Source: Geothrix sp. 21YS21S-4
Lineage (GTDB): Bacteria > Acidobacteriota > Holophagae > Holophagales > Holophagaceae
NCBI RefSeq assembly: GCF_030845995.1
Contig: NZ_CP132719.1
Coordinates: 2,232,001-2,296,000 of the forward strand
Reading direction: 5' to 3'
Length of the DNA stretch: 64,000 bases
Shown here piece by piece: positions 1-64,000 of the stretch. The notes under the pieces were generated by a model. The model was given only the letters and a program-made list of their open reading frames with translations. It ran no database searches and had not been told where the DNA came from. How positions within the stretch are numbered: the first letter of the stretch is position 1; each line of letters begins with the position of its first letter. The position numbers were made by a program, and so were the translations under genes.

Positions 1-396
1 GTCCCCGTCCTCACGCCCTACGCGGACCTGGTGAACGCGCGCCTAAAGTTCGAGGGCGGCGCCTTCGCCACCGTCACCGCCAGCCGCGTGGCGCGCAAGA
101 AGGAGCGCACCCTGCGGGCCTTCGGCGACAAGGAATACGCCAGCCTCGACTTCGCCGCCCAGAAGCTGGAGCTGCTCCGCCTGGTGATGGGCCCCGACGG
201 CCCCGAAGTCCAGCCCGAAACCGCCGGCATTGAGGAAGGCGAACCGCTGCGCCTGGAGATCGAGGCCTTCCACGCGGCGTGCCTGGGCCGGTCCGCGGAG
301 GGCGTCACCTGGGAGGAGGGCCAGGAGGCCATGCGTGTGGCCGACCAGGTCCAGAAGGCCGTCGCCAAGAGCCTCGCCGACCTCCAGCAGGGATGA
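1..396 (+). CDS. Gfo/Idh/MocA family oxidoreductase, C-terminal part (5' end outside window)
   Basis: The reading frame is open from base 1 and ends with TGA at 394-396, so only about the last 131 residues are present. The visible part, with 'DLVNARLKFEGGAFATVTAS' followed by 'RVARKKERTLRAFG' and a helical tail 'EIEAFHAACLG', matches the C-terminal substrate-binding sheet of Gfo/Idh/MocA NAD(P)-dependent sugar dehydrogenases. The Rossmann domain would lie upstream of the window. The 'R-FG-KEYASLDF' segment is common in homologues encoded near lipid A or surface-sugar genes, but that context is not visible here. The stop overlaps the next start (ATGA), so the two genes are probably co-transcribed. 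The substrate cannot be inferred. Confidence 0.75.
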   Translation, partial: VPVLTPYADLVNARLKFEGGAFATVTASRVARKKERTLRAFGDKEYASLDFAAQKLELLRLVMGPDGPEVQPETAGIEEGEPLRLEIEAFHAACLGRSAEGVTWEEGQEAMRVADQVQKAVAKSLADLQQG

Positions 397-1337
397 ACCA
401 GCTCTACGACCTCGCCTCCCTCGCCAAGCCCCTGGTGACGGCGCCGCTAGCGCTCGCTTTCCTGGATCTGGACGCGGATCGGCGCTGGGCGCTGGGGTTC
501 TCCGATCGCGAAGCGCCCCTGACGGTGCGACAGTTGCTGTCGCACAGCTCGGGCCTTCCGCCGTGGCGGCCTTTCACGGGCGAATCCGTGGCGGTCCAAC
601 TGCGCCGCGGCGTTCCGGATCATCCCCTGCTGCGGACGCCCCCCGGCCCAGTGGTCTACTCCGACCTCAACTACCGGCTGCTGACGGAACTGCTGGAGGC
701 CGAGACCGGCGTTCCCTTCGCGCGCCTGGGCGCGGCCTCGGGGCTCAGCCCCGCGCCGTGGCCGGCGGAACCCGCGTCCGTCCCCGACGCCCCCGACGCC
801 GAAGCCTGGCGGCTGGCCACGGACCGGCCCCTCCCTCCCCGCGCGCCCCACGAGCCCCAGGACGTCAACGCGCGCGCCGGCATGCGCGGCCACGCGGGCT
901 TCGGAGCCACGCGTCCGCAGTTGGAACAGGCCCTCCAACGGTGGGTGGCCTCCGGGTGGGCGGACCGCATGGCCGTTCCCACGGCCACGGCGGACAGCGG
1001 CACGGTGTGGGGCCTGGGGCTCCAAGCGGCGGGCTCGGCTCCCGGTCATTGGGGCGCGCTCCTGGCGGAAGTGCCGCAGGGGCGGGGCGTCGTCGTGGTG
1101 GAGGATTCCACCGAGGAGGAGCCCCTTCCCTGCCCCGACGCGGAACCCGCTCCCGGCCCTGCTTCGGGCTGGTGGTTTCACCTCGGCTACACGGGTCCCC
1201 TGCTCGCCTACCGCCCTTCGGACAGCACCTGCATCGGCCTGCTCGTCCACCGGCGCGGCCCCGCGGGCGACCTGCTCTCCGCCACCGCCCTCCGCGCCCG
1301 GCGCTGGACCATTCTTCGCCGCTGGCTGGACGCGTAA
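393..1337 (+). CDS. Serine hydrolase of the beta-lactamase / penicillin-binding-protein-like family
   Basis: This 314-residue protein has the serine hydrolase signature. SLAK at residues 9-12 is the SxxK nucleophile motif and 'YSDLNYRLL' near residue 90 is the YxN-type second motif. 'TVRQLLSHSSGLPPW' between them is the very typical segment that follows the nucleophile. Members are class C beta-lactamase-like esterases, D-aminopeptidases or carboxypeptidases. The ATG at 393 overlaps the upstream stop (ATGA), which supports translational coupling. With this start only eight residues precede the catalytic serine, while relatives usually have 30 or more, so the N-terminal strand is missing or the true start lies inside the upstream gene. 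No signal peptide is seen. The substrate is unknown. Confidence 0.75.
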   Translation: MNQLYDLASLAKPLVTAPLALAFLDLDADRRWALGFSDREAPLTVRQLLSHSSGLPPWRPFTGESVAVQLRRGVPDHPLLRTPPGPVVYSDLNYRLLTELLEAETGVPFARLGAASGLSPAPWPAEPASVPDAPDAEAWRLATDRPLPPRAPHEPQDVNARAGMRGHAGFGATRPQLEQALQRWVASGWADRMAVPTATADSGTVWGLGLQAAGSAPGHWGALLAEVPQGRGVVVVEDSTEEEPLPCPDAEPAPGPASGWWFHLGYTGPLLAYRPSDSTCIGLLVHRRGPAGDLLSATALRARRWTILRRWLDA

Positions 1338-1410
1338 CGGGAATTTCCAGCATGCGCCCACGGAGCGCTGGAGTTGCATCCAGCCGCGGAAGGCCATGGT
1401 CAAATAGGGC

Positions 1411-3516
1411 ATGGTCCGCCTCCTTCCCCTGCTGATCCTCCCCGCCACGATCATTTCGGCCGCCGCGCCCCCGCTGAGGATCGGGCTCGACACCCAGGCC
1501 ACCGAATGGATCGTCTCCCTGGAGGGAGGCGGCGACGTCTGCGATCGGAAAGGGACGCCGCTGCTGAAGCTGGCCCCCGACGAGAAGCTGCGCCTGTGGT
1601 GGGACAGCCGGGGAGCCGCCGATGCCACCACGGAGTACCGCATCCAGGTGGGCCGCCCCCAGACGGAGTCCGAAGCCGCGGCCTTGATGGCCCGCCTGAC
1701 GCGGATCGGGGAAATACCGGAACGGGTGAAGGTCCCCGACGCGGACACGTGGCGGATCCTCACGGGCCATTTCCCCACGGCGGCCCAGGCGGAACCCACC
1801 CTCCAGAAGCTCCAGGATCTGGGCTTCGACGAGCTGTGGGTCGCCTCCGAGGCTCGCGACGCCGCGCCGCGCAAGGGCCGGGCCCTGTATGCCGTCACCG
1901 ACCGCTACGAGCGCCGCCCCCTTCCCGTGGACGGCGTGTGGCTGCGCCCCGCGGGCGAACTGACGTTCCTCCAGGGCAAGGGCCGCTACCGGGGCAAGGT
2001 GGAGATCTTCCCCAACGCGCAGGGCCGCCTGACGGTGGTGAACACCCTGGAGCTGGAGACCTACCTACGGGGCGTGGTCCCCAAGGAGATGGGCGCCTGG
2101 GAATTCCCCAGCCTGGAGGCCCTGAAGGCCCAGGCCGTGGCCGCCCGAACCTACGCGGTGGCGAACCGCGGGAAGCGGACCGCCGAGGGCTTCGACCTGG
2201 GGGACACCGTCGCCGACCAGGTCTACGGGGGCCGGGACGGCGAGCAGTCCCTCACGGACCGCGCGGTCCAGGAGACCGAGGGCCTCTTCGCCACCTACGG
2301 CGGGAAGCCCATCCAGGCCCTGTTCATGGCGAACTGCGGGGGCCACACCGTGGACGTGGCGCACGTCTTCGGCGGGGACGCCCCCTACCTCAAGGCCGCG
2401 ACCTGCTATCCCGCCAAGCCCCTGACCCTCGCCTACGCGTCCGGCGTCGCGGTGCCCGCCGGTGCCGAGCAGGGGGGCCTGACCTGGGATCTGGTCCGGC
2501 TGGCCGCGGGCGTCGTCCCGCCGGAATGGCTCGACGTGGCCCGGCTGGCCCGCCGGGTGGAAGGCGCCGATCTGACGAAAGCCGTGGCGGCCCTCCAGCG
2601 GCGGCTGGACCTCCCGTCGGTTCCCTTCGCGCGGGAGAGCCACCCCTTCCTCGCCCTGGCCCGCGCATTGGGCTTCCAGCGGGTGGTGGAGGGCCAGGAG
2701 CGGCCCCAGGACGCCGCCTACTTCCTTCCCGCCGCCTCGCCCGCGGAAGACCGCCTGTTGGCGGCCTTCCTCACCCGCCGGGGCGTGGTGCCCGCCGCCG
2801 CGTGGACGTCCAAAGAGGCCCCCACCCTCCGCCAGGCGCTGACGGTGCTGGGGCGCCTGTGGCAGGAGCTGGAGCCCCTCAATCCCGGCGAAGGAACGCT
2901 CCTCCTGGACCGGCAGGTCCGCCGCAAGCGGGGAGGCCCCGAGCCTCTGGCCCTCGCGCCGCGGCTGGTGCTGGCTGAGGAAAGCCCCGACGGCTCCCTC
3001 CGCCTGCTGGAGCGGGCGGACATCCAAGTCGGCGACCGCCTCAAGTGGCTCCCGGCGGACGATGGCGCCGCGGCGATCCTGGTGCGCCGGCTGGATCCCG
3101 ACGGCGCGGCCTGGGACCGCTACAACCCCACCGCCCACTGGCGGGTGGAATACACCGAAGCGGATCTTCTCGCCCAGGTGGGCAAGCGGATCAAGGTGCC
3201 GGGCATCCGCGAGCTGCGCCCCCAGTACAACGAGGAGGGCCGGGTGCTGGACCTCACCCTGGTGGACACCAAAGGCGCTCCCCACCGCGTGCGGGGGATG
3301 CACATCCGGGGCCTCCTGGGGCTGAAGGACAACGTGTTCCGCTTCCTCACCGTAGGCCAAGGCGCCCAGCGCCGCTGGATCTTCTATGGGCGCGGCTGGG
3401 GCCACGGCGTAGGCATGTGCCAGACGGGCGCCTACGGCATGGCCCTGGAGGGCGCCACCTTCCAGCAGATCCTGGCCCACTACTACCCCGGCACCGACCT
3501 CCGGCGCACGGACTGA
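1411..3516 (+). CDS. SpoIID/LytB-domain protein with SPOR-like N-terminal region
   Basis: This 701-residue protein starts with a hydrophobic export signal (about residues 1-18, ending 'IISAAA'). A region around residues 75-160 looks like a SPOR-type repeat ('YRIQVG...TAAQAEPTLQKLQ'). The SpoIID core follows: 'LELETYLRGVVPKEM', 'EALKAQAVAARTYAV', 'FMANCGGHT' and, at the C-terminus, 'GRGWGHGVGMCQTGAYGMA'. SpoIID in sporulating Firmicutes is a lytic transglycosylase acting on denuded glycan strands. In non-sporulating Gram-negatives, relatives are thought to cut or bind peptidoglycan in the periplasm. A long insert splits the SpoIID halves between about residues 330 and 600, so the protein is much longer than the usual 350-400. 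Function beyond cell-wall processing is inference. Confidence 0.85.
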   Translation: MVRLLPLLILPATIISAAAPPLRIGLDTQATEWIVSLEGGGDVCDRKGTPLLKLAPDEKLRLWWDSRGAADATTEYRIQVGRPQTESEAAALMARLTRIGEIPERVKVPDADTWRILTGHFPTAAQAEPTLQKLQDLGFDELWVASEARDAAPRKGRALYAVTDRYERRPLPVDGVWLRPAGELTFLQGKGRYRGKVEIFPNAQGRLTVVNTLELETYLRGVVPKEMGAWEFPSLEALKAQAVAARTYAVANRGKRTAEGFDLGDTVADQVYGGRDGEQSLTDRAVQETEGLFATYGGKPIQALFMANCGGHTVDVAHVFGGDAPYLKAATCYPAKPLTLAYASGVAVPAGAEQGGLTWDLVRLAAGVVPPEWLDVARLARRVEGADLTKAVAALQRRLDLPSVPFARESHPFLALARALGFQRVVEGQERPQDAAYFLPAASPAEDRLLAAFLTRRGVVPAAAWTSKEAPTLRQALTVLGRLWQELEPLNPGEGTLLLDRQVRRKRGGPEPLALAPRLVLAEESPDGSLRLLERADIQVGDRLKWLPADDGAAAILVRRLDPDGAAWDRYNPTAHWRVEYTEADLLAQVGKRIKVPGIRELRPQYNEEGRVLDLTLVDTKGAPHRVRGMHIRGLLGLKDNVFRFLTVGQGAQRRWIFYGRGWGHGVGMCQTGAYGMALEGATFQQILAHYYPGTDLRRTD

Positions 3517-3607
3517 TTCCCCACCCCCCAATCTTCTTTTTCAAATGCCTTTCAGGGATTGACGGAGACGCGGGGCGGACCCAGGCTTCCCCTCCAGAGG
3601 AGGCGGC

Positions 3608-4555
3608 ATGACGCTGGACGCGTGGATCCTCGGTGCGCCGCTGAAAGTCCTGCGGCAGGAGGACCACCCGTACCACGAGACCACCCTCGCCACCCTGGGC
3701 CGCCATGAACTGGGCCTCAGCCGGCGGCCGGGGGGATCGGCGGGGTGCGAGATCTTCCTGGATGGGCGCTCCATCTTCCTCCCCGGGGCCGCCGGACCGG
3801 AGCCGTCCTGGTTCGACCTCTGCCGCGAGTTGGGCTACGACCCCGCCCGCCACTGGGACTGGGATCCCGCCCTGATCCTGTTCCATCAGGTGGTGCCGGC
3901 CCTGGCCGCCGACTGGCACGAGCCTCCGCTGGATCTCGACGCCCAGGGCCTGCCCGTGGGCGTCCTCAGCCTGGCCGGCCTCCGGCAGGCCTTCGCCGAA
4001 GCCGTGGCGGACCTCCGCCGGCGGAGCCTGGGGCCGGTCCACGCCAAGGTGGCGGAGACCTTCGAATGGCTCCCACTCCGGGCCGTGGTCTTCCACGACG
4101 ACGCCCAGCTTCCGCTGGATTTCGAGGGGCGCGGGCCGGAGGGCCGCACGTCCCTGTGGCTGGGCATCCATCGGGACCGCGCGGTCGTTCTGGAGGGCTC
4201 GGCCCCTTCGAGCCAGGGGCCGCGGCACTGGATTCCCCAGACCGAGGGGAACGGGTTCCCCATGGAGGGATTCCTCCTCGCCGCGGGGCTGGACCCCGAG
4301 CTTCCCAAGGGCTTCGCCGCCGCGTTCGAGGCGGCCCTGGCGCACTTGGGGCACCGCCTGGAGGTTCCCCTCGACACCTACCGGCGGACCTATCCCGTGG
4401 GCATCCCCTGGCACTCGGACCACCGCCAGCGGCTGCTGGGGCGCGTCATCGTGGACGTCCGCTCCGGCGATCCGCTGGTGCTCGTCCTGGACGACGGCAC
4501 CGAACTCGCCATGGATCCCGGCCCCCTCCCCTCCCGGGAACGCGGCGGGATCTGA
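3608..4555 (+). CDS. Conserved-looking hypothetical protein
   Basis: This 315-residue protein is not one I recognise. An exceptionally clear ribosome binding site (GAGGAGGCGGC) precedes the ATG at 3608, and codon use matches the neighbours, so it is very likely expressed. It is soluble, with no signal peptide or membrane segment, and is rich in W, H and acidic residues ('HWDWDPALILFH', 'EWLPLRAVVFHDD'). The C-terminus has a run of alternating hydrophobic residues ('RVIVDVRSGDPLVLVLDDG') that suggests a small beta barrel. It is followed five bases later by the convergent stop of the deaminase gene. No function is proposed. Confidence 0.7.
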   Translation: MTLDAWILGAPLKVLRQEDHPYHETTLATLGRHELGLSRRPGGSAGCEIFLDGRSIFLPGAAGPEPSWFDLCRELGYDPARHWDWDPALILFHQVVPALAADWHEPPLDLDAQGLPVGVLSLAGLRQAFAEAVADLRRRSLGPVHAKVAETFEWLPLRAVVFHDDAQLPLDFEGRGPEGRTSLWLGIHRDRAVVLEGSAPSSQGPRHWIPQTEGNGFPMEGFLLAAGLDPELPKGFAAAFEAALAHLGHRLEVPLDTYRRTYPVGIPWHSDHRQRLLGRVIVDVRSGDPLVLVLDDGTELAMDPGPLPSRERGGI

Positions 4556-4559
4556 AGGG

Positions 4560-4985
4560 CTACGCCAGCGGATCCCAGCGCACGCCGAAGTGGTCCAGGA
4601 TCGCCTGGCGCTCGGCGCGTTCCTGGTCGGCGATGCTGGCGTAGGGGTGCCGGAACACCACCCGGCGGACGCCGCGCCGGATCAGGGCGCGGGTGCAGAC
4701 CAGGCAGGGCTCGTGGGTCACGTAGGCCGTCGCGACGGGCCCGTCGCAGAAGCCCAGGGCGTTCTCCTCCGCGTGGCTGGTGTGGAGGCAGCGCTGCCCC
4801 GGCCGGCAGGTTTCCGCCGTGCAGTGGGGCATTCCCGGCAGCGCCCCGTTGAACCCCGCCGCCGCGATCCCGCCGTCCGCCCGCAACAGTACGGCCCCCA
4901 CCTGCAGCCGACAGCACGTCCCCAGGCGGCTGAGCTCCGCCGCCATGTTCATGAAGACTTCATCCTTGAGCTGGGCACGGGACAT
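4560..4985 (-). CDS. dCMP-deaminase / ComEB-type zinc cytidine deaminase
   Basis: This 141-residue protein has the zinc-dependent deaminase fold. 'HAEEN' (H71, E73) supplies one zinc ligand and the catalytic glutamate, and 'PCLVC' (C94, C97) the two cysteines. An earlier cysteine/histidine-rich stretch ('GMPHCTAETCRPGQRCLHTS') is typical of dCMP deaminases, which feed dUMP to thymidylate synthesis, and of ComEB. The start at 4985 (MSRAQLKDE) is chosen because family members begin a few residues before the 'F-MAAELS' helix; an upstream in-frame ATG would add 17 unlikely residues. It converges on the hypothetical gene before it and lies just downstream of tRNA-Arg on the same strand. Substrate (dCMP or another nucleotide) is inferred from family only. 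Confidence 0.85.
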   Translation of the reverse strand: MSRAQLKDEVFMNMAAELSRLGTCCRLQVGAVLLRADGGIAAAGFNGALPGMPHCTAETCRPGQRCLHTSHAEENALGFCDGPVATAYVTHEPCLVCTRALIRRGVRRVVFRHPYASIADQERAERQAILDHFGVRWDPLA

Positions 4986-5037
4986 GGCGACCTCGCGGAG
5001 ATCCCCGCCCGAAGGCGAAAGGGAGAAACCCTCCAAA

Positions 5038-5114
5038 TGGTGGCCCCGAGACGATTCGAACGTCCGACCTACTCCTTAGGAGGGAGTTGCTCTATCCAGC
5101 TGAGCTACGGGACC
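5038..5114 (-). tRNA. tRNA-Arg (anticodon CCT)
   Basis: The reverse complement folds as a standard cloverleaf. The acceptor arms GGTCCCG and CGGGGCC pair (one G-T), the D arm is 'GCTCAGCTGGATAGAGC', the anticodon loop is CTCCTAA giving anticodon CCT, and the T loop is TTCGAAT. The discriminator is A and CCA is encoded (5038-5040). It reads the rare AGG codon. Confidence 0.95.
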
Positions 5115-5190
5115 CTGAATCCTCAGTTTCGCACATTCCCGGCGGAGTCTCAGCCCCACCGCGCGACGCCGTCTCCTCTTCCAGGGTTGA

Positions 5191-5226
5191 AAAGCCAAGG
5201 ATCACCCCCAAGGCGCGAAGACACCC
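5191..5226 (-). repeat. Dispersed intergenic repeat family A, half copy
   Basis: The plus strand here contains 'ggatcacccccaaggcgcga' followed by 'agacacc', which is the reverse complement of the arm seen at 15239, 30950, 45650 and 62402. It lies between tRNA-Arg and the TatD-like gene. Only one arm of the palindrome is recognisable. Confidence 0.6.
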
Positions 5227-5264
5227 CGCATCCCCATCGCCCCCCGGAATCAGCTTCCCCACGC

Positions 5265-5948
5265 ATGCACCCCCTCTTCGACGCCCACAGCCACCCGCCA
5301 GTGGAACCTACGCCGGGGGGGCTGCGCGTGATCTGCGGAACGGGAGAATCGGACTGGGAGGCGGTGCTCCGCCGCGATCCCGGCGCGATTCCCATGCTGG
5401 GGCTGCATCCGTGGCGAGTGGGGGAGGCTTCGGCCGGCTGGGCGGAGCGGCTGGAGGCCCTCCTGCGCGCGCATCGCGCGGGCGTGGGCGAATGCGGGCT
5501 GGATTTCGCGCGGAAGGATGTGGATCGCGCGGCGCAGGAAGCGGCATTCCGGATCCAACTCCGGCTCGCGCGCGACCTCCGCCGGCCGGTGGCGATCCAT
5601 GCAGTGCGCGCGTGGGGCCGGCTGCTGGAGGTGTTGGACGAGGAGGGCGTGCCGCCGGCGGGCGCCCTGGTCCACGCCTACGGAGGGAGCCCCGAAACGG
5701 CCCGGGCGCTCCAGGCGCGGGCCGTATTTCTGTCCTTCTCTCCGGACCTTCTGAAGCCGGAACGCGCCACCGCGCGGGCTGCGTTCGCGTCGGTGGAGGA
5801 CCGCTTCCTCCTGCTGGAGACGGACGGCGCCGGGGGCTTTCCCCGCCTGATCGAAGCGGCGGCGGCCCTTCGCGGCGCGCGCGCCGAAGACCTGGCGGCC
5901 CTCACCTGGGAGAATGGACGCCGGTGTTTCAAGGAGGTCCTGGCATGA
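5265..5948 (+). CDS. TatD-family metal-dependent hydrolase
   Basis: This 227-residue protein has the TatD TIM-barrel metal-site residues in order: 'FDAHSHPP' (HxH), 'GVGECGLDF' (E), 'RRPVAIHAVRAWG' (H), 'GALVHAYGG' (H) and 'LLLETDGAG' (D). TatD proteins are Mg-dependent 3'-5' exonucleases or phosphoesterases implicated in DNA repair and in tRNA or D-Tyr-tRNA processing. It is slightly shorter than the usual 250-260 residues, with a compressed first barrel segment. The start ATG at 5265 directly precedes the HxH strand as in homologues. Its stop overlaps the tcdA start by four bases, so the two are translationally coupled. Confidence 0.85.
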   Translation: MHPLFDAHSHPPVEPTPGGLRVICGTGESDWEAVLRRDPGAIPMLGLHPWRVGEASAGWAERLEALLRAHRAGVGECGLDFARKDVDRAAQEAAFRIQLRLARDLRRPVAIHAVRAWGRLLEVLDEEGVPPAGALVHAYGGSPETARALQARAVFLSFSPDLLKPERATARAAFASVEDRFLLLETDGAGGFPRLIEAAAALRGARAEDLAALTWENGRRCFKEVLA

Positions 5949-6679
5949 GGTGGTTTTCCCGCAGCGAGCTGCTGCTCGGCGAGGCGGCGCTGGAGCGGCT
6001 CCGCGCCAGCCGGGTGACGGTCTTCGGGCTGGGCGGCGTGGGCTCCTTCGCGGTGGAGGCCCTGGCCCGGGCCGGCGTGGGCCATCTGCGGCTGGTGGAC
6101 CACGACGTCGTCGGCCCCAGCAACCTCAACCGCCAGCTGTTCGCCCTCCGCTCGACCGTGGGCCAACCCAAGGCCGAAGTGGCCGCCGCCCGGGTGCGGG
6201 ACATCAACCCCGAGTGCGACGTGGATCCCCGGATCACCTTCATCCACACGGACACCCTGCCGGAGTTGCTGGAACCGCGGCCGGACGCCGTGATCGACGC
6301 CATCGATTCCCTCACTTGCAAGGTGGCGCTCATGCGCTCCGCCCACGAGCGCGGGCTGCCGATCCTGTCGGCCATGGGCGCCGGAGGCCGGCTCAGCAGC
6401 GACCAACTGCGCGTGGGCGACCTCAGCGAGACGCGGCTGTGCCCGCTGGCGGCGCGGGTCCGCAAGGAACTGCGGAAGGCCGGAATCACCCGCGGGATCC
6501 GCTGCGTCTATTCGCTGGAGGCCGCCGACAACAAGCGGCCCGCCAACCCCCTGGACATCGAGCCCCACCGGGGCCCCGGCCGCGCGCGGCGCCCCGTGGG
6601 CACCATCTCCTACATGCCCGCCATCGTCGGCCTGAAGGTCGCGGAGGAAGTGCTAGGGATGCTCCTGGCCCAGGCTTGA
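5945..6679 (+). CDS. tcdA: tRNA threonylcarbamoyladenosine dehydratase
   Basis: This 244-residue ThiF/E1-like ATP-dependent enzyme has the nucleotide-binding 'GLGGVGS' (residues 28-34), 'LVDHDVVGPSNLNRQ' and 'DAIDS', all typical of TcdA (CsdL). TcdA cyclises t6A37 to ct6A in tRNAs decoding ANN codons. The family-typical C-terminal 'GTISYMPAIVGLKVAEEVL' is present, and length equals the family's. The start overlaps the TatD-like gene (ATGA). Its 3' end overlaps the convergent kinase gene by 27 bases, so the two stop codons lie inside each other's coding sequence. No csdE/sufE partner is adjacent. Confidence 0.9.
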   Translation: MRWFSRSELLLGEAALERLRASRVTVFGLGGVGSFAVEALARAGVGHLRLVDHDVVGPSNLNRQLFALRSTVGQPKAEVAAARVRDINPECDVDPRITFIHTDTLPELLEPRPDAVIDAIDSLTCKVALMRSAHERGLPILSAMGAGGRLSSDQLRVGDLSETRLCPLAARVRKELRKAGITRGIRCVYSLEAADNKRPANPLDIEPHRGPGRARRPVGTISYMPAIVGLKVAEEVLGMLLAQA

Positions 6680-8326
6680 TCCCTCTTCCACCGCCTTGCG
6701 CAGCATCGCCTGGAACTGGGAACTGCGGTACGGCTTGGGCAGGAATCCGGCCAGGCCGCGATCCACGAAATCCCCGATGACGTCCTGCTCGCTGTAGCCG
6801 CTGGTGAGGACGACGGGCACACCCGGATCGATGGCGTGCATCTTGGCGAAGGCCTGCCGCCCGTCCATGTGGGGCATGGTGAGATCCATGAGGACCACCG
6901 AGATTTCGGCGTGGTGGAGTTCGAACAGGGCCACGCCTTCGCGGCCGTCCGCCGCCTCCACCACCCGGAAGCCCAGCCCCTCGCCGAGCGTGCGGGCCAC
7001 GGACCGGGCGCCGGCCTCGTCATCCACCACCAGCAGCGTGCCGGTTCCCCGCCAGTGGAGCCCTTCCCGACGGGGCGGATGCTCTTCCTTGGGGGCGCCC
7101 ACGGCCGGGAGGAACAGCCGGAAGGCCGAGCCCTTTCCCAGCTCGCTGTAGACCTTGAGGCTGCCGTGGTGGCTGCGGAGGATCCCCAGCATGGCCGACA
7201 GGCCCAGACCGCGGCCCGTGAACTTGGTGGTGAAGAAGGGATCGAAGATCCGCTCCCGCACCTCGGGCGTCATCCCGCAGCCGGTGTCGCTCACCTCCAG
7301 GGTGACGTAGCTCCCCGGCGAGAGCGGCAACGCGGGAAGCAGGCTCTCGGCGTAGGCCTCGTCCACGGTCTGGACGCCGGTCCGCACCGTGATCAGCCCA
7401 CCGGACTCGTCGCCGATGGCCTCGGAAGCGTTCGTGACGAGGTTCATCACGAGCTGCTGCATCTGCGAAGGGTCCGCGGAAATGGGCGGCAACTCCGGCG
7501 CGAGGTCGTAGCGCACCACCGCCTTCTTGGAGAGGGAGACGGTGAGCAGCTGGGTCATCTCCACCACCAGCCGGTTGAGGTCCACGTCGATGACCTGGAG
7601 CCGCCCCTTCCCGGCGTAGGCCAGCAGCTGACGGGTGAGGTCCGCGGCGCGGAGCGTGGCCTTCTCGATCTGATCCAGGAAGGGCACCGCCGGACTTTCC
7701 GGCGGAAGGCTCATCACGCCCAGGTTGGCGTTGCCGAGGATCGTCGTGAGGAGGTTGTTGAAGTCGTGGGCGATGCCCCCGGACAGGACGCCCAGGCTCT
7801 CCAGCTTCTGGGCCTGGCGGAGGGATTCCTCCGCCTCCTTCCGCTGGGTGATGTCGGCGCGGATCGCCACGAATCGCGAGGGTTTCCCGTGCTCGTCGAG
7901 GAAGGGGACGATGGTGGTGTCCACCCAGTAGAAACGCCCGTCCTTGGCCTTGTTGCGGAGTTCCCCCTTCCACACCTTTCCCGACAGGATGGTCTTCCAC
8001 ATCTGTTCCATGAACGCGCGCGGGTGGTAGCCGGAATTGAGGATGCGGTGATCCTTCCCCAGCAGCTCCTCGCGGGAGTACTTGGAGATCGCGCAGAACT
8101 TGTCGTTGACGTAGGTGATGCGGCCCTGGGCGTCGGTCATCGCCACGATGGCGTGCTCGTCGAGGGCGCGCTTGAAGTCCTCCAGATCGCCCAGCACTTT
8201 CGCCAGCCACGAGCGCCGCCCTTCGGCGCCTCTCGTTGTTTTTTTACCAGACCTCAAAAAAGGGGAGCCCCGAAGGCTTTGTCGAAGTGCCACATTCCAC
8301 TCGCTTTCCCGTCGGCCCGAGGTCAT
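6653..8326 (-). CDS. PAS-domain hybrid sensor histidine kinase with C-terminal receiver
   Basis: This is a 557-residue cytoplasmic kinase. A PAS/PAC domain spans about residues 50-165 ('ITYVNDKFCAISKYSREELLGKDHRI...ITQRKEAEESL'). The phosphoacceptor helix is 'LGVLSGGIAHDFNNLL', and the HATPase domain has 'NLVTNASEAI', 'SDTGCGM' and 'GRGLGLSA'. A receiver from about residue 430 has 'VVDDEAG', 'VLMDLTMPHMDG' and 'LPKPYRS'. The HDFNN-type H box marks the PAS-kinase-receiver family common in Acidobacteriota and Deltaproteobacteria. No transmembrane segment or periplasmic sensor is present, so the signal is cytosolic. The first 40 residues are low-complexity and basic, so the true start may be downstream. 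No separate response regulator is adjacent. Confidence 0.88.
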   Translation of the reverse strand: MTSGRRESEWNVALRQSLRGSPFLRSGKKTTRGAEGRRSWLAKVLGDLEDFKRALDEHAIVAMTDAQGRITYVNDKFCAISKYSREELLGKDHRILNSGYHPRAFMEQMWKTILSGKVWKGELRNKAKDGRFYWVDTTIVPFLDEHGKPSRFVAIRADITQRKEAEESLRQAQKLESLGVLSGGIAHDFNNLLTTILGNANLGVMSLPPESPAVPFLDQIEKATLRAADLTRQLLAYAGKGRLQVIDVDLNRLVVEMTQLLTVSLSKKAVVRYDLAPELPPISADPSQMQQLVMNLVTNASEAIGDESGGLITVRTGVQTVDEAYAESLLPALPLSPGSYVTLEVSDTGCGMTPEVRERIFDPFFTTKFTGRGLGLSAMLGILRSHHGSLKVYSELGKGSAFRLFLPAVGAPKEEHPPRREGLHWRGTGTLLVVDDEAGARSVARTLGEGLGFRVVEAADGREGVALFELHHAEISVVLMDLTMPHMDGRQAFAKMHAIDPGVPVVLTSGYSEQDVIGDFVDRGLAGFLPKPYRSSQFQAMLRKAVEEGSSLGQEHP

Positions 8327-8338
8327 AGATTGGAATTC

Positions 8339-8366
8339 AGTATAGTTTGACCCCGGGAGCGGGCAA
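8339..8366 (-). promoter_or_regulatory. Candidate sigma-70 promoter for the PAS hybrid kinase
   Basis: On the minus strand TTGCCC (8366-8361) and TATACT (8344-8339) are separated by 16 bases. The -10 matches the consensus at five of six positions. A transcript would start only a few bases before the annotated ATG at 8326, which would favour a later start codon for the kinase. Confidence 0.35.
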
Positions 8367-8389
8367 GGGGGGCTTTTGCCCCCGGACGG

Positions 8390-10003
8390 TCAGTGACCGG
8401 TGGGTGCGTTGTACTCCGCATAGGTGCCCTGGAAGTCCTCCACGCCGGTCTCCGTGAGGTGCCAGATGCGCGTGGCCACTTCGTCGATGAGGTCCTCGTC
8501 GTGGGTGACCAGCAGGAGGGTCCCCTCGTAGCGCTGGAGCGCGTCGTTGAGCGCGATGACCGCCTCCAAGTCGAGGTGGTTGGTGGGTTCGTCCAGCACC
8601 AGGATGTTGGGCTTCTGCAGCATCAGCTTGCAGAACAGCAGGCGGCAGGACTCGCCACCGCTGAGGACGTCCGTCATCTTGTTGCCCTCTTCCCCGCGGA
8701 AGAGCATCTGGCCCATGACGCCGCGGATCTGCTCCTTGGTGGCCTCGGGATCGAACTGGTGGAGCCAGGAGACGAGCTCATAGCCCTTGGGGATGCTCTC
8801 AGCGAAGTCCTGCGAGAAGTAGCCCACGTTGGCCTCGTGACCCCACTTCACGTCGCCTGCGTCCAGCTTCATCCCCCCCTCCGTCACCTGGGGGGCGTTG
8901 GCCAGCAGGGCGTTCAGCAGCGTGGTCTTGCCGATGCCGTTGCGGCCCATGACCGCGACCTTCTCGCCCCGCTGCACCATGGCGCTGAAGCCCTTGATGA
9001 CGTCCAGCCGGCCCGCGTCGGTGTCGTAGCCCTTCTTCACGCCTTCGAATTCCAGGGCGTAGCGTCCGCCCGGCTTCGCCTGGTTGAACTTGATGAAGGG
9101 TCGCTGGATGTTGCTGCGGGCCAGATCGCTGGGCTGCAGGCGCTCCACTTCCTTGCGGCGGCTGTTCACCTGGCTGCTGCGGGTGCCCGCGGCGAAGCGC
9201 TGGATGAACTCGTTGAGCTGGGCGATCTTCTTCTCGCGCTGGGCGTTGTCCGATTCGATGCGCGACCGCACCTGGATCTTCGCCATCACCATGTCGTCGT
9301 AGCCGCCGGTGTACTGGATGATCGTCTGGTAGTCGATGTCGGCGATGTGCGTGCAGACGTTGTTCAGGAAATGCCGGTCGTGGGAGATCACCACCACGGT
9401 GCCCTTGTAGTGGGTGAGGAATTCCTCCAGCCAGTGGATGGAATCCAAGTCCAGATGGTTGGTGGGCTCGTCCAGCAGCAGCGCCTCGGGACTGCCGAAG
9501 AGGGCCTGGGAGAGCAGCACGCGGACCTTCTGGCCGCCCTGCAGCTCGCTCATTTTGCGGTCGTGCAGCTCCTCGGGAATGCCCAGGCCGTCCAGCAGCA
9601 CGGCGGCATCGGCTTCGGCCGTGTAGCCGTCCTCGTCGGCCACCACGCCTTCCAGCTCGGCCACGCGCATGCCGTCCTCGTCGGTCATCTCGGCCTTCTC
9701 GTAGATGGCGTCCCGCTCCTGGAGCGCCTTCCACAGGCCCGCATTGCCCATGATCACCGTGTCGATGACGCGGAACGCGTCGAAGGCGAACTGGTCCTGG
9801 CGCAGGATGCCCATCTTCCGGGGACGGATCACGTTCCCCATCTGCTGCTCCAGCTCGCCAGCCAGGATCTTCATGAACGTGGACTTCCCCGCCCCGTTCG
9901 GCCCCGTCAGGCCGTAGCGGCGGCCCGGGTTGAACGTGGTCGTGACGTCCTCGAAGAGGATCTTCGATCCGTAGCGCATGGTGACGTTCTGCACTGCAAG
10001 CAT
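8390..10003 (-). CDS. ABC-F family ATP-binding protein (EttA/YbiT type)
   Basis: This 537-residue soluble protein has two ABC cassettes and no membrane domain. Cassette 1 has Walker A 'GPNGAGKST', signature 'LQGGQ' and Walker B 'LLLDEPTNHLD'. Cassette 2 has 'GRNGIGKTT', 'LSGGESCR' and 'LVLDEPTNHLD'. The acidic-helical linker between them ('EKKIAQLNEFIQRFAAGTRS') is the P-site tRNA interaction motif region of ABC-F translation factors. Length and organisation fit YbiT-like members, which act on stalled ribosomes; some ABC-Fs give antibiotic resistance. The start at 10003 (MLAVQNVTMRYG) matches family N-termini and has GGGAG upstream; an in-frame ATG seven codons earlier is less likely. It is divergent from the blaI-like operon. 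Confidence 0.9.
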   Translation of the reverse strand: MLAVQNVTMRYGSKILFEDVTTTFNPGRRYGLTGPNGAGKSTFMKILAGELEQQMGNVIRPRKMGILRQDQFAFDAFRVIDTVIMGNAGLWKALQERDAIYEKAEMTDEDGMRVAELEGVVADEDGYTAEADAAVLLDGLGIPEELHDRKMSELQGGQKVRVLLSQALFGSPEALLLDEPTNHLDLDSIHWLEEFLTHYKGTVVVISHDRHFLNNVCTHIADIDYQTIIQYTGGYDDMVMAKIQVRSRIESDNAQREKKIAQLNEFIQRFAAGTRSSQVNSRRKEVERLQPSDLARSNIQRPFIKFNQAKPGGRYALEFEGVKKGYDTDAGRLDVIKGFSAMVQRGEKVAVMGRNGIGKTTLLNALLANAPQVTEGGMKLDAGDVKWGHEANVGYFSQDFAESIPKGYELVSWLHQFDPEATKEQIRGVMGQMLFRGEEGNKMTDVLSGGESCRLLFCKLMLQKPNILVLDEPTNHLDLEAVIALNDALQRYEGTLLLVTHDEDLIDEVATRIWHLTETGVEDFQGTYAEYNAPTGH

Positions 10004-10103
10004 GGGGACTCCCGAACCGATCATTGTACCGCATAGGATCGCGATCGCTCAGGGGCGATTCCCATGCGACCCCGGCATGCCCCGAAAAAAGCAGGGGGTG
10101 CCC

Positions 10104-10131
10104 TTGACACATACACTTTAGTTCGTAGATT
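10104..10131 (+). promoter_or_regulatory. Promoter with candidate BlaI-type operator upstream of blaI/blaR pair
   Basis: A perfect -35 TTGACA (10104-10109) is followed after 16 bases by TAGATT (10126-10131). The spacer and -10 contain an imperfect dyad 'TACACTTTAGTTCGTA', a plausible site for the BlaI-like repressor encoded 25 bases downstream, which would give autoregulation. The operator assignment is inference. Confidence 0.5.
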
Positions 10132-10155
10132 TTCGGATGTAGCCCCAGGACACCC

Positions 10156-10542
10156 ATGCGCCACGCACTCAATCGCCCCACCGATGTGGAACTCTCCATC
10201 CTCCGCACCCTGTGGGATCTTGGTCCGGCGACCGTGCGCCAGGTTCACGCCGTACTTGGCACAGACCGCGATCTGGCCTACACGGCGGTGCTGAAGATGA
10301 TGCAGACCATGGTGGACAAAGGGCTGCTGCTGCGGGATGAGTCGGACCGATCGCATGTCTACCGGCCCTCCCAGGCGCGAGAACATACCTTGAAGCACCT
10401 GGTGGATGACCTGCTGGAGCGGGCCTTCGGGGGCAGCGCCCTGGACCTGCTTGCCACCACCCTCGCCAATCGGAAACTCGCGGCCAGCGAGCGCGAGGAG
10501 ATCACCCAATTGCTCGCCAAGGCCAAGGAGAAGCGGCCATGA
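10156..10542 (+). CDS. BlaI/MecI/CopY-family transcriptional repressor
   Basis: This 128-residue winged-helix protein matches the BlaI/MecI family: 'PTDVELSILRTLWDLGPATV', then 'DLAYTAVLKMMQTMVDKGLLLRDE' as the recognition helix and wing, and a C-terminal dimerisation helix. The loop holding the cleavage site in BlaI is represented by 'FGGSALDLLATTLANRKL'. Family members repress their own operon and are cleaved when the membrane partner is activated. Its stop overlaps the start of the M56 membrane protein (ATGA), the classic BlaI-BlaR1 layout. No beta-lactamase gene is adjacent, so the regulon is unknown. Confidence 0.9.
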   Translation: MRHALNRPTDVELSILRTLWDLGPATVRQVHAVLGTDRDLAYTAVLKMMQTMVDKGLLLRDESDRSHVYRPSQAREHTLKHLVDDLLERAFGGSALDLLATTLANRKLAASEREEITQLLAKAKEKRP

Positions 10543-12704
10543 TCTCCCTCCTGGAATCCCTCGCAGCCCAGCGCCTAGCCTGGAGCCTGCTCCACTTCCT
10601 CTGGCAGGGCACACTGCTGGGCCTCCTGGCCTGGGGAACCCTCGCCCTGCTCCGGCGACGGCGTCCCCAACTCCGCTACGCCGCGGGATGCGCCTTCCTC
10701 TTCGCCTGCCTGGGCACCGCCATGGCCACTTACGCCGTGCTCTCACCGGCCCCGCATCCTCCGATCACCGACGCTGGCTTCATCGGGGCAGCTCCTGCTT
10801 TGGATCAGCCGCTCGGCTTGGCCTGGTCGGAGACCCTCACGCCCGTGTCGACGTTCGGGGCCGCATCCTTGCCCTGGCGTGCCCGACTGCAGCCCTACCT
10901 CCCGTGGGTCCTGGCCATCTGGGCCGTGGGCGTTCTCTTGCTCAGCTTCCGGGCCGCGGGCGGATGGCTCTGGCTGCGCCGTTTGAAGGCCCTTGGAACG
11001 CCCATCCCCCAACCAGAGTGGTTCGAGCGCCTGGTGCGGAAGGCAAACCTGCGCCGCGCGGTGCGCTTCCTCGAATCGGCCCGCGTGGTGACGCCCATGT
11101 GCATGGGACTGCTTCGGCCTGTAATCCTCCTGCCCCTGGGGTTCTTCGCCCACCTGGACCCCCTCGCCGCTGAAGCGGTGCTGGCTCACGAACTCGCCCA
11201 CCTCCGCCGCCTGGACGGCCTGGTCAACGGCCTCCAATGCGTGATCGAAGTGCTCTTCTTCTTCCATCCAGCGGTGTGGTGGATCTCCCGACGGATCCGG
11301 ACCGAACGGGAACACTGCTGTGATGACGCCGCCGTCCTTGTTTGCGGAGATGCCGTCTACTACGCCGAAATCCTGAGCCGACTCGACGCCTTGCGCGACC
11401 GCCCCCCCTCCCTGGCGCTGAGCGCCAAAGGAGGCAATCTCGTGGAACGCCTGCGCCGGCTGCTGCTGGCCGACCCTCCCCAGCTTCGCTTCGCCACCCC
11501 GAGCCTCACCCTTCTCGCGGCCCTCCTCCTGGTCGGCAGTCTCCCGGCTCAGGCCGAGAAGCCCGCGGTTCCCAATTACGAGACCAAGAAGGCGATCACC
11601 CAGGTTCCGTCCCAGCCCGATGGCAACGACCTTCCGCAAACGGCTCCGGAGGTCACCGCGGCCAGCAGGTTCGGTCCCATCCTCAGGCCCATGGCCCTTA
11701 CCTTCCCGAGCCGCGGGTCGGTGGAACTCCCCGCGGCCCCAGGGGAGATCGCCACTCCCATGCTCTCTAGGGCCGCAGCAATGCCCCCATCAGCCCCGCA
11801 GGCCTCCCCCAAGCCCGATTCCATCGCACCTACGACGCCGACCGCGCAGCCTCCCGCGAAAACCCAGCCGACGCCGGAAGCCAGTTTTGTCACCGCCACG
11901 AAAACCCAGGGAGGTCTGCCAGTCCTCAAAGGAAGGCAGTTGCCCATCGCCAAGGGACCGGGCCAGGGGGCAATGTTCCTTCCCCCCTATACGGCCATCA
12001 TCGAGGACGAGATTCCCGAATACAGGGTGACTTGGTACGCAGTCCTCGTACCTCCTAAAACCACCATCCAGATTCAAGCTCGCAGCGAGACTGGGGGAGC
12101 TTATCTCCGGCTGAAACCTTCCGGCTGGGCAGCGAATGTGCGCCAGCCCTTCCGGGGCTACCAGGAATGTTCGTTCACCAATGAACGCTCAAGCGAGAAG
12201 ACCATCATTTTCCACCTCGCCTTCGATGCGAACTATCCGGGCTCACGAAAGGTGGCCATCCATCAGACGCTCACCCCCATCCCCTCCGGACCAGATGGCA
12301 GGGCCCCCGCAGACATCCCACCCAGCCCGCCTCCGCTGGAAAGGACCGCACCTTTTGCCGACAAGGAACCGACGCTGGAAGAGGCCCGGCACATCATCCA
12401 GACCTATGCGGATCAGCACCCCTGGGGCGACACCTACAACCAGGCCATCTCCGAGGTTCACATCCTGGGTAGGGAACGCTGGAATGACGCCTACACAGGG
12501 CATTGGCCCCCCACGCAGGAGAAAAAACATCTCATCCAGGCCATCAAGCACATCGATGGCTGGGTCGTCACGTTCCAAATCCAGGAACCCTCGAAGTCCC
12601 CAAGGACCCTCACGGTCCTCCTCGACAAGGACGGCGTGATCCACTGGCGCAAGGCTTGGCCCATGCTGCCGTACGGCCTCAATAAGGACAGTTTTGGCCC
12701 GTGA
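10539..12704 (+). CDS. BlaR1-type M56 membrane metallopeptidase without a penicillin-sensor domain
   Basis: This 721-residue protein has four or so hydrophobic segments in the first 330 residues and the M56 zinc-protease motif 'HELAH' (H217, E218, H221), followed by 'FFFHPAVWWISRRIRTEREHCCDDAAV' as in BlaR1/MecR1. The last transmembrane segment lies near residues 322-337 ('LTLLAALLLVGSL'). The rest would be periplasmic: a long Pro/Ala/Thr-rich linker (about 340-475) and a beta-rich, non-PBP region of about 245 residues. I find no SxxK/SxN/KTG set there, so it should not be acylated by beta-lactams like BlaR1. It probably senses another envelope signal and cleaves the BlaI-like repressor. Codons in the tail resemble the neighbours. 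Confidence 0.85.
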   Translation: MISLLESLAAQRLAWSLLHFLWQGTLLGLLAWGTLALLRRRRPQLRYAAGCAFLFACLGTAMATYAVLSPAPHPPITDAGFIGAAPALDQPLGLAWSETLTPVSTFGAASLPWRARLQPYLPWVLAIWAVGVLLLSFRAAGGWLWLRRLKALGTPIPQPEWFERLVRKANLRRAVRFLESARVVTPMCMGLLRPVILLPLGFFAHLDPLAAEAVLAHELAHLRRLDGLVNGLQCVIEVLFFFHPAVWWISRRIRTEREHCCDDAAVLVCGDAVYYAEILSRLDALRDRPPSLALSAKGGNLVERLRRLLLADPPQLRFATPSLTLLAALLLVGSLPAQAEKPAVPNYETKKAITQVPSQPDGNDLPQTAPEVTAASRFGPILRPMALTFPSRGSVELPAAPGEIATPMLSRAAAMPPSAPQASPKPDSIAPTTPTAQPPAKTQPTPEASFVTATKTQGGLPVLKGRQLPIAKGPGQGAMFLPPYTAIIEDEIPEYRVTWYAVLVPPKTTIQIQARSETGGAYLRLKPSGWAANVRQPFRGYQECSFTNERSSEKTIIFHLAFDANYPGSRKVAIHQTLTPIPSGPDGRAPADIPPSPPPLERTAPFADKEPTLEEARHIIQTYADQHPWGDTYNQAISEVHILGRERWNDAYTGHWPPTQEKKHLIQAIKHIDGWVVTFQIQEPSKSPRTLTVLLDKDGVIHWRKAWPMLPYGLNKDSFGP

Positions 12705-12838
12705 CCCGGAACAGTACTCCTGAGCCCTCCGGCGCCCTTGATAACCTGCCTGAAACAGTGGATCCCCACTGGCCCGCAATCTCCGGACGCCGTCCACATT
12801 CAACCCTGTCCCCCACTTTGGACGACCCAGGGGGCACC

Positions 12839-12892
12839 ATGAACGCCTCTGTCCTCCTCCCCGTCTTGCTGCTCCTGGCCTCCCCAGCCTGA
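12839..12892 (+). pseudogene. Orphan signal-peptide-like reading frame (17 codons), possible gene remnant
   Basis: ATG at 12839 gives a 17-residue peptide that is a perfect-looking export signal (MNASVLLPVLLLLASPA) and then hits TGA. Downstream frames are closed by further stops before the terminator at 13037. It may be the 5' stub of a decayed exported protein. A tiny leader peptide or chance cannot be excluded. The remaining 12705-13036 shows no other gene. Confidence 0.3.
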
Positions 12893-13036
12893 CTGGTGCC
12901 CAAGCTGAAGGCAGACTGCGAGAGCTGAAGCGATGAATGGGGCAGCTCCTCGCCGCCTGTCACGTGAAGCCGATGCAGTCGGCCGGATCGTTACTACCGG
13001 ATGAGGGCAGCGACGGCCAGTAATCGCCCAAGACCA

Positions 13037-13064
13037 AGAAGCGGCGCCGAATGGCGCCGCTTCT
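13037..13064 (-). terminator. Stem-loop terminator downstream of ssb
   Basis: Twelve-base perfect arms (AGAAGCGGCGCC and its complement) enclose the loop GAAT, 20 bases after the ssb stop. The trailing minus-strand sequence is only moderately T-rich. It also lies between the convergent blaR-like and ssb units and could serve both. Confidence 0.65.
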
Positions 13065-13083
13065 GCGAGTGCGCGAATCCGGC

Positions 13084-13551
13084 CTAGAACGGGATGTCGT
13101 CGTCCGGGAAGCTGCCGCCGCCGCTGCCCGCCGGGCTGGGGGCGCCGTGATCCTCGAAGTCCTGGGAACCGCCGCGGCTGCCGTAGCCGCTGCTGTCCCG
13201 GCTGCCGCCGCCGTCTTCCATGCGGCCCAGCATGACGAAGTTGTCGCAGCGGATGTCGCAGGCGGTCTTCTTGACGCCGGCCTGGTCGGTGTACTCGCGG
13301 TACTGGATGCGGCCCTCGATCATCACCTGCTTGCCCTTGCGCAGGTACTTCTCGGCGATCTCGGCCTGCTTGCCCCACACCACGATGTTGTGCCACTCGG
13401 TCTTGCTCTGCTTCTCGCCCTGGGGATTCTTCCAGGTCTCCGTGGTGGCGACGGAGAAGCGGGCGACGCTCTGGCCCGAAGGCGTGGCCTTCAGCTCGGG
13501 GTCGCGCCCGAGGTTTCCGATGAGCAGGACTTTGTTCAAGGATCCGGACAT
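13084..13551 (-). CDS. ssb: Single-stranded DNA-binding protein
   Basis: This 155-residue protein has an N-terminal OB fold (residues about 1-105: 'SLNKVLLIGNLGRDPELKATPSG', 'EWHNIVVWGKQAEIAEKYLRKGKQVMIEGRI'). A Gly/Ser-rich disordered linker follows, and the acidic tip is 'DDDIPF'. That tip is the universal SSB-Ct docking site for RecO, PriA, exonuclease I and others. Length and composition are standard. It protects single-stranded DNA during replication and repair. It is monocistronic, divergent from the amidotransferase-like gene, with a terminator behind it and two inverted repeats in its upstream region. Confidence 0.97.
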   Translation of the reverse strand: MSGSLNKVLLIGNLGRDPELKATPSGQSVARFSVATTETWKNPQGEKQSKTEWHNIVVWGKQAEIAEKYLRKGKQVMIEGRIQYREYTDQAGVKKTACDIRCDNFVMLGRMEDGGGSRDSSGYGSRGGSQDFEDHGAPSPAGSGGGSFPDDDIPF

Positions 13552-13599
13552 GGCGTCCTCCTAAATTTGGATCGGCGGAGCTCTCCGCCGCACCGTCGA

Positions 13600-13614
13600 C
13601 TCAGACCGTCTGAG
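13600..13614. promoter_or_regulatory. Inverted repeat between ssb and the C26 hydrolase gene
   Basis: CTCAGAC and GTCTGAG are perfect seven-base arms around one base, 49 bases from the ssb start and 41 from the divergent GTG. A second dyad (GGCGGAG, CTCCGCC) lies at 13574-13589. Either could be an operator. The protein that binds is unknown. Confidence 0.3.
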
Positions 13615-13654
13615 GGGGTGGTAGGGTAATCACGATTCTCGCGAGGTCCTTACC

Positions 13655-14377
13655 GTGTCAAGCATTCTGGTGAGCTGCAAAAGCAAGTCCGGCGCCGAGA
13701 AGCATTACCTTCCGGCGGTCCGGGGCGCCGGGTGGACCGGGCCGATCCACCTGGCCGCCCCCGGGGATGCCCTGCCCGACCTGGCGGAGGTGGCCGGGCT
13801 GCTGCTCACGGGAGGGGGCGACATCCATCCCCGCCACTGGGACCCCAGCGAGGCCGTCCATGGAGAAGCCGAGGTGGACGAGGCGCGGGACCTATTCGAG
13901 ATCCCCCTCATCCGCAGAGCCTGGGACGCGGGCCTGCCCATCCTCGGCATCTGCCGGGGGGAACAGACGCTCAACGTGGCCCTCGGCGGCAGCATGGTGC
14001 AGCACGTACCCGAGCACTACGGCTGCGAGCCCACGCGCCACCAGCACGGCACGCCCGACGTCCCCGACATGCACCACCGCGTCCAGCTGGCGCCGGGATC
14101 CCGCCTGCGGGCCCTCCTGGGCGAGGATGTCTTTTTGGTGAACAGCCGCCACCACCAGGCGGTGAAGCGCGTGGCGCCCGCGCTCGTGGCCGTGGGCTGG
14201 CACCTGGACACCGTCCATCCCGAAACGGGCCCGCTGATCGAGGCCGTGGAAGCCGCCGATCCCGCCCGCTGGGCCTTCGGCGTCCAGTGGCATCCGGAGA
14301 ACCTCGTGGGCCTCAAAGGCCCCGCCGGCGACGCCGCCCGCGACCTGTTCGCCGCGTTCATCAAAGCGATCGGCTGA
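13655..14377 (+). CDS. Class-I glutamine-amidotransferase-like hydrolase (peptidase C26, PuuD-like)
   Basis: This 240-residue protein has the gamma-glutamyl-gamma-aminobutyrate hydrolase signature: 'LLLTGGGDIHPRHW', the nucleophile elbow 'PILGICRGEQTLNVALGG' and the catalytic dyad end 'GVQWHPEN'. In PuuD the enzyme hydrolyses gamma-Glu-GABA in putrescine degradation. Homologues act on other gamma-glutamyl amides, and no other Puu gene is present. The start is GTG at 13655 with GAGG upstream; no ATG fits. It is followed 15 bases later by the enoyl-CoA hydratase gene, so the two may be co-transcribed, though the biochemical link is not obvious. Confidence 0.85.
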   Translation: MSSILVSCKSKSGAEKHYLPAVRGAGWTGPIHLAAPGDALPDLAEVAGLLLTGGGDIHPRHWDPSEAVHGEAEVDEARDLFEIPLIRRAWDAGLPILGICRGEQTLNVALGGSMVQHVPEHYGCEPTRHQHGTPDVPDMHHRVQLAPGSRLRALLGEDVFLVNSRHHQAVKRVAPALVAVGWHLDTVHPETGPLIEAVEAADPARWAFGVQWHPENLVGLKGPAGDAARDLFAAFIKAIG

Positions 14378-14392
14378 TTTCTCGGAGCTTCC

Positions 14393-15181
14393 ATGTCGTC
14401 GCCCCTCCGCTTCGAGATCCGCGATCGCATCGCCACGCTGACCCTCGACCGCCCCGACAAGCTGAACGCCCTCGTTCCGGAGATGAAGGAAGGGTTCGAG
14501 GAGGCTCTGGCCCGAGCGGCGGAGCCGGACGTGAAGGCGCTGTTCCTCCGCGGCGCGGGACGGGCCTTCTGCGCGGGCGGCGACATCGGGTGGATGGCGA
14601 AGGCGCTGGCGGAGGGCCGGTGGGCGGAGATGGAAGCCCTGCTGGACCTCGGCGCGACCGTGGCCTACCACCTGGCGATCCTCCCCAAGCCGGTGGTGGC
14701 GGTGGTCCAGGGTCCCGCGGCGGGCGCGGGCATGAGCCTCGCGCTTTGCGCGGACCTGCGCCTGGCCACGCCGGAGGCCGCTTTCAGCATGGCCTTCGTC
14801 AAGATCGGCCTGCACCCGGACTGGGGCGGCAGCGTGATGCTGTCGCGCCTGGTGAACCCCGCCGTGGCGGGCGAGCTGATGTGGACGGGAGAACCCTTTG
14901 CCGCCGACCGCGCTCAGGCGCTGGGGCTGGTGAACCGCATCGTCCCCGCGGACCACCTGGAAGCCGCGGTGGAGTCCCTGGCCCGGCGCCTGGCCGCGGG
15001 GCCAGCCGAAACCTTCGCCCGGATCAAGGCCACCCTCCTCCGCAACCAGGGACTGGATCCCGAGGGCCTGCGGACGCGGCTGGCGGCGGAGGGCGACCAG
15101 ATGAAAGCCGCCATGCGCCACTCCGACGCGAAAGAAGGCCTCGCCGCCTTCCTGGAGAAGCGCGTACCCCGCTTCGCCTGA
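14393..15181 (+). CDS. Enoyl-CoA hydratase/isomerase family protein
   Basis: This 262-residue crotonase-fold protein has 'TLDRPDKLNALVPEMKEGFEEAL', the first oxyanion-hole segment 'GAGRAFCAGGDIGWMA' and the second, 'VVAVVQGPAAGAGMSLALCADLRLA', which provides the Gly-Gly backbone for acyl-CoA thioester stabilisation. At the position of the second catalytic glutamate it reads 'HPDWGGSVMLSRLV', with D in place of the usual E. It may therefore be an isomerase or hydratase variant. Likely role is beta-oxidation or branched-chain/aromatic acyl-CoA breakdown. Substrate cannot be told. It lies directly behind the C26 hydrolase gene. Confidence 0.88.
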   Translation: MSSPLRFEIRDRIATLTLDRPDKLNALVPEMKEGFEEALARAAEPDVKALFLRGAGRAFCAGGDIGWMAKALAEGRWAEMEALLDLGATVAYHLAILPKPVVAVVQGPAAGAGMSLALCADLRLATPEAAFSMAFVKIGLHPDWGGSVMLSRLVNPAVAGELMWTGEPFAADRAQALGLVNRIVPADHLEAAVESLARRLAAGPAETFARIKATLLRNQGLDPEGLRTRLAAEGDQMKAAMRHSDAKEGLAAFLEKRVPRFA

Positions 15182-15238
15182 TGCCAACAAGCGTTCCAGA
15201 ACTAGGGCACCAGGAATCGCGTCCATGGTAGGCAGAGC

Positions 15239-15296
15239 TTTTCTTGGTGTCTTCGCGCCTTGGTGGTGATCTTTAATCTTTTGAATGCAAACGGGA
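15239..15296 (+). repeat. Dispersed intergenic repeat family A, right-arm copy
   Basis: The segment 'ttcttggtgtcttcgcgcct' followed by 'tggtggtgatctttaatctt' and 'ttgaatgcaaacggg' matches 62405-62457 almost base for base, and resembles 30950-31015 and the reverse of 45584-45690. It fills the space between two convergent units. Confidence 0.8.
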
Positions 15297-15313
15297 AGAC
15301 GCGGGCGCTCTGC

Positions 15314-15616
15314 CTAACGCATCCCGCGGCTCTGGGCCGCTTCGATCAGTTCCTTGATCCGCCGGGCGTCGGCCTTGGTGTGGCCGTGGCTCGCCAGGGG
15401 ATCGCTGCCGCCGGTGCTCTCCACGGTGAGGTCGGACCACAGGAGGCCGGTCTCGATGCGGACGCTGGCCACCTTCGACAGGTGGATGCTGATCTCGTTC
15501 ACGCTGAACCACGAGCGCTGGCGGCGGAGGACGGCGCTGTCCGTCACCTCGATCACCGTGGGGAAGAGGTGATTGCCCTTCGTCCAGCGGCTGGCGCGGA
15601 AGGTCTCCACGGCCAT
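15314..15616 (-). CDS. Small PH-like domain protein
   Basis: This 100-residue protein has alternating strands ('LFPTVIEVTDSAVLRRQRSWFSVNEISIHLSKVASVRIETGLLWSDLTVES') and a final helix ('ADARRIKELIEAAQS'), the pattern of a bacterial PH (bPH) domain. The 'V..R....fS....sI.L..V.sV.i..' spacing is characteristic. The ATG at 15616 shares a base with the stop of the transketolase-like gene, so it is translated from the same mRNA. Such proteins may bind protein or lipid ligands. No function can be assigned here. Confidence 0.7.
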   Translation of the reverse strand: MAVETFRASRWTKGNHLFPTVIEVTDSAVLRRQRSWFSVNEISIHLSKVASVRIETGLLWSDLTVESTGGSDPLASHGHTKADARRIKELIEAAQSRGMR

Positions 15617-16584
15617 CAGAGGGCGGCCCGAGCGGCGGCGGCCACGGCCTGGGGCGTGACGCCGTAGGCTTCCAGCAGCTTCTCCGGCTTGCCGCTCTGG
15701 CCGAACTGGTCCTGCACGCCCACGCGGCGGAGGGGCATGGGGTGCGCCTCCGACAGGAGCTCCGCCACGATCCCGCCGAGGCCGCCATGGGCCTGGTGCT
15801 CCTCGCAGGTCACGACGGCGCGGTGATTCTTGGCCAGCGTCAGGAGCGTCTCGCGGTCGAAGGGCTTCAGGGTGGGGCTGTGAAGCACGGTGGCCTCCAC
15901 GCCTTCGGCGGCCAGGAGTTCCGCCGCCTCCAGGCAGATGGACGTGCCGAGGCCGCAGCCCACCAGCAGGACGTCCTTGCCGGGCCGCACCACCACCGCC
16001 TTGCCGATCTCGAAGCGGTAGTCCTCGGAGTGGAGCCGGGGGAACTTGTCGCGGGTGAGGCGGATGTAGACGGGCCCGCGGTAGGCATAGGCGGCGCGCA
16101 CGGCCTGCTTCGTCTCCAGGGCGTCGGCGGGCGAGATCACCGTCATGCCGGGAATCATCCGCATGAGAGCCAGGTCCTCGAGGCACTGGTGGGTACCGCC
16201 GTCCTCGCCCACGGTGAGGCCCGCGTGGGTGGCCACGATCTTCACGTTCTGGTGGCCCACGCCCACGGCTTGGCGGACGAATTCATAGGCCCGCCCCGTG
16301 GCGAACATGGCGAAGGTGCTGACGAAGGGCACCACGCCGGTGGTGCTGGCCCCGGCGGCGGCGGCCACCATGCCCTGCTCCGCGGCACCCATGTTGAAGA
16401 ACCGCTCGGGGAAGGCCTTGGCGAATTTGCTGGTGCGGGTGGACCCGGCGAGGTCGGCGTCGAAGACCACCAGGTTGGCACCCTCGTTCCCCAGCTCCAC
16501 CAGCGTCTCGCCATAGGCATCCCGCAGGCTGTCCATCACCGCGCCGGCTTTGCCGCCCACGCCCGCCGTTTCCATGCCCGCCAT
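15616..16584 (-). CDS. Transketolase family protein, C-terminal subunit of a split transketolase
   Basis: This 322-residue protein has the pyrimidine-binding and C-terminal domains of transketolase/DXS: 'LVVFDADLAGSTRTSKFAKAFPERFFNMGAAEQGMVAAAAG' includes the glutamate contacting thiamine diphosphate. 'THAGLTVGEDGGTHQCLEDLALMRMIPGMTVISPAD' and 'AHGGLGG' complete the pattern. It lacks the N-terminal PP domain, so it needs a partner of about 280 residues to bind ThDP. That partner is usually the adjacent gene but is not in this window. The start at 16584 has GGGAG upstream; 16575 and 16536 are alternatives. The PH-like gene overlaps its stop. Role: pentose phosphate pathway or a related two-carbon transfer. 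Confidence 0.85.
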   Translation of the reverse strand: MAGMETAGVGGKAGAVMDSLRDAYGETLVELGNEGANLVVFDADLAGSTRTSKFAKAFPERFFNMGAAEQGMVAAAAGASTTGVVPFVSTFAMFATGRAYEFVRQAVGVGHQNVKIVATHAGLTVGEDGGTHQCLEDLALMRMIPGMTVISPADALETKQAVRAAYAYRGPVYIRLTRDKFPRLHSEDYRFEIGKAVVVRPGKDVLLVGCGLGTSICLEAAELLAAEGVEATVLHSPTLKPFDRETLLTLAKNHRAVVTCEEHQAHGGLGGIVAELLSEAHPMPLRRVGVQDQFGQSGKPEKLLEAYGVTPQAVAAAARAAL

Positions 16585-16672
16585 GCCCGCTCCCGTCGAA
16601 GGGTCCATTCTACGCGACCGGGCCGGGAAGCGCCGCCGCCGGGATCCTCCCGGAAGGCCGTAGGCTGGAAGG

Positions 16673-17584
16673 ATGTTCGCGGTCCCTTCCCTTTTCGCCG
16701 TCGCTGGAGGCGCCGCCGCCGCGCTGGCCGCGCTCCGGCTGCCGGGGCTGGGCCGGGATTGGCGGGCGGGCAGGATTCCCGCCACTCGGCTGCTGCTTCC
16801 CGGCGTGATCCTGGTGGAAGGCGTGGGCGCCGCGCTCGCGCCTGCCTCCCGCTGGGTCCTCCCCCTCAAGCTGGGCACCGCGCTGGGGCTGGAGGTTCTC
16901 CTCGTGGGGCTCGCCTTCCGCGCCTGGCGCCGCGCTGCGCCCGGAACGTGGCCCGAGGAGCGCCTGGCCTCCGCCCTGGAAGCCTTCCTCCCGCCCCGAG
17001 TGGCGCGGCTCGTGGCCCTGGAGATGACGACCCTCTGGGGCGCCCTGCGGTTCCTCGTGGGCGGATTCCGCGCGCCGGCGCCGGCGGGCTTCAGCCTCCA
17101 CCGCCAGGCCGCGCTGGGCAGCCTCCTGCCCGTTCTTCCCCTGCTCCTCCCCGGCGATGTCCTCCTGATCCGCGCCCTCCTGTCCGGCGCGCCGACCTGG
17201 CTGCGGTGGACGCTGCACCTGTCCACGGCCTACGCGGTCCTGTGGCTGGTGGGGCTCTACGCGGCGATGAAGGAGCGGCCCCACCAGATTAGGGGCGAGG
17301 CCGTGGAGCTTCGCGTCGGCGCGGGAAGGTCCCTGCGGGTGCGGCGGGATCAGATCTCAAGCGCGACGCCGTTCCCCGATTTCGAGGACGACTGGACCCG
17401 CCGCGCCCACCTGCGGGACCTGCACCGCCTGATCACGCCGGGACCACCCATCGTGGAGCTGCGCTTCCGCGAGCCCGTGGCGGGCCTGGGCCTGCTGGGA
17501 CCCACGCGGGCCCGGTGGGGCGCCGCCGTCTCCGTGGACGAGCCCGCCGCCTTCCTCGCCGCCCTGGGACACCCATGCGCCTGA
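16673..17584 (+). CDS. Hypothetical multi-pass membrane protein
   Basis: This 303-residue protein is of no recognised family. Hydrophobic segments occur at about residues 5-22, 45-80, 112-130, 145-170 and 180-198. A cytosolic or extracytosolic tail of about 95 residues ('ELRVGAGRSLRVRRDQISSATPFPDFEDDW') follows, and it resembles a small beta domain. The start at 16673 is the first ATG after the divergent transketolase-like promoter. Its last ten bases overlap the hrpB start, so the two are likely one operon. No function is proposed. Confidence 0.65.
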   Translation: MFAVPSLFAVAGGAAAALAALRLPGLGRDWRAGRIPATRLLLPGVILVEGVGAALAPASRWVLPLKLGTALGLEVLLVGLAFRAWRRAAPGTWPEERLASALEAFLPPRVARLVALEMTTLWGALRFLVGGFRAPAPAGFSLHRQAALGSLLPVLPLLLPGDVLLIRALLSGAPTWLRWTLHLSTAYAVLWLVGLYAAMKERPHQIRGEAVELRVGAGRSLRVRRDQISSATPFPDFEDDWTRRAHLRDLHRLITPGPPIVELRFREPVAGLGLLGPTRARWGAAVSVDEPAAFLAALGHPCA

Positions 17585-20043
17585 ACCTCCCCATCGATCC
17601 GCTGCTTCCGGAGATCGCCGCTTCCCTCCGGCGGAATCCCAACCTCGTGCTGCAGGCGGATCCGGGCGCGGGCAAGACCACCCGCGTCCCCTCCGCCCTG
17701 CTGGAGGAGGGCCTCCTCGGAACCGGCGAGTGCTGGATCCTGGAGCCCCGCCGCCTGGCGGCCCGGCTCGCTGCGACGCGCGTGGCGGAGGAACTGGGCG
17801 AAGCCCTGGGTCAGCGGGCGGGCTATGCCGTGCGCTTCGAGCAGAAGGTCTCCAAGGCCACGCGCCTGCGGTTCGTGACCGAGGGCCTCCTCCTGCGGCG
17901 GCTCCACGGCGATCCGGCGCTGAAGGGCATCGCCGCCGTCATCCTGGACGAATTCCACGAGCGGCATCTGCACACGGACCTCGCCCTCACCCTCCTCCGC
18001 CGCCTCCAGCGGACCACCCGGCCCGACCTCAAGCTCGTGGTGATGTCCGCCACCCTGGACGCCGGCCCCGTCGCCGCCTACCTGGACGCGCCGATCCTCA
18101 CCAGCCGGGGCCGCGCCTTTCCGGTGGAGACGGCCTTTCTTTCCCGCCCGGATGACCGGCCCCTGGAGCTCCAGGTGGCCGACGCCGTGGACCGCCTGTA
18201 CGGCGACGGACTGGAGGGACACACGCTGGTCTTCCTCCCCGGCGCGGCGGAGATCCGCGCCTGCCTGAAGAGCTGCGAGGCCGTGGCCGCGCGGCGGGGC
18301 CTGAGCCTCCGGCCCCTGCACGGCGACCTGTCGCCGGAAGCCCAGGCCCACGCCCTGGAGGCCAGCGACCGGCCGAAGGTCCTCCTCAGCACCAACGTGG
18401 CCGAGAGCTCCGTCACCCTGGACGGCATCGGCGCGGTGGTGGATTCGGGGCTGGGCCGCGAGGCTTCGCACTCGCCCTGGTCCGGGCTGTCGGGCCTGCG
18501 GACGGTGCGCATCAGCCAGGCCCGGTGCGTCCAGCGAACGGGCCGCGCCGGACGCACCGGGCCGGGCCGCTGCGTGCGCCTGTTCACCGAAGCCGATTTT
18601 CGCGCCCGGCCCGCTTTCGACCTGCCCGAACTCCAGCGGGCGGATCTGGCCGAGCCGCTGTTGGCGCTGCACGGCCAGGGGATCGCCGATCCCGCGGCCC
18701 TGGCCTGGTTCGAGGCCCCGCCGGAACCCGCCCTTCGCGCGGCGGAGGAACTGCTGACCCGCCTGGGCGCCCTGGAGAACGGCGGCCTCTCGTCCCTCGG
18801 CCGCCGGATGGCCGACCTGCCGCTGCATCCCCGCCTGGCGCGCCTGGCCGTGGCGGGGGAGGACCTCGGCATCCCCCAGCTGGCCCTCCGCGCCGCGGCC
18901 CTGCTGGAGACCGGCAGCCTCGCCGCCCGCCAGAACCTGGATCGGGCGCCGGCGAAAGCGGGCCACGGAGCGGATTCGGACCTGCTGCTCCGCCTGGACC
19001 AGTTCGAGGAGGCGGAGGCCGGCGGCTTCGGCGCCGGAGCGTGTCGGGCGGCGGGCCTGGATCCGGCGGCGGTGCAGCGGGCGCGGCGGGCCGCGCAGTC
19101 GCTGGCACGGCTTCTCCCGTCGCCGGCCGAACCGGCCGACGCGGAGCCGCGCCTGCTGAAGGCCCTGCTGCGGGCCTATCCCGACCGGGTGGGCCAGCTG
19201 TCCGCCAACGGCACCTGCGCGTTCGCCGGAGGCGGGGGCGCCCGACTGGATCCCACCAGCCGCGTGCGGCGGCCGGGCCTGATCGTCGCGCTGGAGGCGG
19301 AATTCCAGAAGCAGGGCGCCGGCGGCCAGAGCCTGGTCCGCCTGGCCTCCCGGATCGAGGCGGATTGGCTGCTGGACGCCTTTCCTGAGCGGCTGGAGGA
19401 CGTGGACGAGGTGGTTTTCCAGGCTTCGGCGGGCCGGGTGGAGCGCCGCAACGAGATCCGCTACGACGGGCTCCCCATCGACGCGAGCCGCGGGCCGGCG
19501 GATCCCGCGGATCCCCGGGTGGCGCGACTGCTCGCCGAAGCCCTCCGGGACCGCCCGCTGGAGGAGATTCCCGCGCGGCTCCTGGCCCGTTTGGCCTTTC
19601 TCCGGAAGCACCGGACCGACCTGGAGCTGCCGGAGGACCTTCTGGGCCCGCTGCTCACCGCCGCCTGCGCCGGCCGGACCACCCTCCGCGAAGTCCAGGA
19701 CGTGGACTGGCCCGCGGCCCTGCGGCAGGCCTACCCCGCCGACACGCTCCGCCTGTTGGACGCCTGGGCCCCCGACGCGGTCCAGCTTCCCAAGGGCCGG
19801 CCCACGAAGGTCCACTACGAGGGCGATTCTCCCTGGATCGCCTCGCGCCTCCAGGATTTCTGGGGCCTGAAGAAGACGCCCGCGGTGGCGGGCGGCGCGG
19901 TGCCGCTGGTCCTGCACCTGCTCGCCCCCAATATGCGCGCAGTGCAGGTCACCACCGACCTGGCCGGCTTCTGGCAGCGGGCCTACAAGGAGCTGCGGCC
20001 CGCCCTGTCGCGGCGGTACCCCAAGCACCACTGGCCGGAGTGA
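17575..20043 (+). CDS. hrpB: ATP-dependent helicase HrpB
   Basis: This 822-residue DEAH-box protein has motif I 'GAGKTTRVP', motif II 'DEFHER', motif III 'SATLDAGP', 'LVFLPGAAEIR', motif V 'STNVAESSVTLDGI' and motif VI 'QRTGRAGRTGPG', then the HA2 domain and the family-specific C-terminal region ending 'YKELRPALSRRYPKHHWPE'. The length and the conserved C-terminal 'YPKH.WPEDP'-like tail identify HrpB rather than HrpA. Its substrate is unknown in most bacteria; HrpB has been linked to envelope homeostasis and RNA metabolism. The ATG at 17575 lies inside the end of the membrane protein gene, suggesting translational coupling. Confidence 0.93.
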   Translation: MRLNLPIDPLLPEIAASLRRNPNLVLQADPGAGKTTRVPSALLEEGLLGTGECWILEPRRLAARLAATRVAEELGEALGQRAGYAVRFEQKVSKATRLRFVTEGLLLRRLHGDPALKGIAAVILDEFHERHLHTDLALTLLRRLQRTTRPDLKLVVMSATLDAGPVAAYLDAPILTSRGRAFPVETAFLSRPDDRPLELQVADAVDRLYGDGLEGHTLVFLPGAAEIRACLKSCEAVAARRGLSLRPLHGDLSPEAQAHALEASDRPKVLLSTNVAESSVTLDGIGAVVDSGLGREASHSPWSGLSGLRTVRISQARCVQRTGRAGRTGPGRCVRLFTEADFRARPAFDLPELQRADLAEPLLALHGQGIADPAALAWFEAPPEPALRAAEELLTRLGALENGGLSSLGRRMADLPLHPRLARLAVAGEDLGIPQLALRAAALLETGSLAARQNLDRAPAKAGHGADSDLLLRLDQFEEAEAGGFGAGACRAAGLDPAAVQRARRAAQSLARLLPSPAEPADAEPRLLKALLRAYPDRVGQLSANGTCAFAGGGGARLDPTSRVRRPGLIVALEAEFQKQGAGGQSLVRLASRIEADWLLDAFPERLEDVDEVVFQASAGRVERRNEIRYDGLPIDASRGPADPADPRVARLLAEALRDRPLEEIPARLLARLAFLRKHRTDLELPEDLLGPLLTAACAGRTTLREVQDVDWPAALRQAYPADTLRLLDAWAPDAVQLPKGRPTKVHYEGDSPWIASRLQDFWGLKKTPAVAGGAVPLVLHLLAPNMRAVQVTTDLAGFWQRAYKELRPALSRRYPKHHWPE

Positions 20044-20086
20044 CGGCAGGCTGGGAGGCCGGCGGTTCTTGGGCTACCGTCATCCC

Positions 20087-20182
20087 ATGATTCTCGGCCT
20101 TGGCACAGACCTCTGCCCTCCCGACGCTGTGAAGTCGGGCCCCGGCGAGGAGGGAATCATGCAACGGAGGTTATGGCTGTGA
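20087..20182 (+). pseudogene. Partial duplicate of the acpS 5' end (31-codon frame)
   Basis: ATG at 20087 opens MILGLGTDLCPP and then a different sequence, ending at TGA 20180-20182 inside the start of the real acpS. Twenty-four bases at 20099-20122 are identical to 20191-20214 in acpS, so the Mg-binding 'GLGTDLC' motif of AcpS is encoded twice, 92 bases apart. The first copy has its own ATG but no catalytic core. It may be a relic of a tandem duplication or a short upstream frame overlapping acpS by ten bases. Confidence 0.6.
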
Positions 20183-20547
20183 TCGTCGGACTTGGCACAG
20201 ACCTCTGCCCTCCCTCCCGCTGGCGGCACCTCGTGGAGCGCTTCGGCGCGGAGAAATGCGCGGGGCGGATCCTGCATCCGGACGAGGCGGCCTACCTCCT
20301 GCGGGGCAACCGGGAGCGGCTGCCGGAGCGGCTGGCGGGGCGCTGGGCGCTGCGGGAGGCCTTCGGGAAGGCGCTGGGGGTGGGGCTGGACGGCTGGTCC
20401 TGGAAGGAGTTGCGCTACCGGGACGGGCGGCTCTGGACGGAGGGCGCCCTGGCGGATCTGCTGGCGGAGCGGGGGATCGCGCGGCTCCACGGGAGCGTGA
20501 CCCACGACGGGGATGTGGCCCTGGCCGTGGTCGCCCTGGAAAATTGA
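20173..20547 (+). CDS. acpS: Holo-[acyl-carrier-protein] synthase
   Basis: This 124-residue protein matches the AcpS 4'-phosphopantetheinyl transferase family. 'IVGLGTDLC' supplies the Mg-binding aspartate, 'ILHPDEAAYLL' is the equivalent of the usual F/L-T-xxE segment, and 'RWALREAFGKALG' carries the second metal-binding glutamate and the lysine. The C-terminus is 'LHGSVTHDGDVALAVV', matching the family 'vSisHd...A.A.v'. It transfers phosphopantetheine from CoA to apo-ACP, needed for fatty acid synthesis. GGAGG lies four bases before the ATG at 20173. The upstream 90 bases carry a partial duplicate of its own 5' end. Confidence 0.92.
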   Translation: MAVIVGLGTDLCPPSRWRHLVERFGAEKCAGRILHPDEAAYLLRGNRERLPERLAGRWALREAFGKALGVGLDGWSWKELRYRDGRLWTEGALADLLAERGIARLHGSVTHDGDVALAVVALEN

Positions 20548-20605
20548 CCCCCTGGAAATTCAAGACTCGCCGGTTCCAGCCCGATCCCCGGAAGAGGACG
20601 ACTCG

Positions 20606-21463
20606 ATGGATCCCCTCCAGGCCAAGCAGCAGATGACCCTCGCCGAGTTTCGGAGCCTCCGAGACTTCATCTACGCAAAATCAGGCATCTATTTCAGCGA
20701 ATCCAAGCAGTATTTCGTGGAGAACCGGCTCAGCAAGCGGATCGGCGAGCTGAAGCTGCGCAGCTACGGCGACTACCTGTCCCTGCTCCAGGGGATCCAG
20801 GGGCCGGCGGAGCTGAAGCGCCTGTTCGTGGAGATCACCACCAACGAGACCAGCTTCTGGCGCAATCCCCCCCAGATCGAGGCGTTCCAGAACATCGTCC
20901 TGCCCGAGGCGGCCAAGGCCGCCCGCGCCCGGGGCCAGAGCCGCCTGCGGATCTGGTCCGCGGCCTGCTCCAGCGGGGAGGAGCCCTACACCCTGGCGAT
21001 GATCTGCCAGGACCTGAAGGATTCCGTCCTCCGCGGGCTGGCGGTGGAGATCCTGGGGACGGACATCAGCGAGAAGGTGCTCACCCAGGCCCAGGACGGC
21101 GTCTACAACAGCTACACCCTGCGGAACCTGACGCCCGACCAGCTCCAGCGCCACTTCCTGGGCCTGGGGAAGGACCTGTACCAGGTCAAGCCCGACACCC
21201 AGCGCTTCACCACGTTCCGCCACTTCAACCTGGTGGACTACGCCGCGTACCGTCAGTTGGGTTCTTTCGACGTGATCTTTTGCCGCAACGTGCTCATCTA
21301 TTTCGATGAGACCGTGAAGGGCCAAGTGCTGAAGGGCTTCCACGACCAGCTTCATCCCCGCGCCTACCTGCTGGTGGGCCACAGTGAAAGCATCCATGCT
21401 TTCAACACCGGGTTCGAGCTGCTGCACTTCAGCAAGGCCATGGGATACCGGAAGCGGACCTGA
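20606..21463 (+). CDS. cheR: Chemotaxis protein methyltransferase CheR
   Basis: This 285-residue protein has an N-terminal helical CheR domain ('FRSLRDFIYAKSGIYFSESKQYFVENRLSKRI') and a SAM-binding C-terminal domain ('RLRIWSAACSSGEEPYTLAM', 'EILGTDISEKVLTQAQDGVYN', 'FDVIFCRNVLIYFD'). It methylates glutamates on chemoreceptors. It begins an operon with two HDOD genes, cheB and a FliK-like gene. No receptor, cheA or cheW is nearby. The ATG at 20606 is preceded by GAAGAGGACG; the frame is open further upstream but with no matching sequence. Confidence 0.93.
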   Translation: MDPLQAKQQMTLAEFRSLRDFIYAKSGIYFSESKQYFVENRLSKRIGELKLRSYGDYLSLLQGIQGPAELKRLFVEITTNETSFWRNPPQIEAFQNIVLPEAAKAARARGQSRLRIWSAACSSGEEPYTLAMICQDLKDSVLRGLAVEILGTDISEKVLTQAQDGVYNSYTLRNLTPDQLQRHFLGLGKDLYQVKPDTQRFTTFRHFNLVDYAAYRQLGSFDVIFCRNVLIYFDETVKGQVLKGFHDQLHPRAYLLVGHSESIHAFNTGFELLHFSKAMGYRKRT

Positions 21464-21480
21464 GCGGCCAGGAGCGGATC

Positions 21481-22329
21481 ATGCCCATCACCCCCCAAGA
21501 GCTCATCGCGAACCTCGGCGACCTGCCGCCCCTGCCCCAAGTGGCTTCCCAAGTGCTGCGCGTGTCCGCGGATCCCGACGCGACGGCCGAGGACCTCCGC
21601 AAGATCGTCTCCATGGACCAGGCCCTCACCGGCCAGATCCTCAAAATCTCCAATTCCGCGATGTTCGGGATGGTCCGGGAGGTCACCACCCTGACCCAGG
21701 CCATCATGACCCTGGGATTCTCCACCATCAAAAGCGTGGTCATCGCCAGTTCCGCCAAGAACCTCTACCACCGCGGCACCGTGGGCCTCCAGGAGCGCCT
21801 GATCTGGGAGCACGCCCTGGTCTCCGCCGTGGCCAGCCGCGCCTTCGCCAAGGGGCTGCGCTTCGTCCGCGCGGAGGAGGCCTTCATCGGCGGGCTGCTG
21901 CACGACATCGGGAAGTCCGTGATGGGCGTGAAGTTCCCCGAGCGCTACGCGGCCCTCCTCCGCACCGTCTACAACGAGGGCGGCGTCTGCCTCGACCTGG
22001 AACTGGAGACCTTCGGCTTCGACCACGCCATGGTGGGCGAGGCCCTGGTGAGCCGCTGGAACCTGGCCCTCAGCCTGCAGGCGGCGGTCCGGTGGCACCA
22101 CGATCCCATCCACGCCCCCGAGGACTATCAGGAACTGACCGCCATCGTGGCCCTGGCCAACCATTTGGCCCTGGAGGAGAAGGTGGGCATCGGCGATCCC
22201 GCCCACCTGGAGGGCGCCACCCTCCAGGCCATGGAGATCCTCAAGCTCGGACCCGAGGCCTTGGACGGCCTGAAGGAAGAGGTCCGCAACAGCATCGAGC
22301 AGAACAAATCGATGATCGCGGAGTTCTGA
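21481..22329 (+). CDS. HDOD-domain signalling protein (first of two)
   Basis: This 282-residue protein consists of one HDOD domain: 'LPPLPQVASQVLRVSADPDATAEDLRKIVSMDQALTGQILKISNSAMFG' and 'AFIGGLLHDIGKSVMGVKFP'. HDOD is an HD-superfamily relative that is usually non-catalytic and acts in signalling. Here 'LLHDIGK' retains an HD pair, but the remaining metal ligands are not clearly conserved. The genes on both sides (cheR, second HDOD, cheB) point to a role in tuning a chemosensory or motility output. The ATG at 21481 lies 17 bases behind cheR. Confidence 0.88.
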   Translation: MPITPQELIANLGDLPPLPQVASQVLRVSADPDATAEDLRKIVSMDQALTGQILKISNSAMFGMVREVTTLTQAIMTLGFSTIKSVVIASSAKNLYHRGTVGLQERLIWEHALVSAVASRAFAKGLRFVRAEEAFIGGLLHDIGKSVMGVKFPERYAALLRTVYNEGGVCLDLELETFGFDHAMVGEALVSRWNLALSLQAAVRWHHDPIHAPEDYQELTAIVALANHLALEEKVGIGDPAHLEGATLQAMEILKLGPEALDGLKEEVRNSIEQNKSMIAEF

Positions 22330-22330
22330 G

Positions 22331-23194
22331 ATGATCACGCGGGAGCAGTTCGTTTCGCGCCTGAAGGCCAAGACCCTGCCGAGCCTCCCCCTCACGGTGG
22401 TGGCCCTGGGCGAGGCGGTCCAGGACGAGCGTTGCAGCGTGGACCGGATCCTCGGCGTCCTGTCGAAGGATCCGCCCCTGTCCGCCACGCTCCTGCGGCT
22501 GGCGAATTCCCCCCTCTACGCGGGCGAGGGCTCCGTGATGGACCTCCGCACGGCAGTCCTCCGGCTGGGTTTCGACGCCATCGCCAACCTCGGCACGGGG
22601 GCCGCGGTCATCCGCACCCTCAAGGGCGGCACCCACCTGGATGCCCTTCGCTTGTGGCAGCACAGCGTCGCCGTGGGCCTCACCGCGAAAGGCGTGTGCG
22701 TCCTAGCCCGCCGCCACGGCCAGGCGGAGACGGCCTTTCTCACGGGCCTGCTCCACGACATCGGGAAGGTCGCCCTGGACACCTGCTTCCCCGAGGAATA
22801 CCAGGGGGTCCTCCAGGCGGTGGCCGAGGGTTCCTACTTCGTGGACGCGGAGCGGGCCGTGCTGGGGCTGGACCACGCCGAAGCCGGCGCCCTGCTCGCC
22901 GAGAGCTGGTCCTTCCCCCAGACCATCGTGGAGGTCATCCGCGACCACCACGATCCGCGGCCCGAGGACTTCCTGCCCAACCTCATCCACCTCTGCGACT
23001 TGCTGGTGCGCACGCGGATCCCCATGGGCCCCGCCGACGAGCGCCTGATGGTGTCGCTGGATGAACATCCGGCCTTCCGGGCCGTCCTCGCCGGCGCCCT
23101 CCACAAGGACCTGGATGTGGAGCGGCTGACTTTCTCCATCGACGACGAGGTGGACCATGCCATGGCCTTCGTCGAAGCGGCATTCCAGGCCTGA
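22331..23194 (+). CDS. HDOD-domain signalling protein (second of two)
   Basis: This 287-residue HDOD protein is paralogous to the preceding gene: 'LPSLPLTVVALGEAVQDERCSVDRILGVLSKDPPLSATLLRLANSPLYAG' and 'LLHDIGKVALDTCFP', with a further 'IRDHHDPRPED' near the C-terminus. It follows the first HDOD gene by one base, so the pair is translationally coupled. Sequence between the pair has diverged well beyond recent duplication. The function is taken from the family and context: a scaffold or regulator in the cheR/cheB unit. Confidence 0.87.
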   Translation: MITREQFVSRLKAKTLPSLPLTVVALGEAVQDERCSVDRILGVLSKDPPLSATLLRLANSPLYAGEGSVMDLRTAVLRLGFDAIANLGTGAAVIRTLKGGTHLDALRLWQHSVAVGLTAKGVCVLARRHGQAETAFLTGLLHDIGKVALDTCFPEEYQGVLQAVAEGSYFVDAERAVLGLDHAEAGALLAESWSFPQTIVEVIRDHHDPRPEDFLPNLIHLCDLLVRTRIPMGPADERLMVSLDEHPAFRAVLAGALHKDLDVERLTFSIDDEVDHAMAFVEAAFQA

Positions 23195-23203
23195 GGTACG
23201 CAC

Positions 23204-24334
23204 ATGAATTCGACGATCCGCATCCTCGTGGTGGACGACAGCCCCTTCATGCGGAAATCCCTGCAGAAGATGCTGGAGGAAGCCCCTGACCTGCGCGTGG
23301 TGGCCACGGCCCGCGACGGGATCGACGCGCTGGAGAAGATCCAGGAGCACAAGCCCGACATCGTCACCCTCGACATCGAAATGCCGCGCATGGACGGCCT
23401 CACCTGCCTGAAGAAGATCATGGCGGACCACCCCATGCCGGTGCTGATGGTCTCCAGCCTGACCCAGGAAGGGGCCCAGGCCACCCTGGACGCCCTGTCC
23501 ATCGGGGCCCTGGATTTCATCCCCAAGGAGAGCAGCTTCGCCAGCATGAGCATCCTGCAGATCCAGCAGGACCTGCAGGAGAAGGTGCGCCGGCTGGCCA
23601 CCAGCCCGCGCTTCCACCGACCCGGAGCCCACCCGCACGTCCCCCATCCCGCACCCTCGGCGCCGGCCCACCCGCCCGCCTTCCCCTCGCTTTCCACCCC
23701 CGCCGCGAAGCCCGCGCCCCGCGCCCCGGCCCCCGTGGGCGGCACCCTCGCCGGCAGCCCCCAGGCCGAACTCCTGGTGCTGGGCAGCTCCACGGGCGGG
23801 CCCAAGGCGCTGCAGGACATCCTGCCGGCCCTTCCCGCCAACCTGCCGGTGCCCTGCCTCATCGTCCAGCACATGCCCAGCACCTTCACCAAGCCCTTCG
23901 CGGACCGGCTCGACGGGCTGTGCAAGGTCCACGTCAAGGAAGCGGAGCAGGGCGAGCCCCTCAAGGCCGGGACGGTCTACATCGCCCCCGGCGGGATCCA
24001 CATGACCTACGGCCCCCGCGGGCCCAAGGGCTGCATCGAACTGAGCACCGAGCCCGTGTCCTCCCTCCACCGCCCCAGCGTGGACGTGCTCTTCCTGAGC
24101 GTGGCGGAGCTGTTCCAGGGCCCGACCTTCGCCGCGATCCTCACCGGCATGGGCGCCGACGGCGCCAAGGGCATGGAGCAGCTCAAGCGGAAGGGCGCCC
24201 ACACCCTGGCCGAATCCGAAGAGTCCTGCGTGGTCTACGGCATGCCGCGGGCCGCGGTGGAGCGGGGCTGCGTGGACCTGGTCGCACCGCTGCCGGACAT
24301 CCCCGGCCACATCCGGCGCCACTTCAGAATCTGA
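23204..24334 (+). CDS. cheB: Chemotaxis response regulator protein-glutamate methylesterase CheB
   Basis: This 376-residue protein has an N-terminal receiver ('ILVVDDSPFMR', phospho-acceptor D57 in 'VTLDIEMPRMDGL', 'FIPKES'), a Pro/Ala-rich linker (about residues 138-185) and the methylesterase domain. The serine lies in 'LVLGSSTGGPKAL' (S195/S196), the histidine in 'VQHMPSTFTKPFADRL' (H223) and the aspartate in 'ILTGMGADGAKGM'. It removes or deamidates receptor methyl groups, opposing CheR. The linker is longer than in enteric CheB. Its TGA overlaps the start of the next gene. Confidence 0.94.
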   Translation: MNSTIRILVVDDSPFMRKSLQKMLEEAPDLRVVATARDGIDALEKIQEHKPDIVTLDIEMPRMDGLTCLKKIMADHPMPVLMVSSLTQEGAQATLDALSIGALDFIPKESSFASMSILQIQQDLQEKVRRLATSPRFHRPGAHPHVPHPAPSAPAHPPAFPSLSTPAAKPAPRAPAPVGGTLAGSPQAELLVLGSSTGGPKALQDILPALPANLPVPCLIVQHMPSTFTKPFADRLDGLCKVHVKEAEQGEPLKAGTVYIAPGGIHMTYGPRGPKGCIELSTEPVSSLHRPSVDVLFLSVAELFQGPTFAAILTGMGADGAKGMEQLKRKGAHTLAESEESCVVYGMPRAAVERGCVDLVAPLPDIPGHIRRHFRI

Positions 24335-25227
24335 TGGACGGCGCGGCTCCGCTCTCGCCGACCGTCCTCGCGTCCCTGCGGATCCCCGCGACCGCGGGGC
24401 CCGCGGCCGCCGACCTGCTCAAGGCCCTGGTGGGACAGACCCTGGAGGCCACGCTGGGCTCCGCCGGCCCGGACGGGGTGCGCCTCCTCCTGGCAAACGG
24501 GAAGGAGCTGACGGCGCGGGGGGACCTTCCCTTCCCGGCGGGCAGCGCCCTGGCCCTCAAGGCCGTGCCCCTGCCCAGCGGGGCGGGGATCCAGCTCCAG
24601 GTGGTCCGCGCCACGCCTCCGCCCGCGTCGCCGGTCCTCCAACCCCTGGCGCAGGGGGAGGCCGCCCCGCTCCTGGCGCGGCTGCTGCAATCCCCCGCCT
24701 CGGCCCTCCAGCCCCTGGCCGCCCTGTTCCGCGCCCTCTCCGGCGGCACGGCGGCGGAGGAGCCCGACGCGTGGGCCACCTGGCTGAAGGAGGCCTTCCA
24801 GTCCCTGGCGGATCCGGCCGCGTCCCCCGATGAGGCCGCGTTCCACCGCCTGCAGGGGCAGGAGGACAGCGGCTGGTTCGAGGTGCCCCTCCCCTGGGCG
24901 GCAGGGGCCGAGCCCCTGCGGCTGTGGGTGGAGGCCGATCGGGATTCCGGCGAGGACGCCGGCAGCGAGCCGGTCCATCGGGTCTTCCTCAGCGTTCCCT
25001 TCACCGAGCTGGGGGACGTACGCGTGGGCCTGGAGCAGCGGGCGGCGGGCCTCCGGGCGAAGGTGTGGCTCAGCGATCCGGCCCAGCTGGAATCCGGCCG
25101 CGCGGCCCTGGAGGCGGAACTGGGCGCCCTGGGCCGCCCCGTGGACCTCCGGATCCTTCCCCTTCCCCCCCAGGCCCCGGACCTTCGCGCCATGGCCGGG
25201 GGCGCCTCGCTGTCGGCCCTGGGATGA
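24334..25227 (+). CDS. FliK-like (flagellar hook-length control C-terminal domain) protein
   Basis: This is a 297-residue Ala/Pro/Leu-rich protein. The segment about residues 210-280, 'VFLSVPFTELGDVRVGLEQ' then 'LRAKVWLSDPAQLESGRAALEAELGALGRPVDLRI', fits the Flg_hook (FliK C-terminal) pattern, in which an 'LG.v.v.l' strand is followed by 'R..L...L..L'. The N-terminal part ('LEATLGSAGPDGVRLLLANG...LALKAVPLPSGAGIQLQV') resembles the preceding beta region in such proteins. It might control a flagellar or pilus-like length ruler, but no flagellar genes are visible in the window. It overlaps the cheB stop, so it belongs to that operon. Confidence 0.6.
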   Translation: MDGAAPLSPTVLASLRIPATAGPAAADLLKALVGQTLEATLGSAGPDGVRLLLANGKELTARGDLPFPAGSALALKAVPLPSGAGIQLQVVRATPPPASPVLQPLAQGEAAPLLARLLQSPASALQPLAALFRALSGGTAAEEPDAWATWLKEAFQSLADPAASPDEAAFHRLQGQEDSGWFEVPLPWAAGAEPLRLWVEADRDSGEDAGSEPVHRVFLSVPFTELGDVRVGLEQRAAGLRAKVWLSDPAQLESGRAALEAELGALGRPVDLRILPLPPQAPDLRAMAGGASLSALG

Positions 25228-25289
25228 TTTTTCACGCCTCGCATTTAATCGGCATTTAAAATTCATTTCCTTTATAAATCACATTGGGG

Positions 25290-27986
25290 ATGACAGGGTC
25301 GCGCTGGGACCTGCGCATCCGGTACCTTCCCGGCCATTCTGAGGATGATGTGGGTTTTCGCCGTTCCTTCGCGTTCCGTCTGCTGTCCCTTTTCCTCCCC
25401 CTGGCCGTGGTGGTGACCGCAGCCGCCTGGGCGGGCTACCGGGCGGAGACCCTCCGGCGCCACGCGTCCCACGAGAGCCGAGAGCGGTCCCGGGTGGAAG
25501 CCGGGGTGGTCTCGCTGGGATCCAGCCTCGAATCCATCCGCGGGGACCTGCGCTACCTCATCGCCCAGCTCCGGCTGCGCCACGCCGTGGAGGCCCCCGG
25601 AGCCGAGGCCCTCGAGCGGATGGCCCAGGACTGGGTGGGCTTTTCCCGGGCCAAGCCGGTGTACGACCAGATCCGGTGGCTGGACGAGACGGGCATGGAG
25701 CGCATCCGCATCAACCAGGGGGGAGGGACGCCGGTGATCGTCCCCCAAAGCCAGCTCCAGAACAAGGCCGACCGCTACTACTTCGTGGAGGCCCAGGCGC
25801 TCAAGGAAGAGGGGATCTACGTCTCCCCCCTGGACCTCAACGTCGAGAACGGCCAGATCGAGCGGCCCCTCAAGCCCACCATCCGGGTGGCCTCGCCCGT
25901 CCGCGATTCCCAGGGGCGGCGGCGGGGGATCGTCATCCTCAACTACCGCGGCGACACCCTCCTGTCGCTGTACGCCAAAGCCACGGGAAATCACCTCAAC
26001 CGCGCGTGGCTGACGAACACCTACGGCTACTGGCTCAAGGCCACGAATCCGGAAGAGGAGTGGGGCTTCCAGTTGGGCCGTCCCGACCTGAGCGTCGCCC
26101 GTCGCCATCCCGATGCCTGGGAGCGGATCCTGACCGAAGAGCAGGGCCAGTTCCCGACCCCGGAAGGGCTGTGGACGTTTCGCACCGTGGTGCCCTTCCG
26201 GGACCAGGCCGATGCGGGACCCGCGCCTTTCGGCGTCCCCACGTGGAAGTCCATCTCCCTTCTGCCCCACGCCAATTACAACGGCGGGCTGGCGGGACTG
26301 GCGACCGTTCTCAAGGTTTCGGTCGCCACCATCCTCTTGCTGTGGTTCCTGGGGTGCTGGCGGCTGGTCCGCGCCCAGATCGCCGAAGAGAAAGTCCGCA
26401 CGGGGCTGGAGGATCTGATCGCCGAGCGCACCCGGGACCTCGACGAGAAGAACCACGCCCTCGCCGCCAGCCTCAAGGAGAGCCAGCGGCTCGGGACGGC
26501 CCTCCACCAGGCCGCGGAATCCGTCCTGATCACCGACGCCGGGGGCACCATCCAGTACGTGAACCCAGCCTTCACCGCCGTCACCGGCTACGAATTCGAG
26601 GAAGCCGTGGGCGCCGCGGCCGGGGCGCTCCTCCGCAGCGGCAAGCACGACGCGGACTTCTACGAGGCGATCCGCACCGCCGTGGCGGCAGGGAAGATCT
26701 GGAAGGGCCGGGTGATCAACCGCCGCAAGGACGGAAGGCTGATCACCGAGGACACCACCATCTCGCCCGTGGTGGACGCCTCCGGCGCCATCCGCGAGTC
26801 CGTCACGGTCAGCCAGGACATCACCGCCGAACTGGAGCGGGAATCCCAGTACCGCCAGGCCCAGAAGATGGATGCCGTGGGCCGGCTGGCGGGCGGCGTG
26901 GCCCACGATTTCAACAACCTGCTGATTCCCATCCTCGTCAACAGCGACCTCCTCCTCCAACGCCCCGATCCGGATCCGCAACTGACCCTGCTGGCGGCGC
27001 AGATCTCCGAGGCCGCCGGCCGGGCCAAGCGGATCGTCCAGCAGCTCCTCGCCTTCAGCCGCAAGCAGACCCTGGTCCTGGAGCCCACGGACCTCAACCA
27101 GGTCGTGGTCCACTTCAACCAGCTCCTGACCCGGATCCTCCACGAGAACGTGGAGGTCCACACCGTCCTCGCCGAGCACCTGCCCCTCGTCCGCGCCGAT
27201 GCCGGCCAGATCGAGCAGATCATCATGAACCTCGCCATCAACGCCCAGGACGCCATGCCCCACGGCGGGCGCCTGACCTTCAGCACGGAGATGGCCGAGC
27301 TGGACGAGGCCTACGTCCAGACCCACCCGGGCGTCGCTCCCGGCTCCTACGCCATGCTCGCGGTCAGCGACACCGGCCACGGCATGGCGCCCGAAACCTT
27401 CGAGAAGATCTTCGAGCCCTTCTTCACCACCAAGGACAAGTCCAAAGGCACGGGGCTCGGGCTGTCCACGGTCTTCGGGATCGTCCAGCAGCACCGGGGC
27501 AGCATCTGGGTCTACAGCGAGCCCCATCACGGGACCGTGTTCAAGATCTACCTGCCCCTGGCGAAAGATCTGACCCTCCCGGTCGCCGCACCGCCCGCCG
27601 AGCCCGAGCGCGTGCGGGGAACGGAGACCATCCTGATCGTGGAGGACGACACCGCGGTGCGGGACCTCGCCACCCGGATCCTCCGCCAGCAGGGCTACAC
27701 CGCCCTCGCGGCCCGGGACGGGCAGGAGGCCCTGGAGCTGCTGGCGGGCGAAGGCGCCTCCAGCCGTCTGATGGTGGTGGACGTGATCCTTCCCGGGATG
27801 AACGGGCGGGACCTGTACGCCCTCGCCGCCACGCGGATTCCCGGACTGCGCGTCCTCTACATGTCGGGCTACACCGACAACATCATTGGCGAGGACGAGT
27901 TGCTGGATCCGAAAACGCCGTTCCTGCAGAAGCCCTTCTCCATCGCGGGGCTCACGGCCAAGGTGCGCGCGGCCCTCGACGCCTGA
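25290..27986 (+). CDS. Membrane hybrid histidine kinase with periplasmic CACHE-type sensor, PAS and receiver
   Basis: This protein has about 898 residues. A first membrane helix lies around residues 28-48 ('LLSLFLPLAVVVTAAAWAG'). A periplasmic domain of about 280 residues resembles dCACHE ('YYFVEAQALKEEGIYVSPLDLNVENGQI') and a second helix ('VATILLLWFLGCW') follows. A short coiled coil comes next, then PAS ('ILITDAGGTIQYVNPAFTAVTGYEFEEA'), the HDFNN-type H box 'LAGGVAHDFNNLL', HATPase ('MNLAINAQDAM', 'SDTGHGM', 'GTGLGLSTV') and a receiver ('ILIVEDD', 'MVVDVILPGMNG'). An AT-rich gap with TATAAA at 25273-25278 precedes it, so a downstream GTG at 25350 with GAGG is a serious alternative start. 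It may sense small organic ligands. Confidence 0.87.
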   Translation: MTGSRWDLRIRYLPGHSEDDVGFRRSFAFRLLSLFLPLAVVVTAAAWAGYRAETLRRHASHESRERSRVEAGVVSLGSSLESIRGDLRYLIAQLRLRHAVEAPGAEALERMAQDWVGFSRAKPVYDQIRWLDETGMERIRINQGGGTPVIVPQSQLQNKADRYYFVEAQALKEEGIYVSPLDLNVENGQIERPLKPTIRVASPVRDSQGRRRGIVILNYRGDTLLSLYAKATGNHLNRAWLTNTYGYWLKATNPEEEWGFQLGRPDLSVARRHPDAWERILTEEQGQFPTPEGLWTFRTVVPFRDQADAGPAPFGVPTWKSISLLPHANYNGGLAGLATVLKVSVATILLLWFLGCWRLVRAQIAEEKVRTGLEDLIAERTRDLDEKNHALAASLKESQRLGTALHQAAESVLITDAGGTIQYVNPAFTAVTGYEFEEAVGAAAGALLRSGKHDADFYEAIRTAVAAGKIWKGRVINRRKDGRLITEDTTISPVVDASGAIRESVTVSQDITAELERESQYRQAQKMDAVGRLAGGVAHDFNNLLIPILVNSDLLLQRPDPDPQLTLLAAQISEAAGRAKRIVQQLLAFSRKQTLVLEPTDLNQVVVHFNQLLTRILHENVEVHTVLAEHLPLVRADAGQIEQIIMNLAINAQDAMPHGGRLTFSTEMAELDEAYVQTHPGVAPGSYAMLAVSDTGHGMAPETFEKIFEPFFTTKDKSKGTGLGLSTVFGIVQQHRGSIWVYSEPHHGTVFKIYLPLAKDLTLPVAAPPAEPERVRGTETILIVEDDTAVRDLATRILRQQGYTALAARDGQEALELLAGEGASSRLMVVDVILPGMNGRDLYALAATRIPGLRVLYMSGYTDNIIGEDELLDPKTPFLQKPFSIAGLTAKVRAALDA

Positions 27987-28007
27987 AGCGCCGAGGGGAC
28001 CGCGGCC

Positions 28008-29009
28008 TCACTCGGAATTTCCGGCCCGGCGCAGCTGTTTCATGAGGCGGGGCAGGCGGTTGAGGGCGGCTTGGGCCTCGGTCCATTCGCGGTGGGGGCG
28101 GGCGGGGAACCCCGTGACGAAACTGCCCTCGGGCAGGCTCTTCGCCACCACGCTGTTGCCTCCGACGACGCTCCGGCTGCCGATCTCGATGTGGCCGATC
28201 ACGCCGACCTTGCCCGCCAGGGTGACGTAGTCCCCCAGCTTCGTGGACCCGCTGATCCCGGTCTGGCTCACCAGAAGGCAGTGGTTCCCCACCTGCACGT
28301 TGTGGCCCACCTGCACCTGGTTGTCGATCTTGGTGCCCGCGCCGATGCGCGTGGGGCCCAGGACGCCGCGGTCGATGCACACGCAGGCGCCGATCTCCAC
28401 GTCGTCGCCCACCTCCACCCAACCCACCTGGGGGATCTTGGCGTGGCGGCCCTCCACGAGGACGTAGCCGTACCCGTCGCTTCCCACCACCGAGTTGGCG
28501 TGGACCGCGACGCGATTCCCCAGCCGCGTGCGGCGGTAGAGCACCGCGCCGGGAAACAGCTCGCAGCCTTCCCCGAGGACGCAATCGTCGCCGACGTGGA
28601 CGCCCGGATGGATTACCGAACCCGCGCCGACCACCGTCCGCGCGCCCACCGTGGCGCTCGGCGCGATGCGGCAGCCCTCTCCCACCGCGGCGGAGGGATG
28701 GACCGGGCGCTCGCTCCACTCGGGCGCGGGCTCGGGATGCAGCCAGCCGATGGCCTGGGCGAAGGCCCAGTAGGGATGCTTCACCCGCAGGACGGGCCGA
28801 TCGCCCAGGTCCACCGCCGCATCGGCGAAGATCAGGCCCGCGGCACTTTCCTTGGCCTTCGAGGCATATTTGGGATTGGCCAGGAACGACACGGATCCCG
28901 GGCCCGCCTCCTCCAGCGGCTTCACTTCGGAAATCGCCCGATCCGGGGGACAATGCTCCAGGCTGCCGCCCAGCCGTTCCGCCAATTCCTGGGCCGAGAG
29001 GGTCGGCAT
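28008..29009 (-). CDS. lpxD: UDP-3-O-acylglucosamine N-acyltransferase
   Basis: This 333-residue protein starts with the LpxD uridine-binding domain ('ELAERLGGSLE...ISEVKPLEEAGPGSVSFLANPKYASK'). A left-handed beta helix follows, built of hexapeptide repeats ('VIHPGVHVGDDCVLGEGCELFPGAVLYRRTRLGNRVAVHANSVVG') with the catalytic His in 'VHANSVVGSDGYGY'. It adds the second acyl chain in lipid A synthesis, so the organism makes LPS-like lipid A. AAGGAGCG precedes the ATG at 29009. It is a single gene here, without lpxA, lpxB or fabZ next to it, which is unusual. Confidence 0.95.
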   Translation of the reverse strand: MPTLSAQELAERLGGSLEHCPPDRAISEVKPLEEAGPGSVSFLANPKYASKAKESAAGLIFADAAVDLGDRPVLRVKHPYWAFAQAIGWLHPEPAPEWSERPVHPSAAVGEGCRIAPSATVGARTVVGAGSVIHPGVHVGDDCVLGEGCELFPGAVLYRRTRLGNRVAVHANSVVGSDGYGYVLVEGRHAKIPQVGWVEVGDDVEIGACVCIDRGVLGPTRIGAGTKIDNQVQVGHNVQVGNHCLLVSQTGISGSTKLGDYVTLAGKVGVIGHIEIGSRSVVGGNSVVAKSLPEGSFVTGFPARPHREWTEAQAALNRLPRLMKQLRRAGNSE

Positions 29010-29084
29010 GGGCGCTCCTTATGGTCTGCCAACCTCCAGTCTCCAGCCTCCGGGCTCCCGCCTCAACCTCCGCCGCGGACTTCC

Positions 29085-29882
29085 ATGCATCCAGTTCTTT
29101 TCGAGATCGGTTCGTTTCCCCTCGGCACCTACGGGTTGCTGCTGGCGATCGCCTTCTTCGCGGGCACCGCCCTCGCCAAGCGCCAGGCGAAGCTGGACGG
29201 GCTGAATCCCGCCGCCATCACGGACATGGCCATCGCCATGCTCATCGCCGCCATCGTGGGCTCCAAGCTGCTGATGGTGGTGGTGGACCTGATCAACGGC
29301 ACGCCCGTCCGCGAGGTGTTCTCCGTCGCCACCCTCCGCGCCGGCGGCGCCATCCACGGCGGAATCATCGCCGCCACGGCCACGTTCTTCTGGAAGCTCC
29401 GCAAGGGCCAGGGACTGCCGCTCCGGACCACCGGCGACGCCCTGGTGCCCGGCGTCGCCCTGGGCCAGGCCATCGGCCGCCTGGGCTGCTTCTCCGCCGG
29501 CTGTTGCTACGGGACGGAAAGCCACGCCCCCTGGGCCACGACGTTCACCGATCCCATCGCCCACGCCTTCAGCGGGACGCCCTTGGGCATCCCGCTCCAT
29601 CCCGTCCAGCTCTACAACACCCTCGCCAACCTGATCGTGATGGCCATCCTCCTGCTGGCCCGCCCCAAGCGGGCCTTCCAGGGGCAGATCTTCGCCCTGT
29701 ACTTCCTCGTGGAGGGGCTGGGGCGCGTGATCACCGAGACCTGGCGCGGGGACGTGGACCGGGGCACGGGCTGGCTGGGCTGGGCGTGGCTCAGCACGGG
29801 CCGCCTGACGGGCCTCGGCTTCATGCTGCTGGGCCTGGGGCTGTGGGTGTTCTGGAGCCGCCGCAAGCAGGAGACCGCATGA
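29085..29882 (+). CDS. lgt: Prolipoprotein diacylglyceryl transferase
   Basis: This is a 265-residue integral membrane enzyme with about seven hydrophobic segments. It carries the Lgt hallmark region 'GGAIHGGIIAATATFFW' and 'GQAIGRLGCFSAGCCYGTES' (IGR-xGCFxAGCCYG), followed by 'PLHPVQLYNTLANLIV' and 'FALYFLVEGLGRVITETWRGD'. It transfers diacylglycerol from phosphatidylglycerol to the lipobox cysteine of prolipoproteins. The ATG at 29085 starts right at the first membrane helix. Upstream, 29022-29075 is a pyrimidine-rich run of 'cctcc' units. The stop overlaps the pseudouridine synthase start (ATGA). Confidence 0.95.
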   Translation: MHPVLFEIGSFPLGTYGLLLAIAFFAGTALAKRQAKLDGLNPAAITDMAIAMLIAAIVGSKLLMVVVDLINGTPVREVFSVATLRAGGAIHGGIIAATATFFWKLRKGQGLPLRTTGDALVPGVALGQAIGRLGCFSAGCCYGTESHAPWATTFTDPIAHAFSGTPLGIPLHPVQLYNTLANLIVMAILLLARPKRAFQGQIFALYFLVEGLGRVITETWRGDVDRGTGWLGWAWLSTGRLTGLGFMLLGLGLWVFWSRRKQETA

Positions 29883-30868
29883 TCCGCCTCGTCGCCGAAA
29901 CCGGCGCCCCCCGCCTGGACCGGTTTCTCGCCGACCGCTTTTCCGAAGTGCCCCGCGCCCGCTGGGACATCCACGTGCGCGCGGAACTGGTGAAGGTCAA
30001 CGGCCAGCCCGTGTCCAAGGGCGGAACGAAACTGCGCCCCGGCGACGTCGTGGAGACCGACCTGCCCGTGATCACCGCGCCCGCAGCCCACCTGGAGGCC
30101 GAGGATCTCGAACTGCCCACCCTGTTCGAGGACGGCCACCTGTGGATCGTGGACAAGCCCTCGGGCATGGTGGTCCATCCCGGCCCCGGCCACGCCGGCG
30201 GCACCGTGGTGAACGCCCTGCTCCACCGCCTTCAGACGCCCGTCGCCGCGATCGCCGGCGAAGAGGGAAGCGAAGGGGAGGACGCGGAGGAACTGGCCTC
30301 GGGCTGGCCGGGCCTCGTCCACCGCCTGGACCGCTATACCACGGGCTGCCTCTGCCTCGCGAAGACCGCCGAGGCCCAGCGCGGCATCCAGGCGCAGTTC
30401 AAGGCCCGCACGGTGGAGAAGCGCTATCTGGCGCTGGTCCGCCATTCGCCCCGCCTGCCCACCTTGGGCAGCCTGCTGGTGGACGAACCCATCGCCCGCC
30501 ACAAGCAGGATCGCCTCCGGATGGTGGTGGCCGCGGGCGGACGCCCCGCCCAGACCCGCCTCCGCGTCCTGGCCCGCACCACCAGCGCGGCCCTCGTGGA
30601 ATGCGAACTGCTGACGGGCCGTACCCACCAGATCCGCGTCCACCTCGCCCACCTTCGCGCGCCCCTGATGGGGGATCCCCTCTATGGCGGCCCCGGCCGC
30701 TGGAAGGATACGGCGGGCGGCGCCCTGCTCCTGCCCCATCCCGCGCTCCACGCCTGGAAGCTGTCCGTGGACCACCCCGTCACCGGCCTCCGCATCCACG
30801 GCGAGGCGCCCATTCCCGACGCCTTCCGCGCCCTCGCGGCCTCGCTGGGGCTGGAGATCCCGCTCTAA
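29879..30868 (+). CDS. RluA-family pseudouridine synthase
   Basis: This 329-residue protein has an N-terminal S4 RNA-binding domain ('RLDRFLADRFSEVPRARWDIHVRAELVKVNGQPVSKGG') and the RluA catalytic domain. The motif is 'GLVHRLDRYTTGCLCLAKT' with catalytic D151, followed by 'YLALV' and 'LLTGRTHQIRVHLAHLRAPLMGDPLYG'. This layout fits RluD-type enzymes, which modify helix 69 of 23S rRNA, but RluC or an uncharacterised member is possible. An acidic insert at about residues 126-142 is unusual. It is translationally coupled to lgt. Confidence 0.9.
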   Translation: MIRLVAETGAPRLDRFLADRFSEVPRARWDIHVRAELVKVNGQPVSKGGTKLRPGDVVETDLPVITAPAAHLEAEDLELPTLFEDGHLWIVDKPSGMVVHPGPGHAGGTVVNALLHRLQTPVAAIAGEEGSEGEDAEELASGWPGLVHRLDRYTTGCLCLAKTAEAQRGIQAQFKARTVEKRYLALVRHSPRLPTLGSLLVDEPIARHKQDRLRMVVAAGGRPAQTRLRVLARTTSAALVECELLTGRTHQIRVHLAHLRAPLMGDPLYGGPGRWKDTAGGALLLPHPALHAWKLSVDHPVTGLRIHGEAPIPDAFRALAASLGLEIPL

Positions 30869-30881
30869 ATACCAATCGGCG

Positions 30882-31016
30882 CTCAAGACCCAAGATTTTC
30901 TTTCACCACCAAGACACGAAGACACCAAGAAAAGATGTGTTCGATCCTCCCGCTCTTCTTGGCGCCCTTGGTGTCTTGGTGGTGATCCTTAAGCCTTTAA
31001 ATGCAAACTGGCATAA
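30882..31016. repeat. Dispersed palindromic repeat family A, full copy
   Basis: A left arm 'caccaccaagacacgaagac' and a right arm 'ttggtgtcttggtggtgatc' form a long imperfect hairpin about 60 bases apart. The outer flank 'gctcaagacccaagatt' is the reverse complement of the flank at 45681-45697, so copies 3 and 4 are the same element in opposite orientation. It lies between the convergent RluA-like and permease genes. A possible transcription stop or mobile hairpin element. Confidence 0.8.
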
Positions 31017-31084
31017 GAAATCATCCAAGAAGGCCAAACTGGCATTCATGTCTTCTTAGCGGTGAGTCCTTACTTTTTCGAGGC

Positions 31085-32299
31085 TCAGACCACGTCGTCC
31101 TCCGGCAGGCCCCAGCGGTCCCATAGCAGCAGCAGGAGCAGCCCCGGAATCGCCGCGGCGGCGCAGACGGGGAAGTAGAGCTTCCAGCCGTACCACTCGG
31201 CCATGAATCCCGTGAGCCCGCCGAACACCGTTCTCGGAAGGGCCATCAAAGCGCTGAACAGGGCGTACTGGGTGCCCGTGTAGCGGCGGTTGCAGGCCCC
31301 CATCAGCAGGGCCGCGAAGGCGCTGCCGCCCATCCCGTAGGCGAGGTTCTCCAGCGTGTTCGCCGCCACCAACAGCGGCAGGTGCCGCCCCAGGAGGGAG
31401 ATGGCCCAGAAGCCCAGGATGCTGCCCGCCTGGACGAAGCCGCAGATCCACAGCGCCTTCCGCAGGCTGATGCGGGTCAGCATCCACCCGCCGAGAAGGC
31501 CACCCACGATGATGGCGGCCATGGCGGTGGTCTTCTGGACGGTGCCGATCTCCAGCTTGGTGAAGCCCATCCCCCGCAGCAAAAAAGGGATGGTCATGGA
31601 TTCCGCCAACCAGTCGCCCAGCTTGTAGAACACGGCGAAGGCCAGCAGGTAGGCGATGCCCTTGCGCTGGAGCAGGTCCTTCAGCGGGCCCGAAATGGCT
31701 TCCTTCAAGGTCCGCGGCGCCGGAGCCACCGCGTCCGTATTCGTCGCCAGCCAGGTGCCCAGGGCGCCGAGCAGCGTGAGCCCGGCCATGACCAGATAGG
31801 TGCTCCGCCAGCCGAAGGTCTGGGCCAGAATGAGCGCCAATCCGCCGCTCACCAGCATCGCCACGCGGTAGGCGGCGATGTGGATGCTGTTGCCGAGGCC
31901 CAGGTGCTTGGCATCCAGAGCCTCGGCCCGCCACGCGTCCACGGCGATGTCGAAGGTGGCGCTGGTGACCGCCACCGCCAAGGCCAGGAGCACGACGCGC
32001 AGGAGGTCGAGGTGGGGCTGGGTCAGGGCCAACAGCCCCAGGGCCGCCGCCATGCCCACCTGCATGGCCAGCATCCACCCCCGCCGCCGCCCCAGCCCCG
32101 GCAGGGCGTAGCGATCCAGGAAAGGCGCCCAGAACACCTTCAGGCTGTAGGGCAGCGTCACGAAGCTGAACAGCCCGATGGTCGCCAGGCTCAGGTTCTC
32201 GTCCGTCATCCACGCCTTCAGCGTCGAGCCCGTCAAATAGAGCGGCAGCCCCGACGCGAACCCGAGGAGCAGAAGGACGGAGGTCTGGCGGGGCTTCAT
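31085..32299 (-). CDS. AmpG-like MFS muropeptide permease
   Basis: This 404-residue protein has about 12 membrane segments. The start 'SVLLLLGFASGLPLYLTGSTLKAWMTDENLSLATIGLFSFVTLPYSLKVFWAPFLDRY' is the AmpG signature, and 'TSATFDIAVDAWRAEAL' is the second conserved region (family: 'Q D I a.DAyrrE'). AmpG imports GlcNAc-anhydro-muropeptides released by lytic transglycosylases for peptidoglycan recycling. The start at 32299 (MKPRQTSV) is preferred over an ATG 15 codons upstream, which gives unrelated residues. Activity on muropeptides is inference from family similarity. Confidence 0.85.
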   Translation of the reverse strand: MKPRQTSVLLLLGFASGLPLYLTGSTLKAWMTDENLSLATIGLFSFVTLPYSLKVFWAPFLDRYALPGLGRRRGWMLAMQVGMAAALGLLALTQPHLDLLRVVLLALAVAVTSATFDIAVDAWRAEALDAKHLGLGNSIHIAAYRVAMLVSGGLALILAQTFGWRSTYLVMAGLTLLGALGTWLATNTDAVAPAPRTLKEAISGPLKDLLQRKGIAYLLAFAVFYKLGDWLAESMTIPFLLRGMGFTKLEIGTVQKTTAMAAIIVGGLLGGWMLTRISLRKALWICGFVQAGSILGFWAISLLGRHLPLLVAANTLENLAYGMGGSAFAALLMGACNRRYTGTQYALFSALMALPRTVFGGLTGFMAEWYGWKLYFPVCAAAAIPGLLLLLLWDRWGLPEDDVV

Positions 32300-32463
32300 G
32301 CCCACCAGACTAGCCGGGGTGGCGTCCCAGCCAAACGACCTCAAAACACGAGATGCTCGAGTGAGAAAATTCCAGATTGATTCTTTACCTATAGCTATTC
32401 ATTCGGCTAGCCTCCAACCATCGATCTTGAGTGCGGTCATCAGGGAACGGGGGCGTTGTGCGG

Positions 32464-35400
32464 ATGTTCAAAGCGGCTGTGTGGACCTTCCTGTGGGTCC
32501 TCGGAGGTTCGTGTGCCCTGAAGGGGCAGATCGATACGACAACGGCCCTCACCCAGGCGCCTTCGGCCTCCTATCACGTGTCCTCCCGGCTGGGAGGTTT
32601 CGATGCGATCACGGGAAAAGGGTCGTTTTCGCTGCCTCTAGGTCCCACCCTCCCGGGTCGGATTCCCGCCGGATTCTCTCTGAACTTCGACGGCACCGGC
32701 TTGATGGGCAGCTTTCGGCCCGTGACGTGGCGTCTGGGAAATTCCTATCAGACGCCCCAGGCTGCATATTCCAACACCGTGACCCTCTTCGGTTCGGACC
32801 TCGTTTTCCACTCCTTGCCGTCCAGCCTGGTTCCTTCTGCGACTTCCCTTCAGACCTGGATGACTGCCCGGCGAGTGGATACGGGTGAGGCAGCGGCGGA
32901 TGCGAGGATCAATGAGATCCGCAACTCGGGAGCGCAAATTGTCTCCGGGCCCACCAAGACATTCATTCAGGATGCGATCCAGGCCACGACGGACGGAACC
33001 AAGTTCCTGGCGTGGTACCACTGGCGCATCACCTATGGCCTCCCCAATCCCAAGAACCCCGATGTAGACGAGCGCACCGTCAATCAAGACATGCCCATGA
33101 ATTGCGCGGTCATCAACGGGGATCAGGCCGTTTTCCAGTCCGAAAATATCACCTATGTAACCACGCTTTGGGGAGACAAGGTCTCCATCCTCGAAACAAC
33201 CGCTCAAGACGGCTTGAGCGCTTCGTTTACGATTCGAGACGAAGTGGTGCCCTCCAATAGCCTTACCCTTAGCGTGAACACCTCACTGCCAGCCACGGGC
33301 GATCAGAAATTCCGTTCCGCCACCTTGGGCGTGACCGCCACGGGCGCACTCTCCGGTCTTCCCGTAGCCATAGCTTCCGGCTTCTACCTCCATCCCACCA
33401 GTTTGCCAAATTGGACCGGCTCGACCACGTGGGCGGGGGCCTTCCTTCCCATCTCTCACACTTCCCGAGCCGTGGATGGCACTGAGCGCACCACCACATT
33501 CCAGTGGAACTACAGCTTGGTGCCAGGTTTCAGCCTTGTTATAGAAGGCATATCTGCCGGAGAACTCGGCATCCGGAAAATGCAGCACTCAGATGGCCTC
33601 GTAGAAAAATTCGCCGGTTCTGGCGCCCCAACCTACGGGAATAAATGTTGGAATTTCGCTTATGGAACATGGACCGGCTTTAAAGCAGGAAATTCCATGT
33701 CTTCGATCGGGCCCGGCTTTTCCGGCATCGACCGCATTCAGACGGATGGGACGGGAAGCAGCACCCGCGTCTCTCGGATCATTCCGTGGGGATCTTTCGA
33801 TGCAAGCTCCACCCCTCATGTCTGGCGATGGAGTTCGTTTGACCAGAAGACGCTGATCTACGCCTTCGATCGCCCGACCTTTTCCAGCGGCCCCAGCGGC
33901 CTTCCCTATCGTCTGACGCGGCTGACACACGTGTCCTTGCCCGGAAGCGACCCTTCAAGCTCCACCGCGTTTCTGGCCTACACGTCGGCCGTCGTGCAGG
34001 CGGAATCCCTGTACGGCACGGGCGTGGGAAGTGATTGGAGCCCCCAGGGGGCTACCACCACGTCGGTCATCCAGTATTCCGGATGGGATCTGAGTTCATG
34101 GATCAATCCCACCAATGCATTGCTCTACCCCACCACAGCGGTTGCCACGCGCGTCCAGACCTTCACCCCGGATCTCCCCACCAAAACCACCCTCGTGGGA
34201 GATCTCAGCAAGAACGGCAGGGATGCGCGGGGTCCGGTGCGGACGGATGAATCGACAGATGGGCCAGCCGGCTTGCCGGCCCTGAAAACCGGTAGGGAGA
34301 CGCCAGCCTGGAATTCCCCCCCGTCAAATCCTTCCCTGGACGGGAATGTGCGCCGAACGGGCGTGGTCACCCGCGAATGGCGTGATTCCCTCGCCGCGCT
34401 GAAGACGTTGACGGACCAAAAGACCTTGGCGGGAAGTGCCCTACCCAACCTCCGAGGCGTGGCCTCGGCGGATTTCGGGACGACGACGTACGCCTATGAT
34501 GCGTTGGGCCGGATTTCGAGCCAGAAGGGGGACCGGGGCGGGTTCACGGCGGAGGAGCAGCGGAGCTATGTGGACGGGCTGCCGCTGCTGCGGGAGACCA
34601 CCCAGAATGCCCTGACGGGGCCCGGCGGGCCCTACTACCCCAATCCTGACAATTCCGGCATGGTGGCCGGAAAGGTCTACACCTGGGCGGACACGCACGT
34701 CCAGGGAGGTCCCTCCACGGTGAGGGACAAGATCGACGGGCGGACGGAGTCGTTCCATTACGACGACCTGGGGCGGGAGACGGGCCACACGGACGTCCTG
34801 GGCATCACCACCACCACGAGCTACGACGCCTGGGGACGGAAGTCGCAGGTGACGCGCCTGGCGCGGGGCGGTGTGGGCGCGGTCACCACCGACTACGCCT
34901 ACGACGTGAACGGGACGTGGAAGGACGAGACCCTCACCGCGGATGGCAGGAGCCTCCGCACCCGGACGAACCTGGACGCCTTCGGGCGGGCGGTGAAGGT
35001 CACGGCCTACGACGCCAATGGAATCCAGGCCACGTCGCAGAGCTTCGGCTACGACGGGTTCGGGCAGAAGGTCCGCCAGAGCCCCGTCCTGACAAGGACC
35101 CAGGCTTCCTGGGGAAACGAGACCTGGGCCTACGACGGCCAGGGGCGGATGACGGACCACTGGGACGCCCAGGGACGGCTGCTCCAGCATGTGACCCTTC
35201 AACCCACCTGGACCACGATCGGCGGAATCACGGCGGTATGGACCACGATCCAGGACGACCGGGGCTTCACCCGGTCGGAGGCGGTGGACCTGCTGGGGCA
35301 GAAGCGGGCGGTGATCGACCAGGCGGGCCAGCTGAGCGAGTCCTTCTACGACCAGGACGGCCACCTGATCCAGACCCTGCAGGGCAACCAGCAGCGGAGC

Positions 35401-38400
35401 TACACCTACAACGCCATGGGGTGGCTGACCAGCCGGACGGAGCCCGAGGAGGGGACGACGGTCTATTCGAAGTTCACCCAGGCCGGAGCGCCGCTGGTGG
35501 TCCAGCAGTACGGCCGGAGCGGGGGGAGCGTCCGGAATGCCTTCAGCACGGTCCTGAACGACCAGCTCCTGCCGGCGATCCAGAGCGCCTCCGGACCCGA
35601 GGGAAGCGTGGTGCGGACCCTGACCTATGACCCCGCCACGCGGCTGCTGACGGCGCTCCAGGAGACCCAGCCCAACGGGACCCTGACGGAGGCCTACGGC
35701 TACGACGACCTGTTCCGCGTTTCCAGCAAGACCGTCTCCGACGGCGCCCAGAGTTTCAATGTCAACCGCGCCTTTGATGCGGCGGGACGGGTGACGAGCC
35801 TCACCTATCCCGCCGCCGCCGGCCGCCGGGACGTGGTGGGCTACACCTACGACGTCCTGGGTCGGATGTCGGCGGTGACGGTGAACGGAGAGACCCGACC
35901 CCGGGGATCGATGGTCTACGACCAGGTCTCGGACACCTCCGTCAGCCAGGTGCTGACCTACGGGAACAACGCCTGGACCACCAGTCGGGCCGATCGCGGG
36001 GAATTGGCCCAGGTGACCCACGTCGCGCCCGCGGGCACGTTGGAAGACCATACGATGGCCTGGACCCCCGGGGGCCTGCTGACGCGCCGGGGGACGGACA
36101 CCTTCGGCTACGACGCCCTCCAGCGGCTGAGTTCCGCCCACGTGCTCAACCCCCAGACGGGAACGTATGTGGACCAGGGCTTCAGTTACGACCGCTACGG
36201 AAACCGCACGTCCAGCACCACCACGGCCCCCGCGGGCACCCTTCCGGCCACGTCCGAAGCCCTCACCTGGACCGCCGCCTACGGCAGCAGCAACGACCTG
36301 CCCGCCACTGTGGCCGCCGTGGGCGGGAGCCTCGCCACCGGCGCCCTCTACGACGACCTGGGGCGGATGAAGCAGGTATGGACCACGCCGGGGCAGGCCG
36401 CCACCCAGACCGCCTGGACCTACGATCCCTCGGGCAGGATCGTCAAGGAGAATGGGACCGCCTACCTGCTGGACGGGCAGGGCCTGAGGTTCCGACGGTC
36501 GAAGGGGGACGGATCGATCACTTACACGGTCTACGGCTTCAACCGGGAACCCCTGGTGGTGATCAGCAATGGAATGGCTCCGGGAGAAGCCACCCTCGAG
36601 AATGGCGTCACACCCTCAGGGGGGCCCTCCGCCACCACGCATGGCGGAGGGAAAGCTGTTCGCATTTGGCACAAGCAGGGTACGAACTGCTCCCTTGATA
36701 GATATTTAGGAAGATTCGAGGCTGGGGACATCGTGACGGCCACGGTGTGGTGCAGGACCGACCCTGGGACCACGGCCACTCTTTTTCTCGGGGATGCGGG
36801 CGGACCCGATCCCTATGACAACCAGAGCGTGGCCTCCCTGGATGGGAACGGGAAGTGGCAGTGCCTGACCGTGAGCCGGACCCTGTCCCATGCCGATGAC
36901 CTGTGGATCTACATCTACGGGAACGTCATGGGGAACGACCCCGCGAATTCAACCAGTGTGTTGTACGACGATGTTACGGTAACCAGTACCCGGAAAGGCG
37001 TGGTGCTGCAGGATGGATTTGAATCGGGCTTCGGCGATTGGGATTCGGCAGGTCAGCCCAATGACCTTCTCTCGTCTTCTACTGCCACGACCTACACCGG
37101 CCATGCTGCCGTTCGCATCTGGCACAAGCAAGGAACGAATTGCTCCCTTGCCAGGTACTTAGGGAAATTCGATCCGGGCGACATCGTCACGGCTACGGTG
37201 TGGTGTAAGACGGAGCCGGGGACCGCGGCGACTCTTTTTCTCGGTGATGCGGGCGGAGTCGATCCCTATGACAATCAGATGGTGATCCACCTTGATGGGA
37301 ACGGGGATTGGCAGCGCTTGACCGTGCATCGAACCATGTCCCATGCGGATGATATCTGGATTTATATCTATGGGAATGTCATTGGAAACGACCCGGCGAA
37401 TTCCACCAGCGTGTTGTACGACGATGTCAGGGTGACCAGCACGCTGAAGGACGTGGTGTTTCAGGATGGATTTGAATCGGGCCTCGGCAATTGGGATTCG
37501 GCGGGGCAACCCGGTGACCTTCTCTCCTCCTCCACGGCGACCACGTACAGCGGCCATTCGGCGGTTCGGATCTGGCACAGGCAGGGAACGAACTGTTCCC
37601 TGGACAGGTATCTGGGAAGGTTCGAGGCGGGGGACATCGTCACGGCCACGGTGTGGTGCAAGACCGAGCCTGGAACCGCGGCCACCCTTTTCGTGGGTGA
37701 TGCGGGCGGAGCCGATCCCTATGACAATCAGGCGATTCAGAGTCTGGATGGGAATGGGGATTGGCAGCGCTTGACCGTGAACCGGACCTTGTCCCATGCC
37801 GATGACATGTGGATTTACATCTACGGGAACGTCGTGGGGAACGACCCGTCCAATTCAACCAGCGTCCTGTACGACGAGGTCACGGTCACCAGCACCCGGA
37901 AAGGCGTGGTGCTCCAGGATGGATTTGAATCAGGCTTCGACAATTGGGATTCCGCAGGCCAACCCAACCAGTTGGTCTCCGCTGTTAACACCTATTGGGA
38001 ACGATCCATGGTCTACGGCTTCGGTCAGCTCCTCAGCGAGAGCCGGCCGGATGGGGTGATCTACATCCAGGGGGATCAGGTGGGGAGTCCCAACGTGATC
38101 ACGAATGCCAGCGGGGTTCTCGTGAACCGGACGAAGAACCTGCCCTTTGGCGAGCGGCTGATAGACGGGCTGCCCGGCGCGCCCAAGAGCCTGCGGCGGT
38201 TCACCAACCACGAGGAGGACCCCGATTCGAACGCGATCTACATGCAGGCAAGGACCTACCTCGCAGGCTACGGGAAGTTCGTCCAGGTGGATCCCGCCTA
38301 CGACCAGACCAAGGATGATCCCGAGACCTGGAACCTCTATAATTACGTTACGAACAACCCCGTCACCAAGACCGATCCGGATGGACGGATCATGAGCATC

Positions 38401-39150
38401 CCCGAACAGCAGCAGCAGGCCTGGAACAACTTTTATTCAACCCGATTTGGGGATGCATTATATGCAATAAGCAATGTATCGATGGTTTTAAGGAATACAG
38501 GTAGGGATAGTTATACCCTCTCCATAGATACCGACATCCAAGCAATCGGTAGAGAGACGATCTTTACCAACTTTCGAAAAGAAGCGGAGGGACCCTCTAC
38601 TAATACCAAACCCGCCCAAAGAGGGGCTGTTGATGGTTCAGCTTCCAAGAATGCACTTGTAGCCGGAACCCGAGATCTCTCGGAGAAATCTATCCAGGCG
38701 CTTGAGAAAGCACTGGGAACAGGCTCCACGGAAAAAACATGGAGAGGTGCTATCGAGAGTGCTGCCGAAGCCAAGGGAATAGACCCGAATCTTCTAGTTG
38801 GATTAGGGTTCAAGGAATCAACCCTGAACCCCAATGCGGTTAATGGTGAAGCTAAGGGGATGTTCCAGATACTTCCCGCGCGACAAGCTGATCTACATTT
38901 GAGCACTGAAGATCTATTTACGCCTAAAGTCGTTGCAGCAGTTGCGGGAGCACTATCGGGTGCAATCAAGACATTTCATGGAAACACTGATCTAGCTATC
39001 GCTTCATGGACTCTTGGTGCTGGCAGAACACAAAGTGTATTTGCCAAGGAAGGTATGGATGGAGTTCGAAATAGATTATTAGATGCTCGGAACCCATCAT
39101 ATGGTCGTCTTGGTATTAATTATATCGATATTATCAGGAGTTTTCAATGA
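32464..39150 (+). CDS. Secreted RHS-repeat polymorphic toxin with C-terminal lytic transglycosylase tip
   Basis: This protein has about 2228 residues. A Sec signal (MFKAAVWTFLWVLGGS) is followed by an N-terminal region of about 650 residues and many YD/RHS repeats ('YDALGRISS', 'YDDLGRETGHTD', 'YNAMGWLTS'). Then come three tandem 151-residue modules, and the RHS-associated core ('GDQVGSPNVITN', 'LPFGERLIDG', 'RRFTNHEEDPDSNAIYMQARTY', 'FVQVDP'). After the boundary 'NPVTKTDPDGR' (38374-38388) the sequence becomes AT-rich and encodes a 254-residue tip. The tip contains 'IDPNLLVGLGFKESTLNP', 'GEAKGMFQILPARQ' and 'LAIASWTLGAGRT', the SLT lysozyme-like pattern, with E2118 the likely catalytic acid. 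It should cleave peptidoglycan glycan strands. An alternative start is GTG 32458 or 32431. The next gene overlaps its stop. Confidence 0.88.
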   Translation: MFKAAVWTFLWVLGGSCALKGQIDTTTALTQAPSASYHVSSRLGGFDAITGKGSFSLPLGPTLPGRIPAGFSLNFDGTGLMGSFRPVTWRLGNSYQTPQAAYSNTVTLFGSDLVFHSLPSSLVPSATSLQTWMTARRVDTGEAAADARINEIRNSGAQIVSGPTKTFIQDAIQATTDGTKFLAWYHWRITYGLPNPKNPDVDERTVNQDMPMNCAVINGDQAVFQSENITYVTTLWGDKVSILETTAQDGLSASFTIRDEVVPSNSLTLSVNTSLPATGDQKFRSATLGVTATGALSGLPVAIASGFYLHPTSLPNWTGSTTWAGAFLPISHTSRAVDGTERTTTFQWNYSLVPGFSLVIEGISAGELGIRKMQHSDGLVEKFAGSGAPTYGNKCWNFAYGTWTGFKAGNSMSSIGPGFSGIDRIQTDGTGSSTRVSRIIPWGSFDASSTPHVWRWSSFDQKTLIYAFDRPTFSSGPSGLPYRLTRLTHVSLPGSDPSSSTAFLAYTSAVVQAESLYGTGVGSDWSPQGATTTSVIQYSGWDLSSWINPTNALLYPTTAVATRVQTFTPDLPTKTTLVGDLSKNGRDARGPVRTDESTDGPAGLPALKTGRETPAWNSPPSNPSLDGNVRRTGVVTREWRDSLAALKTLTDQKTLAGSALPNLRGVASADFGTTTYAYDALGRISSQKGDRGGFTAEEQRSYVDGLPLLRETTQNALTGPGGPYYPNPDNSGMVAGKVYTWADTHVQGGPSTVRDKIDGRTESFHYDDLGRETGHTDVLGITTTTSYDAWGRKSQVTRLARGGVGAVTTDYAYDVNGTWKDETLTADGRSLRTRTNLDAFGRAVKVTAYDANGIQATSQSFGYDGFGQKVRQSPVLTRTQASWGNETWAYDGQGRMTDHWDAQGRLLQHVTLQPTWTTIGGITAVWTTIQDDRGFTRSEAVDLLGQKRAVIDQAGQLSESFYDQDGHLIQTLQGNQQRSYTYNAMGWLTSRTEPEEGTTVYSKFTQAGAPLVVQQYGRSGGSVRNAFSTVLNDQLLPAIQSASGPEGSVVRTLTYDPATRLLTALQETQPNGTLTEAYGYDDLFRVSSKTVSDGAQSFNVNRAFDAAGRVTSLTYPAAAGRRDVVGYTYDVLGRMSAVTVNGETRPRGSMVYDQVSDTSVSQVLTYGNNAWTTSRADRGELAQVTHVAPAGTLEDHTMAWTPGGLLTRRGTDTFGYDALQRLSSAHVLNPQTGTYVDQGFSYDRYGNRTSSTTTAPAGTLPATSEALTWTAAYGSSNDLPATVAAVGGSLATGALYDDLGRMKQVWTTPGQAATQTAWTYDPSGRIVKENGTAYLLDGQGLRFRRSKGDGSITYTVYGFNREPLVVISNGMAPGEATLENGVTPSGGPSATTHGGGKAVRIWHKQGTNCSLDRYLGRFEAGDIVTATVWCRTDPGTTATLFLGDAGGPDPYDNQSVASLDGNGKWQCLTVSRTLSHADDLWIYIYGNVMGNDPANSTSVLYDDVTVTSTRKGVVLQDGFESGFGDWDSAGQPNDLLSSSTATTYTGHAAVRIWHKQGTNCSLARYLGKFDPGDIVTATVWCKTEPGTAATLFLGDAGGVDPYDNQMVIHLDGNGDWQRLTVHRTMSHADDIWIYIYGNVIGNDPANSTSVLYDDVRVTSTLKDVVFQDGFESGLGNWDSAGQPGDLLSSSTATTYSGHSAVRIWHRQGTNCSLDRYLGRFEAGDIVTATVWCKTEPGTAATLFVGDAGGADPYDNQAIQSLDGNGDWQRLTVNRTLSHADDMWIYIYGNVVGNDPSNSTSVLYDEVTVTSTRKGVVLQDGFESGFDNWDSAGQPNQLVSAVNTYWERSMVYGFGQLLSESRPDGVIYIQGDQVGSPNVITNASGVLVNRTKNLPFGERLIDGLPGAPKSLRRFTNHEEDPDSNAIYMQARTYLAGYGKFVQVDPAYDQTKDDPETWNLYNYVTNNPVTKTDPDGRIMSIPEQQQQAWNNFYSTRFGDALYAISNVSMVLRNTGRDSYTLSIDTDIQAIGRETIFTNFRKEAEGPSTNTKPAQRGAVDGSASKNALVAGTRDLSEKSIQALEKALGTGSTEKTWRGAIESAAEAKGIDPNLLVGLGFKESTLNPNAVNGEAKGMFQILPARQADLHLSTEDLFTPKVVAAVAGALSGAIKTFHGNTDLAIASWTLGAGRTQSVFAKEGMDGVRNRLLDARNPSYGRLGINYIDIIRSFQ
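36640..37990 (+). repeat. Three tandem 453-bp (151-residue) modules inside the RHS gene
   Basis: The segment encoding 'AVRIWHKQGTNCSL' starts its Val codon at 36658, 37111 and 37564, an exact 453-base spacing. Each unit includes 'GDIVTATVW', 'ATLFLGDAGG', 'WIYIYGN' and 'SVLYDDV' and is joined by 'DGFESGFGDWDSAGQP'. The strand-rich pattern resembles a galactose-binding-like carbohydrate-binding module. It may bind glycan on the target surface. Confidence 0.9.
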
Positions 39151-39698
39151 TGATTAAAAAAATGGTTGTCTACAATTTTGCCAAATTGATTACATTGTTT
39201 ATATTTATGGGCATTGGATCTAATTCTATACAGGCACATGATGTCGGAATCTCTATTCAAGAATTTAGAAATATTATTAATAAAGTTCCAGACTCTAAGG
39301 CACACATAGAATCAATTTTGGTTTTTGCGCCTGAAGAGCGTGTTGCAATCCTATACAGTGATTTAACGCGAGGATGGGGCATTTGGGTCTATCAAAAACG
39401 CGGTTTAAAGCTTTGGGAGTTAGTATGGGGATCTCCCAAGCTAGATGATTCTTTCTCTATAAGTTCACCCGATCGATTTAAATTATGCAATCTTCCAACC
39501 GGAGAGCGAGGTATACAATTCTCAGGGTGTGGAGCACATAATTGCTCGGATATTTATTCTGTAATGATCTATGTACCTTCACAAAATAAATCATATTCGG
39601 TCTCCCATCGTTTGGATCGAATTGATTATTCATTTATTCCAGTTGTGAGCGATGAGAACCTATACAAGGAATATTTAGGTGAACAAATTCGGAACTAA
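39147..39698 (+). CDS. Putative exported immunity protein with Ivy-like CxxHxC loop
   Basis: This 183-residue, strongly AT-rich gene has an ATG overlapping the RHS stop (ATGATGA), so it is co-translated with the toxin. Residues 1-30 are a Sec signal ending 'SNSIQA', so the mature protein is periplasmic, where a peptidoglycan-cutting tip would act. The mature part is beta-rich and contains 'GIQFSGCGAHNCSDIYSVMIY', with C128 and C133 flanking H131. This resembles the CKPHDC loop by which Ivy-type inhibitors plug lysozyme and lytic transglycosylases, followed likewise by a hydrophobic strand. The whole-protein similarity to Ivy cannot be tested here. The call as immunity protein rests on position, export signal and this loop. 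Confidence 0.7.
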   Translation: MMIKKMVVYNFAKLITLFIFMGIGSNSIQAHDVGISIQEFRNIINKVPDSKAHIESILVFAPEERVAILYSDLTRGWGIWVYQKRGLKLWELVWGSPKLDDSFSISSPDRFKLCNLPTGERGIQFSGCGAHNCSDIYSVMIYVPSQNKSYSVSHRLDRIDYSFIPVVSDENLYKEYLGEQIRN

Positions 39699-39800
39699 CC
39701 GCGCAAACAAATGGAGCCCAGGGTCTGACAGGTCCACCGGGGCAGTTAGACAACCTGCAACAGAAGGCTAAAGACGCCACAATCAAGGCAGGTGAGGTTT

Positions 39801-40082
39801 CTAGGCAGAAGTTTGGGCAGCTCGATGTCTTCGCGTATGGTGGCACTGGGGGTCCTTGAGCTGCCGCTCGTACTGCTCCTTCACGTCCAGGGGCTTGACC
39901 CGGAGGGCGTTCTCCATCCCGCACTTGCCATCCTCGATCCAGCCTTCGATCTCCGAGGGCGGAAGGTCGAAGGCCCGGCTGGTTTCCGCCACTGTCGTCT
40001 TCCCCTGGATGATCTCCATCACCAGCGCTGCCTTTCGGCGTGCCGTCCATCGTTTGATCTCGTCTTCCATGGCTCCACTCAT
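39801..40082 (-). pseudogene. Truncated IS3-family-like transposase OrfA
   Basis: The frame from ATG 40082 reads 'KRWTARRKAALVMEIIQGKT', then 'VAETSRAFDLPPSEIEGWIE' and 'GMENALRVKPLDVKEQYERQLKD', a well-known helix-turn-helix OrfA of an IS3-type element. After 'QLKDPQ' (about 39846) the expected 'EAYGEAMLELRARK' is replaced by unrelated residues and a stop, and no orfB follows. The gene is therefore cut off and cannot support transposition. Confidence 0.75.
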
Positions 40083-40132
40083 GGGGTCTCCTTTGGAGTA
40101 TCCCCTGAGCAGCTTTTCACTGGGTCATTACA
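39846..40132 (-). mobile_element. Remnant of an IS3-like insertion sequence (left part only)
   Basis: From the OrfA start the minus-strand upstream sequence 'tgtaatgacccagtgaaaag' (ending at 40132) looks like a terminal repeat about 50 bases before orfA. The other end and orfB are missing; the breakpoint is near 39846. It lies directly behind the RHS/immunity pair, where ISs often mark past exchanges. Between 39699 and 39845 there is a start-less open frame with 'GLTGPPGQLDNLQQKAKDAT', possibly a scrap of an older toxin tip. Confidence 0.6.
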
Positions 40133-40594
40133 GGCTTGCGTAGAGAGGAGCCAACCCTGGTTGAGGTGGACATGAAGCTCGGCCATCCAGGCGGAATCGG
40201 CGGCTGCGTTGGGTCCCACCCAGCCTCCCCCGGCAGCCAACGTCCCAAAGTATAGATATGGGCAGCCTCCGGAGATGCGACCCATTGCCGGAAATGAGAG
40301 AGGTGGTGAGGGGGTCTGACCGGGGGGAAATAGACATCCCCGCACCTGTGGATCCAGAGGAGGTGGGGGTGGCTGGAGTTGTCGTGGGCTGCGACCAGGG
40401 TTTTCAGATCCTCAATGGTGGCTGGGTTCTCTGTTGTTCCATAGGTCCCGAATGAGCTGAGTGCAATCAGGACCGCATTGAAACAACATGCCGTGTCGAA
40501 AGAGGCAGGAGATTCTCGGGCCGGTACTTTCTAGGTTTCAGCCTTCAGAGATGGCCTGATCGGGGTCGGTATACGCCGCAGGGTGCGATTCGAA
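40133..40594. other. Gene-free stretch behind the RHS locus
   Basis: I see no gene with convincing codon use, no RNA and no strong hairpin here. Short frames exist on both strands but look random. It separates the IS remnant from the 3' end of acs and is probably decayed accessory DNA. Confidence 0.5.
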
Positions 40595-42526
40595 TCAATC
40601 CGCGAGCGTGCTCAAATCCCCCGGATCCTGCCCCAGGGCTTCGGCCTTGAGGGCGCGGCGGACGATCTTGCCGGAGCGGGTCTTGGGGAGACTGGCGCGA
40701 ATCTCGATCTCGCCCGGGGCGGCGATGCCGCCCAGGTCCTCCCGCACGTGGTCCTTGAGGCTGGCGATGAGGCCCGGGCCCGTGGGCACGCCCGCCTTCA
40801 CCACGACGAAGGCCTTGATGCACTCGCCCTTGATGGGATCGGGCAGGCCCACCACGGCGCTCTCGGCCACGGCGGGGTGGCGGAGGAGGGAACCCTCCAC
40901 GTCGGCCGTGCCGATGCGATGGCCCGCCACGTTGAGGACATCGTCCGCCCGGCCCAGGACGGCGATGTAGCCGTCGGCGTCCTTCACGGCGACATCGCCG
41001 GCGCTGTAGCAGCCGGGGATGTCCCGCCAGTAGTCCTCGTAGCGCTTCGGATCGTTCCACACGGTGCGGAGCATGTAGGGCAGCGGAAACTTGACCACCA
41101 AGAGGCCGCCCTGGCCGTCGGGAACGGGCGTCCCGTCGCGGTTCACCACCGCCAGTTGGGCGCCGGGCAGGGCCTTCCCCGCCTTGCCCGGCCGGGCCTC
41201 GAAGGTGGGCAGGGTGCCGATGACGGGCCCGGCGATCTCGGTCTGCCACCAGTTGTCGACCACCATCCCGTTCCCCTGCCCCACCAGGTGCTGCTGGGCC
41301 CAGCGGTGGGCCTCGGGGTTGAGGGGCTCGCCAGCGCAGGCCATCAGCCGGAGGCGGCTCAGATCGAATTTCCCGGGCGCCTCGGCGCCGTGGCTCATCC
41401 ACATGCGGATGGCGGTGGGCGCGGTGAACATCACGTTGACGCCGAACCGCTCGCAGATCTCCCAGGTGACGTCGGGGCTCGGGTAGTCCGGCGCGCCCTC
41501 GCGGCACAGCACCGTGGCGCCGATGCTGAGGGGGCCGTAGACGATGAAGCTGTGCCCCACCACCCAGCCGATGTCGGAGGTGCTCCAGTAGATGTCGCGC
41601 TCCTGGATCTGGTAGAAGGCCCGGCTGAGGTAGTTGACGCCCACCAGGTATCCGCCGGTGGCGTGGACGACGCCCTTGGGCTTTCCGGTGGTGCCGCTGG
41701 TGTAGAGGATGAACAGGGGGTGCTCGGCGTCCACCATCTCGGGATCGCAGTGGATCTCGCGGCCCTGCTGGATGTCGTAGAAGTCCTTCTCCCGCTCGCT
41801 GGCGAAGGTGACGGGCGCGTCGCCGGGACGGGAACCGCGGCGGTGGACGATCACGTGGTCCACGGAGGCCAGGTCGCGCACGGCCTCGTCCACGATGGGT
41901 TTCAGCGCCGTGGCCTTGCCGCGCCGGTAGGTGAAGTCGGAGCACACCACCACCCGAGCGCCGGCATCCTCGATCCGGGTGCGGAGGGCCGCGTGGCCCA
42001 TGCCCGCGTAGACCACGCTGTGGATGGCGCCGATGCGGGCGCAGGCCAGCATGGAGATGATCCCTTCGGGCGTCAGCGGCATGTAGAGGATCACGCGGTC
42101 GCCCTTGCTCACGCCGAGCCGCTTGAGGGTGTTCGCGAAGCGGTTCATCTCGCGGTAGAGCCGGTTGTAGGTGTAGGACCGCTCGTCGCCGTCCTCGCCC
42201 ACCCACAGGAGGGCCGCCTTGTTGCGCCGGTCGCTGTGGACGTGGCGGTCGATGCAGTTGACCGTGGCGTTCAGCTTCCCGCCCAGGAACCACGCGTGGT
42301 GCGGCGCCTCGAACTGGAAGACCTCCGTCCACGGCTGGTGCCAATCCAGCGCCGCAGCCTTGTCCCCCCAGAAGGCGGCGGGATCCGCCTCGGCCAGGGC
42401 ACGCTCCACTTCGTAGTCGATGGCGGCCTGCTTCGCCAGCCAGCCCCGCATGGGAATGGACGGCTCGCCCTTCTGGAGCGCGTCGATGGTGGCCCGCTGG
42501 GTGAGGCTGATCTCCACGTCGCTCAT
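40595..42526 (-). CDS. acs: Acetyl-CoA synthetase (AMP-forming)
   Basis: This 643-residue adenylate-forming enzyme has 'ILYTSGTTGKPKGVVHATGGY' (P-loop), 'DNWWQTEIAGPVIG', 'YSAGDVAVKDADGYIAVLGRADDVLNVAGHRIGTADVE' and 'LPKTRSGKIVRRALK', whose lysine is the acetylation-regulated catalytic residue. Length and the N-terminal ACAS region ('DWHQPWTEVFQFEAPHHAWFLGGKLNATVNCIDRH') are typical. It activates acetate, or propionate, to the acyl-CoA. The start at 42526 (MSDVEIS) is chosen since the upstream extension is not family-like. It is transcribed alone. Confidence 0.93.
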   Translation of the reverse strand: MSDVEISLTQRATIDALQKGEPSIPMRGWLAKQAAIDYEVERALAEADPAAFWGDKAAALDWHQPWTEVFQFEAPHHAWFLGGKLNATVNCIDRHVHSDRRNKAALLWVGEDGDERSYTYNRLYREMNRFANTLKRLGVSKGDRVILYMPLTPEGIISMLACARIGAIHSVVYAGMGHAALRTRIEDAGARVVVCSDFTYRRGKATALKPIVDEAVRDLASVDHVIVHRRGSRPGDAPVTFASEREKDFYDIQQGREIHCDPEMVDAEHPLFILYTSGTTGKPKGVVHATGGYLVGVNYLSRAFYQIQERDIYWSTSDIGWVVGHSFIVYGPLSIGATVLCREGAPDYPSPDVTWEICERFGVNVMFTAPTAIRMWMSHGAEAPGKFDLSRLRLMACAGEPLNPEAHRWAQQHLVGQGNGMVVDNWWQTEIAGPVIGTLPTFEARPGKAGKALPGAQLAVVNRDGTPVPDGQGGLLVVKFPLPYMLRTVWNDPKRYEDYWRDIPGCYSAGDVAVKDADGYIAVLGRADDVLNVAGHRIGTADVEGSLLRHPAVAESAVVGLPDPIKGECIKAFVVVKAGVPTGPGLIASLKDHVREDLGGIAAPGEIEIRASLPKTRSGKIVRRALKAEALGQDPGDLSTLAD

Positions 42527-42620
42527 GGGCGGCTCCGGGAAAACGGATGGATTGTCGGGATGGCTGGAGGGAAGGTAGCACAAGGCCGGACACGCTCCTA
42601 GACTCGTCCCGGAGCGCCCC

Positions 42621-43256
42621 ATGCCCGAGCCCTACGACCTCCATCCCAGCGTGGCCTACGTCCAATCCATCCTGTCCAACCTGGAAGTCCGCACGGGCCG
42701 GAGCCTGAAAGCCTGGACCGCCCTCGTCCAGGCGGAGGCTCCGGCGGACGCGAAGGCGCGCGTGGCGTGGCTGAAGGCCCAGGGCCTCGGCGCCACCCAG
42801 GCGGCCCTGGTGGCGCAGCGGGCGGGCGCTGAACCGGGCCACGCGTTCGACGACACTCCCGAAGGCTACCTGGCCGCGGCGCCGGGCTACGTGGAGGCCC
42901 AATACGGCGGGAGGAAAGCCGCCCTGCGCCCCCTCTTCGAGCAGCTCGCCGCCGCAGTCCGCGGCCTCGGAACGGACGTGAAGGTCTGCCCCTGCGAGAC
43001 CATCGTCCCCTTCTACCGGAATCACGTCTTCGCCCAGGTGAAGCCCTTCGCCTCCCGCCTGGACCTGGGCCTCGCCCTCGGCGATCCCGCCGCGGTGGAG
43101 GATCCCTCGGGCCGCCTCCAGGACACGGGCGGCTTTCGCAGGAAAGACCGCCTCACCCACAAGCTGGAGATCGTCTCCGACATCGACGTGGCCGCGGCGC
43201 TGCCGTGGCTGCAGAGGGCCTACGAACGGGATGGGGACCGGGACGGAACGAGCTAG
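42621..43256 (+). CDS. DUF4287/DUF5655-like domain protein
   Basis: This 211-residue soluble protein has an N-terminal part ('AYVQSILSNLEVRTGRSLKAWTALVQ' with 'KARVAWLKAQGLGATQAALVA') that fits the DUF4287 pattern of a helical domain. The C-terminal part ('RPLFEQLAAAVRGLGTDVKVCPCETIVPFYRNHVFAQVKPFASRLDLGLAL') fits DUF5655. The combination is widespread with unknown function. It diverges from acs and its 3' end overlaps the aldo/keto reductase gene by four bases. Confidence 0.75.
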   Translation: MPEPYDLHPSVAYVQSILSNLEVRTGRSLKAWTALVQAEAPADAKARVAWLKAQGLGATQAALVAQRAGAEPGHAFDDTPEGYLAAAPGYVEAQYGGRKAALRPLFEQLAAAVRGLGTDVKVCPCETIVPFYRNHVFAQVKPFASRLDLGLALGDPAAVEDPSGRLQDTGGFRRKDRLTHKLEIVSDIDVAAALPWLQRAYERDGDRDGTS

Positions 43257-44206
43257 GAGCGGCTCCCTTCCTTCAACACAGCGAGATCCTCCGGCGCCAA
43301 CGCGAGGGAGGCCGCGCGGATCAGGCTGTCCAGTTGCGCCGGGGTGGTGGCGCTGGCGATGGGCGCGGTGACGCCGGGGCGGGCCATCAGCCAGGCGAGC
43401 GCCACTTCCGCGGGCTTGGCGCCATGGCGCGCGGCCACCTGCTCCAGGGCGCCGAGAATCCGGAAGCCGCGCTCGTTGAGGTAGGCCTTGATCCCGCCCC
43501 CTCGCACGCTCTGACCCAGGTCCGCCTCGCTGCGGTACTTCCCGCTGAGGAAGCCCCGGGCGAGGCTGAAGTAGGTGATGACCCCCAGCCCTTCCGCCAG
43601 CGCGAGGTCCCGCAAGGCTCCTTCGTAGCCCTGGCGGTCGTAGAGGTTGTACTCGGGCTGGAGCACGTCGTAGCGCGGCAGGTCCCGCGCCGCGGCCGCG
43701 TCCAGGGCCTCGCGCACCTGGGCGGCGCTGTAGTTGGAAGCGCCCACGGCCCGCACCTTTCCGGCGGCGATGAGCTTCGCGTAGGCCTCCAGGGTCTCGG
43801 CGTGGGGCACGTCCGGATCGGGCTTGTGGGACAGGTAGACGTCGATGTAATCGGTCCGGAGGCGGCGCAGGGAATCCTCCACCGCCCGCTCGATCCAGGC
43901 CGCAGACAAGCCCTTCCGCCCCGGCCCCAGCTCCATCCCGACCTTGGTGATCAGGACGATCCGGTCGCGGACGCCGCGCTCCCGCATCCACTCGCCGAGG
44001 ATGGTCTCCGACTCGCCGCCCTGGTTCCCGGGCTTCCACGCCGAGTAGACGTCGGCGGTGTCCACGGTCTCGAAACCCGCCGCCAGGAAGCGGTCCAGGA
44101 GGTCGAAGGAGGTCTTCTTGTCGATGGTCCAGCCGAACACGTTCCCGCCGAAGACCAGGGGCGAGATGGCGATGCCGGTGCGGCCGAGGAAGCGCTTGGG
44201 CTGCAT
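43253..44206 (-). CDS. Aldo/keto reductase
   Basis: This 317-residue NADPH-dependent oxidoreductase of the AKR TIM-barrel family carries the catalytic tetrad D49 ('ETVDTADVY'), Y54, K88 ('VLITKVG') and H127 ('YLSHKPDP'). The C-terminal cofactor region 'GVTAPIASATTPAQLD' is present. It resembles the YghZ/YajO-type AKR group, whose substrates are methylglyoxal or other aldehydes. It is a single gene, with its start followed upstream by a palindromic repeat. The substrate is not inferable. Confidence 0.9.
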   Translation of the reverse strand: MQPKRFLGRTGIAISPLVFGGNVFGWTIDKKTSFDLLDRFLAAGFETVDTADVYSAWKPGNQGGESETILGEWMRERGVRDRIVLITKVGMELGPGRKGLSAAWIERAVEDSLRRLRTDYIDVYLSHKPDPDVPHAETLEAYAKLIAAGKVRAVGASNYSAAQVREALDAAAARDLPRYDVLQPEYNLYDRQGYEGALRDLALAEGLGVITYFSLARGFLSGKYRSEADLGQSVRGGGIKAYLNERGFRILGALEQVAARHGAKPAEVALAWLMARPGVTAPIASATTPAQLDSLIRAASLALAPEDLAVLKEGSRS

Positions 44207-44240
44207 GGTGAATCCTCCGCAAGTCAGAACTTCCTTTTTT

Positions 44241-44328
44241 TAACCGCAGATGACGCAGATGGCGCAGAGAAAGATGAAAACGAGGGCCTTCAGCATCTTG
44301 CAAATTTCATCTGCGTCATCTGCGGTTA
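44241..44328. repeat. Dispersed palindromic repeat family B, full hairpin
   Basis: A perfect 21-base inverted repeat: 'taaccgcagatgacgcagat' plus g at 44241-44261 and its complement at 44308-44328, with 46 bases between. Within the arm the unit 'cgcagatga' recurs at about nine-base spacing. It sits between two minus-strand genes. A diverged copy is at 60496. Confidence 0.85.
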
Positions 44329-44357
44329 GACAACCATTCAGCTAGATAGACGGAGGT

Positions 44358-44837
44358 CTATGGAATCGCCACCGACACGCGGTGAATCGTCAGCACGCGA
44401 TCCAGATCCTTGGGATCGAGGCCCACGAGAAATCCCCGGCTGCCGCCGTTGAGGTAGACGCGATCGAGGTCGAAGATGGTGGCTTCGGCGTGAACGGGCA
44501 TGGGCTTGCGGGTGCCAAGGGGGCTGGTGCCGCCCACCAGGTAGCCGCTGTGGCGGTTGGCGGTGTCGGGCTTGCAGGGCGAGACCGATTTCACGCTGAG
44601 CTGGCGGGCCAGTTCCTTGGTGCTCACCTCGCGGTCGCCGTGCATGAGAACCACGAGCGGCGCGCCGGTCTCGTCCTCCATGACGAGGGTCTTGATCACG
44701 GCATGCTCGTCCACGCCCAGCTCCCGGGCGCTCACCGCGGTGCCGCCGCGCTCCTCGTAGCGGTAGAGATGCTCGGCGTAGAGCACGCCCGCCTGCCTGA
44801 GAAGCCGGGTGGCATTGGTGGAGGGAGCCTTGGGCAT
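44358..44837 (-). CDS. ybaK: YbaK/EbsC-type Cys-tRNA(Pro) deacylase
   Basis: This 159-residue protein matches the YbaK editing family: 'STNATRLLRQAGVLYAEHLYRYEE', 'HAVIKTLVMEDETGAPLVVLMHGDREVSTKELA' (lysine of the active site), 'HSGYLVGGTSPLGTRKPMPVHAEATIFDLD' and 'LNGGSRGFLVGLDPKDL'. It hydrolyses Cys-tRNAPro formed by prolyl-tRNA synthetase. The length equals E. coli YbaK. It is a lone gene with the divergent SDR upstream. Confidence 0.93.
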   Translation of the reverse strand: MPKAPSTNATRLLRQAGVLYAEHLYRYEERGGTAVSARELGVDEHAVIKTLVMEDETGAPLVVLMHGDREVSTKELARQLSVKSVSPCKPDTANRHSGYLVGGTSPLGTRKPMPVHAEATIFDLDRVYLNGGSRGFLVGLDPKDLDRVLTIHRVSVAIP

Positions 44838-44871
44838 GGGATCATGATTTCACGACTTCCGGGAGGCGGCG

Positions 44872-45549
44872 ATGGGCGCAGGGGGACTGGTCGGCGGGAC
44901 GGTGCTGGTGACGGGCGCCAGCCGGGGATTGGGGCGCGAAGCGGCGCGGTGGCTAGCGGAGCGCGGGTTCACGGTCATCGCCGGGACGCGGGCGCCCGCG
45001 CTCATTCCGGGGACGGATGTGCTGGCCCTGGACGTGGCGGACGAGGCCTCGGTCCGCGCCGCGGTCGCGCACGTGAAGGCCCGCCACGGCCGGCTGGACG
45101 CGCTGGTGAACAACGCCGCGATCCAGATCGATGGAACGGACGGAGTGCTGGACCTGCCCCTGGAAACGCTGCGGCGCACGCTGGAGACCAACACCCTCGC
45201 GCCGCTGCGGATGGCCCAGGCCTTCGCGCCCCTGATGGGAAAGGGCGGGCGCATCGTGAACGTGAGCAGCGGTGGCGGCCAGCTCTCCACGCCCGCCGCC
45301 TGGGCACCGGCCTACTGCATCTCCAAGACCGCCCTCAACGCCGTCACGGTCCAGCTCTCTGAGGGGCTCAAGCCGAAGGGGATCGCCGTCAACGCCGTCT
45401 GCCCCGGCTGGGTACGCACGGACATGGGCGGCGCCGAAGCCCCGCGCAGCCTCGAAGAGGGCGCGGCCAGCATCCTGTGGCCGATCCTGGAAGCGGGCCC
45501 CGACGTCACCGGCGGGTTCTGGCGGGACGGGAAGCGGATCGAGTGGTAG
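44872..45549 (+). CDS. Short-chain dehydrogenase/reductase
   Basis: This 225-residue classical SDR has the cofactor loop 'VLVTGASRGLGREAARWLAERG' (TGxxxGxG), 'NNAA' after strand 4, catalytic 'NVSSGGG' serine and 'AYCISKTA' (YxxxK), then 'VNAVCPGWVRTDMGG'. The lineage resembles carbonyl-reductase-like SDRs with NADPH preference (R after the glycine loop). It lies divergently from ybaK. The substrate is not known. Confidence 0.9.
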   Translation: MGAGGLVGGTVLVTGASRGLGREAARWLAERGFTVIAGTRAPALIPGTDVLALDVADEASVRAAVAHVKARHGRLDALVNNAAIQIDGTDGVLDLPLETLRRTLETNTLAPLRMAQAFAPLMGKGGRIVNVSSGGGQLSTPAAWAPAYCISKTALNAVTVQLSEGLKPKGIAVNAVCPGWVRTDMGGAEAPRSLEEGAASILWPILEAGPDVTGGFWRDGKRIEW

Positions 45550-45583
45550 GGCCGTCAGCCCGCGCGCTTGGCTCGCGCTTAGC

Positions 45584-45697
45584 ATTCACAAATTGAGGAT
45601 CACCACCAAGACGCGAAGGGCACCAAGACGCACACCCTCAGTGGTCGAGCTCTTCTTGGTGCCTTGGTGGTGAAAAAAATCTTGGGTCTTGATCGCT
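45584..45697. repeat. Dispersed palindromic repeat family A, full copy
   Basis: Arms 'caccaccaagacgcgaaggg' (45601-45620) and 'cttcttggtgccttggtggt' (45652-45671) can fold on each other. The whole element, including the flank 'aatcttgggtcttgatcgct', is the reverse of the one at 30882-31016. It separates the convergent SDR and NAT genes. Confidence 0.8.
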
Positions 45698-45705
45698 CGC
45701 TGGCA

Positions 45706-46494
45706 TCAGCCCTCCAGCGCCCTGAAGCGCGCGCCCTCGGGCACGTCGATCCCGAAAGACTCCCGCAGGATCGGCACGACTTCCTCGGGCGCCAGTTCGC
45801 GGCCCTCCACGCGGTCCCCGTAGATCTCCGCGTAGGCGCGGTTCCGCAGGATCCGCCGCGCCTCGGGACCCGGCAACTGCGCGGTCAGCGTGCGGACGAA
45901 CCGCGACTCGGGGTGGGTGGCGGTGTAGTGGTTGGCCACTTCGAAATCCACCGGGAACCGGGGCTCGGGGCGGAAGGCGTAGAGGTCCGTCCACACCCCG
46001 TCGCGGAAGGATTGGAGGACGCGGGCGTCGCCGTCCGCCGCCACGCGCTGGACGCCGCCGAACTGGGACTGCGGTTCCCCATCGAGGGGCACCGGGCCCA
46101 GCAGCCCCTCGCCGCCGAAGCCCACGTCGGCCAACCACACGCGCCCTTCCAGCCGGACCAGCAGCAGCATGTGGGTGCGGGGCAGCACCTCGGAAGCACC
46201 CAGCCGCACCCGCGCCTCGCAGGCTGCGGCGTCGAAGCCCAGGGCGCGGAGGACGGCGAGAAAGAGCGTGTTGTGCTCGAAGCAGTACCCTCCCCGGCGG
46301 CGGCGCACCAGCTTGGCCTGGAGGGAAGCCAGATCCAGGCGGATGGGAAGGCCCATCTGGATGTCCAGGTTCTCGAAGGGGATGGAGGTGGCGTGGGCGA
46401 AGTGGAGCGCCCGCAGCGCCTCCAGGGTGGGCGCCAACGCGCCGCCGAAGCCCGTGCGCGCGACGTAGGCGCCCAGGTCGAGGTCAGCGGACAT
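45706..46494 (-). CDS. Arylamine N-acetyltransferase
   Basis: This 262-residue enzyme has the NAT catalytic triad: C71 in 'RRGGYCFEHNTLFL', H108 in 'LPRTHMLLLV' and D123 in 'LADVGFGGEGLLGP'. The N-terminal 'LHFAHATSIPFENLDIQMGLPI' is also characteristic. It transfers acetyl from acetyl-CoA to arylamines or hydrazines. Its start overlaps the end of the tautomerase-like gene by 11 bases, so the two genes form a small catabolic or detoxification operon. Confidence 0.93.
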   Translation of the reverse strand: MSADLDLGAYVARTGFGGALAPTLEALRALHFAHATSIPFENLDIQMGLPIRLDLASLQAKLVRRRRGGYCFEHNTLFLAVLRALGFDAAACEARVRLGASEVLPRTHMLLLVRLEGRVWLADVGFGGEGLLGPVPLDGEPQSQFGGVQRVAADGDARVLQSFRDGVWTDLYAFRPEPRFPVDFEVANHYTATHPESRFVRTLTAQLPGPEARRILRNRAYAEIYGDRVEGRELAPEEVVPILRESFGIDVPEGARFRALEG

Positions 46495-46864
46495 ACTGCG
46501 CTTCGCCGTTCCCGAAGGACCAGTCCGCCAGGTCGTTCTCCACCAGGCAGACCAGGATGTCCTCTCGGCGCAGGCCCGGATTCCCGGCCAGGTTTTCCGC
46601 GATGCGGCGGTAGAGGGCCTGCTTCATCTCGACCGTGCGCCCCTTCCGCAGCGTGATCTGGATGGCCACCCAGTCCGCCGACCGCTCGATGCCGAGGTAG
46701 TGCGCGTCGAACACCAGGCCCGAGGCGTGCTCCGTGAGGATGTGGAACCGATCGTCGGCGGGCACGTTCACCGCCGAGGCCAGGGCCTCCTGGACACCGT
46801 CGGAGAGGGCCTGGCGGTAGGCATCGGACACGCCGGCGCGGTGGGAGATTCGGACGAGGGGCAT
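46484..46864 (-). CDS. Tautomerase-superfamily protein
   Basis: This 126-residue protein begins MPLVRI, so Pro2 becomes the N-terminal catalytic proline once Met is removed. It has 'VQITLRKGRTVEMKQALYRRIAENLA' and 'DILVCLVENDLADWSFGNGEAQY', matching the MSAD/cis-CaaD-like tautomerase group of about 130 residues. Relatives act as dehalogenases or decarboxylases. The start ATG is 46864. It overlaps the NAT gene, consistent with co-transcription, and diverges from ggt. Confidence 0.88.
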   Translation of the reverse strand: MPLVRISHRAGVSDAYRQALSDGVQEALASAVNVPADDRFHILTEHASGLVFDAHYLGIERSADWVAIQITLRKGRTVEMKQALYRRIAENLAGNPGLRREDILVCLVENDLADWSFGNGEAQYVR

Positions 46865-46928
46865 GGGATCTCCTGGAGGGTCGTTCATTCTAGGCCCTGT
46901 CATCCTGAGGAACGCTCCCGGAGTTCCC

Positions 46929-48638
46929 ATGCGCCTTCCGAAGGCCCGCCTCCTCCCCTTCCTCGCGGTCGCGCTGGCCGTGGCGCCGCTCACCGGCGGG
47001 GACCGGGTGACGGGCCGGGCCTTCGCCACGCGGTCGGAGGTGGCGGCCCAGCACGGGATGGCCTGCACCAGTCAGCCCCTGGCCACCCAGATCGCCCTGG
47101 ACATCCTCAAGCAGGGTGGATCGGCGGTGGATGCCGCCATCGCCGCGGACGCGGCCCTGGGTCTGATGGAGCCCACCGGCAGCGGCCTGGGCGGCGACCT
47201 CTACGCCATGGTGTGGGATCCCAAGGGAAAGCGGCTCCACGGCCTCAACGCCAGCGGCCGGTCGCCGAAAGCGCTCACCCTCGACCACTTCAAGAAACTC
47301 GGCCTGACCCACATTCCGCCCCACGGCCCCCTGCCCGTGAGCGTGCCGGGGTGCGTGGACGGCTGGTTCGAGCTGCACCGGAAATTCGGGAAGCTCCCCA
47401 TGGCCCAGGTGCTGGCGCCTGCCATCCGCTACGCCCGCGAGGGCTTCCCGGTCAGCGAGCTCATCGCCTACTACTGGGACCGCAGCGTGCCCATCCTCGG
47501 CAAGTTCCCCGGCTTCCTGGAGACCTTCACCGTGGACGGCAAGCGGGCGCCGAAGAACGGCGAGGTCTTCCGCAATCCGCGCCTGGCGAAGACCCTCGAA
47601 CTGCTGGCGAAGGACGGCCGTGACGCCTTCTACAAGGGCGAGATCGCCCGCAAGATCGACGCCTACATGAAGGCCAACGGCGGGTTCCTCAGCTACGAGG
47701 ACCTGGCGGCCCACCGCTCGGAGTGGGTGGAGCCCGTGAGCGCCTCCTACCGCGGCTACGACGTGTGGGAACTGCCGCCCAACGGCCAGGGGATCGCCGC
47801 GCTCCAGATGCTGAACATCCTCGAAGGCTACGATTTCTCCGCGATCCCCTTCGGCAGCGCCCGGCACGTCCACCTGTTCACCGAGGCCAAGAAGCTGGCC
47901 TTCGAGGACCGGGCGAAATTCTACGCGGACGCGGCCTTCATGAAGGTGCCGCTGTCCTGGCTGCTGTCGAAGGACTACGCCGCCCAGCGCCGCGCCCTCA
48001 TCGACGAAACCCGCGCCGCCCGGCGCCTGGAGGCGGGCCATCCCCCCCTGAAGGAGGGCGACACCATCTACCTCACCACCGCCGACGGCGAGGGCTGCAT
48101 GGTGAGCCTCATCCAGAGCAACTACCGCGGCATGGGCAGCGGGATGACACCCGGGGACCTGGGTTTCTGCCTCCAGGACCGCGGCGAGATGTTCAACCTC
48201 GAAGACGGCAACGCCAACACCTACGCGCCCGGCAAGCGGCCCTTCCACACCATCATCCCGGGCTTCATCACCAAAGACGGCGAACCCTTCCTCAGCTTCG
48301 GCGTCATGGGCGGCGAGTTCCAGCCCATCGGCCACGCCCAGATCGCCATGAACCTGATCGATTTTGGGATGAACGCCCAGGAGGCCGGCGACGCCCCTCG
48401 CATGACCCACGACGGGTCGCCGGAACCCACCGGCGAGAAGGGGAAGCTGCCCGGCACCATCCAGCTGGAGAGCGGGTTCCCCTACGAGACCGTCCGCGAG
48501 CTGATGAACCGCGGCCACGGCGTGGGCTGGCTGTTCGGAGGCTACGGCGGCTACCAGGCCATCCGATGGGATCCCAAGCAGAAGGTCTACTTCGGCGCCT
48601 CCGAATCCCGCAAGGACGGCCAGGCGGCGGGATACTAG
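46929..48638 (+). CDS. ggt: Gamma-glutamyltransferase family protein (exported)
   Basis: This is a 569-residue precursor with a Sec signal (MRLPKARLLPFLAVALAVA). The large subunit has 'SQPLATQIALDILKQGGSAVDAAIAADAALGLMEPTGSGLGGD' (family 'GGGxF' variant). Cleavage and catalysis would be at the threonine in 'GDTIYLTTADGEGCMVSLIQSNY' (near 48075), and 'SFGVMGGEFQPIGHAQI' and 'FGGYGGYQAIRWD' complete the small subunit. It would hydrolyse or transfer gamma-glutamyl groups, as from glutathione, in the periplasm. The 'TTADG' site differs from the canonical 'TTHxS', so it may be a cephalosporin-acylase-type or distant GGT. The start is taken at 46929; an upstream extension is not signal-like. Confidence 0.88.
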   Translation: MRLPKARLLPFLAVALAVAPLTGGDRVTGRAFATRSEVAAQHGMACTSQPLATQIALDILKQGGSAVDAAIAADAALGLMEPTGSGLGGDLYAMVWDPKGKRLHGLNASGRSPKALTLDHFKKLGLTHIPPHGPLPVSVPGCVDGWFELHRKFGKLPMAQVLAPAIRYAREGFPVSELIAYYWDRSVPILGKFPGFLETFTVDGKRAPKNGEVFRNPRLAKTLELLAKDGRDAFYKGEIARKIDAYMKANGGFLSYEDLAAHRSEWVEPVSASYRGYDVWELPPNGQGIAALQMLNILEGYDFSAIPFGSARHVHLFTEAKKLAFEDRAKFYADAAFMKVPLSWLLSKDYAAQRRALIDETRAARRLEAGHPPLKEGDTIYLTTADGEGCMVSLIQSNYRGMGSGMTPGDLGFCLQDRGEMFNLEDGNANTYAPGKRPFHTIIPGFITKDGEPFLSFGVMGGEFQPIGHAQIAMNLIDFGMNAQEAGDAPRMTHDGSPEPTGEKGKLPGTIQLESGFPYETVRELMNRGHGVGWLFGGYGGYQAIRWDPKQKVYFGASESRKDGQAAGY

Positions 48639-48669
48639 TGATCATATTTAGGATAGATTCTCAAAACAA

Positions 48670-49344
48670 TCAGATTTTAGCTTCGCCAGAAGCCTTTAAA
48701 TAGAAAGATTTATCTTTCAATACGATAAGAGTGAACTTTGAGTAATTTGGCAAAAAGGACCCTCGCAGACGATCTCGCTCTTCAACATAGATAGGTAACC
48801 AACGGTTGTTGCAAGGCCATTCTCCTAAGTCTGCAGGAATTTCAGGTCTTTGTAATCCATGAAAAACCATGTTTATTGAAAAATGCTGAAAACTGCTGTT
48901 CGAGGAGGCCGTATTATAAAATTCGGCAGGATTGGCGACTCCCGGATAAGCCATGTCACGCCACTTCACTTCGACTCGAATATGTTTATCAGGAGTCTTT
49001 GCTAACTCCCAAGATACAGCTTCGTTGTTCGAGTCCTATGGAATCAGAGTGATATCGCAGTAGGCCCTGTGGCACTTCTGCTGTATGGGAGCTTCTAACA
49101 AAGGAAACCACTTTGTCAGTTGCAATCGTTCCGCATGAAGCAAGAATGTCCGATGAAGGGTAGCACTTAGAGCTGTTTCCCTTTGCCCCCGTATCGCATA
49201 CTCTGCTGGATGGACGGTATTTTGATAACAGTTGAAGAAAAGTGACCAAAATTTCTTTTCACTCATACGAGTAAGTAGAAGCTGCTGCTCTTGTTCCGCG
49301 GGAGCATCCGAAAACATCTCTAAGGTCATAGCAAAAATCTCCAT
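48670..49344 (-). pseudogene. AT-rich hypothetical gene interrupted by an in-frame amber stop
   Basis: One minus-strand frame stays open from ATG 49344 to TAA 48670 except for a single TAG at 49036-49038. Both halves look protein-like: 'EKKFWSLFFNCYQNTVHPAEYAI' before and 'DSNNEAVSWELAKTPDKHI' then 'VKWRDMAYPGVANPAEFYNT' after. Composition is AT-rich against the GC-rich surroundings. The protein would have about 223 residues with the stop read through. A further protein-like stretch upstream in another frame ('VSNQKEDLADFKELGLRVEL', 49374-49488) suggests an additional frameshift. I do not recognise the family. Probably a foreign gene in decay. Confidence 0.55.
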
Positions 49345-49488
49345 ACCTAACCATTTCGGTCATTGTGGACAAAGCCTTAAAGGGCAAGCTGCCATTAGTT
49401 GAAGAGCCTAGCGTTTCTCGCAACTCAACTCTTAGTCCTAATTCTTTGAAATCTGCCAAATCTTCTTTTTGATTAGAAACCTTTTTGA

Positions 49489-50691
49489 CTATAGAAACGC
49501 CACCGGATCCAGCTTCCACTCCCGCGGATCCTCGTAGTCCACGATCTGTTCGCTGGCGCGGGCGAGGTGGAGGTCCCGGGGCTGGAGGCGGAGTTTGCGC
49601 CCGGCGTCGAACACGATCCGCACGGTGGGGCGGAGGAGATCCTCGCCCTGCTCCACCACCACGGCCAGCCGGCCCCCGCTGAGGCGGACGAGGGAGCCCA
49701 CCGGGTAGATGCCGAGGGTCCGGATGAAGGCCTGGACGAGGTCCCCGTCGAGGTGCGATCCGCTCCATTCCAGGAGCTTCTTCAGCACCTCGGTGGGCTC
49801 CTTCGCCGCGTGGTAGACGCGGTTCGAAGTCAGGGCGTCGTAGACGTCCACGATGGCGGTCATCCGCCCGAATCGGGAGATACGGTCGCCTCCGACGCCG
49901 GTGGGATAGCCTCCGCCGGCCATCTTCTCGTGGTGCTCCCCAGCGATCTGGATGACCGTCTCCGACAGCCCGGGGACGCCCGTCAGCAGGTCCCGGCTGA
50001 GGGCCGCATGGGATTTCATCACGGCGAATTCCTCATCCGTGAGCCGGCCCGGCTTGTTCAGGATCTCGGCCGGGACCTTCATCTTCCCCACGTCGTGCAG
50101 CAGTCCGCCGAGGCCGGCTTCCTCCACGGTGGCCGCATCGAGCCCCAGGGCGTGGCCGAAAGACACCAGCAGCGCGCAGACGCTGACAGAGTGCTGGAAG
50201 GTGTAGGTGTCCGCGGCCTTGACCCGCGACAGGCTGATGAGGGCGCCGGGATTCCGCAGGACGGAGTGGCGGACGGCCCTCACCAGAGGGCGCGCCTGCG
50301 CGGGATCCACCTGCTTACCCAGCCGCACGTCGTGCAGCAGGCCCTCCACCAGGCCGCCCGCCTCCTCCAGGATCCGCCGGGCCGCCACGGACTCCTCCTT
50401 CTGGGAGATCCGGGCCGGCTGCAGGGCGGCGCCGGTCTCCGCGGATCCCTTCAGCAGACGATCCAGCCCGCGATCCACCTCTTCCCGCGTCGGCGCGCCC
50501 GCCGCGTCTCCCCCGCGGTCGGTGTCGATGTAGATCTCGTTCAGCCCCTGGTCGCGCATCTTCTGAATCTGCGCGGCCTCCTTCAGCAGGAACCGCTGGC
50601 GCAGAAAACCGTGCTCGAGCCAGCCACAGTTGAGATCGTGAACATACATCCCCACTTGGAGATCCTCGATCCTCACCCGCTTGATGGCCAT
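49489..50691 (-). CDS. HD-GYP domain cyclic-di-GMP phosphodiesterase (DUF3391-type)
   Basis: This 400-residue protein has an N-terminal DUF3391-like domain ('VRIEDLQVGMYVHDLNCGWLEHGF') and an HD-GYP domain from about residue 130: 'HSVSVCALLVSFGHALGLD', 'GGLLHDVGKMKVPAEILNKPGRLT', 'GEHHEKMAGGGYPTG' (HD and GYP motifs), 'AIVDVYDALTSNRVYH'. It should break c-di-GMP to GMP or pGpG. The C-terminal 60 residues form an additional beta-rich segment. It is transcribed from a divergent region facing acnB. Confidence 0.93.
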   Translation of the reverse strand: MAIKRVRIEDLQVGMYVHDLNCGWLEHGFLRQRFLLKEAAQIQKMRDQGLNEIYIDTDRGGDAAGAPTREEVDRGLDRLLKGSAETGAALQPARISQKEESVAARRILEEAGGLVEGLLHDVRLGKQVDPAQARPLVRAVRHSVLRNPGALISLSRVKAADTYTFQHSVSVCALLVSFGHALGLDAATVEEAGLGGLLHDVGKMKVPAEILNKPGRLTDEEFAVMKSHAALSRDLLTGVPGLSETVIQIAGEHHEKMAGGGYPTGVGGDRISRFGRMTAIVDVYDALTSNRVYHAAKEPTEVLKKLLEWSGSHLDGDLVQAFIRTLGIYPVGSLVRLSGGRLAVVVEQGEDLLRPTVRIVFDAGRKLRLQPRDLHLARASEQIVDYEDPREWKLDPVAFL

Positions 50692-50858
50692 TGCGTCCTC
50701 GTCCTTTCCCGATCGGCTCCCGCTCCCGCCGGGATTAAGGGTAGGGAGCGCACCTCTGAGATCGCGTCTCTTCTCTTCTCCGGCGCGGAAAGACTCCCGA
50801 GCCGGATGTAGAATGGCAGTTCGGACCGCGTCCCGCGGCGTTCTCAGGGGAGTTGACC

Positions 50859-53435
50859 GTGCTGCAAGCCTACCGCCAACACGTTGCCGAACGCGCCGCC
50901 ATGGGCATTCCCGCCCTGCCGCTGACCGAAGCCCAGATGACCGAACTGGCGGATCTGCTGGCCCACCCGACCGCGGGCGAAGAGCAGGCCCTGATGGAAC
51001 TCCTGGCCTACCGCGTGCCCGCGGGCGTGGATGAAGCGGCGCGGGTGAAGGCGGCCTTCCTGGCGGCCGTGGCCAAAGGGCAGGAGAAGGTGGAGCTGGT
51101 GTCGCGCGAGAAGGCGACGGAACTGCTGGGCACGATGCTCGGCGGATTCAACGTCAAGCCCCTGATCGACCTGCTGGACGAGGAGCAGGTGGGTGGGATC
51201 GCCGCGGAAGGGCTGAAGAAGACCCTCCTGATCTTCGACGCGTTCGCGGACGTGAAGGCCAAGGCGGACGCCGGCAACGCCAACGCCCGCGCCGTCCTGG
51301 AGTCCTGGGCCGCGGCCGAGTGGTTCACCAGCCGGCCCGAGGTGCCCCAGAGCCTCACCCTCACCGTGTTCAAGGTCAGCGGCGAGACCAACACCGACGA
51401 TCTGTCCCCCGCCCCCGACGCCTGGAGCCGCCCGGACATCCCCCTCCACGCCCTGGCCATGCTGAAGAACCCCCGGCCCGGGATCGAGCCCGACGAGCCC
51501 GGGAAGATCGGCCCCCTCAAGCAGCTGGAAGTCCTCAAGGCCAAGGGCCACCAGGTGGCCTACGTGGGCGACGTGGTGGGCACCGGCTCCTCCCGCAAGT
51601 CGGCCACCAACTCCGTCCTGTGGTTCACCGGCGAGGACATCCCCTTCGTGCCCAACAAGCGGTTCGGCGGCGTGTGCCTGGGCACCAAGATCGCGCCCAT
51701 CTTCTACAACACCATGGAGGATGCCGGCGCCCTGCCCATCGAGTTGGACGTCAGCGGCATGGAGATGGGCGACGTCATCGAGCTGCGCCCCTACGAGGGC
51801 AAGGCCCTCCGCAACGGCCAGGTCATCGCCGAGTTCAAGGTCAAGTCCGACGTGATCTTCGACGAGGTCCGCGCCGGCGGCCGCATCCCCCTGATCGTGG
51901 GCCGCGGTCTCACCACCAAGGCCCGCGAGGCCCTGAAGCTGCCGCCCTCCACCGCCTTCCGGATGCCCAAGGTCCCCGCCGACACGGGCAAGGGCTTCAG
52001 CTTGGCCCAGAAGATGGTGGGCCGCGCCTGTGGCGTGACGGGGATCCGCCCCGGCACCTACTGCGAGCCGCACATGACCACCGTCGGCTCCCAGGACACC
52101 ACAGGCCCCATGACCCGCGACGAGCTGAAGGACCTGGCCTGCCTCCAGTTCTCCGCCGACCTGGTGATGCAGTCCTTCTGCCACACCGCGCCCTACCCCA
52201 AGCCCGTGGACGTGAAGACTCACCGCGAGCTGCCCCCCTTCATCACGAACCGGGGCGGCGTGTCGCTGAAGGTCGGCGACGGCGTCATCCACTCCTGGCT
52301 GAACCGGCTGCTGCTGCCGGACACCGTGGGCACGGGCGGTGATTCCCACACCCGCTTCCCCATCGGGATCTCCTTCCCGGCGGGCTCCGGCCTCGTGGCC
52401 TTCGCCGCCGCCACGGGCGTGATGCCCCTGGACATGCCCGAATCCGTACTGGTGCGCTTCAAGGGTACCCTGAATCCCGGCGTGACGCTGCGCGACCTCG
52501 TGAACGCCATCCCCTACTACGCCATCCAGCAGGGCCTGCTGACGGTGGAAAAGAAGGGCAAGAAGAACATCTTCAGCGGCCGGATCCTGGAGATCGAGGG
52601 GCTTCCCCACCTGAAAGTCGAGCAGGCCTTCGAGCTGTCCGACGCTTCCGCCGAGCGCTCCGCCGCGGGCTGCACCGTGCGCTTGGACAAGGAACCGATC
52701 ATCGAGTACATGACCTCGAACATCACCCTGATGAAGTGGATGATCGCCAACGGCTACGAGCATCGCGGGGCGCTGGAGCGCCGCATCCGCGCCATGCAGG
52801 ACTGGATCGCCAAGCCCGAGCTGCTGGCTCCCGACGCCGACGCGGAATACGCCGCGGTGATCGAGATCGACCTGGCGGACGTGAAGGAACCTCTGCTGGC
52901 CTGCCCCAACGATCCCGACGACATCAAGCCCCTGTCCGCCGTGGCCGGCGACACCATCGACGAGGTGTTCATCGGGTCCTGCATGACCAACATCGGCCAC
53001 TTCCGCGCCGCCGGGAAGCTGCTGGACGGGAAGAGCGACATCCCCACCCGCCTGTGGATCGCCCCGCCCACCAAGATGGACGAGTACGTCCTCACCCAGG
53101 AGGGCTACTACGGGATCCTGGGCCGGACCGGCGCCCGGATGGAGATGCCGGGCTGCTCGCTGTGCATGGGCAACCAGGCGCAGATCCGCAAGGGCGCCAC
53201 CGCCATGTCCACGTCCACCCGCAACTTCCCCAACCGCCTGGGCATCGATACCCGCGTCTACCTCGGCTCCGCGGAGCTGGCGGCCATCTGCGCCCTCCTG
53301 GGCCGGATCCCCACGGTGGAGGAATACCGCGCCCAGATCGGGATCGTGGACCAGAAGGCCAAGGACATCTACCGCTACATGAACTTCGACCAGATCCCCG
53401 ACTTCCGGGAGATCGCGGACACCGTGACGGTCTAG
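50859..53435 (+). CDS. acnB: Bifunctional aconitate hydratase 2 / 2-methylisocitrate dehydratase
   Basis: This 858-residue protein resembles E. coli AcnB throughout: the N-terminal HEAT-like domain ('[27 protein letters not shown]'), the swivel domain ('[25 protein letters not shown]', '[13 protein letters not shown]') and the [4Fe-4S] domain ('[21 protein letters not shown]', '[30 protein letters not shown]', '[14 protein letters not shown]', '[12 protein letters not shown]'). It isomerises citrate to isocitrate in the TCA cycle. The start is GTG 50859 (MLQAYRQ), matching AcnB's N-terminus, with AGGGGAG six bases upstream. It is followed by a strong terminator. Confidence 0.95.
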
Positions 53436-53445
53436 TCCGTTCCTT

Positions 53446-53486
53446 TCCGGAAAAGGCCCGGGGCCCCGCTCCGGGCCTTTTCCGGA
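53446..53486. terminator. Stem-loop terminator after acnB
   Basis: Perfect 16-base arms (TCCGGAAAAGGCCCGG and complement) surround a nine-base loop, ten bases after the acnB stop. The stem contains runs of A and T rather than a long trailing U tract. It ends acnB transcription before ribH. Confidence 0.85.
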
Positions 53487-53550
53487 TGACCCCCGCGGGG
53501 GGCCGTGCTAGTCTCGTCAATTCTTCTTGACCACCTTTCGGGGGGTTCCC

Positions 53551-54036
53551 ATGGGGATCTTTGAGGGCCACATCCGCGTTCACGAGGGCGACCGCTTCGC
53601 GCTCGTGGCGTCGCGCTGGAACGACTTCATCGTCGACCGCCTCATCGAGGGCGCCAAGGACTGCGTCCTGCGCCACGGCGGCCGCGAGGACCAGCTGGAC
53701 CTCATCCGCGTCCCCGGCAGCTTCGAGCTGCCGCAGGCCGCCAAGCTGGCGGCCCAGAGCGGGCGCTACGCCGGCGTGATCCTGCTGGGCACCGTCATCC
53801 GCGGGGGCACGCCCCACTTCGACATGATCGCCGCCGAGGTGACCAAGGGCGCCGCCCAGGTGGCCCTGGACACCGGCCTTCCCCTGGCGTTCGGGGTGCT
53901 GACGACCGACAGCGTGGAGCAGGCCATCGACCGGGCCGGCGCCAAGATGGGCAACAAGGGCTGGGAAGCGGCCATGAGCGTGATCGAGATGGTCGACCTC
54001 GCCCACACGCTGTCCGACGATAAGGGGCGCAGGTAG
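53551..54036 (+). CDS. ribH: 6,7-dimethyl-8-ribityllumazine synthase
   Basis: This 161-residue enzyme has the lumazine synthase motifs '[19 protein letters not shown]', '[18 protein letters not shown]', '[23 protein letters not shown]' (phosphate and butanone-phosphate site with catalytic His) and '[24 protein letters not shown]'. It condenses ribitylaminopyrimidine with dihydroxybutanone phosphate in riboflavin synthesis. It starts an apparent ribH-nusB-accB-accC operon; ribH-nusB is a common pairing. The next ATG abuts its stop. No riboflavin riboswitch is seen upstream. Confidence 0.96.
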
Positions 54037-54510
54037 ATGGGTGTTCGCCGCCGGGGGCGCGAGTACGCCCTTCAGATGCTCTACGCCATGGACCTGAGCG
54101 GCTACCAGCCGGACCAGGTGTTCGCCGGGTTCTACGCCATCCAGGACCTGAACCGGGACGCGTTCTACTACGCCCGGCGCCTGGTGGACGGCGTCCACGG
54201 CCACCTGGACGAGATCGACGGCGCGCTGGCCAAGTACGCCGAACACTGGAAAATCCACCGCATGGCCGCCGTGGACCGGAATCTGCTCCGCCTCGGCCTG
54301 TTCGAGTTGATGTTCGTGAAGGAAGTCCCCTTCCCCATCGTCATCAACGAGGCCCTGGAGATCGTCAAGGAATTCAGCGACCAGGAAGGCACGCAATTCC
54401 TCAACGGAATCCTCGACGCCGCCCGGAAAGAGTACCGCTCGGAAGAAAACGGCCCGCGCCCCCGCAAGAAGGCCGCCGCGGCCGAATCCACCGAAGAACC
54501 CCGATCCTGA
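54037..54510 (+). CDS. nusB: Transcription antitermination protein NusB
   Basis: This 157-residue all-helical protein has 'RRRGREYALQMLYAMDLSG', 'VDGVHGHLDEIDGALAKYAEHWKIHRMAAVDRNLLRLGLFELMF' and 'PIVINEALEIVKEFSDQEGTQFLNGILDA', which are the NusB signature regions. With NusE it binds boxA in rRNA operons to prevent early termination. The C-terminus adds a charged tail of about 20 residues beyond the usual end. It directly follows ribH with no spacing. Confidence 0.95.
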   Translation: MGVRRRGREYALQMLYAMDLSGYQPDQVFAGFYAIQDLNRDAFYYARRLVDGVHGHLDEIDGALAKYAEHWKIHRMAAVDRNLLRLGLFELMFVKEVPFPIVINEALEIVKEFSDQEGTQFLNGILDAARKEYRSEENGPRPRKKAAAAESTEEPRS

Positions 54511-54573
54511 CCGTCCGGGCTGGTTTGCTATGCTCGATGCCTTCCCCAGCCTGAACCGACCGTTGGAGTCCCG

Positions 54574-55164
54574 ATGAGCACCTCCCGCAAGAAGTCCGCT
54601 GTCGCGAAGAAGCCCGTTCCGGCCCCCAAGCCGGCCCCCGCCCGGGCCGCCGCTCCCAAACCCGCCCCGCCCCGCCCCGCCAGCACCGCCCTGGGGCTGG
54701 AGGAGATCAAGGCGCTGATCGCCCTCGTGGGCCGCGAGCCCTTCCAGGAATTCGAGTTCGAAGCGGGCGACATGCGGTTCCGGATCCGCAAGGACGGCCC
54801 CGCGCCCGCCGCCGCGCCGGCGCCCGCCCCGGCGCCCCTCGTCCAGGCCGCGCCCGCGATTCCCGCGCCTGTCCCCTTCTCGTCCCCCGCGACCCAGCCC
54901 GCCGCGCCGGTGGATGAGCCGGGGATCCACTACGTCACCAGCCCCATCGTGGGGACCTTCTACCGCGCCTCCAACCCCACCGCCGCGCCCTTCGTCCAGC
55001 CCGGCGACTTCGTCAAGCCCGGCCAGACCCTCTGCATCATCGAAGCCATGAAGCTCATGAACGAGATCGAGAGCGACGCCGCCGGCGAGGTGGTGAAGGT
55101 TCTCGTGGAAAACGGCACGCCCGTCGAATACGGCGAGCGGCTCTTCGCCGTCCGGATCGGGTAG
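54574..55164 (+). CDS. accB: Acetyl-CoA carboxylase biotin carboxyl carrier protein
   Basis: This 196-residue protein carries the biotinylation site '[12 protein letters not shown]' with K160 in the C-terminal biotinyl domain ('[19 protein letters not shown]...[15 protein letters not shown]...[11 protein letters not shown]'). An Ala/Pro-rich linker precedes it. The N-terminal 45 residues are an extra Lys/Ala/Pro-rich extension beyond the usual AccB start. It is loaded with biotin by BirA and carries CO2 for fatty-acid synthesis. accC follows two bases after the stop. Confidence 0.96.
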
Positions 55165-55166
55165 CC

Positions 55167-56597
55167 ATGGCCGCGGCCATCAAGCGCAAGTCCGCCCCCG
55201 CCGCCGCTTCCGCCGACGCGCCCCCCTTCCGGAAGGTGCTCATCGCCAACCGCGGCGAGATCGCCCTGCGCGTGATCCTGGCGTGCAAGGAGATGGGGAT
55301 CCAGACCGTCGCCGTCTACTCCGAGGCCGACCGCAACGCCCTCCACGTGCGCTTCGCCGACGAGGAAGTCTGCATCGGGCCTCCACCCTCGTCGAAGTCC
55401 TACCTGAACATCCCCCAGGTCATCGCCGCCGCCGAAGTCACCGGCGCCGAGGCCATCCATCCCGGCTACGGCTTCCTCAGCGAGAACGCGCACTTCGTGG
55501 AAGTGTGCCTCGCCTGCGGCATCACCTTCATCGGCCCCAGCGCCGAGATCATCCGCAAGATGGGCAACAAGGCCCAGGCCAAGGCCACCATGCTGGAGGC
55601 GGGCGTTCCTCTGATGCCCGGCAGCGACGGCCTCGTCGACACGGTGGAAGAGGCCCTGGTGGTGGCCGAGCAGATCGGCTATCCCGTCATCGTCAAGGCC
55701 AGCGCCGGCGGCGGCGGGCGCGGAATGCGCATCGTCAACAATCCCGACGAGCTGCCGGACCTGTACCACACCGCCCGCAGCGAGGCGAAGGGCGCCTTCG
55801 GCGACGACAGCGTCTACATGGAGAAGTACCTCCTGGAGCCGCGCCACATCGAAGTCCAGATCATGGGCGACCTCTTCGGGAACGTGGTCCACCTGGGCGA
55901 GCGCGAGTGCTCCATCCAGCGCCGCCACCAGAAGCTCATCGAGGAGAGCCCCAGCGCCGCCCTGGATCCCGACCTCCGCCGCCGCATCTGCGACACCGCC
56001 GTCCGCGCCGCCCGCGCCGTGGGCTACTACAACGCGGGCACCATCGAGTTCCTGCTCGACAAGCGCGGCGACTTCTTCTTCATGGAGATGAACACCCGCG
56101 TCCAGGTGGAGCACCCCGTCACGGAGCTGGTGACCAGCATCGACATCGTGAAGGAGCAGCTCCGCATCGCCGCGGGCCAGAAGCTGAGCTTCCGCCAGGA
56201 GGACGTGGTCCAGAAGGGCCACGCCATCGAGTGCCGGATCAACGCCGAGGATCCCTTCAAGTTCACGCCCAGCCCCGGCCGCATCACCGCCCTGCACTTC
56301 CCCGGCGGCCCCGGAATCCGCGTGGACACCGCCATGCACCAGGACGCGGTGATCCCGCCCCACTACGACTCCATGGTGGCCAAGCTGATCGCCTACGGCG
56401 CCGACCGCACCGAGGCCATCGCCCGCATGCGCCGCGCCCTGGACACCCTCGTCATCGAGGGCATCAAGACCACCGCGCCCCTCCACCGCCGCATCATGGA
56501 CCACCCGGACTTCATCTCCGGCGCCTTCTCCACCAAGTGGATGGAGGGGTTCCTGGACGAGCTGAAGCGGGAGCAGGCCGAAGCTCCGCGCCCCTGA
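55167..56597 (+). CDS. accC: Acetyl-CoA carboxylase biotin carboxylase subunit
   Basis: This 476-residue ATP-grasp enzyme has '[38 protein letters not shown]', '[16 protein letters not shown]', the glycine-rich loop '[15 protein letters not shown]', '[17 protein letters not shown]' and '[17 protein letters not shown]'. It carboxylates biotin on AccB using bicarbonate and ATP. A 20-residue lysine/alanine-rich N-terminal extension precedes the family start, resembling the one in accB. It ends the ribH-nusB-accB-accC unit; tRNA-Thr follows after 44 bases. Confidence 0.97.
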
Positions 56598-56641
56598 GGT
56601 CCGTTCAGGAAACCCGAAGGATCCGATAGACTGGATGTCGT

Positions 56642-56714
56642 GCCGCTATAGCTCAGTTGGTAGAGCGCCCGCCTTGTAAGCGGATGGTCGTTGGTTCAAT
56701 TCCGACTAGCGGCT
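56642..56714 (+). tRNA. tRNA-Thr (anticodon TGT), left copy
   Basis: The cloverleaf has acceptor arms GCCGCTA/TAGCGGC, D arm GCTC/GAGC, anticodon loop CTTGTAA (anticodon TGT) and T arm GTTGG/CCGAC with loop TTCAATT. The last base T is the discriminator. CCA is not encoded: the next bases are CGG. Identical to the copy at 60374. Confidence 0.92.
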
Positions 56715-56723
56715 CGGATGTGA

Positions 56724-56753
56724 AGCCCCCAAAGCCAGTGCTGGCGGGGGTTT
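56724..56753 (+). terminator. Stem-loop terminator after left tRNA-Thr
   Basis: CCCCC (56726-56730) pairs with GGGGG (56746-56750) and GCCAG (56734-56738) with CTGGC (56741-56745), with a three-base bulge, followed by TTT. It would end the left tRNA transcript and is part of the island, not of the native 3' flank. Confidence 0.65.
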
Positions 56754-56861
56754 CAGTGAATTGCCCAATCAATCAAAGAACTGACCACTCAGCGTGGTTG
56801 TGAGCATTTCAAGGCAGGACAGGTGCAATAGAGGTGCAAGTCGAAACGGGATGAAACCCTC

Positions 56862-57131
56862 GTGGTTCCTTGCGTCCCTTTCATCCTCGCGGACCAGTTC
56901 CGAATTGAGGCTTGCGAACTCTTGGGGATTGACCCCAGCGGCATCAATCAGAAGGTATTCGGCGACGCCATCACCGCTGCGATTGAGAATCACGGGGTGC
57001 AGATCAAGCGAGACCGGCTGCTCCATCCGGTGCTGGGCAACGTTGTCATCTATCGCGGCATAACCATAGCAACCCTTCGCATCACCTGGTTCTGGTGGAA
57101 TTCTAAAGTCCTTCCGGGCCGAGTTGGGTAA
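56862..57131 (+). CDS. Doubtful hypothetical frame in the left part of the island
   Basis: This frame of 89 codons has a GTG start and includes 'ADQFRIEACELLGIDPSGIN' and 'AITAAIENHGVQIKRDRLLHPVLGN', which reads like the C-terminal part of a real protein. No family is recognised and no ribosome binding site is clear. It may be a remnant of a gene trimmed by the island boundary. The rest of 56754-57590 holds a long hairpin and one minus-strand frame. Confidence 0.25.
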   Translation: MVPCVPFILADQFRIEACELLGIDPSGINQKVFGDAITAAIENHGVQIKRDRLLHPVLGNVVIYRGITIATLRITWFWWNSKVLPGRVG

Positions 57132-57144
57132 ACCTGGGGAAAAG

Positions 57145-57195
57145 GCAGCCGCCAACATAGGTCACAAGCTACATGTGACCTATGTTGGCGGCTGC
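57145..57195. repeat. Perfect 22-base inverted repeat hairpin
   Basis: Arms at 57145-57166 and 57174-57195 (starting 'gcagccgccaacatagg') are perfectly complementary around a seven-base loop. Lacking a U tract on either side, it is a weak terminator candidate. The 'gccaac...gttggc' core superficially resembles an attC but lacks L boxes and is too short. Confidence 0.8.
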
Positions 57196-57376
57196 TTGCG
57201 TTGGAGTCCTCGCTGGGAGCGCTGATAGGAGCCAGCGTGATTATTCCCCTACGACCAAGGTGCGCAGCCTCCCGCCATTTCTGAAGGAAAGAACAGCCTC
57301 AATTGGGTCTCCAACACCAACAAGGCCAAAGCCGTCGGACACAGACTGCGCATACCCGTTCCGGGCGGAAGGGAAG

Positions 57377-57598
57377 TCAGTCCAATCGGATTGGGCCTGT
57401 CGTGACCTCGATGGAAGTTACCGGGTGGATCCCCCATGCGTCCGCACACCAGTGCCGTGAGTTCCCTGGAGCGGTATTCACCACCTGGTTCTTGGCTTCT
57501 ACGTCGAAGGGCATCCAACAGCGAACCTTCACCCAGCGTCCAAGCCAGGAGTGCCGCAGCGCCTTGGTAGTCCAGTCCACGTCCTTGGCCTTCAACAT
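57377..57598 (-). CDS. Hypothetical small protein on the minus strand of the island
   Basis: This 73-residue frame is Trp-rich ('HSWLGRWVKVRCWMPFDVEA', 'WCADAWGIHPVTSIEV') and looks more protein-like than chance, but no family is recognised. Its ATG at 57598 lies inside the probable third attC site and it points against the cassette direction. It could be a reverse-oriented cassette gene or a fragment. Confidence is low. Confidence 0.3.
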   Translation of the reverse strand: MLKAKDVDWTTKALRHSWLGRWVKVRCWMPFDVEAKNQVVNTAPGNSRHWCADAWGIHPVTSIEVTTGPIRLD

Positions 57599-57699
57599 CG
57601 CTCATCTGCTGTGCACTACATCTCCTCTTATCGTCCCGATTCCTCGACTCCGCTCCTCATCTCGGTGCAGGCATCGCCGGTTAGCCGTATTCGTTAGGC
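57588..57699 (+). other. Probable attC site (left), with degenerate R'' box
   Basis: The right end 'ggttagccgtattcgttagg' then c carries L' and R' (GTTAGGC, 57693-57699). Internal 'ctcggtgcaggc' and the 'gccggttagcc' tail parallel the attC at 59761. The left box reads GCCTTCAAC with two extra bases relative to GCCTAAC, followed by 'atcgctca' as an L'' candidate. About 112 bases, like the others. It would end a cassette to its left. Confidence 0.5.
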
Positions 57700-57915
57700 C
57701 ACCTTCCAGCGCCCAGTTCGCCCTAATTTTTAGGCCGCATCGTTACCAAATGCATGTATTTCCAAAAATGGGCCCCAATCCGGGAATTTCCGGTCTGCCT
57801 ATTCCGCTACCCTGTTTCATAGCTCTACTGTTCGTTTAGCAGTTACATGTTTCTCAACTGTAGGATTAGGCGAACTCAAGGCTTTTCGGTCGCCGTCCAT
57901 TTCTAGTAGGCCCTG

Positions 57916-58332
57916 ATGAGCACCGAAACCATACTTAGCTTAGCCATCAGCATCCCGCTTAGTGTTCTTTGTGGGTTGTTTTCCGGTCTCGTTGTCGCTC
58001 GATACCAGCGGTTTTCTGATCTCCGGTATCAGGCTAAAAAAGTCATTTGGGAGATCGGTTTCGTCTCTGAGGGAGACCATCTGGAGTTTCCTTCCAGGAC
58101 CGAAGCGCCCGAGTTGTCATCCATCGCCTCCGAACTCTTGTTCCTCAAACATCGTGAAGCAGCTGAAACCCTGCTTCGCTTGCACGCTGGAATGTATGGA
58201 TCAATTCAAGACGCGAGAATGGGCCGAATCAGTTTTGAGAAATTCAACAAGATATACGGTGGTTGGCAAGAGTCGATCATGGCCATTTCACCGAATATGC
58301 GGCAACTCCTACGCTTACGTGGTGGGCTGTGA
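57916..58332 (+). CDS. Cassette-encoded membrane-anchored hypothetical protein
   Basis: This 138-residue protein has one N-terminal membrane segment ('ILSLAISIPLSVLCGLFSGLVVARY') followed by a soluble helical region ('LRYQAKKVIWEIGF', 'SSIASELLFLKHREAAETLLRLHAG'). No family is recognised. The stop (58330-58332) is followed six bases later by the attC starting at 58339, the usual layout of an integron cassette gene. The cassette would run from 57694 to 58446. The 216 bases between the previous R' box and the ATG hold no gene I can see and may contain a promoter. Confidence 0.65.
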   Translation: MSTETILSLAISIPLSVLCGLFSGLVVARYQRFSDLRYQAKKVIWEIGFVSEGDHLEFPSRTEAPELSSIASELLFLKHREAAETLLRLHAGMYGSIQDARMGRISFEKFNKIYGGWQESIMAISPNMRQLLRLRGGL

Positions 58333-58338
58333 GCTTTG

Positions 58339-58452
58339 GCCTAACCCTCCGCTCAGCTCAACTCGGCCCCTATCGCTGCGCGCTAGGGTCCTCAAACAAT
58401 TCAGCAGCCAGGTTCCCGCAGCAGTAGGGCCGGTTAGCTTCCTTCGTTAGGC
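58339..58452 (+). other. Integron attC recombination site
   Basis: The site starts GCCTAAC (R'', 58339-58345) and ends GTTAGGC (R', 58446-58452), exact complements fitting the RYYYAAC...GTTRRRY consensus. Internally 'aactcggccc' pairs with 'gggccggtt' (L''/L') with one unpaired extra base, typical of the folded bottom strand. Its outer 17 left and 19 right bases are identical to those of the site at 59761. Length 114 bases. Confidence 0.85.
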
Positions 58453-58466
58453 ATCTACACACTCCC

Positions 58467-59759
58467 ATGCGGCACATGAAAAAAAAGCGAATCATCCATA
58501 ACCACTCAATCAGCAAGAACCTGAAAGAAATTGAGGGCTTACGCGCTCTCAAAATGTTATTACCACTGGCAAAGCCAATTTTGGTCCCACTTGGTGTTGA
58601 CTACAAAGGATTAAAGGATTCTTTCTCTAAAATCGACAGCATACACGATCAAATGAAGAAATTAGCAACGTTACCTGATCGTTTTAATGATATCTTTTCA
58701 GATCTCGGCTGGATAATGTACGACATGATGAACGTTGAAGTTGCCGAATCGGCCATTCAAATGGCCGCTATGGGTAATATAGAATCTGCTGAAGCCATAA
58801 TTGTAGAGCATTATTCCAGCGAACAAGTGGAATGGCAACTTAATACAATGCTAGGAGTCAAAGCCTTCTACGAAAGAATGACCCTAGCTAAATTAGCTCT
58901 CATTGATTACAAGGAAGAGCGATATCATGCATGTGTTCCAGTAGTGCTTGCCTTACTCGATGGGCTCGTCAATCACGTAGGCAAACAAAATCGTGGTTTT
59001 TTTGCAGAAGGTGCTGATCTTTCCGCTTGGGATAGCATTGCAGCACACGACACCGGTTTAAACAAAATTGTCGAACTATTTAAAAAATCACGAAAAAAGA
59101 CGAACAGCAATTCAATAACAATTCCATATAGAAATGGAATTGTTCATGGTATGGACCTCGGTTATGCCAACAAAATAGTGGCAGCCAAATGTTGGGCGGC
59201 ACTGTTCGCCACGCGAGAATGGGCTATTAAATACGAAAATGATCAGATCGGTAAACCCCCACCAACCGAAGATATTTCATGGTCTAAATTATTTGAACAA
59301 CTCCGCCAAGACGAAACAAACAAACGTGCCCTAGAAGCCTGGAAACCGCGTGAAAACCTCAATTGTTCAACCCTTTCCGACAATCCGCCTCCAGAAAACC
59401 TGCCCCAAGACAGTCCCGAGCGCACACTGGCTCAATATTTTTCTTTTTGGCGCCAAAAGAACTATGGGCATATGTCAAAACTTATACACAAATGGAGTTC
59501 AATCAGTGATTCCATATCACCGGCCCAGGTTAAGCGAGAATATTATAACAAAATGCTTACAAAATATCAATTTACGTCCATTACAGATAATGCTGCCGCA
59601 ATAACAATTATTGGATCCTCTATCGAATTCACAACAAACAGCCAAATTTTTTCGATAGATTTTGAGTTCAGGTTGATTTGCATTGATCAAAACGGCGAGA
59701 TTGCAACCAGAGGTGAAGCTAAAACCAGTTGGAAGATCATTTCTTGGTGTGTGTACTGA
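58467..59759 (+). CDS. Cassette-encoded protein with HEPN-type Rx4H motif
   Basis: This 430-residue AT-rich gene is bounded on both sides by attC sites; its TGA is followed by GCCTAAC after one base. Residues 80-260 are helical and include 'ERYHACVPVVLALLDGLVNH' and 'IPYRNGIVHGMDLGYANKIVAAKCWAALFATREWA', in which R222 N223 and H227 form the RNxxxH motif of HEPN ribonucleases, common in abortive-infection and toxin proteins. Residues about 318-430 ('LAQYFSFWRQKNYGHMSKLI', 'IDFEFRLICIDQNGEIATRG') look like an NTF2/SnoaL-type cone fold. Second in-frame ATG is 58476. A defence role is inference from the motif and cassette context. No antitoxin gene is adjacent. Confidence 0.7.
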   Translation: MRHMKKKRIIHNHSISKNLKEIEGLRALKMLLPLAKPILVPLGVDYKGLKDSFSKIDSIHDQMKKLATLPDRFNDIFSDLGWIMYDMMNVEVAESAIQMAAMGNIESAEAIIVEHYSSEQVEWQLNTMLGVKAFYERMTLAKLALIDYKEERYHACVPVVLALLDGLVNHVGKQNRGFFAEGADLSAWDSIAAHDTGLNKIVELFKKSRKKTNSNSITIPYRNGIVHGMDLGYANKIVAAKCWAALFATREWAIKYENDQIGKPPPTEDISWSKLFEQLRQDETNKRALEAWKPRENLNCSTLSDNPPPENLPQDSPERTLAQYFSFWRQKNYGHMSKLIHKWSSISDSISPAQVKREYYNKMLTKYQFTSITDNAAAITIIGSSIEFTTNSQIFSIDFEFRLICIDQNGEIATRGEAKTSWKIISWCVY

Positions 59760-59760
59760 T

Positions 59761-59883
59761 GCCTAACCCTCCGCTCAAGTCTGACCCCGCCTACATTGCC
59801 TTCCGTTCTCTCTCAACATTTCGCTATCCCGGCTTCCCTCACCGCCTCGGTGCAGACGTGGCCGCTTAGCTTCCTTCGTTAGG
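59761..59883 (+). other. Integron attC recombination site
   Basis: R'' GCCTAAC (59761-59767) and R' GTTAGGC (59877-59883) are exact complements. 'cgctcaag' next to R'' and 'gcttagct' before R' are the L boxes, mispaired by one extra base. It shares its outer 17 and 19 bases with the 58339 site. Length 123 bases. Confidence 0.85.
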
Positions 59884-60002
59884 CAACCAGAATACTCCCG
59901 GAATTTCTCAAACCATCTAGCTCCTCAGTTCAGAGAGCGGCGAGAGGATTTGGGTGGTCTTTCCTCATAACCCACTCTCTTCTGGCGTATGGTGCGTTAA
60001 AC

Positions 60003-60224
60003 ATGATCGCTTCACACACTCCGGATGGTGCGTGGTGGCCAATTTTGTTTTACATCCCTGATTACCCGCTTTCATGGTTGGTTTTTTCATCATTCGGAGA
60101 TCACTGGCCCGCTTGGACAGCATGGCTAACGCTGACAGTCCTCGGGGGTGCATGGCATTTCTGTTGGCCGCAATTGCTTGTCTGGTGGTGCCGAAGAGGC
60201 ATTCAGCTTGTTAAAAGAAAATGA
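60003..60224 (+). CDS. Small Trp-rich membrane protein of the last cassette region
   Basis: This 73-residue protein has two hydrophobic segments ('PILFYIPDYPLSWLVFSSFG' and 'AWLTLTVLGGAWHFCWPQLLVWW') and a basic C-terminus, fitting a two-helix inner membrane protein. The ATG is at 60003; no family is recognised. It lies after the last clear attC, and none is visible between it and the right tRNA copy, so this cassette may be truncated. Bases 60225-60373 hold no gene. Confidence 0.5.
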   Translation: MIASHTPDGAWWPILFYIPDYPLSWLVFSSFGDHWPAWTAWLTLTVLGGAWHFCWPQLLVWWCRRGIQLVKRK

Positions 60225-60373
60225 GCCTCCGACAATGCAGCCGCATGAGCCCGTTCTTGAACTTGGTGGTCATGTCACCTCCGCGATGAGGCGGAGTGGT
60301 CAGGCTTTGAAGAATCGGGCAGAGAGTGCAACATAGGTTCAGGGGCGTGCCTCATGCCCCGTAAACCCTTAGT

Positions 60374-60449
60374 GCCGCTATAGCTCAGTTGGTAGAGCGC
60401 CCGCCTTGTAAGCGGATGGTCGTTGGTTCAATTCCGACTAGCGGCTCCA
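60374..60449 (+). tRNA. tRNA-Thr (anticodon TGT), right copy with encoded CCA
   Basis: Bases 60374-60446 are identical to 56642-56714, so the fold and anticodon TGT are the same. Here the discriminator T is followed by CCA (60447-60449), which the left copy lacks. This is the copy with native 3' flank. Confidence 0.92.
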
Positions 60450-60455
60450 GTCCTT

Positions 60456-60477
60456 CCGAGCCGCCTCCGCGGCTCGG
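60456..60477 (+). terminator. Stem-loop after right tRNA-Thr
   Basis: CCGAGCCGC and GCGGCTCGG form a perfect nine-base stem with loop CTCC, six bases after the encoded CCA. No strong U tract follows. Probably ends the tRNA transcript. Confidence 0.55.
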
Positions 60478-60495
60478 CGTTCCAAAGGATTTCTT

Positions 60496-60527
60496 CACCG
60501 CAGAGCCCGCAGCGCGCGCAGAGGAAA
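60496..60527. repeat. Dispersed repeat family B, diverged half copy
   Basis: 'caccgcagagcccgcag' followed by 'cgcgcgcagaggaaag' matches the left arm at 44242-44271 in spacing of the CGCAG units. It lies in the leader of murJ. Confidence 0.5.
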
Positions 60528-60538
60528 GACGCTCCCCG

Positions 60539-62134
60539 ATGACCGAGCCCGCTTCCCGCCCCAGCCTGCTCCGCTCCGCCGGGATCGTGGGGCTGATGAC
60601 CCTCCTCAGCCGGCTTACGGGGCTGGCCCAGACGTTCTTCCTGAGCCACGTCCTCGGAGCGGGCGCGGCGGCGGACGCCTATGCCGTGGCGTTCCGCCTG
60701 CCCAACCTGCTGCGCCGCTTCACCGCGGAAGGCACCATGAGCGCCGCCTTCCTGCCCACCCTGGCGGAAGCCGAAGCCGCCGAGGGCGAAGCCGCCGTGA
60801 AGGCCGTGGCCGCACGGTTCCTGGGGACCCTCCTCGCCCTCCTGCTGCTCGGGGTCGTCGCGGTCCTCCTCTTCATGGGGCCCCTGGCGGGCCTCCTCAC
60901 CCTGGGGCGGCCCGGCGTCCAGGGCGAGCTCACCGCGAAGCTGGGGCGGATCATGTTCCCCTACCTCGCGCTGGTGAGCCTGACGGCGGGCTTCGCGGGC
61001 CTGCTGAACCTGCGCCACCGCTTCGCCCTGGCGGCCTCCGTATCCGTCTTCTGGAACGTGGCGTTCATCGGTTTCGGCTGGACGGCCCTGCGGGTGCTGG
61101 AGCGGAACGGCCGGGTGCCACTGGAGACGGTCGCTGTCATCTGCGCCTTGGCCGTCCTGGCGGGCGGCCTCCTCCAGCTTCTGGTGGTCCTCCCGGGCGT
61201 GCGGAAGGAGGGCTTCGGCCTCGCCTTCGGCTTCCACCTGCGCGATCCCTGGGTGGCCAAGGCCCTCAAGCGGATGGGCCCGGGAATGCTGGCGGCGGGG
61301 ATCTACCCCATCAACGCCCTCATCAGCACGACCCTCGCCTCGAAGTTGGCGGACGGCGCCCAGATCGTGCTCTACAACAGCGGGATGATGGGCGAGATGG
61401 TGCTGGGCCTGTTCGCCATGAGCCTCGCCACGGCGGGGCTGCCGACGCTGGCGCGGCAGGCCGAGGCGAAGGACTGGCCCGCCCTCAACCGCAGCCTCAC
61501 GCAGGCCGTCTCCGCGTCGGCCCTGCTCGTGCTTCCCGCCTCCGTGGGCCTCGCCGTGCTGGCGCGGCCCATCTGCGCCCTCCTGTTCCGCACGGGGGCC
61601 TACTCTCCCGCCGCCTCGGACTGGACGGCGCTGACCCTGGGGTTCCAATGCGTAGGACTGGTGTTCGTAGCCGCCCAGCGGCTGGGCAACCAGGCCCTCT
61701 ACGCCCTTAAGGACTACCGCGGCCCCGCGGCCCTGGCGGGCGCCAGCCTGGGGCTCAACGTCCTCCTCAGCGTGCTTCTGCTGAAGCCGCTGGGCACCGG
61801 CGGCCTCGCCCTCGCCAACGGCCTCTCCAGCCTCGCGGGCCTCGCGGGCCTCGTCCTGCGCCTCCGCCCGCGCCTGCCGGGCCTGACCTTGCGCCCGTTC
61901 CTGGGCGCCGCCGTCAAGGCGCTCCTCGCCGCCGCGCTCATGGGCCTGCTGGCCTGGGCGGGGGCGCGCGTCTTGGGGCTGGATGCTCCCCACGCCTTCC
62001 GCCGTGCCGCCCTGGGCTGGCGCCTCCTTCCGCTCATCGTGCTGTGCGCCGCCACTTACGGCCTGGCCGCCGCGGGGCTCGGCCATCCCGAAGCGCGGGA
62101 ACTGGCGGCCAAGCTCCGACGCAAGCTGGGCTGA
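60539..62134 (+). CDS. murJ: Lipid II flippase MurJ
   Basis: This 531-residue protein has about 14 membrane helices and the MurJ/MviN start 'SAGIVGLMTLLSRLTGLAQTFFLSHVLGAGAAADAYAVAFRLPNLLRRFTAEGTMSAAFLPTL', with the conserved basic and acidic residues of the central cavity. Later signatures include 'GPGMLAAGIYPINALISTTLAS' and 'GLVFVAAQRLGNQALYALKDYRGP'. It flips lipid-linked peptidoglycan precursor across the inner membrane. Start 60539 (MTEPASRP) fits; a longer frame exists upstream through the tRNA and is not coding. Confidence 0.95.
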   Translation: MTEPASRPSLLRSAGIVGLMTLLSRLTGLAQTFFLSHVLGAGAAADAYAVAFRLPNLLRRFTAEGTMSAAFLPTLAEAEAAEGEAAVKAVAARFLGTLLALLLLGVVAVLLFMGPLAGLLTLGRPGVQGELTAKLGRIMFPYLALVSLTAGFAGLLNLRHRFALAASVSVFWNVAFIGFGWTALRVLERNGRVPLETVAVICALAVLAGGLLQLLVVLPGVRKEGFGLAFGFHLRDPWVAKALKRMGPGMLAAGIYPINALISTTLASKLADGAQIVLYNSGMMGEMVLGLFAMSLATAGLPTLARQAEAKDWPALNRSLTQAVSASALLVLPASVGLAVLARPICALLFRTGAYSPAASDWTALTLGFQCVGLVFVAAQRLGNQALYALKDYRGPAALAGASLGLNVLLSVLLLKPLGTGGLALANGLSSLAGLAGLVLRLRPRLPGLTLRPFLGAAVKALLAAALMGLLAWAGARVLGLDAPHAFRRAALGWRLLPLIVLCAATYGLAAAGLGHPEARELAAKLRRKLG

Positions 62135-62230
62135 TACCCACGAGCGACCAAGAATCGAATTTCCTCGGCCATCAAGCTTCGGCGAAGCCGCAGACCCCGG
62201 TCTCTAGAACGCCAAGAGAAGCCATCTCCA

Positions 62231-62325
62231 AAGCGGAGGAGCGCGGAAAAGCCGAGAAAAGCGGAGGAAATTTTTCTCCGCGCTTCTCCGTCCCTCAGTT
62301 TTCCTCAGCTTTTATTCCTTGGCGG
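62231..62325. repeat. Inverted 'gcggag' repeats behind murJ
   Basis: 'aaagcggag' and 'ctccgcgctt' flank the loop 'gaaattttt' (62259-62285), with more 'gcggaggagcgcgg' / 'cttctccgtccctcag' copies around it. It may act as a terminator of murJ. A third repeat type next to a family A element. Confidence 0.5.
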
Positions 62326-62346
62326 CGCGGACCTCGAACGCTCCGT

Positions 62347-62457
62347 GCCAACCGAAGCATTTACAGGACGCAAAGAGAGCCAAGAACCGCCTCAATAGTG
62401 GCTTTTCTTGGTGCCTTCGCGCCTTGGTGGTGATCCTTGTCTTTTGAATGCCAACCG
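62347..62457. repeat. Dispersed palindromic repeat family A, copy near the right end
   Basis: The right arm 'ttcttggtgccttcgcgcct' then 'tggtggtgatcc' is nearly identical to 15241-15272. The left arm 'gcaaagagagccaagaa' is a weaker complement. It lies between the convergent murJ and acyl-CoA ligase genes. Confidence 0.75.
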
Positions 62458-62466
62458 GACTGAGCT

Positions 62467-64000
62467 TCAGCCCTGGGCGGCGGAGGGCGCACGGAGTTCC
62501 CGGCGCAGGGCCTTGCCCACGGCGTTCTTGGGGATCTCGGCGAGGAAATCGAAGCTGGTCGGCACCTTGTAGCCCGCGAGGAGCCGCCGGCAGTGGGCGC
62601 GGATCTCGTCCACCGTGAGTTCCTTCCGCAGCACGACGAAGGCGCGCACGGCCTCGCCCGTGCCCTCGTCGGGAACGCCCACCACGGCCACGTCGGCGAC
62701 GTCCGGATGCAGGGCGATGCAGGCCTCCACCTCATTGGGGAACACGTTGAACCCGCTGACGATGATCATGTCCTTCTTGCGGTCGGTGACCTCCAGGTAG
62801 CCGTCGGCGTCCAGGCGGCCGACGTCCCCTGTGTGGAGCCAACCGTCCCGCAGCGTCTGGGCGCTCTCGCCGGGCTGGTTCCAGTAGCCGCGCATGACCT
62901 GCGGCCCGCGCACCACGATCTCGCCGTGCTCGCCAGGTCCCACCGCGCGGCCCTCGTCGTCCACGATGCGGACGTCGGTCCCCGGCAGCGGCAGGCCGAC
63001 GCCGCCCACCTGCGCCATGGTGCGCCGCAGGCGCCCGCCCTCGCGTACGGCGGCGTTGTAGGTCACCAGCGGACTGGCCTCGCTGAGGCCGAAGCCCTCG
63101 ATCACCAGGCAACCCGTGAACGTCTCCCAGCGCTCCAGCACCGCCGGATGGGTCTGCATCCCGCCGGCGAAGGCGCCGAGCATCTTCCGGGTCATCTCGG
63201 GGCGGAACCAGGGCTCGTCGGGCAGGGCCTTCAGCAGGGTGTTCACCGCCGTCATCCAGGTGATCTCGTGCTTCCGGAACGCCGGGCGCAGGTTCTGCAG
63301 CGGCCGCGGATTGGGCACCAGGATGCTGTGGCTGCCGCTGTGGAACCCGAACAGAAGGTTGATGGTGAAGGCGATCACGTGGTACATGGGCAGCACCGTG
63401 AGCACCGTCTCCTCGCCGTGGGTGAGGTAGATCCGCGTGATCTCCGCGATCTGCTCCAGGTTCGCCAGGAGGTTGCCGTGGGTCAGCATGGCGCCCTTGC
63501 TCGTGCCCGTGGTGCCGCCCGTGTACTGGAGGAGCGCGAGGCTGTCCCGCGTGGGCGCGGGGGGCTGCCGGTGGAAGAGGTGCTCCTTGGCGACGTAGAG
63601 AGCGCCCTGGTGCAAGGCCGTCGAAAGTCGCGTGAACGGCATCCCCAGCCGCGGGATCTGGCCCGAGAGCTTGAGCTTCGCCCGGATGAGGGCGCGGGAA
63701 AGCAGCGGAAAGAAGTCCGCGATGCCCGTCACCACGACGGTCTTCACCTGCGTCCGCGGGACCACGGAGGCCACCTTGTCGCCGAAGTGATCCAGGACCA
63801 CCAGCACTTCCGCGCCGCTGTCCGCCAGTTGGAGTTCCAGCTCCCGCGGCGTGTAGAGGGGGTTGGTGTTGACGACGACGCAGCCGGCCTTCAGCGCGCC
63901 GAAGGCGCAGACGGGATAGGCCAGCGCGTTGGGCAGCAGGATCGCCACGCGCGCGCCCGCCTCCAGCCGGAGGCCGTCCCGCAGATAGGCGGCGAAGGCG
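62467..64000 (-). CDS. Long-chain acyl-CoA ligase (FadD-like), N-terminus outside window
   Basis: The frame is open to the end of the window, so the 5' end is missing; about 510 residues are present. Adenylate-forming motifs are 'LLQYTGGTTGTSKGAMLTHGNLLAN', 'GFGLSEASPLVTYN' and 'DGWLHTGDVGRLDADGYLEVTDRKKDMIIVSGFNVFPNEVE'. The C-terminal catalytic lysine lies in 'IPKNAVGKALRRELR'. This is the FadD pattern: it activates long-chain fatty acids to acyl-CoA for beta-oxidation. Substrate length is inferred from the family. It converges with murJ. Confidence 0.92.
   Translation of the reverse strand, partial: AFAAYLRDGLRLEAGARVAILLPNALAYPVCAFGALKAGCVVVNTNPLYTPRELELQLADSGAEVLVVLDHFGDKVASVVPRTQVKTVVVTGIADFFPLLSRALIRAKLKLSGQIPRLGMPFTRLSTALHQGALYVAKEHLFHRQPPAPTRDSLALLQYTGGTTGTSKGAMLTHGNLLANLEQIAEITRIYLTHGEETVLTVLPMYHVIAFTINLLFGFHSGSHSILVPNPRPLQNLRPAFRKHEITWMTAVNTLLKALPDEPWFRPEMTRKMLGAFAGGMQTHPAVLERWETFTGCLVIEGFGLSEASPLVTYNAAVREGGRLRRTMAQVGGVGLPLPGTDVRIVDDEGRAVGPGEHGEIVVRGPQVMRGYWNQPGESAQTLRDGWLHTGDVGRLDADGYLEVTDRKKDMIIVSGFNVFPNEVEACIALHPDVADVAVVGVPDEGTGEAVRAFVVLRKELTVDEIRAHCRRLLAGYKVPTSFDFLAEIPKNAVGKALRRELRAPSAAQG

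Follow-up and report, generated by a model that had tools for sequence, protein, structure and literature searches.

A transglycosylase tip on a Geothrix RHS protein and a predicted exported immunity protein with an Ivy-like histidine loop

In Geothrix sp. 21YS21S-4 the gene for a large RHS protein ends in an AT-rich stretch that is overlapped by a small second gene. This arrangement raises the question of what the end of the RHS protein does, whether the small gene encodes an antidote to it and, if so, how that antidote might work. An initial annotation, made from the letters alone, had read the pair as a lytic transglycosylase toxin and its immunity protein, the latter being a recruited form of the lysozyme inhibitor Ivy. 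The locus was analysed within a stretch of 64,000 nucleotides, here called the window (contig NZ_CP132719.1, positions 2,232,001 to 2,296,000 of the forward strand), and coordinates are those of the window unless another locus is named.

The RHS protein and its transglycosylase tip

The RHS polymorphic toxin gene occupies 32431..39150 on the forward strand in an intact reading frame and encodes 2239 residues if counted from the GTG at 32431 or 2228 from the ATG at 32464. Its product comprises an N-terminal stretch that, judged by eye, is signal-like, followed by RHS/YD repeats, an RHS-associated core and a variable C-terminal tip. The repeats were recognised in a Pfam scan (PF05593, E=7e-26) and the core by TIGR03696 (E=2.8e-14), with TIGR01643 also matched; repeats and core preceding a variable tip are what is found in RHS polymorphic toxin systems. 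The core ends, and the tip begins, at DPDGR (38374..38388, forward strand; residues 1982-1986 counted from GTG 32431), the junction already picked out in the initial annotation. Part of the RHS gene (36658-37967) consists of 2.9 in-frame copies of a 453-bp unit that contains ...AVRIWHKQGTNCSL...DGFESGFGNWDSAGQP...; the units read like a carbohydrate-binding or adhesion module situated after the RHS repeats and before the core, with only weak OB-fold matches.

The tip after DPDGR is 253 residues long. Approximately its first 120 residues (38389..38751, forward strand) are taken as a linker or pretoxin region, the first 109 of them having no Pfam match. Tip residues 122-222 (38752..39054, forward strand) form an SLT lytic transglycosylase domain. 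This domain matched PF01464 (SLT, family 1) with E=1.8e-10 and 40.8 bits against a Pfam cut-off of 21.3, and the tip also matched PHROG families of lytic tail proteins and internal virion endolysins with E-values down to 2.4e-11. The FKESTLNP and GMFQI segments from which a lysozyme-like tip had been proposed are both present in the tip, and the assignment as a lytic transglycosylase is well supported. An alignment of the tip with 14 SLT proteins from the phylum showed that the ES motif, which holds the catalytic Glu, and the GMFQ motif are intact; the AYN-type motif reads SWT, and for this reason the activity of the tip is not certain. The catalytic Glu of FKES is E2129 when the toxin is counted from GTG 32431 and E2118, the number first given to it, when counted from ATG 32464. 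A search for relatives of the tip in plasmids and viruses found none.

With regard to delivery, a type VI secretion system (T6SS) was considered and rejected: the genome, a single contig, lacks the sheath gene VipA/TssB (PF05591), and the RHS protein begins with a signal-like stretch and showed no PAAR domain in the Pfam scan. The type II secretion pseudopilin GspG is present in the genome above cut-off, and delivery of polymorphic toxins by type II secretion has been described (PMC3482391). The RHS protein is probably released by this route.

Composition, tip exchange and the other RHS loci

The fall in GC content after the core, noted at the outset, is pronounced: the window as a whole stands at 0.664 and the RHS gene at 0.627, with 0.461 for the tip and 0.362 for the small gene. 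Such values are as expected for a cassette acquired elsewhere. DNA similarity to the closest RHS paralogue in the same genome reaches the end of the core and then stops, and neither the tip nor the small gene found a match in any of ten RHS loci compared.

The genome is a single contig of 3.08 Mb with 14 RHS-core matches, and the core was matched in 30 of 70 genomes searched. In the loci that were read, from this genome and from relatives in the genus, a common core is followed after the same junction by differing tips, and several loci of this genome contain short open reading frames that open with the core once more and close with a further tip, followed by a further small gene. The genes after the tips look exported or membrane-bound in 18 of 20 cases by a crude hydropathy screen. 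Such a layout is the classical one for orphan cassettes of polymorphic toxin systems (PMC3482391). The same core with many other tips, together with orphan cassettes of core, tip and immunity gene, marks the locus as a probable polymorphic toxin/immunity module and places it among RHS polymorphic toxin systems. Orphan cassettes of core, tip and immunity gene stand in tandem at four further RHS loci of the genome, at 1544500-1558500 (L070), 2972000-2989000 (L071), 2771000-2785500 (L072) and 1313500-1330500 (L073). The result is a large polymorphic toxin arsenal in a genome of 3.1 Mb that has no T6SS sheath gene.

Just downstream of the small gene lies a degenerate transposase gene fragment on the minus strand (39846-40133; open reading frame 39801-40082), the DNA of which shares 91.7 per cent identity with a segment of L073 (14639-14927 of that locus) next to the RHS cassette array there. 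Between the two, at 39699-39858, a short open stretch (...GAQGLTGPPGQLDNLQQKAKDATIKAGEVSRQKFGQLDVFAYGGTGGP) ends where the transposase fragment starts, and is possibly the remnant of an older tip that was displaced. A scan of other tips in the genus with Pfam and PHROG gave no usable match. By eye, several of the tips in L048, L049, L071, L076, L077 and L079 resemble other enzymes that act on peptidoglycan (M15-like, L,D-peptidase-like or SleB-like); this by-eye reading as peptidoglycan peptidases was excluded from the evidence. This RHS lineage may be specialised in cell-wall toxins.

The small gene and its likeness to Ivy

The small gene (39147..39698, forward strand) is an open reading frame of 183 codons for a predicted exported immunity protein, assigned from its signal-like N terminus and its position and having no family match. 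Its ATG at 39147-39149 overlaps the toxin stop codon TGA at 39148-39150, and a second ATG follows at 39150; the coordinates agree with the earlier description of a gene starting within the toxin's stop codon, and the N terminus, for which a Sec signal had been noted, is signal-like. No family was matched among Pfam (E<=5), TIGR or PHROG models. Relatives were likewise not found by tblastn of plasmids and phages, in back-translated scans of genome contigs and viral contigs, in 150 related genomes or in 396 genomes of the phylum (E<=0.5). Weak hits were taken as chance, having frames with stops and no CxxHxC, and a hit in Burkholderia proved to be a glycosyltransferase. Position, gene overlap and export signal lead to the prediction that the small protein confers immunity to the tip. 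The reading of the two genes as an effector/immunity pair, which was part of the initial annotation, is well supported by the swappable-tip position, the polymorphism of tips and the overlapping, predicted-exported small gene, and we hold it to be very probable that the RHS tip and the small gene constitute a toxin/immunity module.

The sequence C128-G-A-H131-N-C133, reported previously, is present at 39528..39545 (forward strand), and is proposed to form a disulphide-bounded histidine loop because both hhalign and HMMER place it in register with CKPHDC of Ivy. The profile search against the Ivy family that had been suggested as a check came out negative: Pfam Ivy (PF08816) did not match the small protein even at E<=5 with default filters, and a six-frame Ivy search of this genome at E<=10 did not find it. 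Furthermore, among 396 genomes of the phylum not one contained an Ivy above cut-off, and an Ivy-motif scan of viral contigs found nothing. As Pfam Ivy gave no match and the phylum yielded no Ivy over cut-off, we do not class the small protein as Ivy.

A more local comparison was made using hhalign and an Ivy profile built from 46 collected sequences. CGAHNC aligned in register with CKPHDC over 35 columns with a score of 29.8 and a probability of 45 per cent; both cysteines and the histidine are kept, K and P are replaced by G and A, and D by N. Full shuffles of the small protein reached at best 23.5 (0 of 300 attaining 29.8), and shuffles that kept the six-residue motif attained 29.8 once in 300. 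When the flanks of the motif alone were shuffled the best score was 27.5 (0 of 500 attaining 29.8), and when only the 25 downstream residues were shuffled two of 500 did so. HMMER without filters gave 10.7 bits (E=2e-5 for a single comparison) over a unit of strand, loop, strand, turn and strand. Among 400 sampled open reading frames without the motif the best non-Ivy score was 24.8; this control contained only two frames with CxxHxC, one of them a true Ivy, so that the motif is not controlled for in natural proteins. The similarity to Ivy thus exceeds the bare motif but covers only the inhibitory hairpin. This similarity would lack significance in a search of all families and, since Ivy was picked because of the motif, some selection remains. 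Outside the CxxHxC hairpin the small protein is mostly without detectable similarity to Ivy, and the spacing from helix to loop is approximately 85 residues, as against approximately 45 in Ivy, so that the likeness does not account for the N-terminal half. Of the claim that an Ivy-type inhibitor had been recruited there thus stands a hairpin that locally outscores motif-preserving shuffles; the family name itself falls, as no family model calls the small protein Ivy. In two Ivy relatives (L139 and L140) the loops are altered to CKPHAC and CKPQDC, the latter without the histidine; the loop of recognised Ivy-like proteins tolerates change.

Structure models were also made. A single-sequence model of the small protein had a pLDDT of 41 and was unusable, its fold matches being meaningless. 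Aligning Ivy rows to its C-terminal half raised the pLDDT to 62, and to 70-84 around the loop; these rows steered the model, and steered likewise its best PDB matches, which were Ivy structures (1uuz, Z 8.4, rmsd 2.5 over 86 residues). Because the Ivy rows were in the alignment, this model indicates only that the sequence can fit an Ivy fold.

Proposed mechanism, alternatives and related systems

Toxicity, protection, delivery and loop insertion, as we infer them, would proceed as follows. The RHS protein, Sec-exported and presumably released by type II secretion, would present its C-terminal SLT transglycosylase, which, going by its family and conserved Glu, would act in the periplasm of a competitor and cut the glycan strands of the peptidoglycan there. 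The overlapping small gene would yield an exported protein that shields the producer and its siblings. This protein would most likely sit on the transglycosylase cleft and insert the disulphide-bounded loop C128-G-A-H131-N-C133, bringing H131 next to the catalytic Glu in the manner of Ivy on lysozyme. Exchange of a tip cassette would have brought the module into the RHS gene. The transglycosylase MltB is reported to be inhibited by P. aeruginosa Ivy (Clarke 2010, cited through PMC10746161), and E. coli is impaired or lysed by a surplus of transglycosylase in its periplasm (PMC10139938). An Ivy-type inhibitor that acts on a transglycosylase, and the harm done to E. coli by an excess of the enzyme, make a dedicated inhibitor a plausible antidote. 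An Ivy-like plug of the transglycosylase is the mechanism that we favour, at roughly even odds.

The main rival to such a plug is inhibition by another fold. The genes would then be the same toxin/immunity pair, with the small protein acting through a non-Ivy fold or surface, for example a beta-propeller of the PliI, Tsi1 or XAC2610 type with an exposed loop or a wall that blocks the cleft, and CGAHNC would be a structural disulphide only. Inhibitors of peptidoglycan hydrolases are diverse, and the beta-propellers PliI, Tsi1 and X-Tfi XAC2610 insert a different loop (PMC10933484), and T4 Spackle stays out of the cleft (PMC7650644); that the predicted N-terminal strands of the small protein lack an Ivy counterpart also counts in favour of this rival. 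On the other hand, the local similarity to Ivy extends past the motif, and no other inhibitor family was matched in Pfam at E<=5. We regard this rival as a serious contender, with rather less than an even chance of being correct.

Two further readings deny that the small gene is an antidote at all. SLT domains serve wall passage too, as in phage virion proteins. The tip might accordingly be a degenerate or non-lethal SLT domain for passage of the RHS protein itself through the wall, with the small gene as an accessory or regulator, and the PHROG matches to phage virion proteins and the SWT in place of an AYN-type motif could be taken in this sense. Such a role is improbable, given that ES and GMFQ are intact and that the SLT domain occupies the exact position of a swappable tip, where other loci have unrelated tips, each with its own small and mostly exported gene. 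It is harder still to credit that the small gene is a chance open reading frame or a decayed remnant left after tip replacement. The searches of plasmids, phages and genome contigs detected no relative of it, and the DNA shortly after it contains a degenerate transposase fragment, but a frame of 183 codons that has a signal-like N terminus, overlaps the toxin gene at its start, contains paired cysteines and lies where an immunity gene would be expected, next to an intact toxin frame, speaks against this.

The proposed module, a transglycosylase tip with an Ivy-like plug, can be set beside several known systems. The T6SS pair Tse2a/Tai2a of Stenotrophomonas rhizophila consists of a predicted Slt-like effector and an adjacent immunity protein annotated as an Ivy c-type lysozyme inhibitor and, compared by description only, likewise joins a Slt-like transglycosylase effector to neighbouring Ivy-type immunity (PMC13340143). 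Tse2a is T6SS cargo linked to VgrG2, whereas the toxin here is an RHS tip, and Tai2a bears the Ivy family name, whereas the small protein reaches no family model. With Ivy (PF08816) the small protein shares predicted export, a C-x-x-H-x-C loop in register on a beta-hairpin and, as proposed, a target of the same enzyme class; it differs in lying below Pfam detection, in having CGAHNC rather than CKPHDC and a longer N-terminal half, and in being part of a toxin cassette. For T6SS effectors that are lysozyme-like or transglycosylases, LprI/DUF1311 lysozyme-inhibitor proteins have been suggested as immunity partners (PMC8867033, PMC12135965), which is likewise inhibitor-type immunity to a glycan-cleaving effector, but with another inhibitor family and T6SS delivery. 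X-Tfe XAC2609 is a peptidoglycan glycohydrolase effector and X-Tfi XAC2610 a periplasmic, lysozyme-inhibitor-like protein with modelled loop insertion (PMC10933484); as proposed here, the two cases would share a glycohydrolase effector and a loop-inserting periplasmic immunity protein, and the PliI-type beta-propeller and T4SS delivery differ. RHS toxins with peptidoglycan-targeting tips, as treated in PMC3482391, have in common with the present locus the RHS repeats, the core junction, the exchangeable tip and the adjacent immunity gene. That paper lists RHS proteins with L,D-peptidase tips and a lysozyme-fold glucosaminidase toxin domain; the word 'transglycosylase' is absent from its main text as searched, and the passages covered contain no Ivy-like immunity protein.

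The combination had been put forward as one without a known description. Its parts are of kinds already known. As a concept it is not wholly new, since a Slt-like T6SS effector with Ivy-annotated immunity has already been published (PMC13340143); that pair is not on an RHS protein, and Ivy-like immunity on an RHS protein was not encountered in the literature searched, subscription papers and preprints aside. What would be new here is an RHS tip of the transglycosylase type whose immunity protein matches no known family yet keeps an Ivy-like loop. We would tentatively suggest, as a possibility short of an even chance, that the small protein is the first representative of an immunity family whose histidine plug was taken from Ivy and remodelled until no longer recognisable, or else arose anew on an unrelated beta-scaffold, as a dedicated antidote to an RHS-borne transglycosylase in a phylum in which no ordinary Ivy was found.

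Ivy is best known for protecting bacteria from the lysozyme of their hosts. Since bacterial lytic transglycosylases are inhibited by it as well, its true role has been under debate. If the proposed mechanism is correct, an Ivy-like plug serving as a dedicated antidote would link this mode of inhibition to conflict among bacteria, and a single point mutation, at H131, would make it testable. A transglycosylase tip would also join the RHS arsenal of bacteria without a T6SS.
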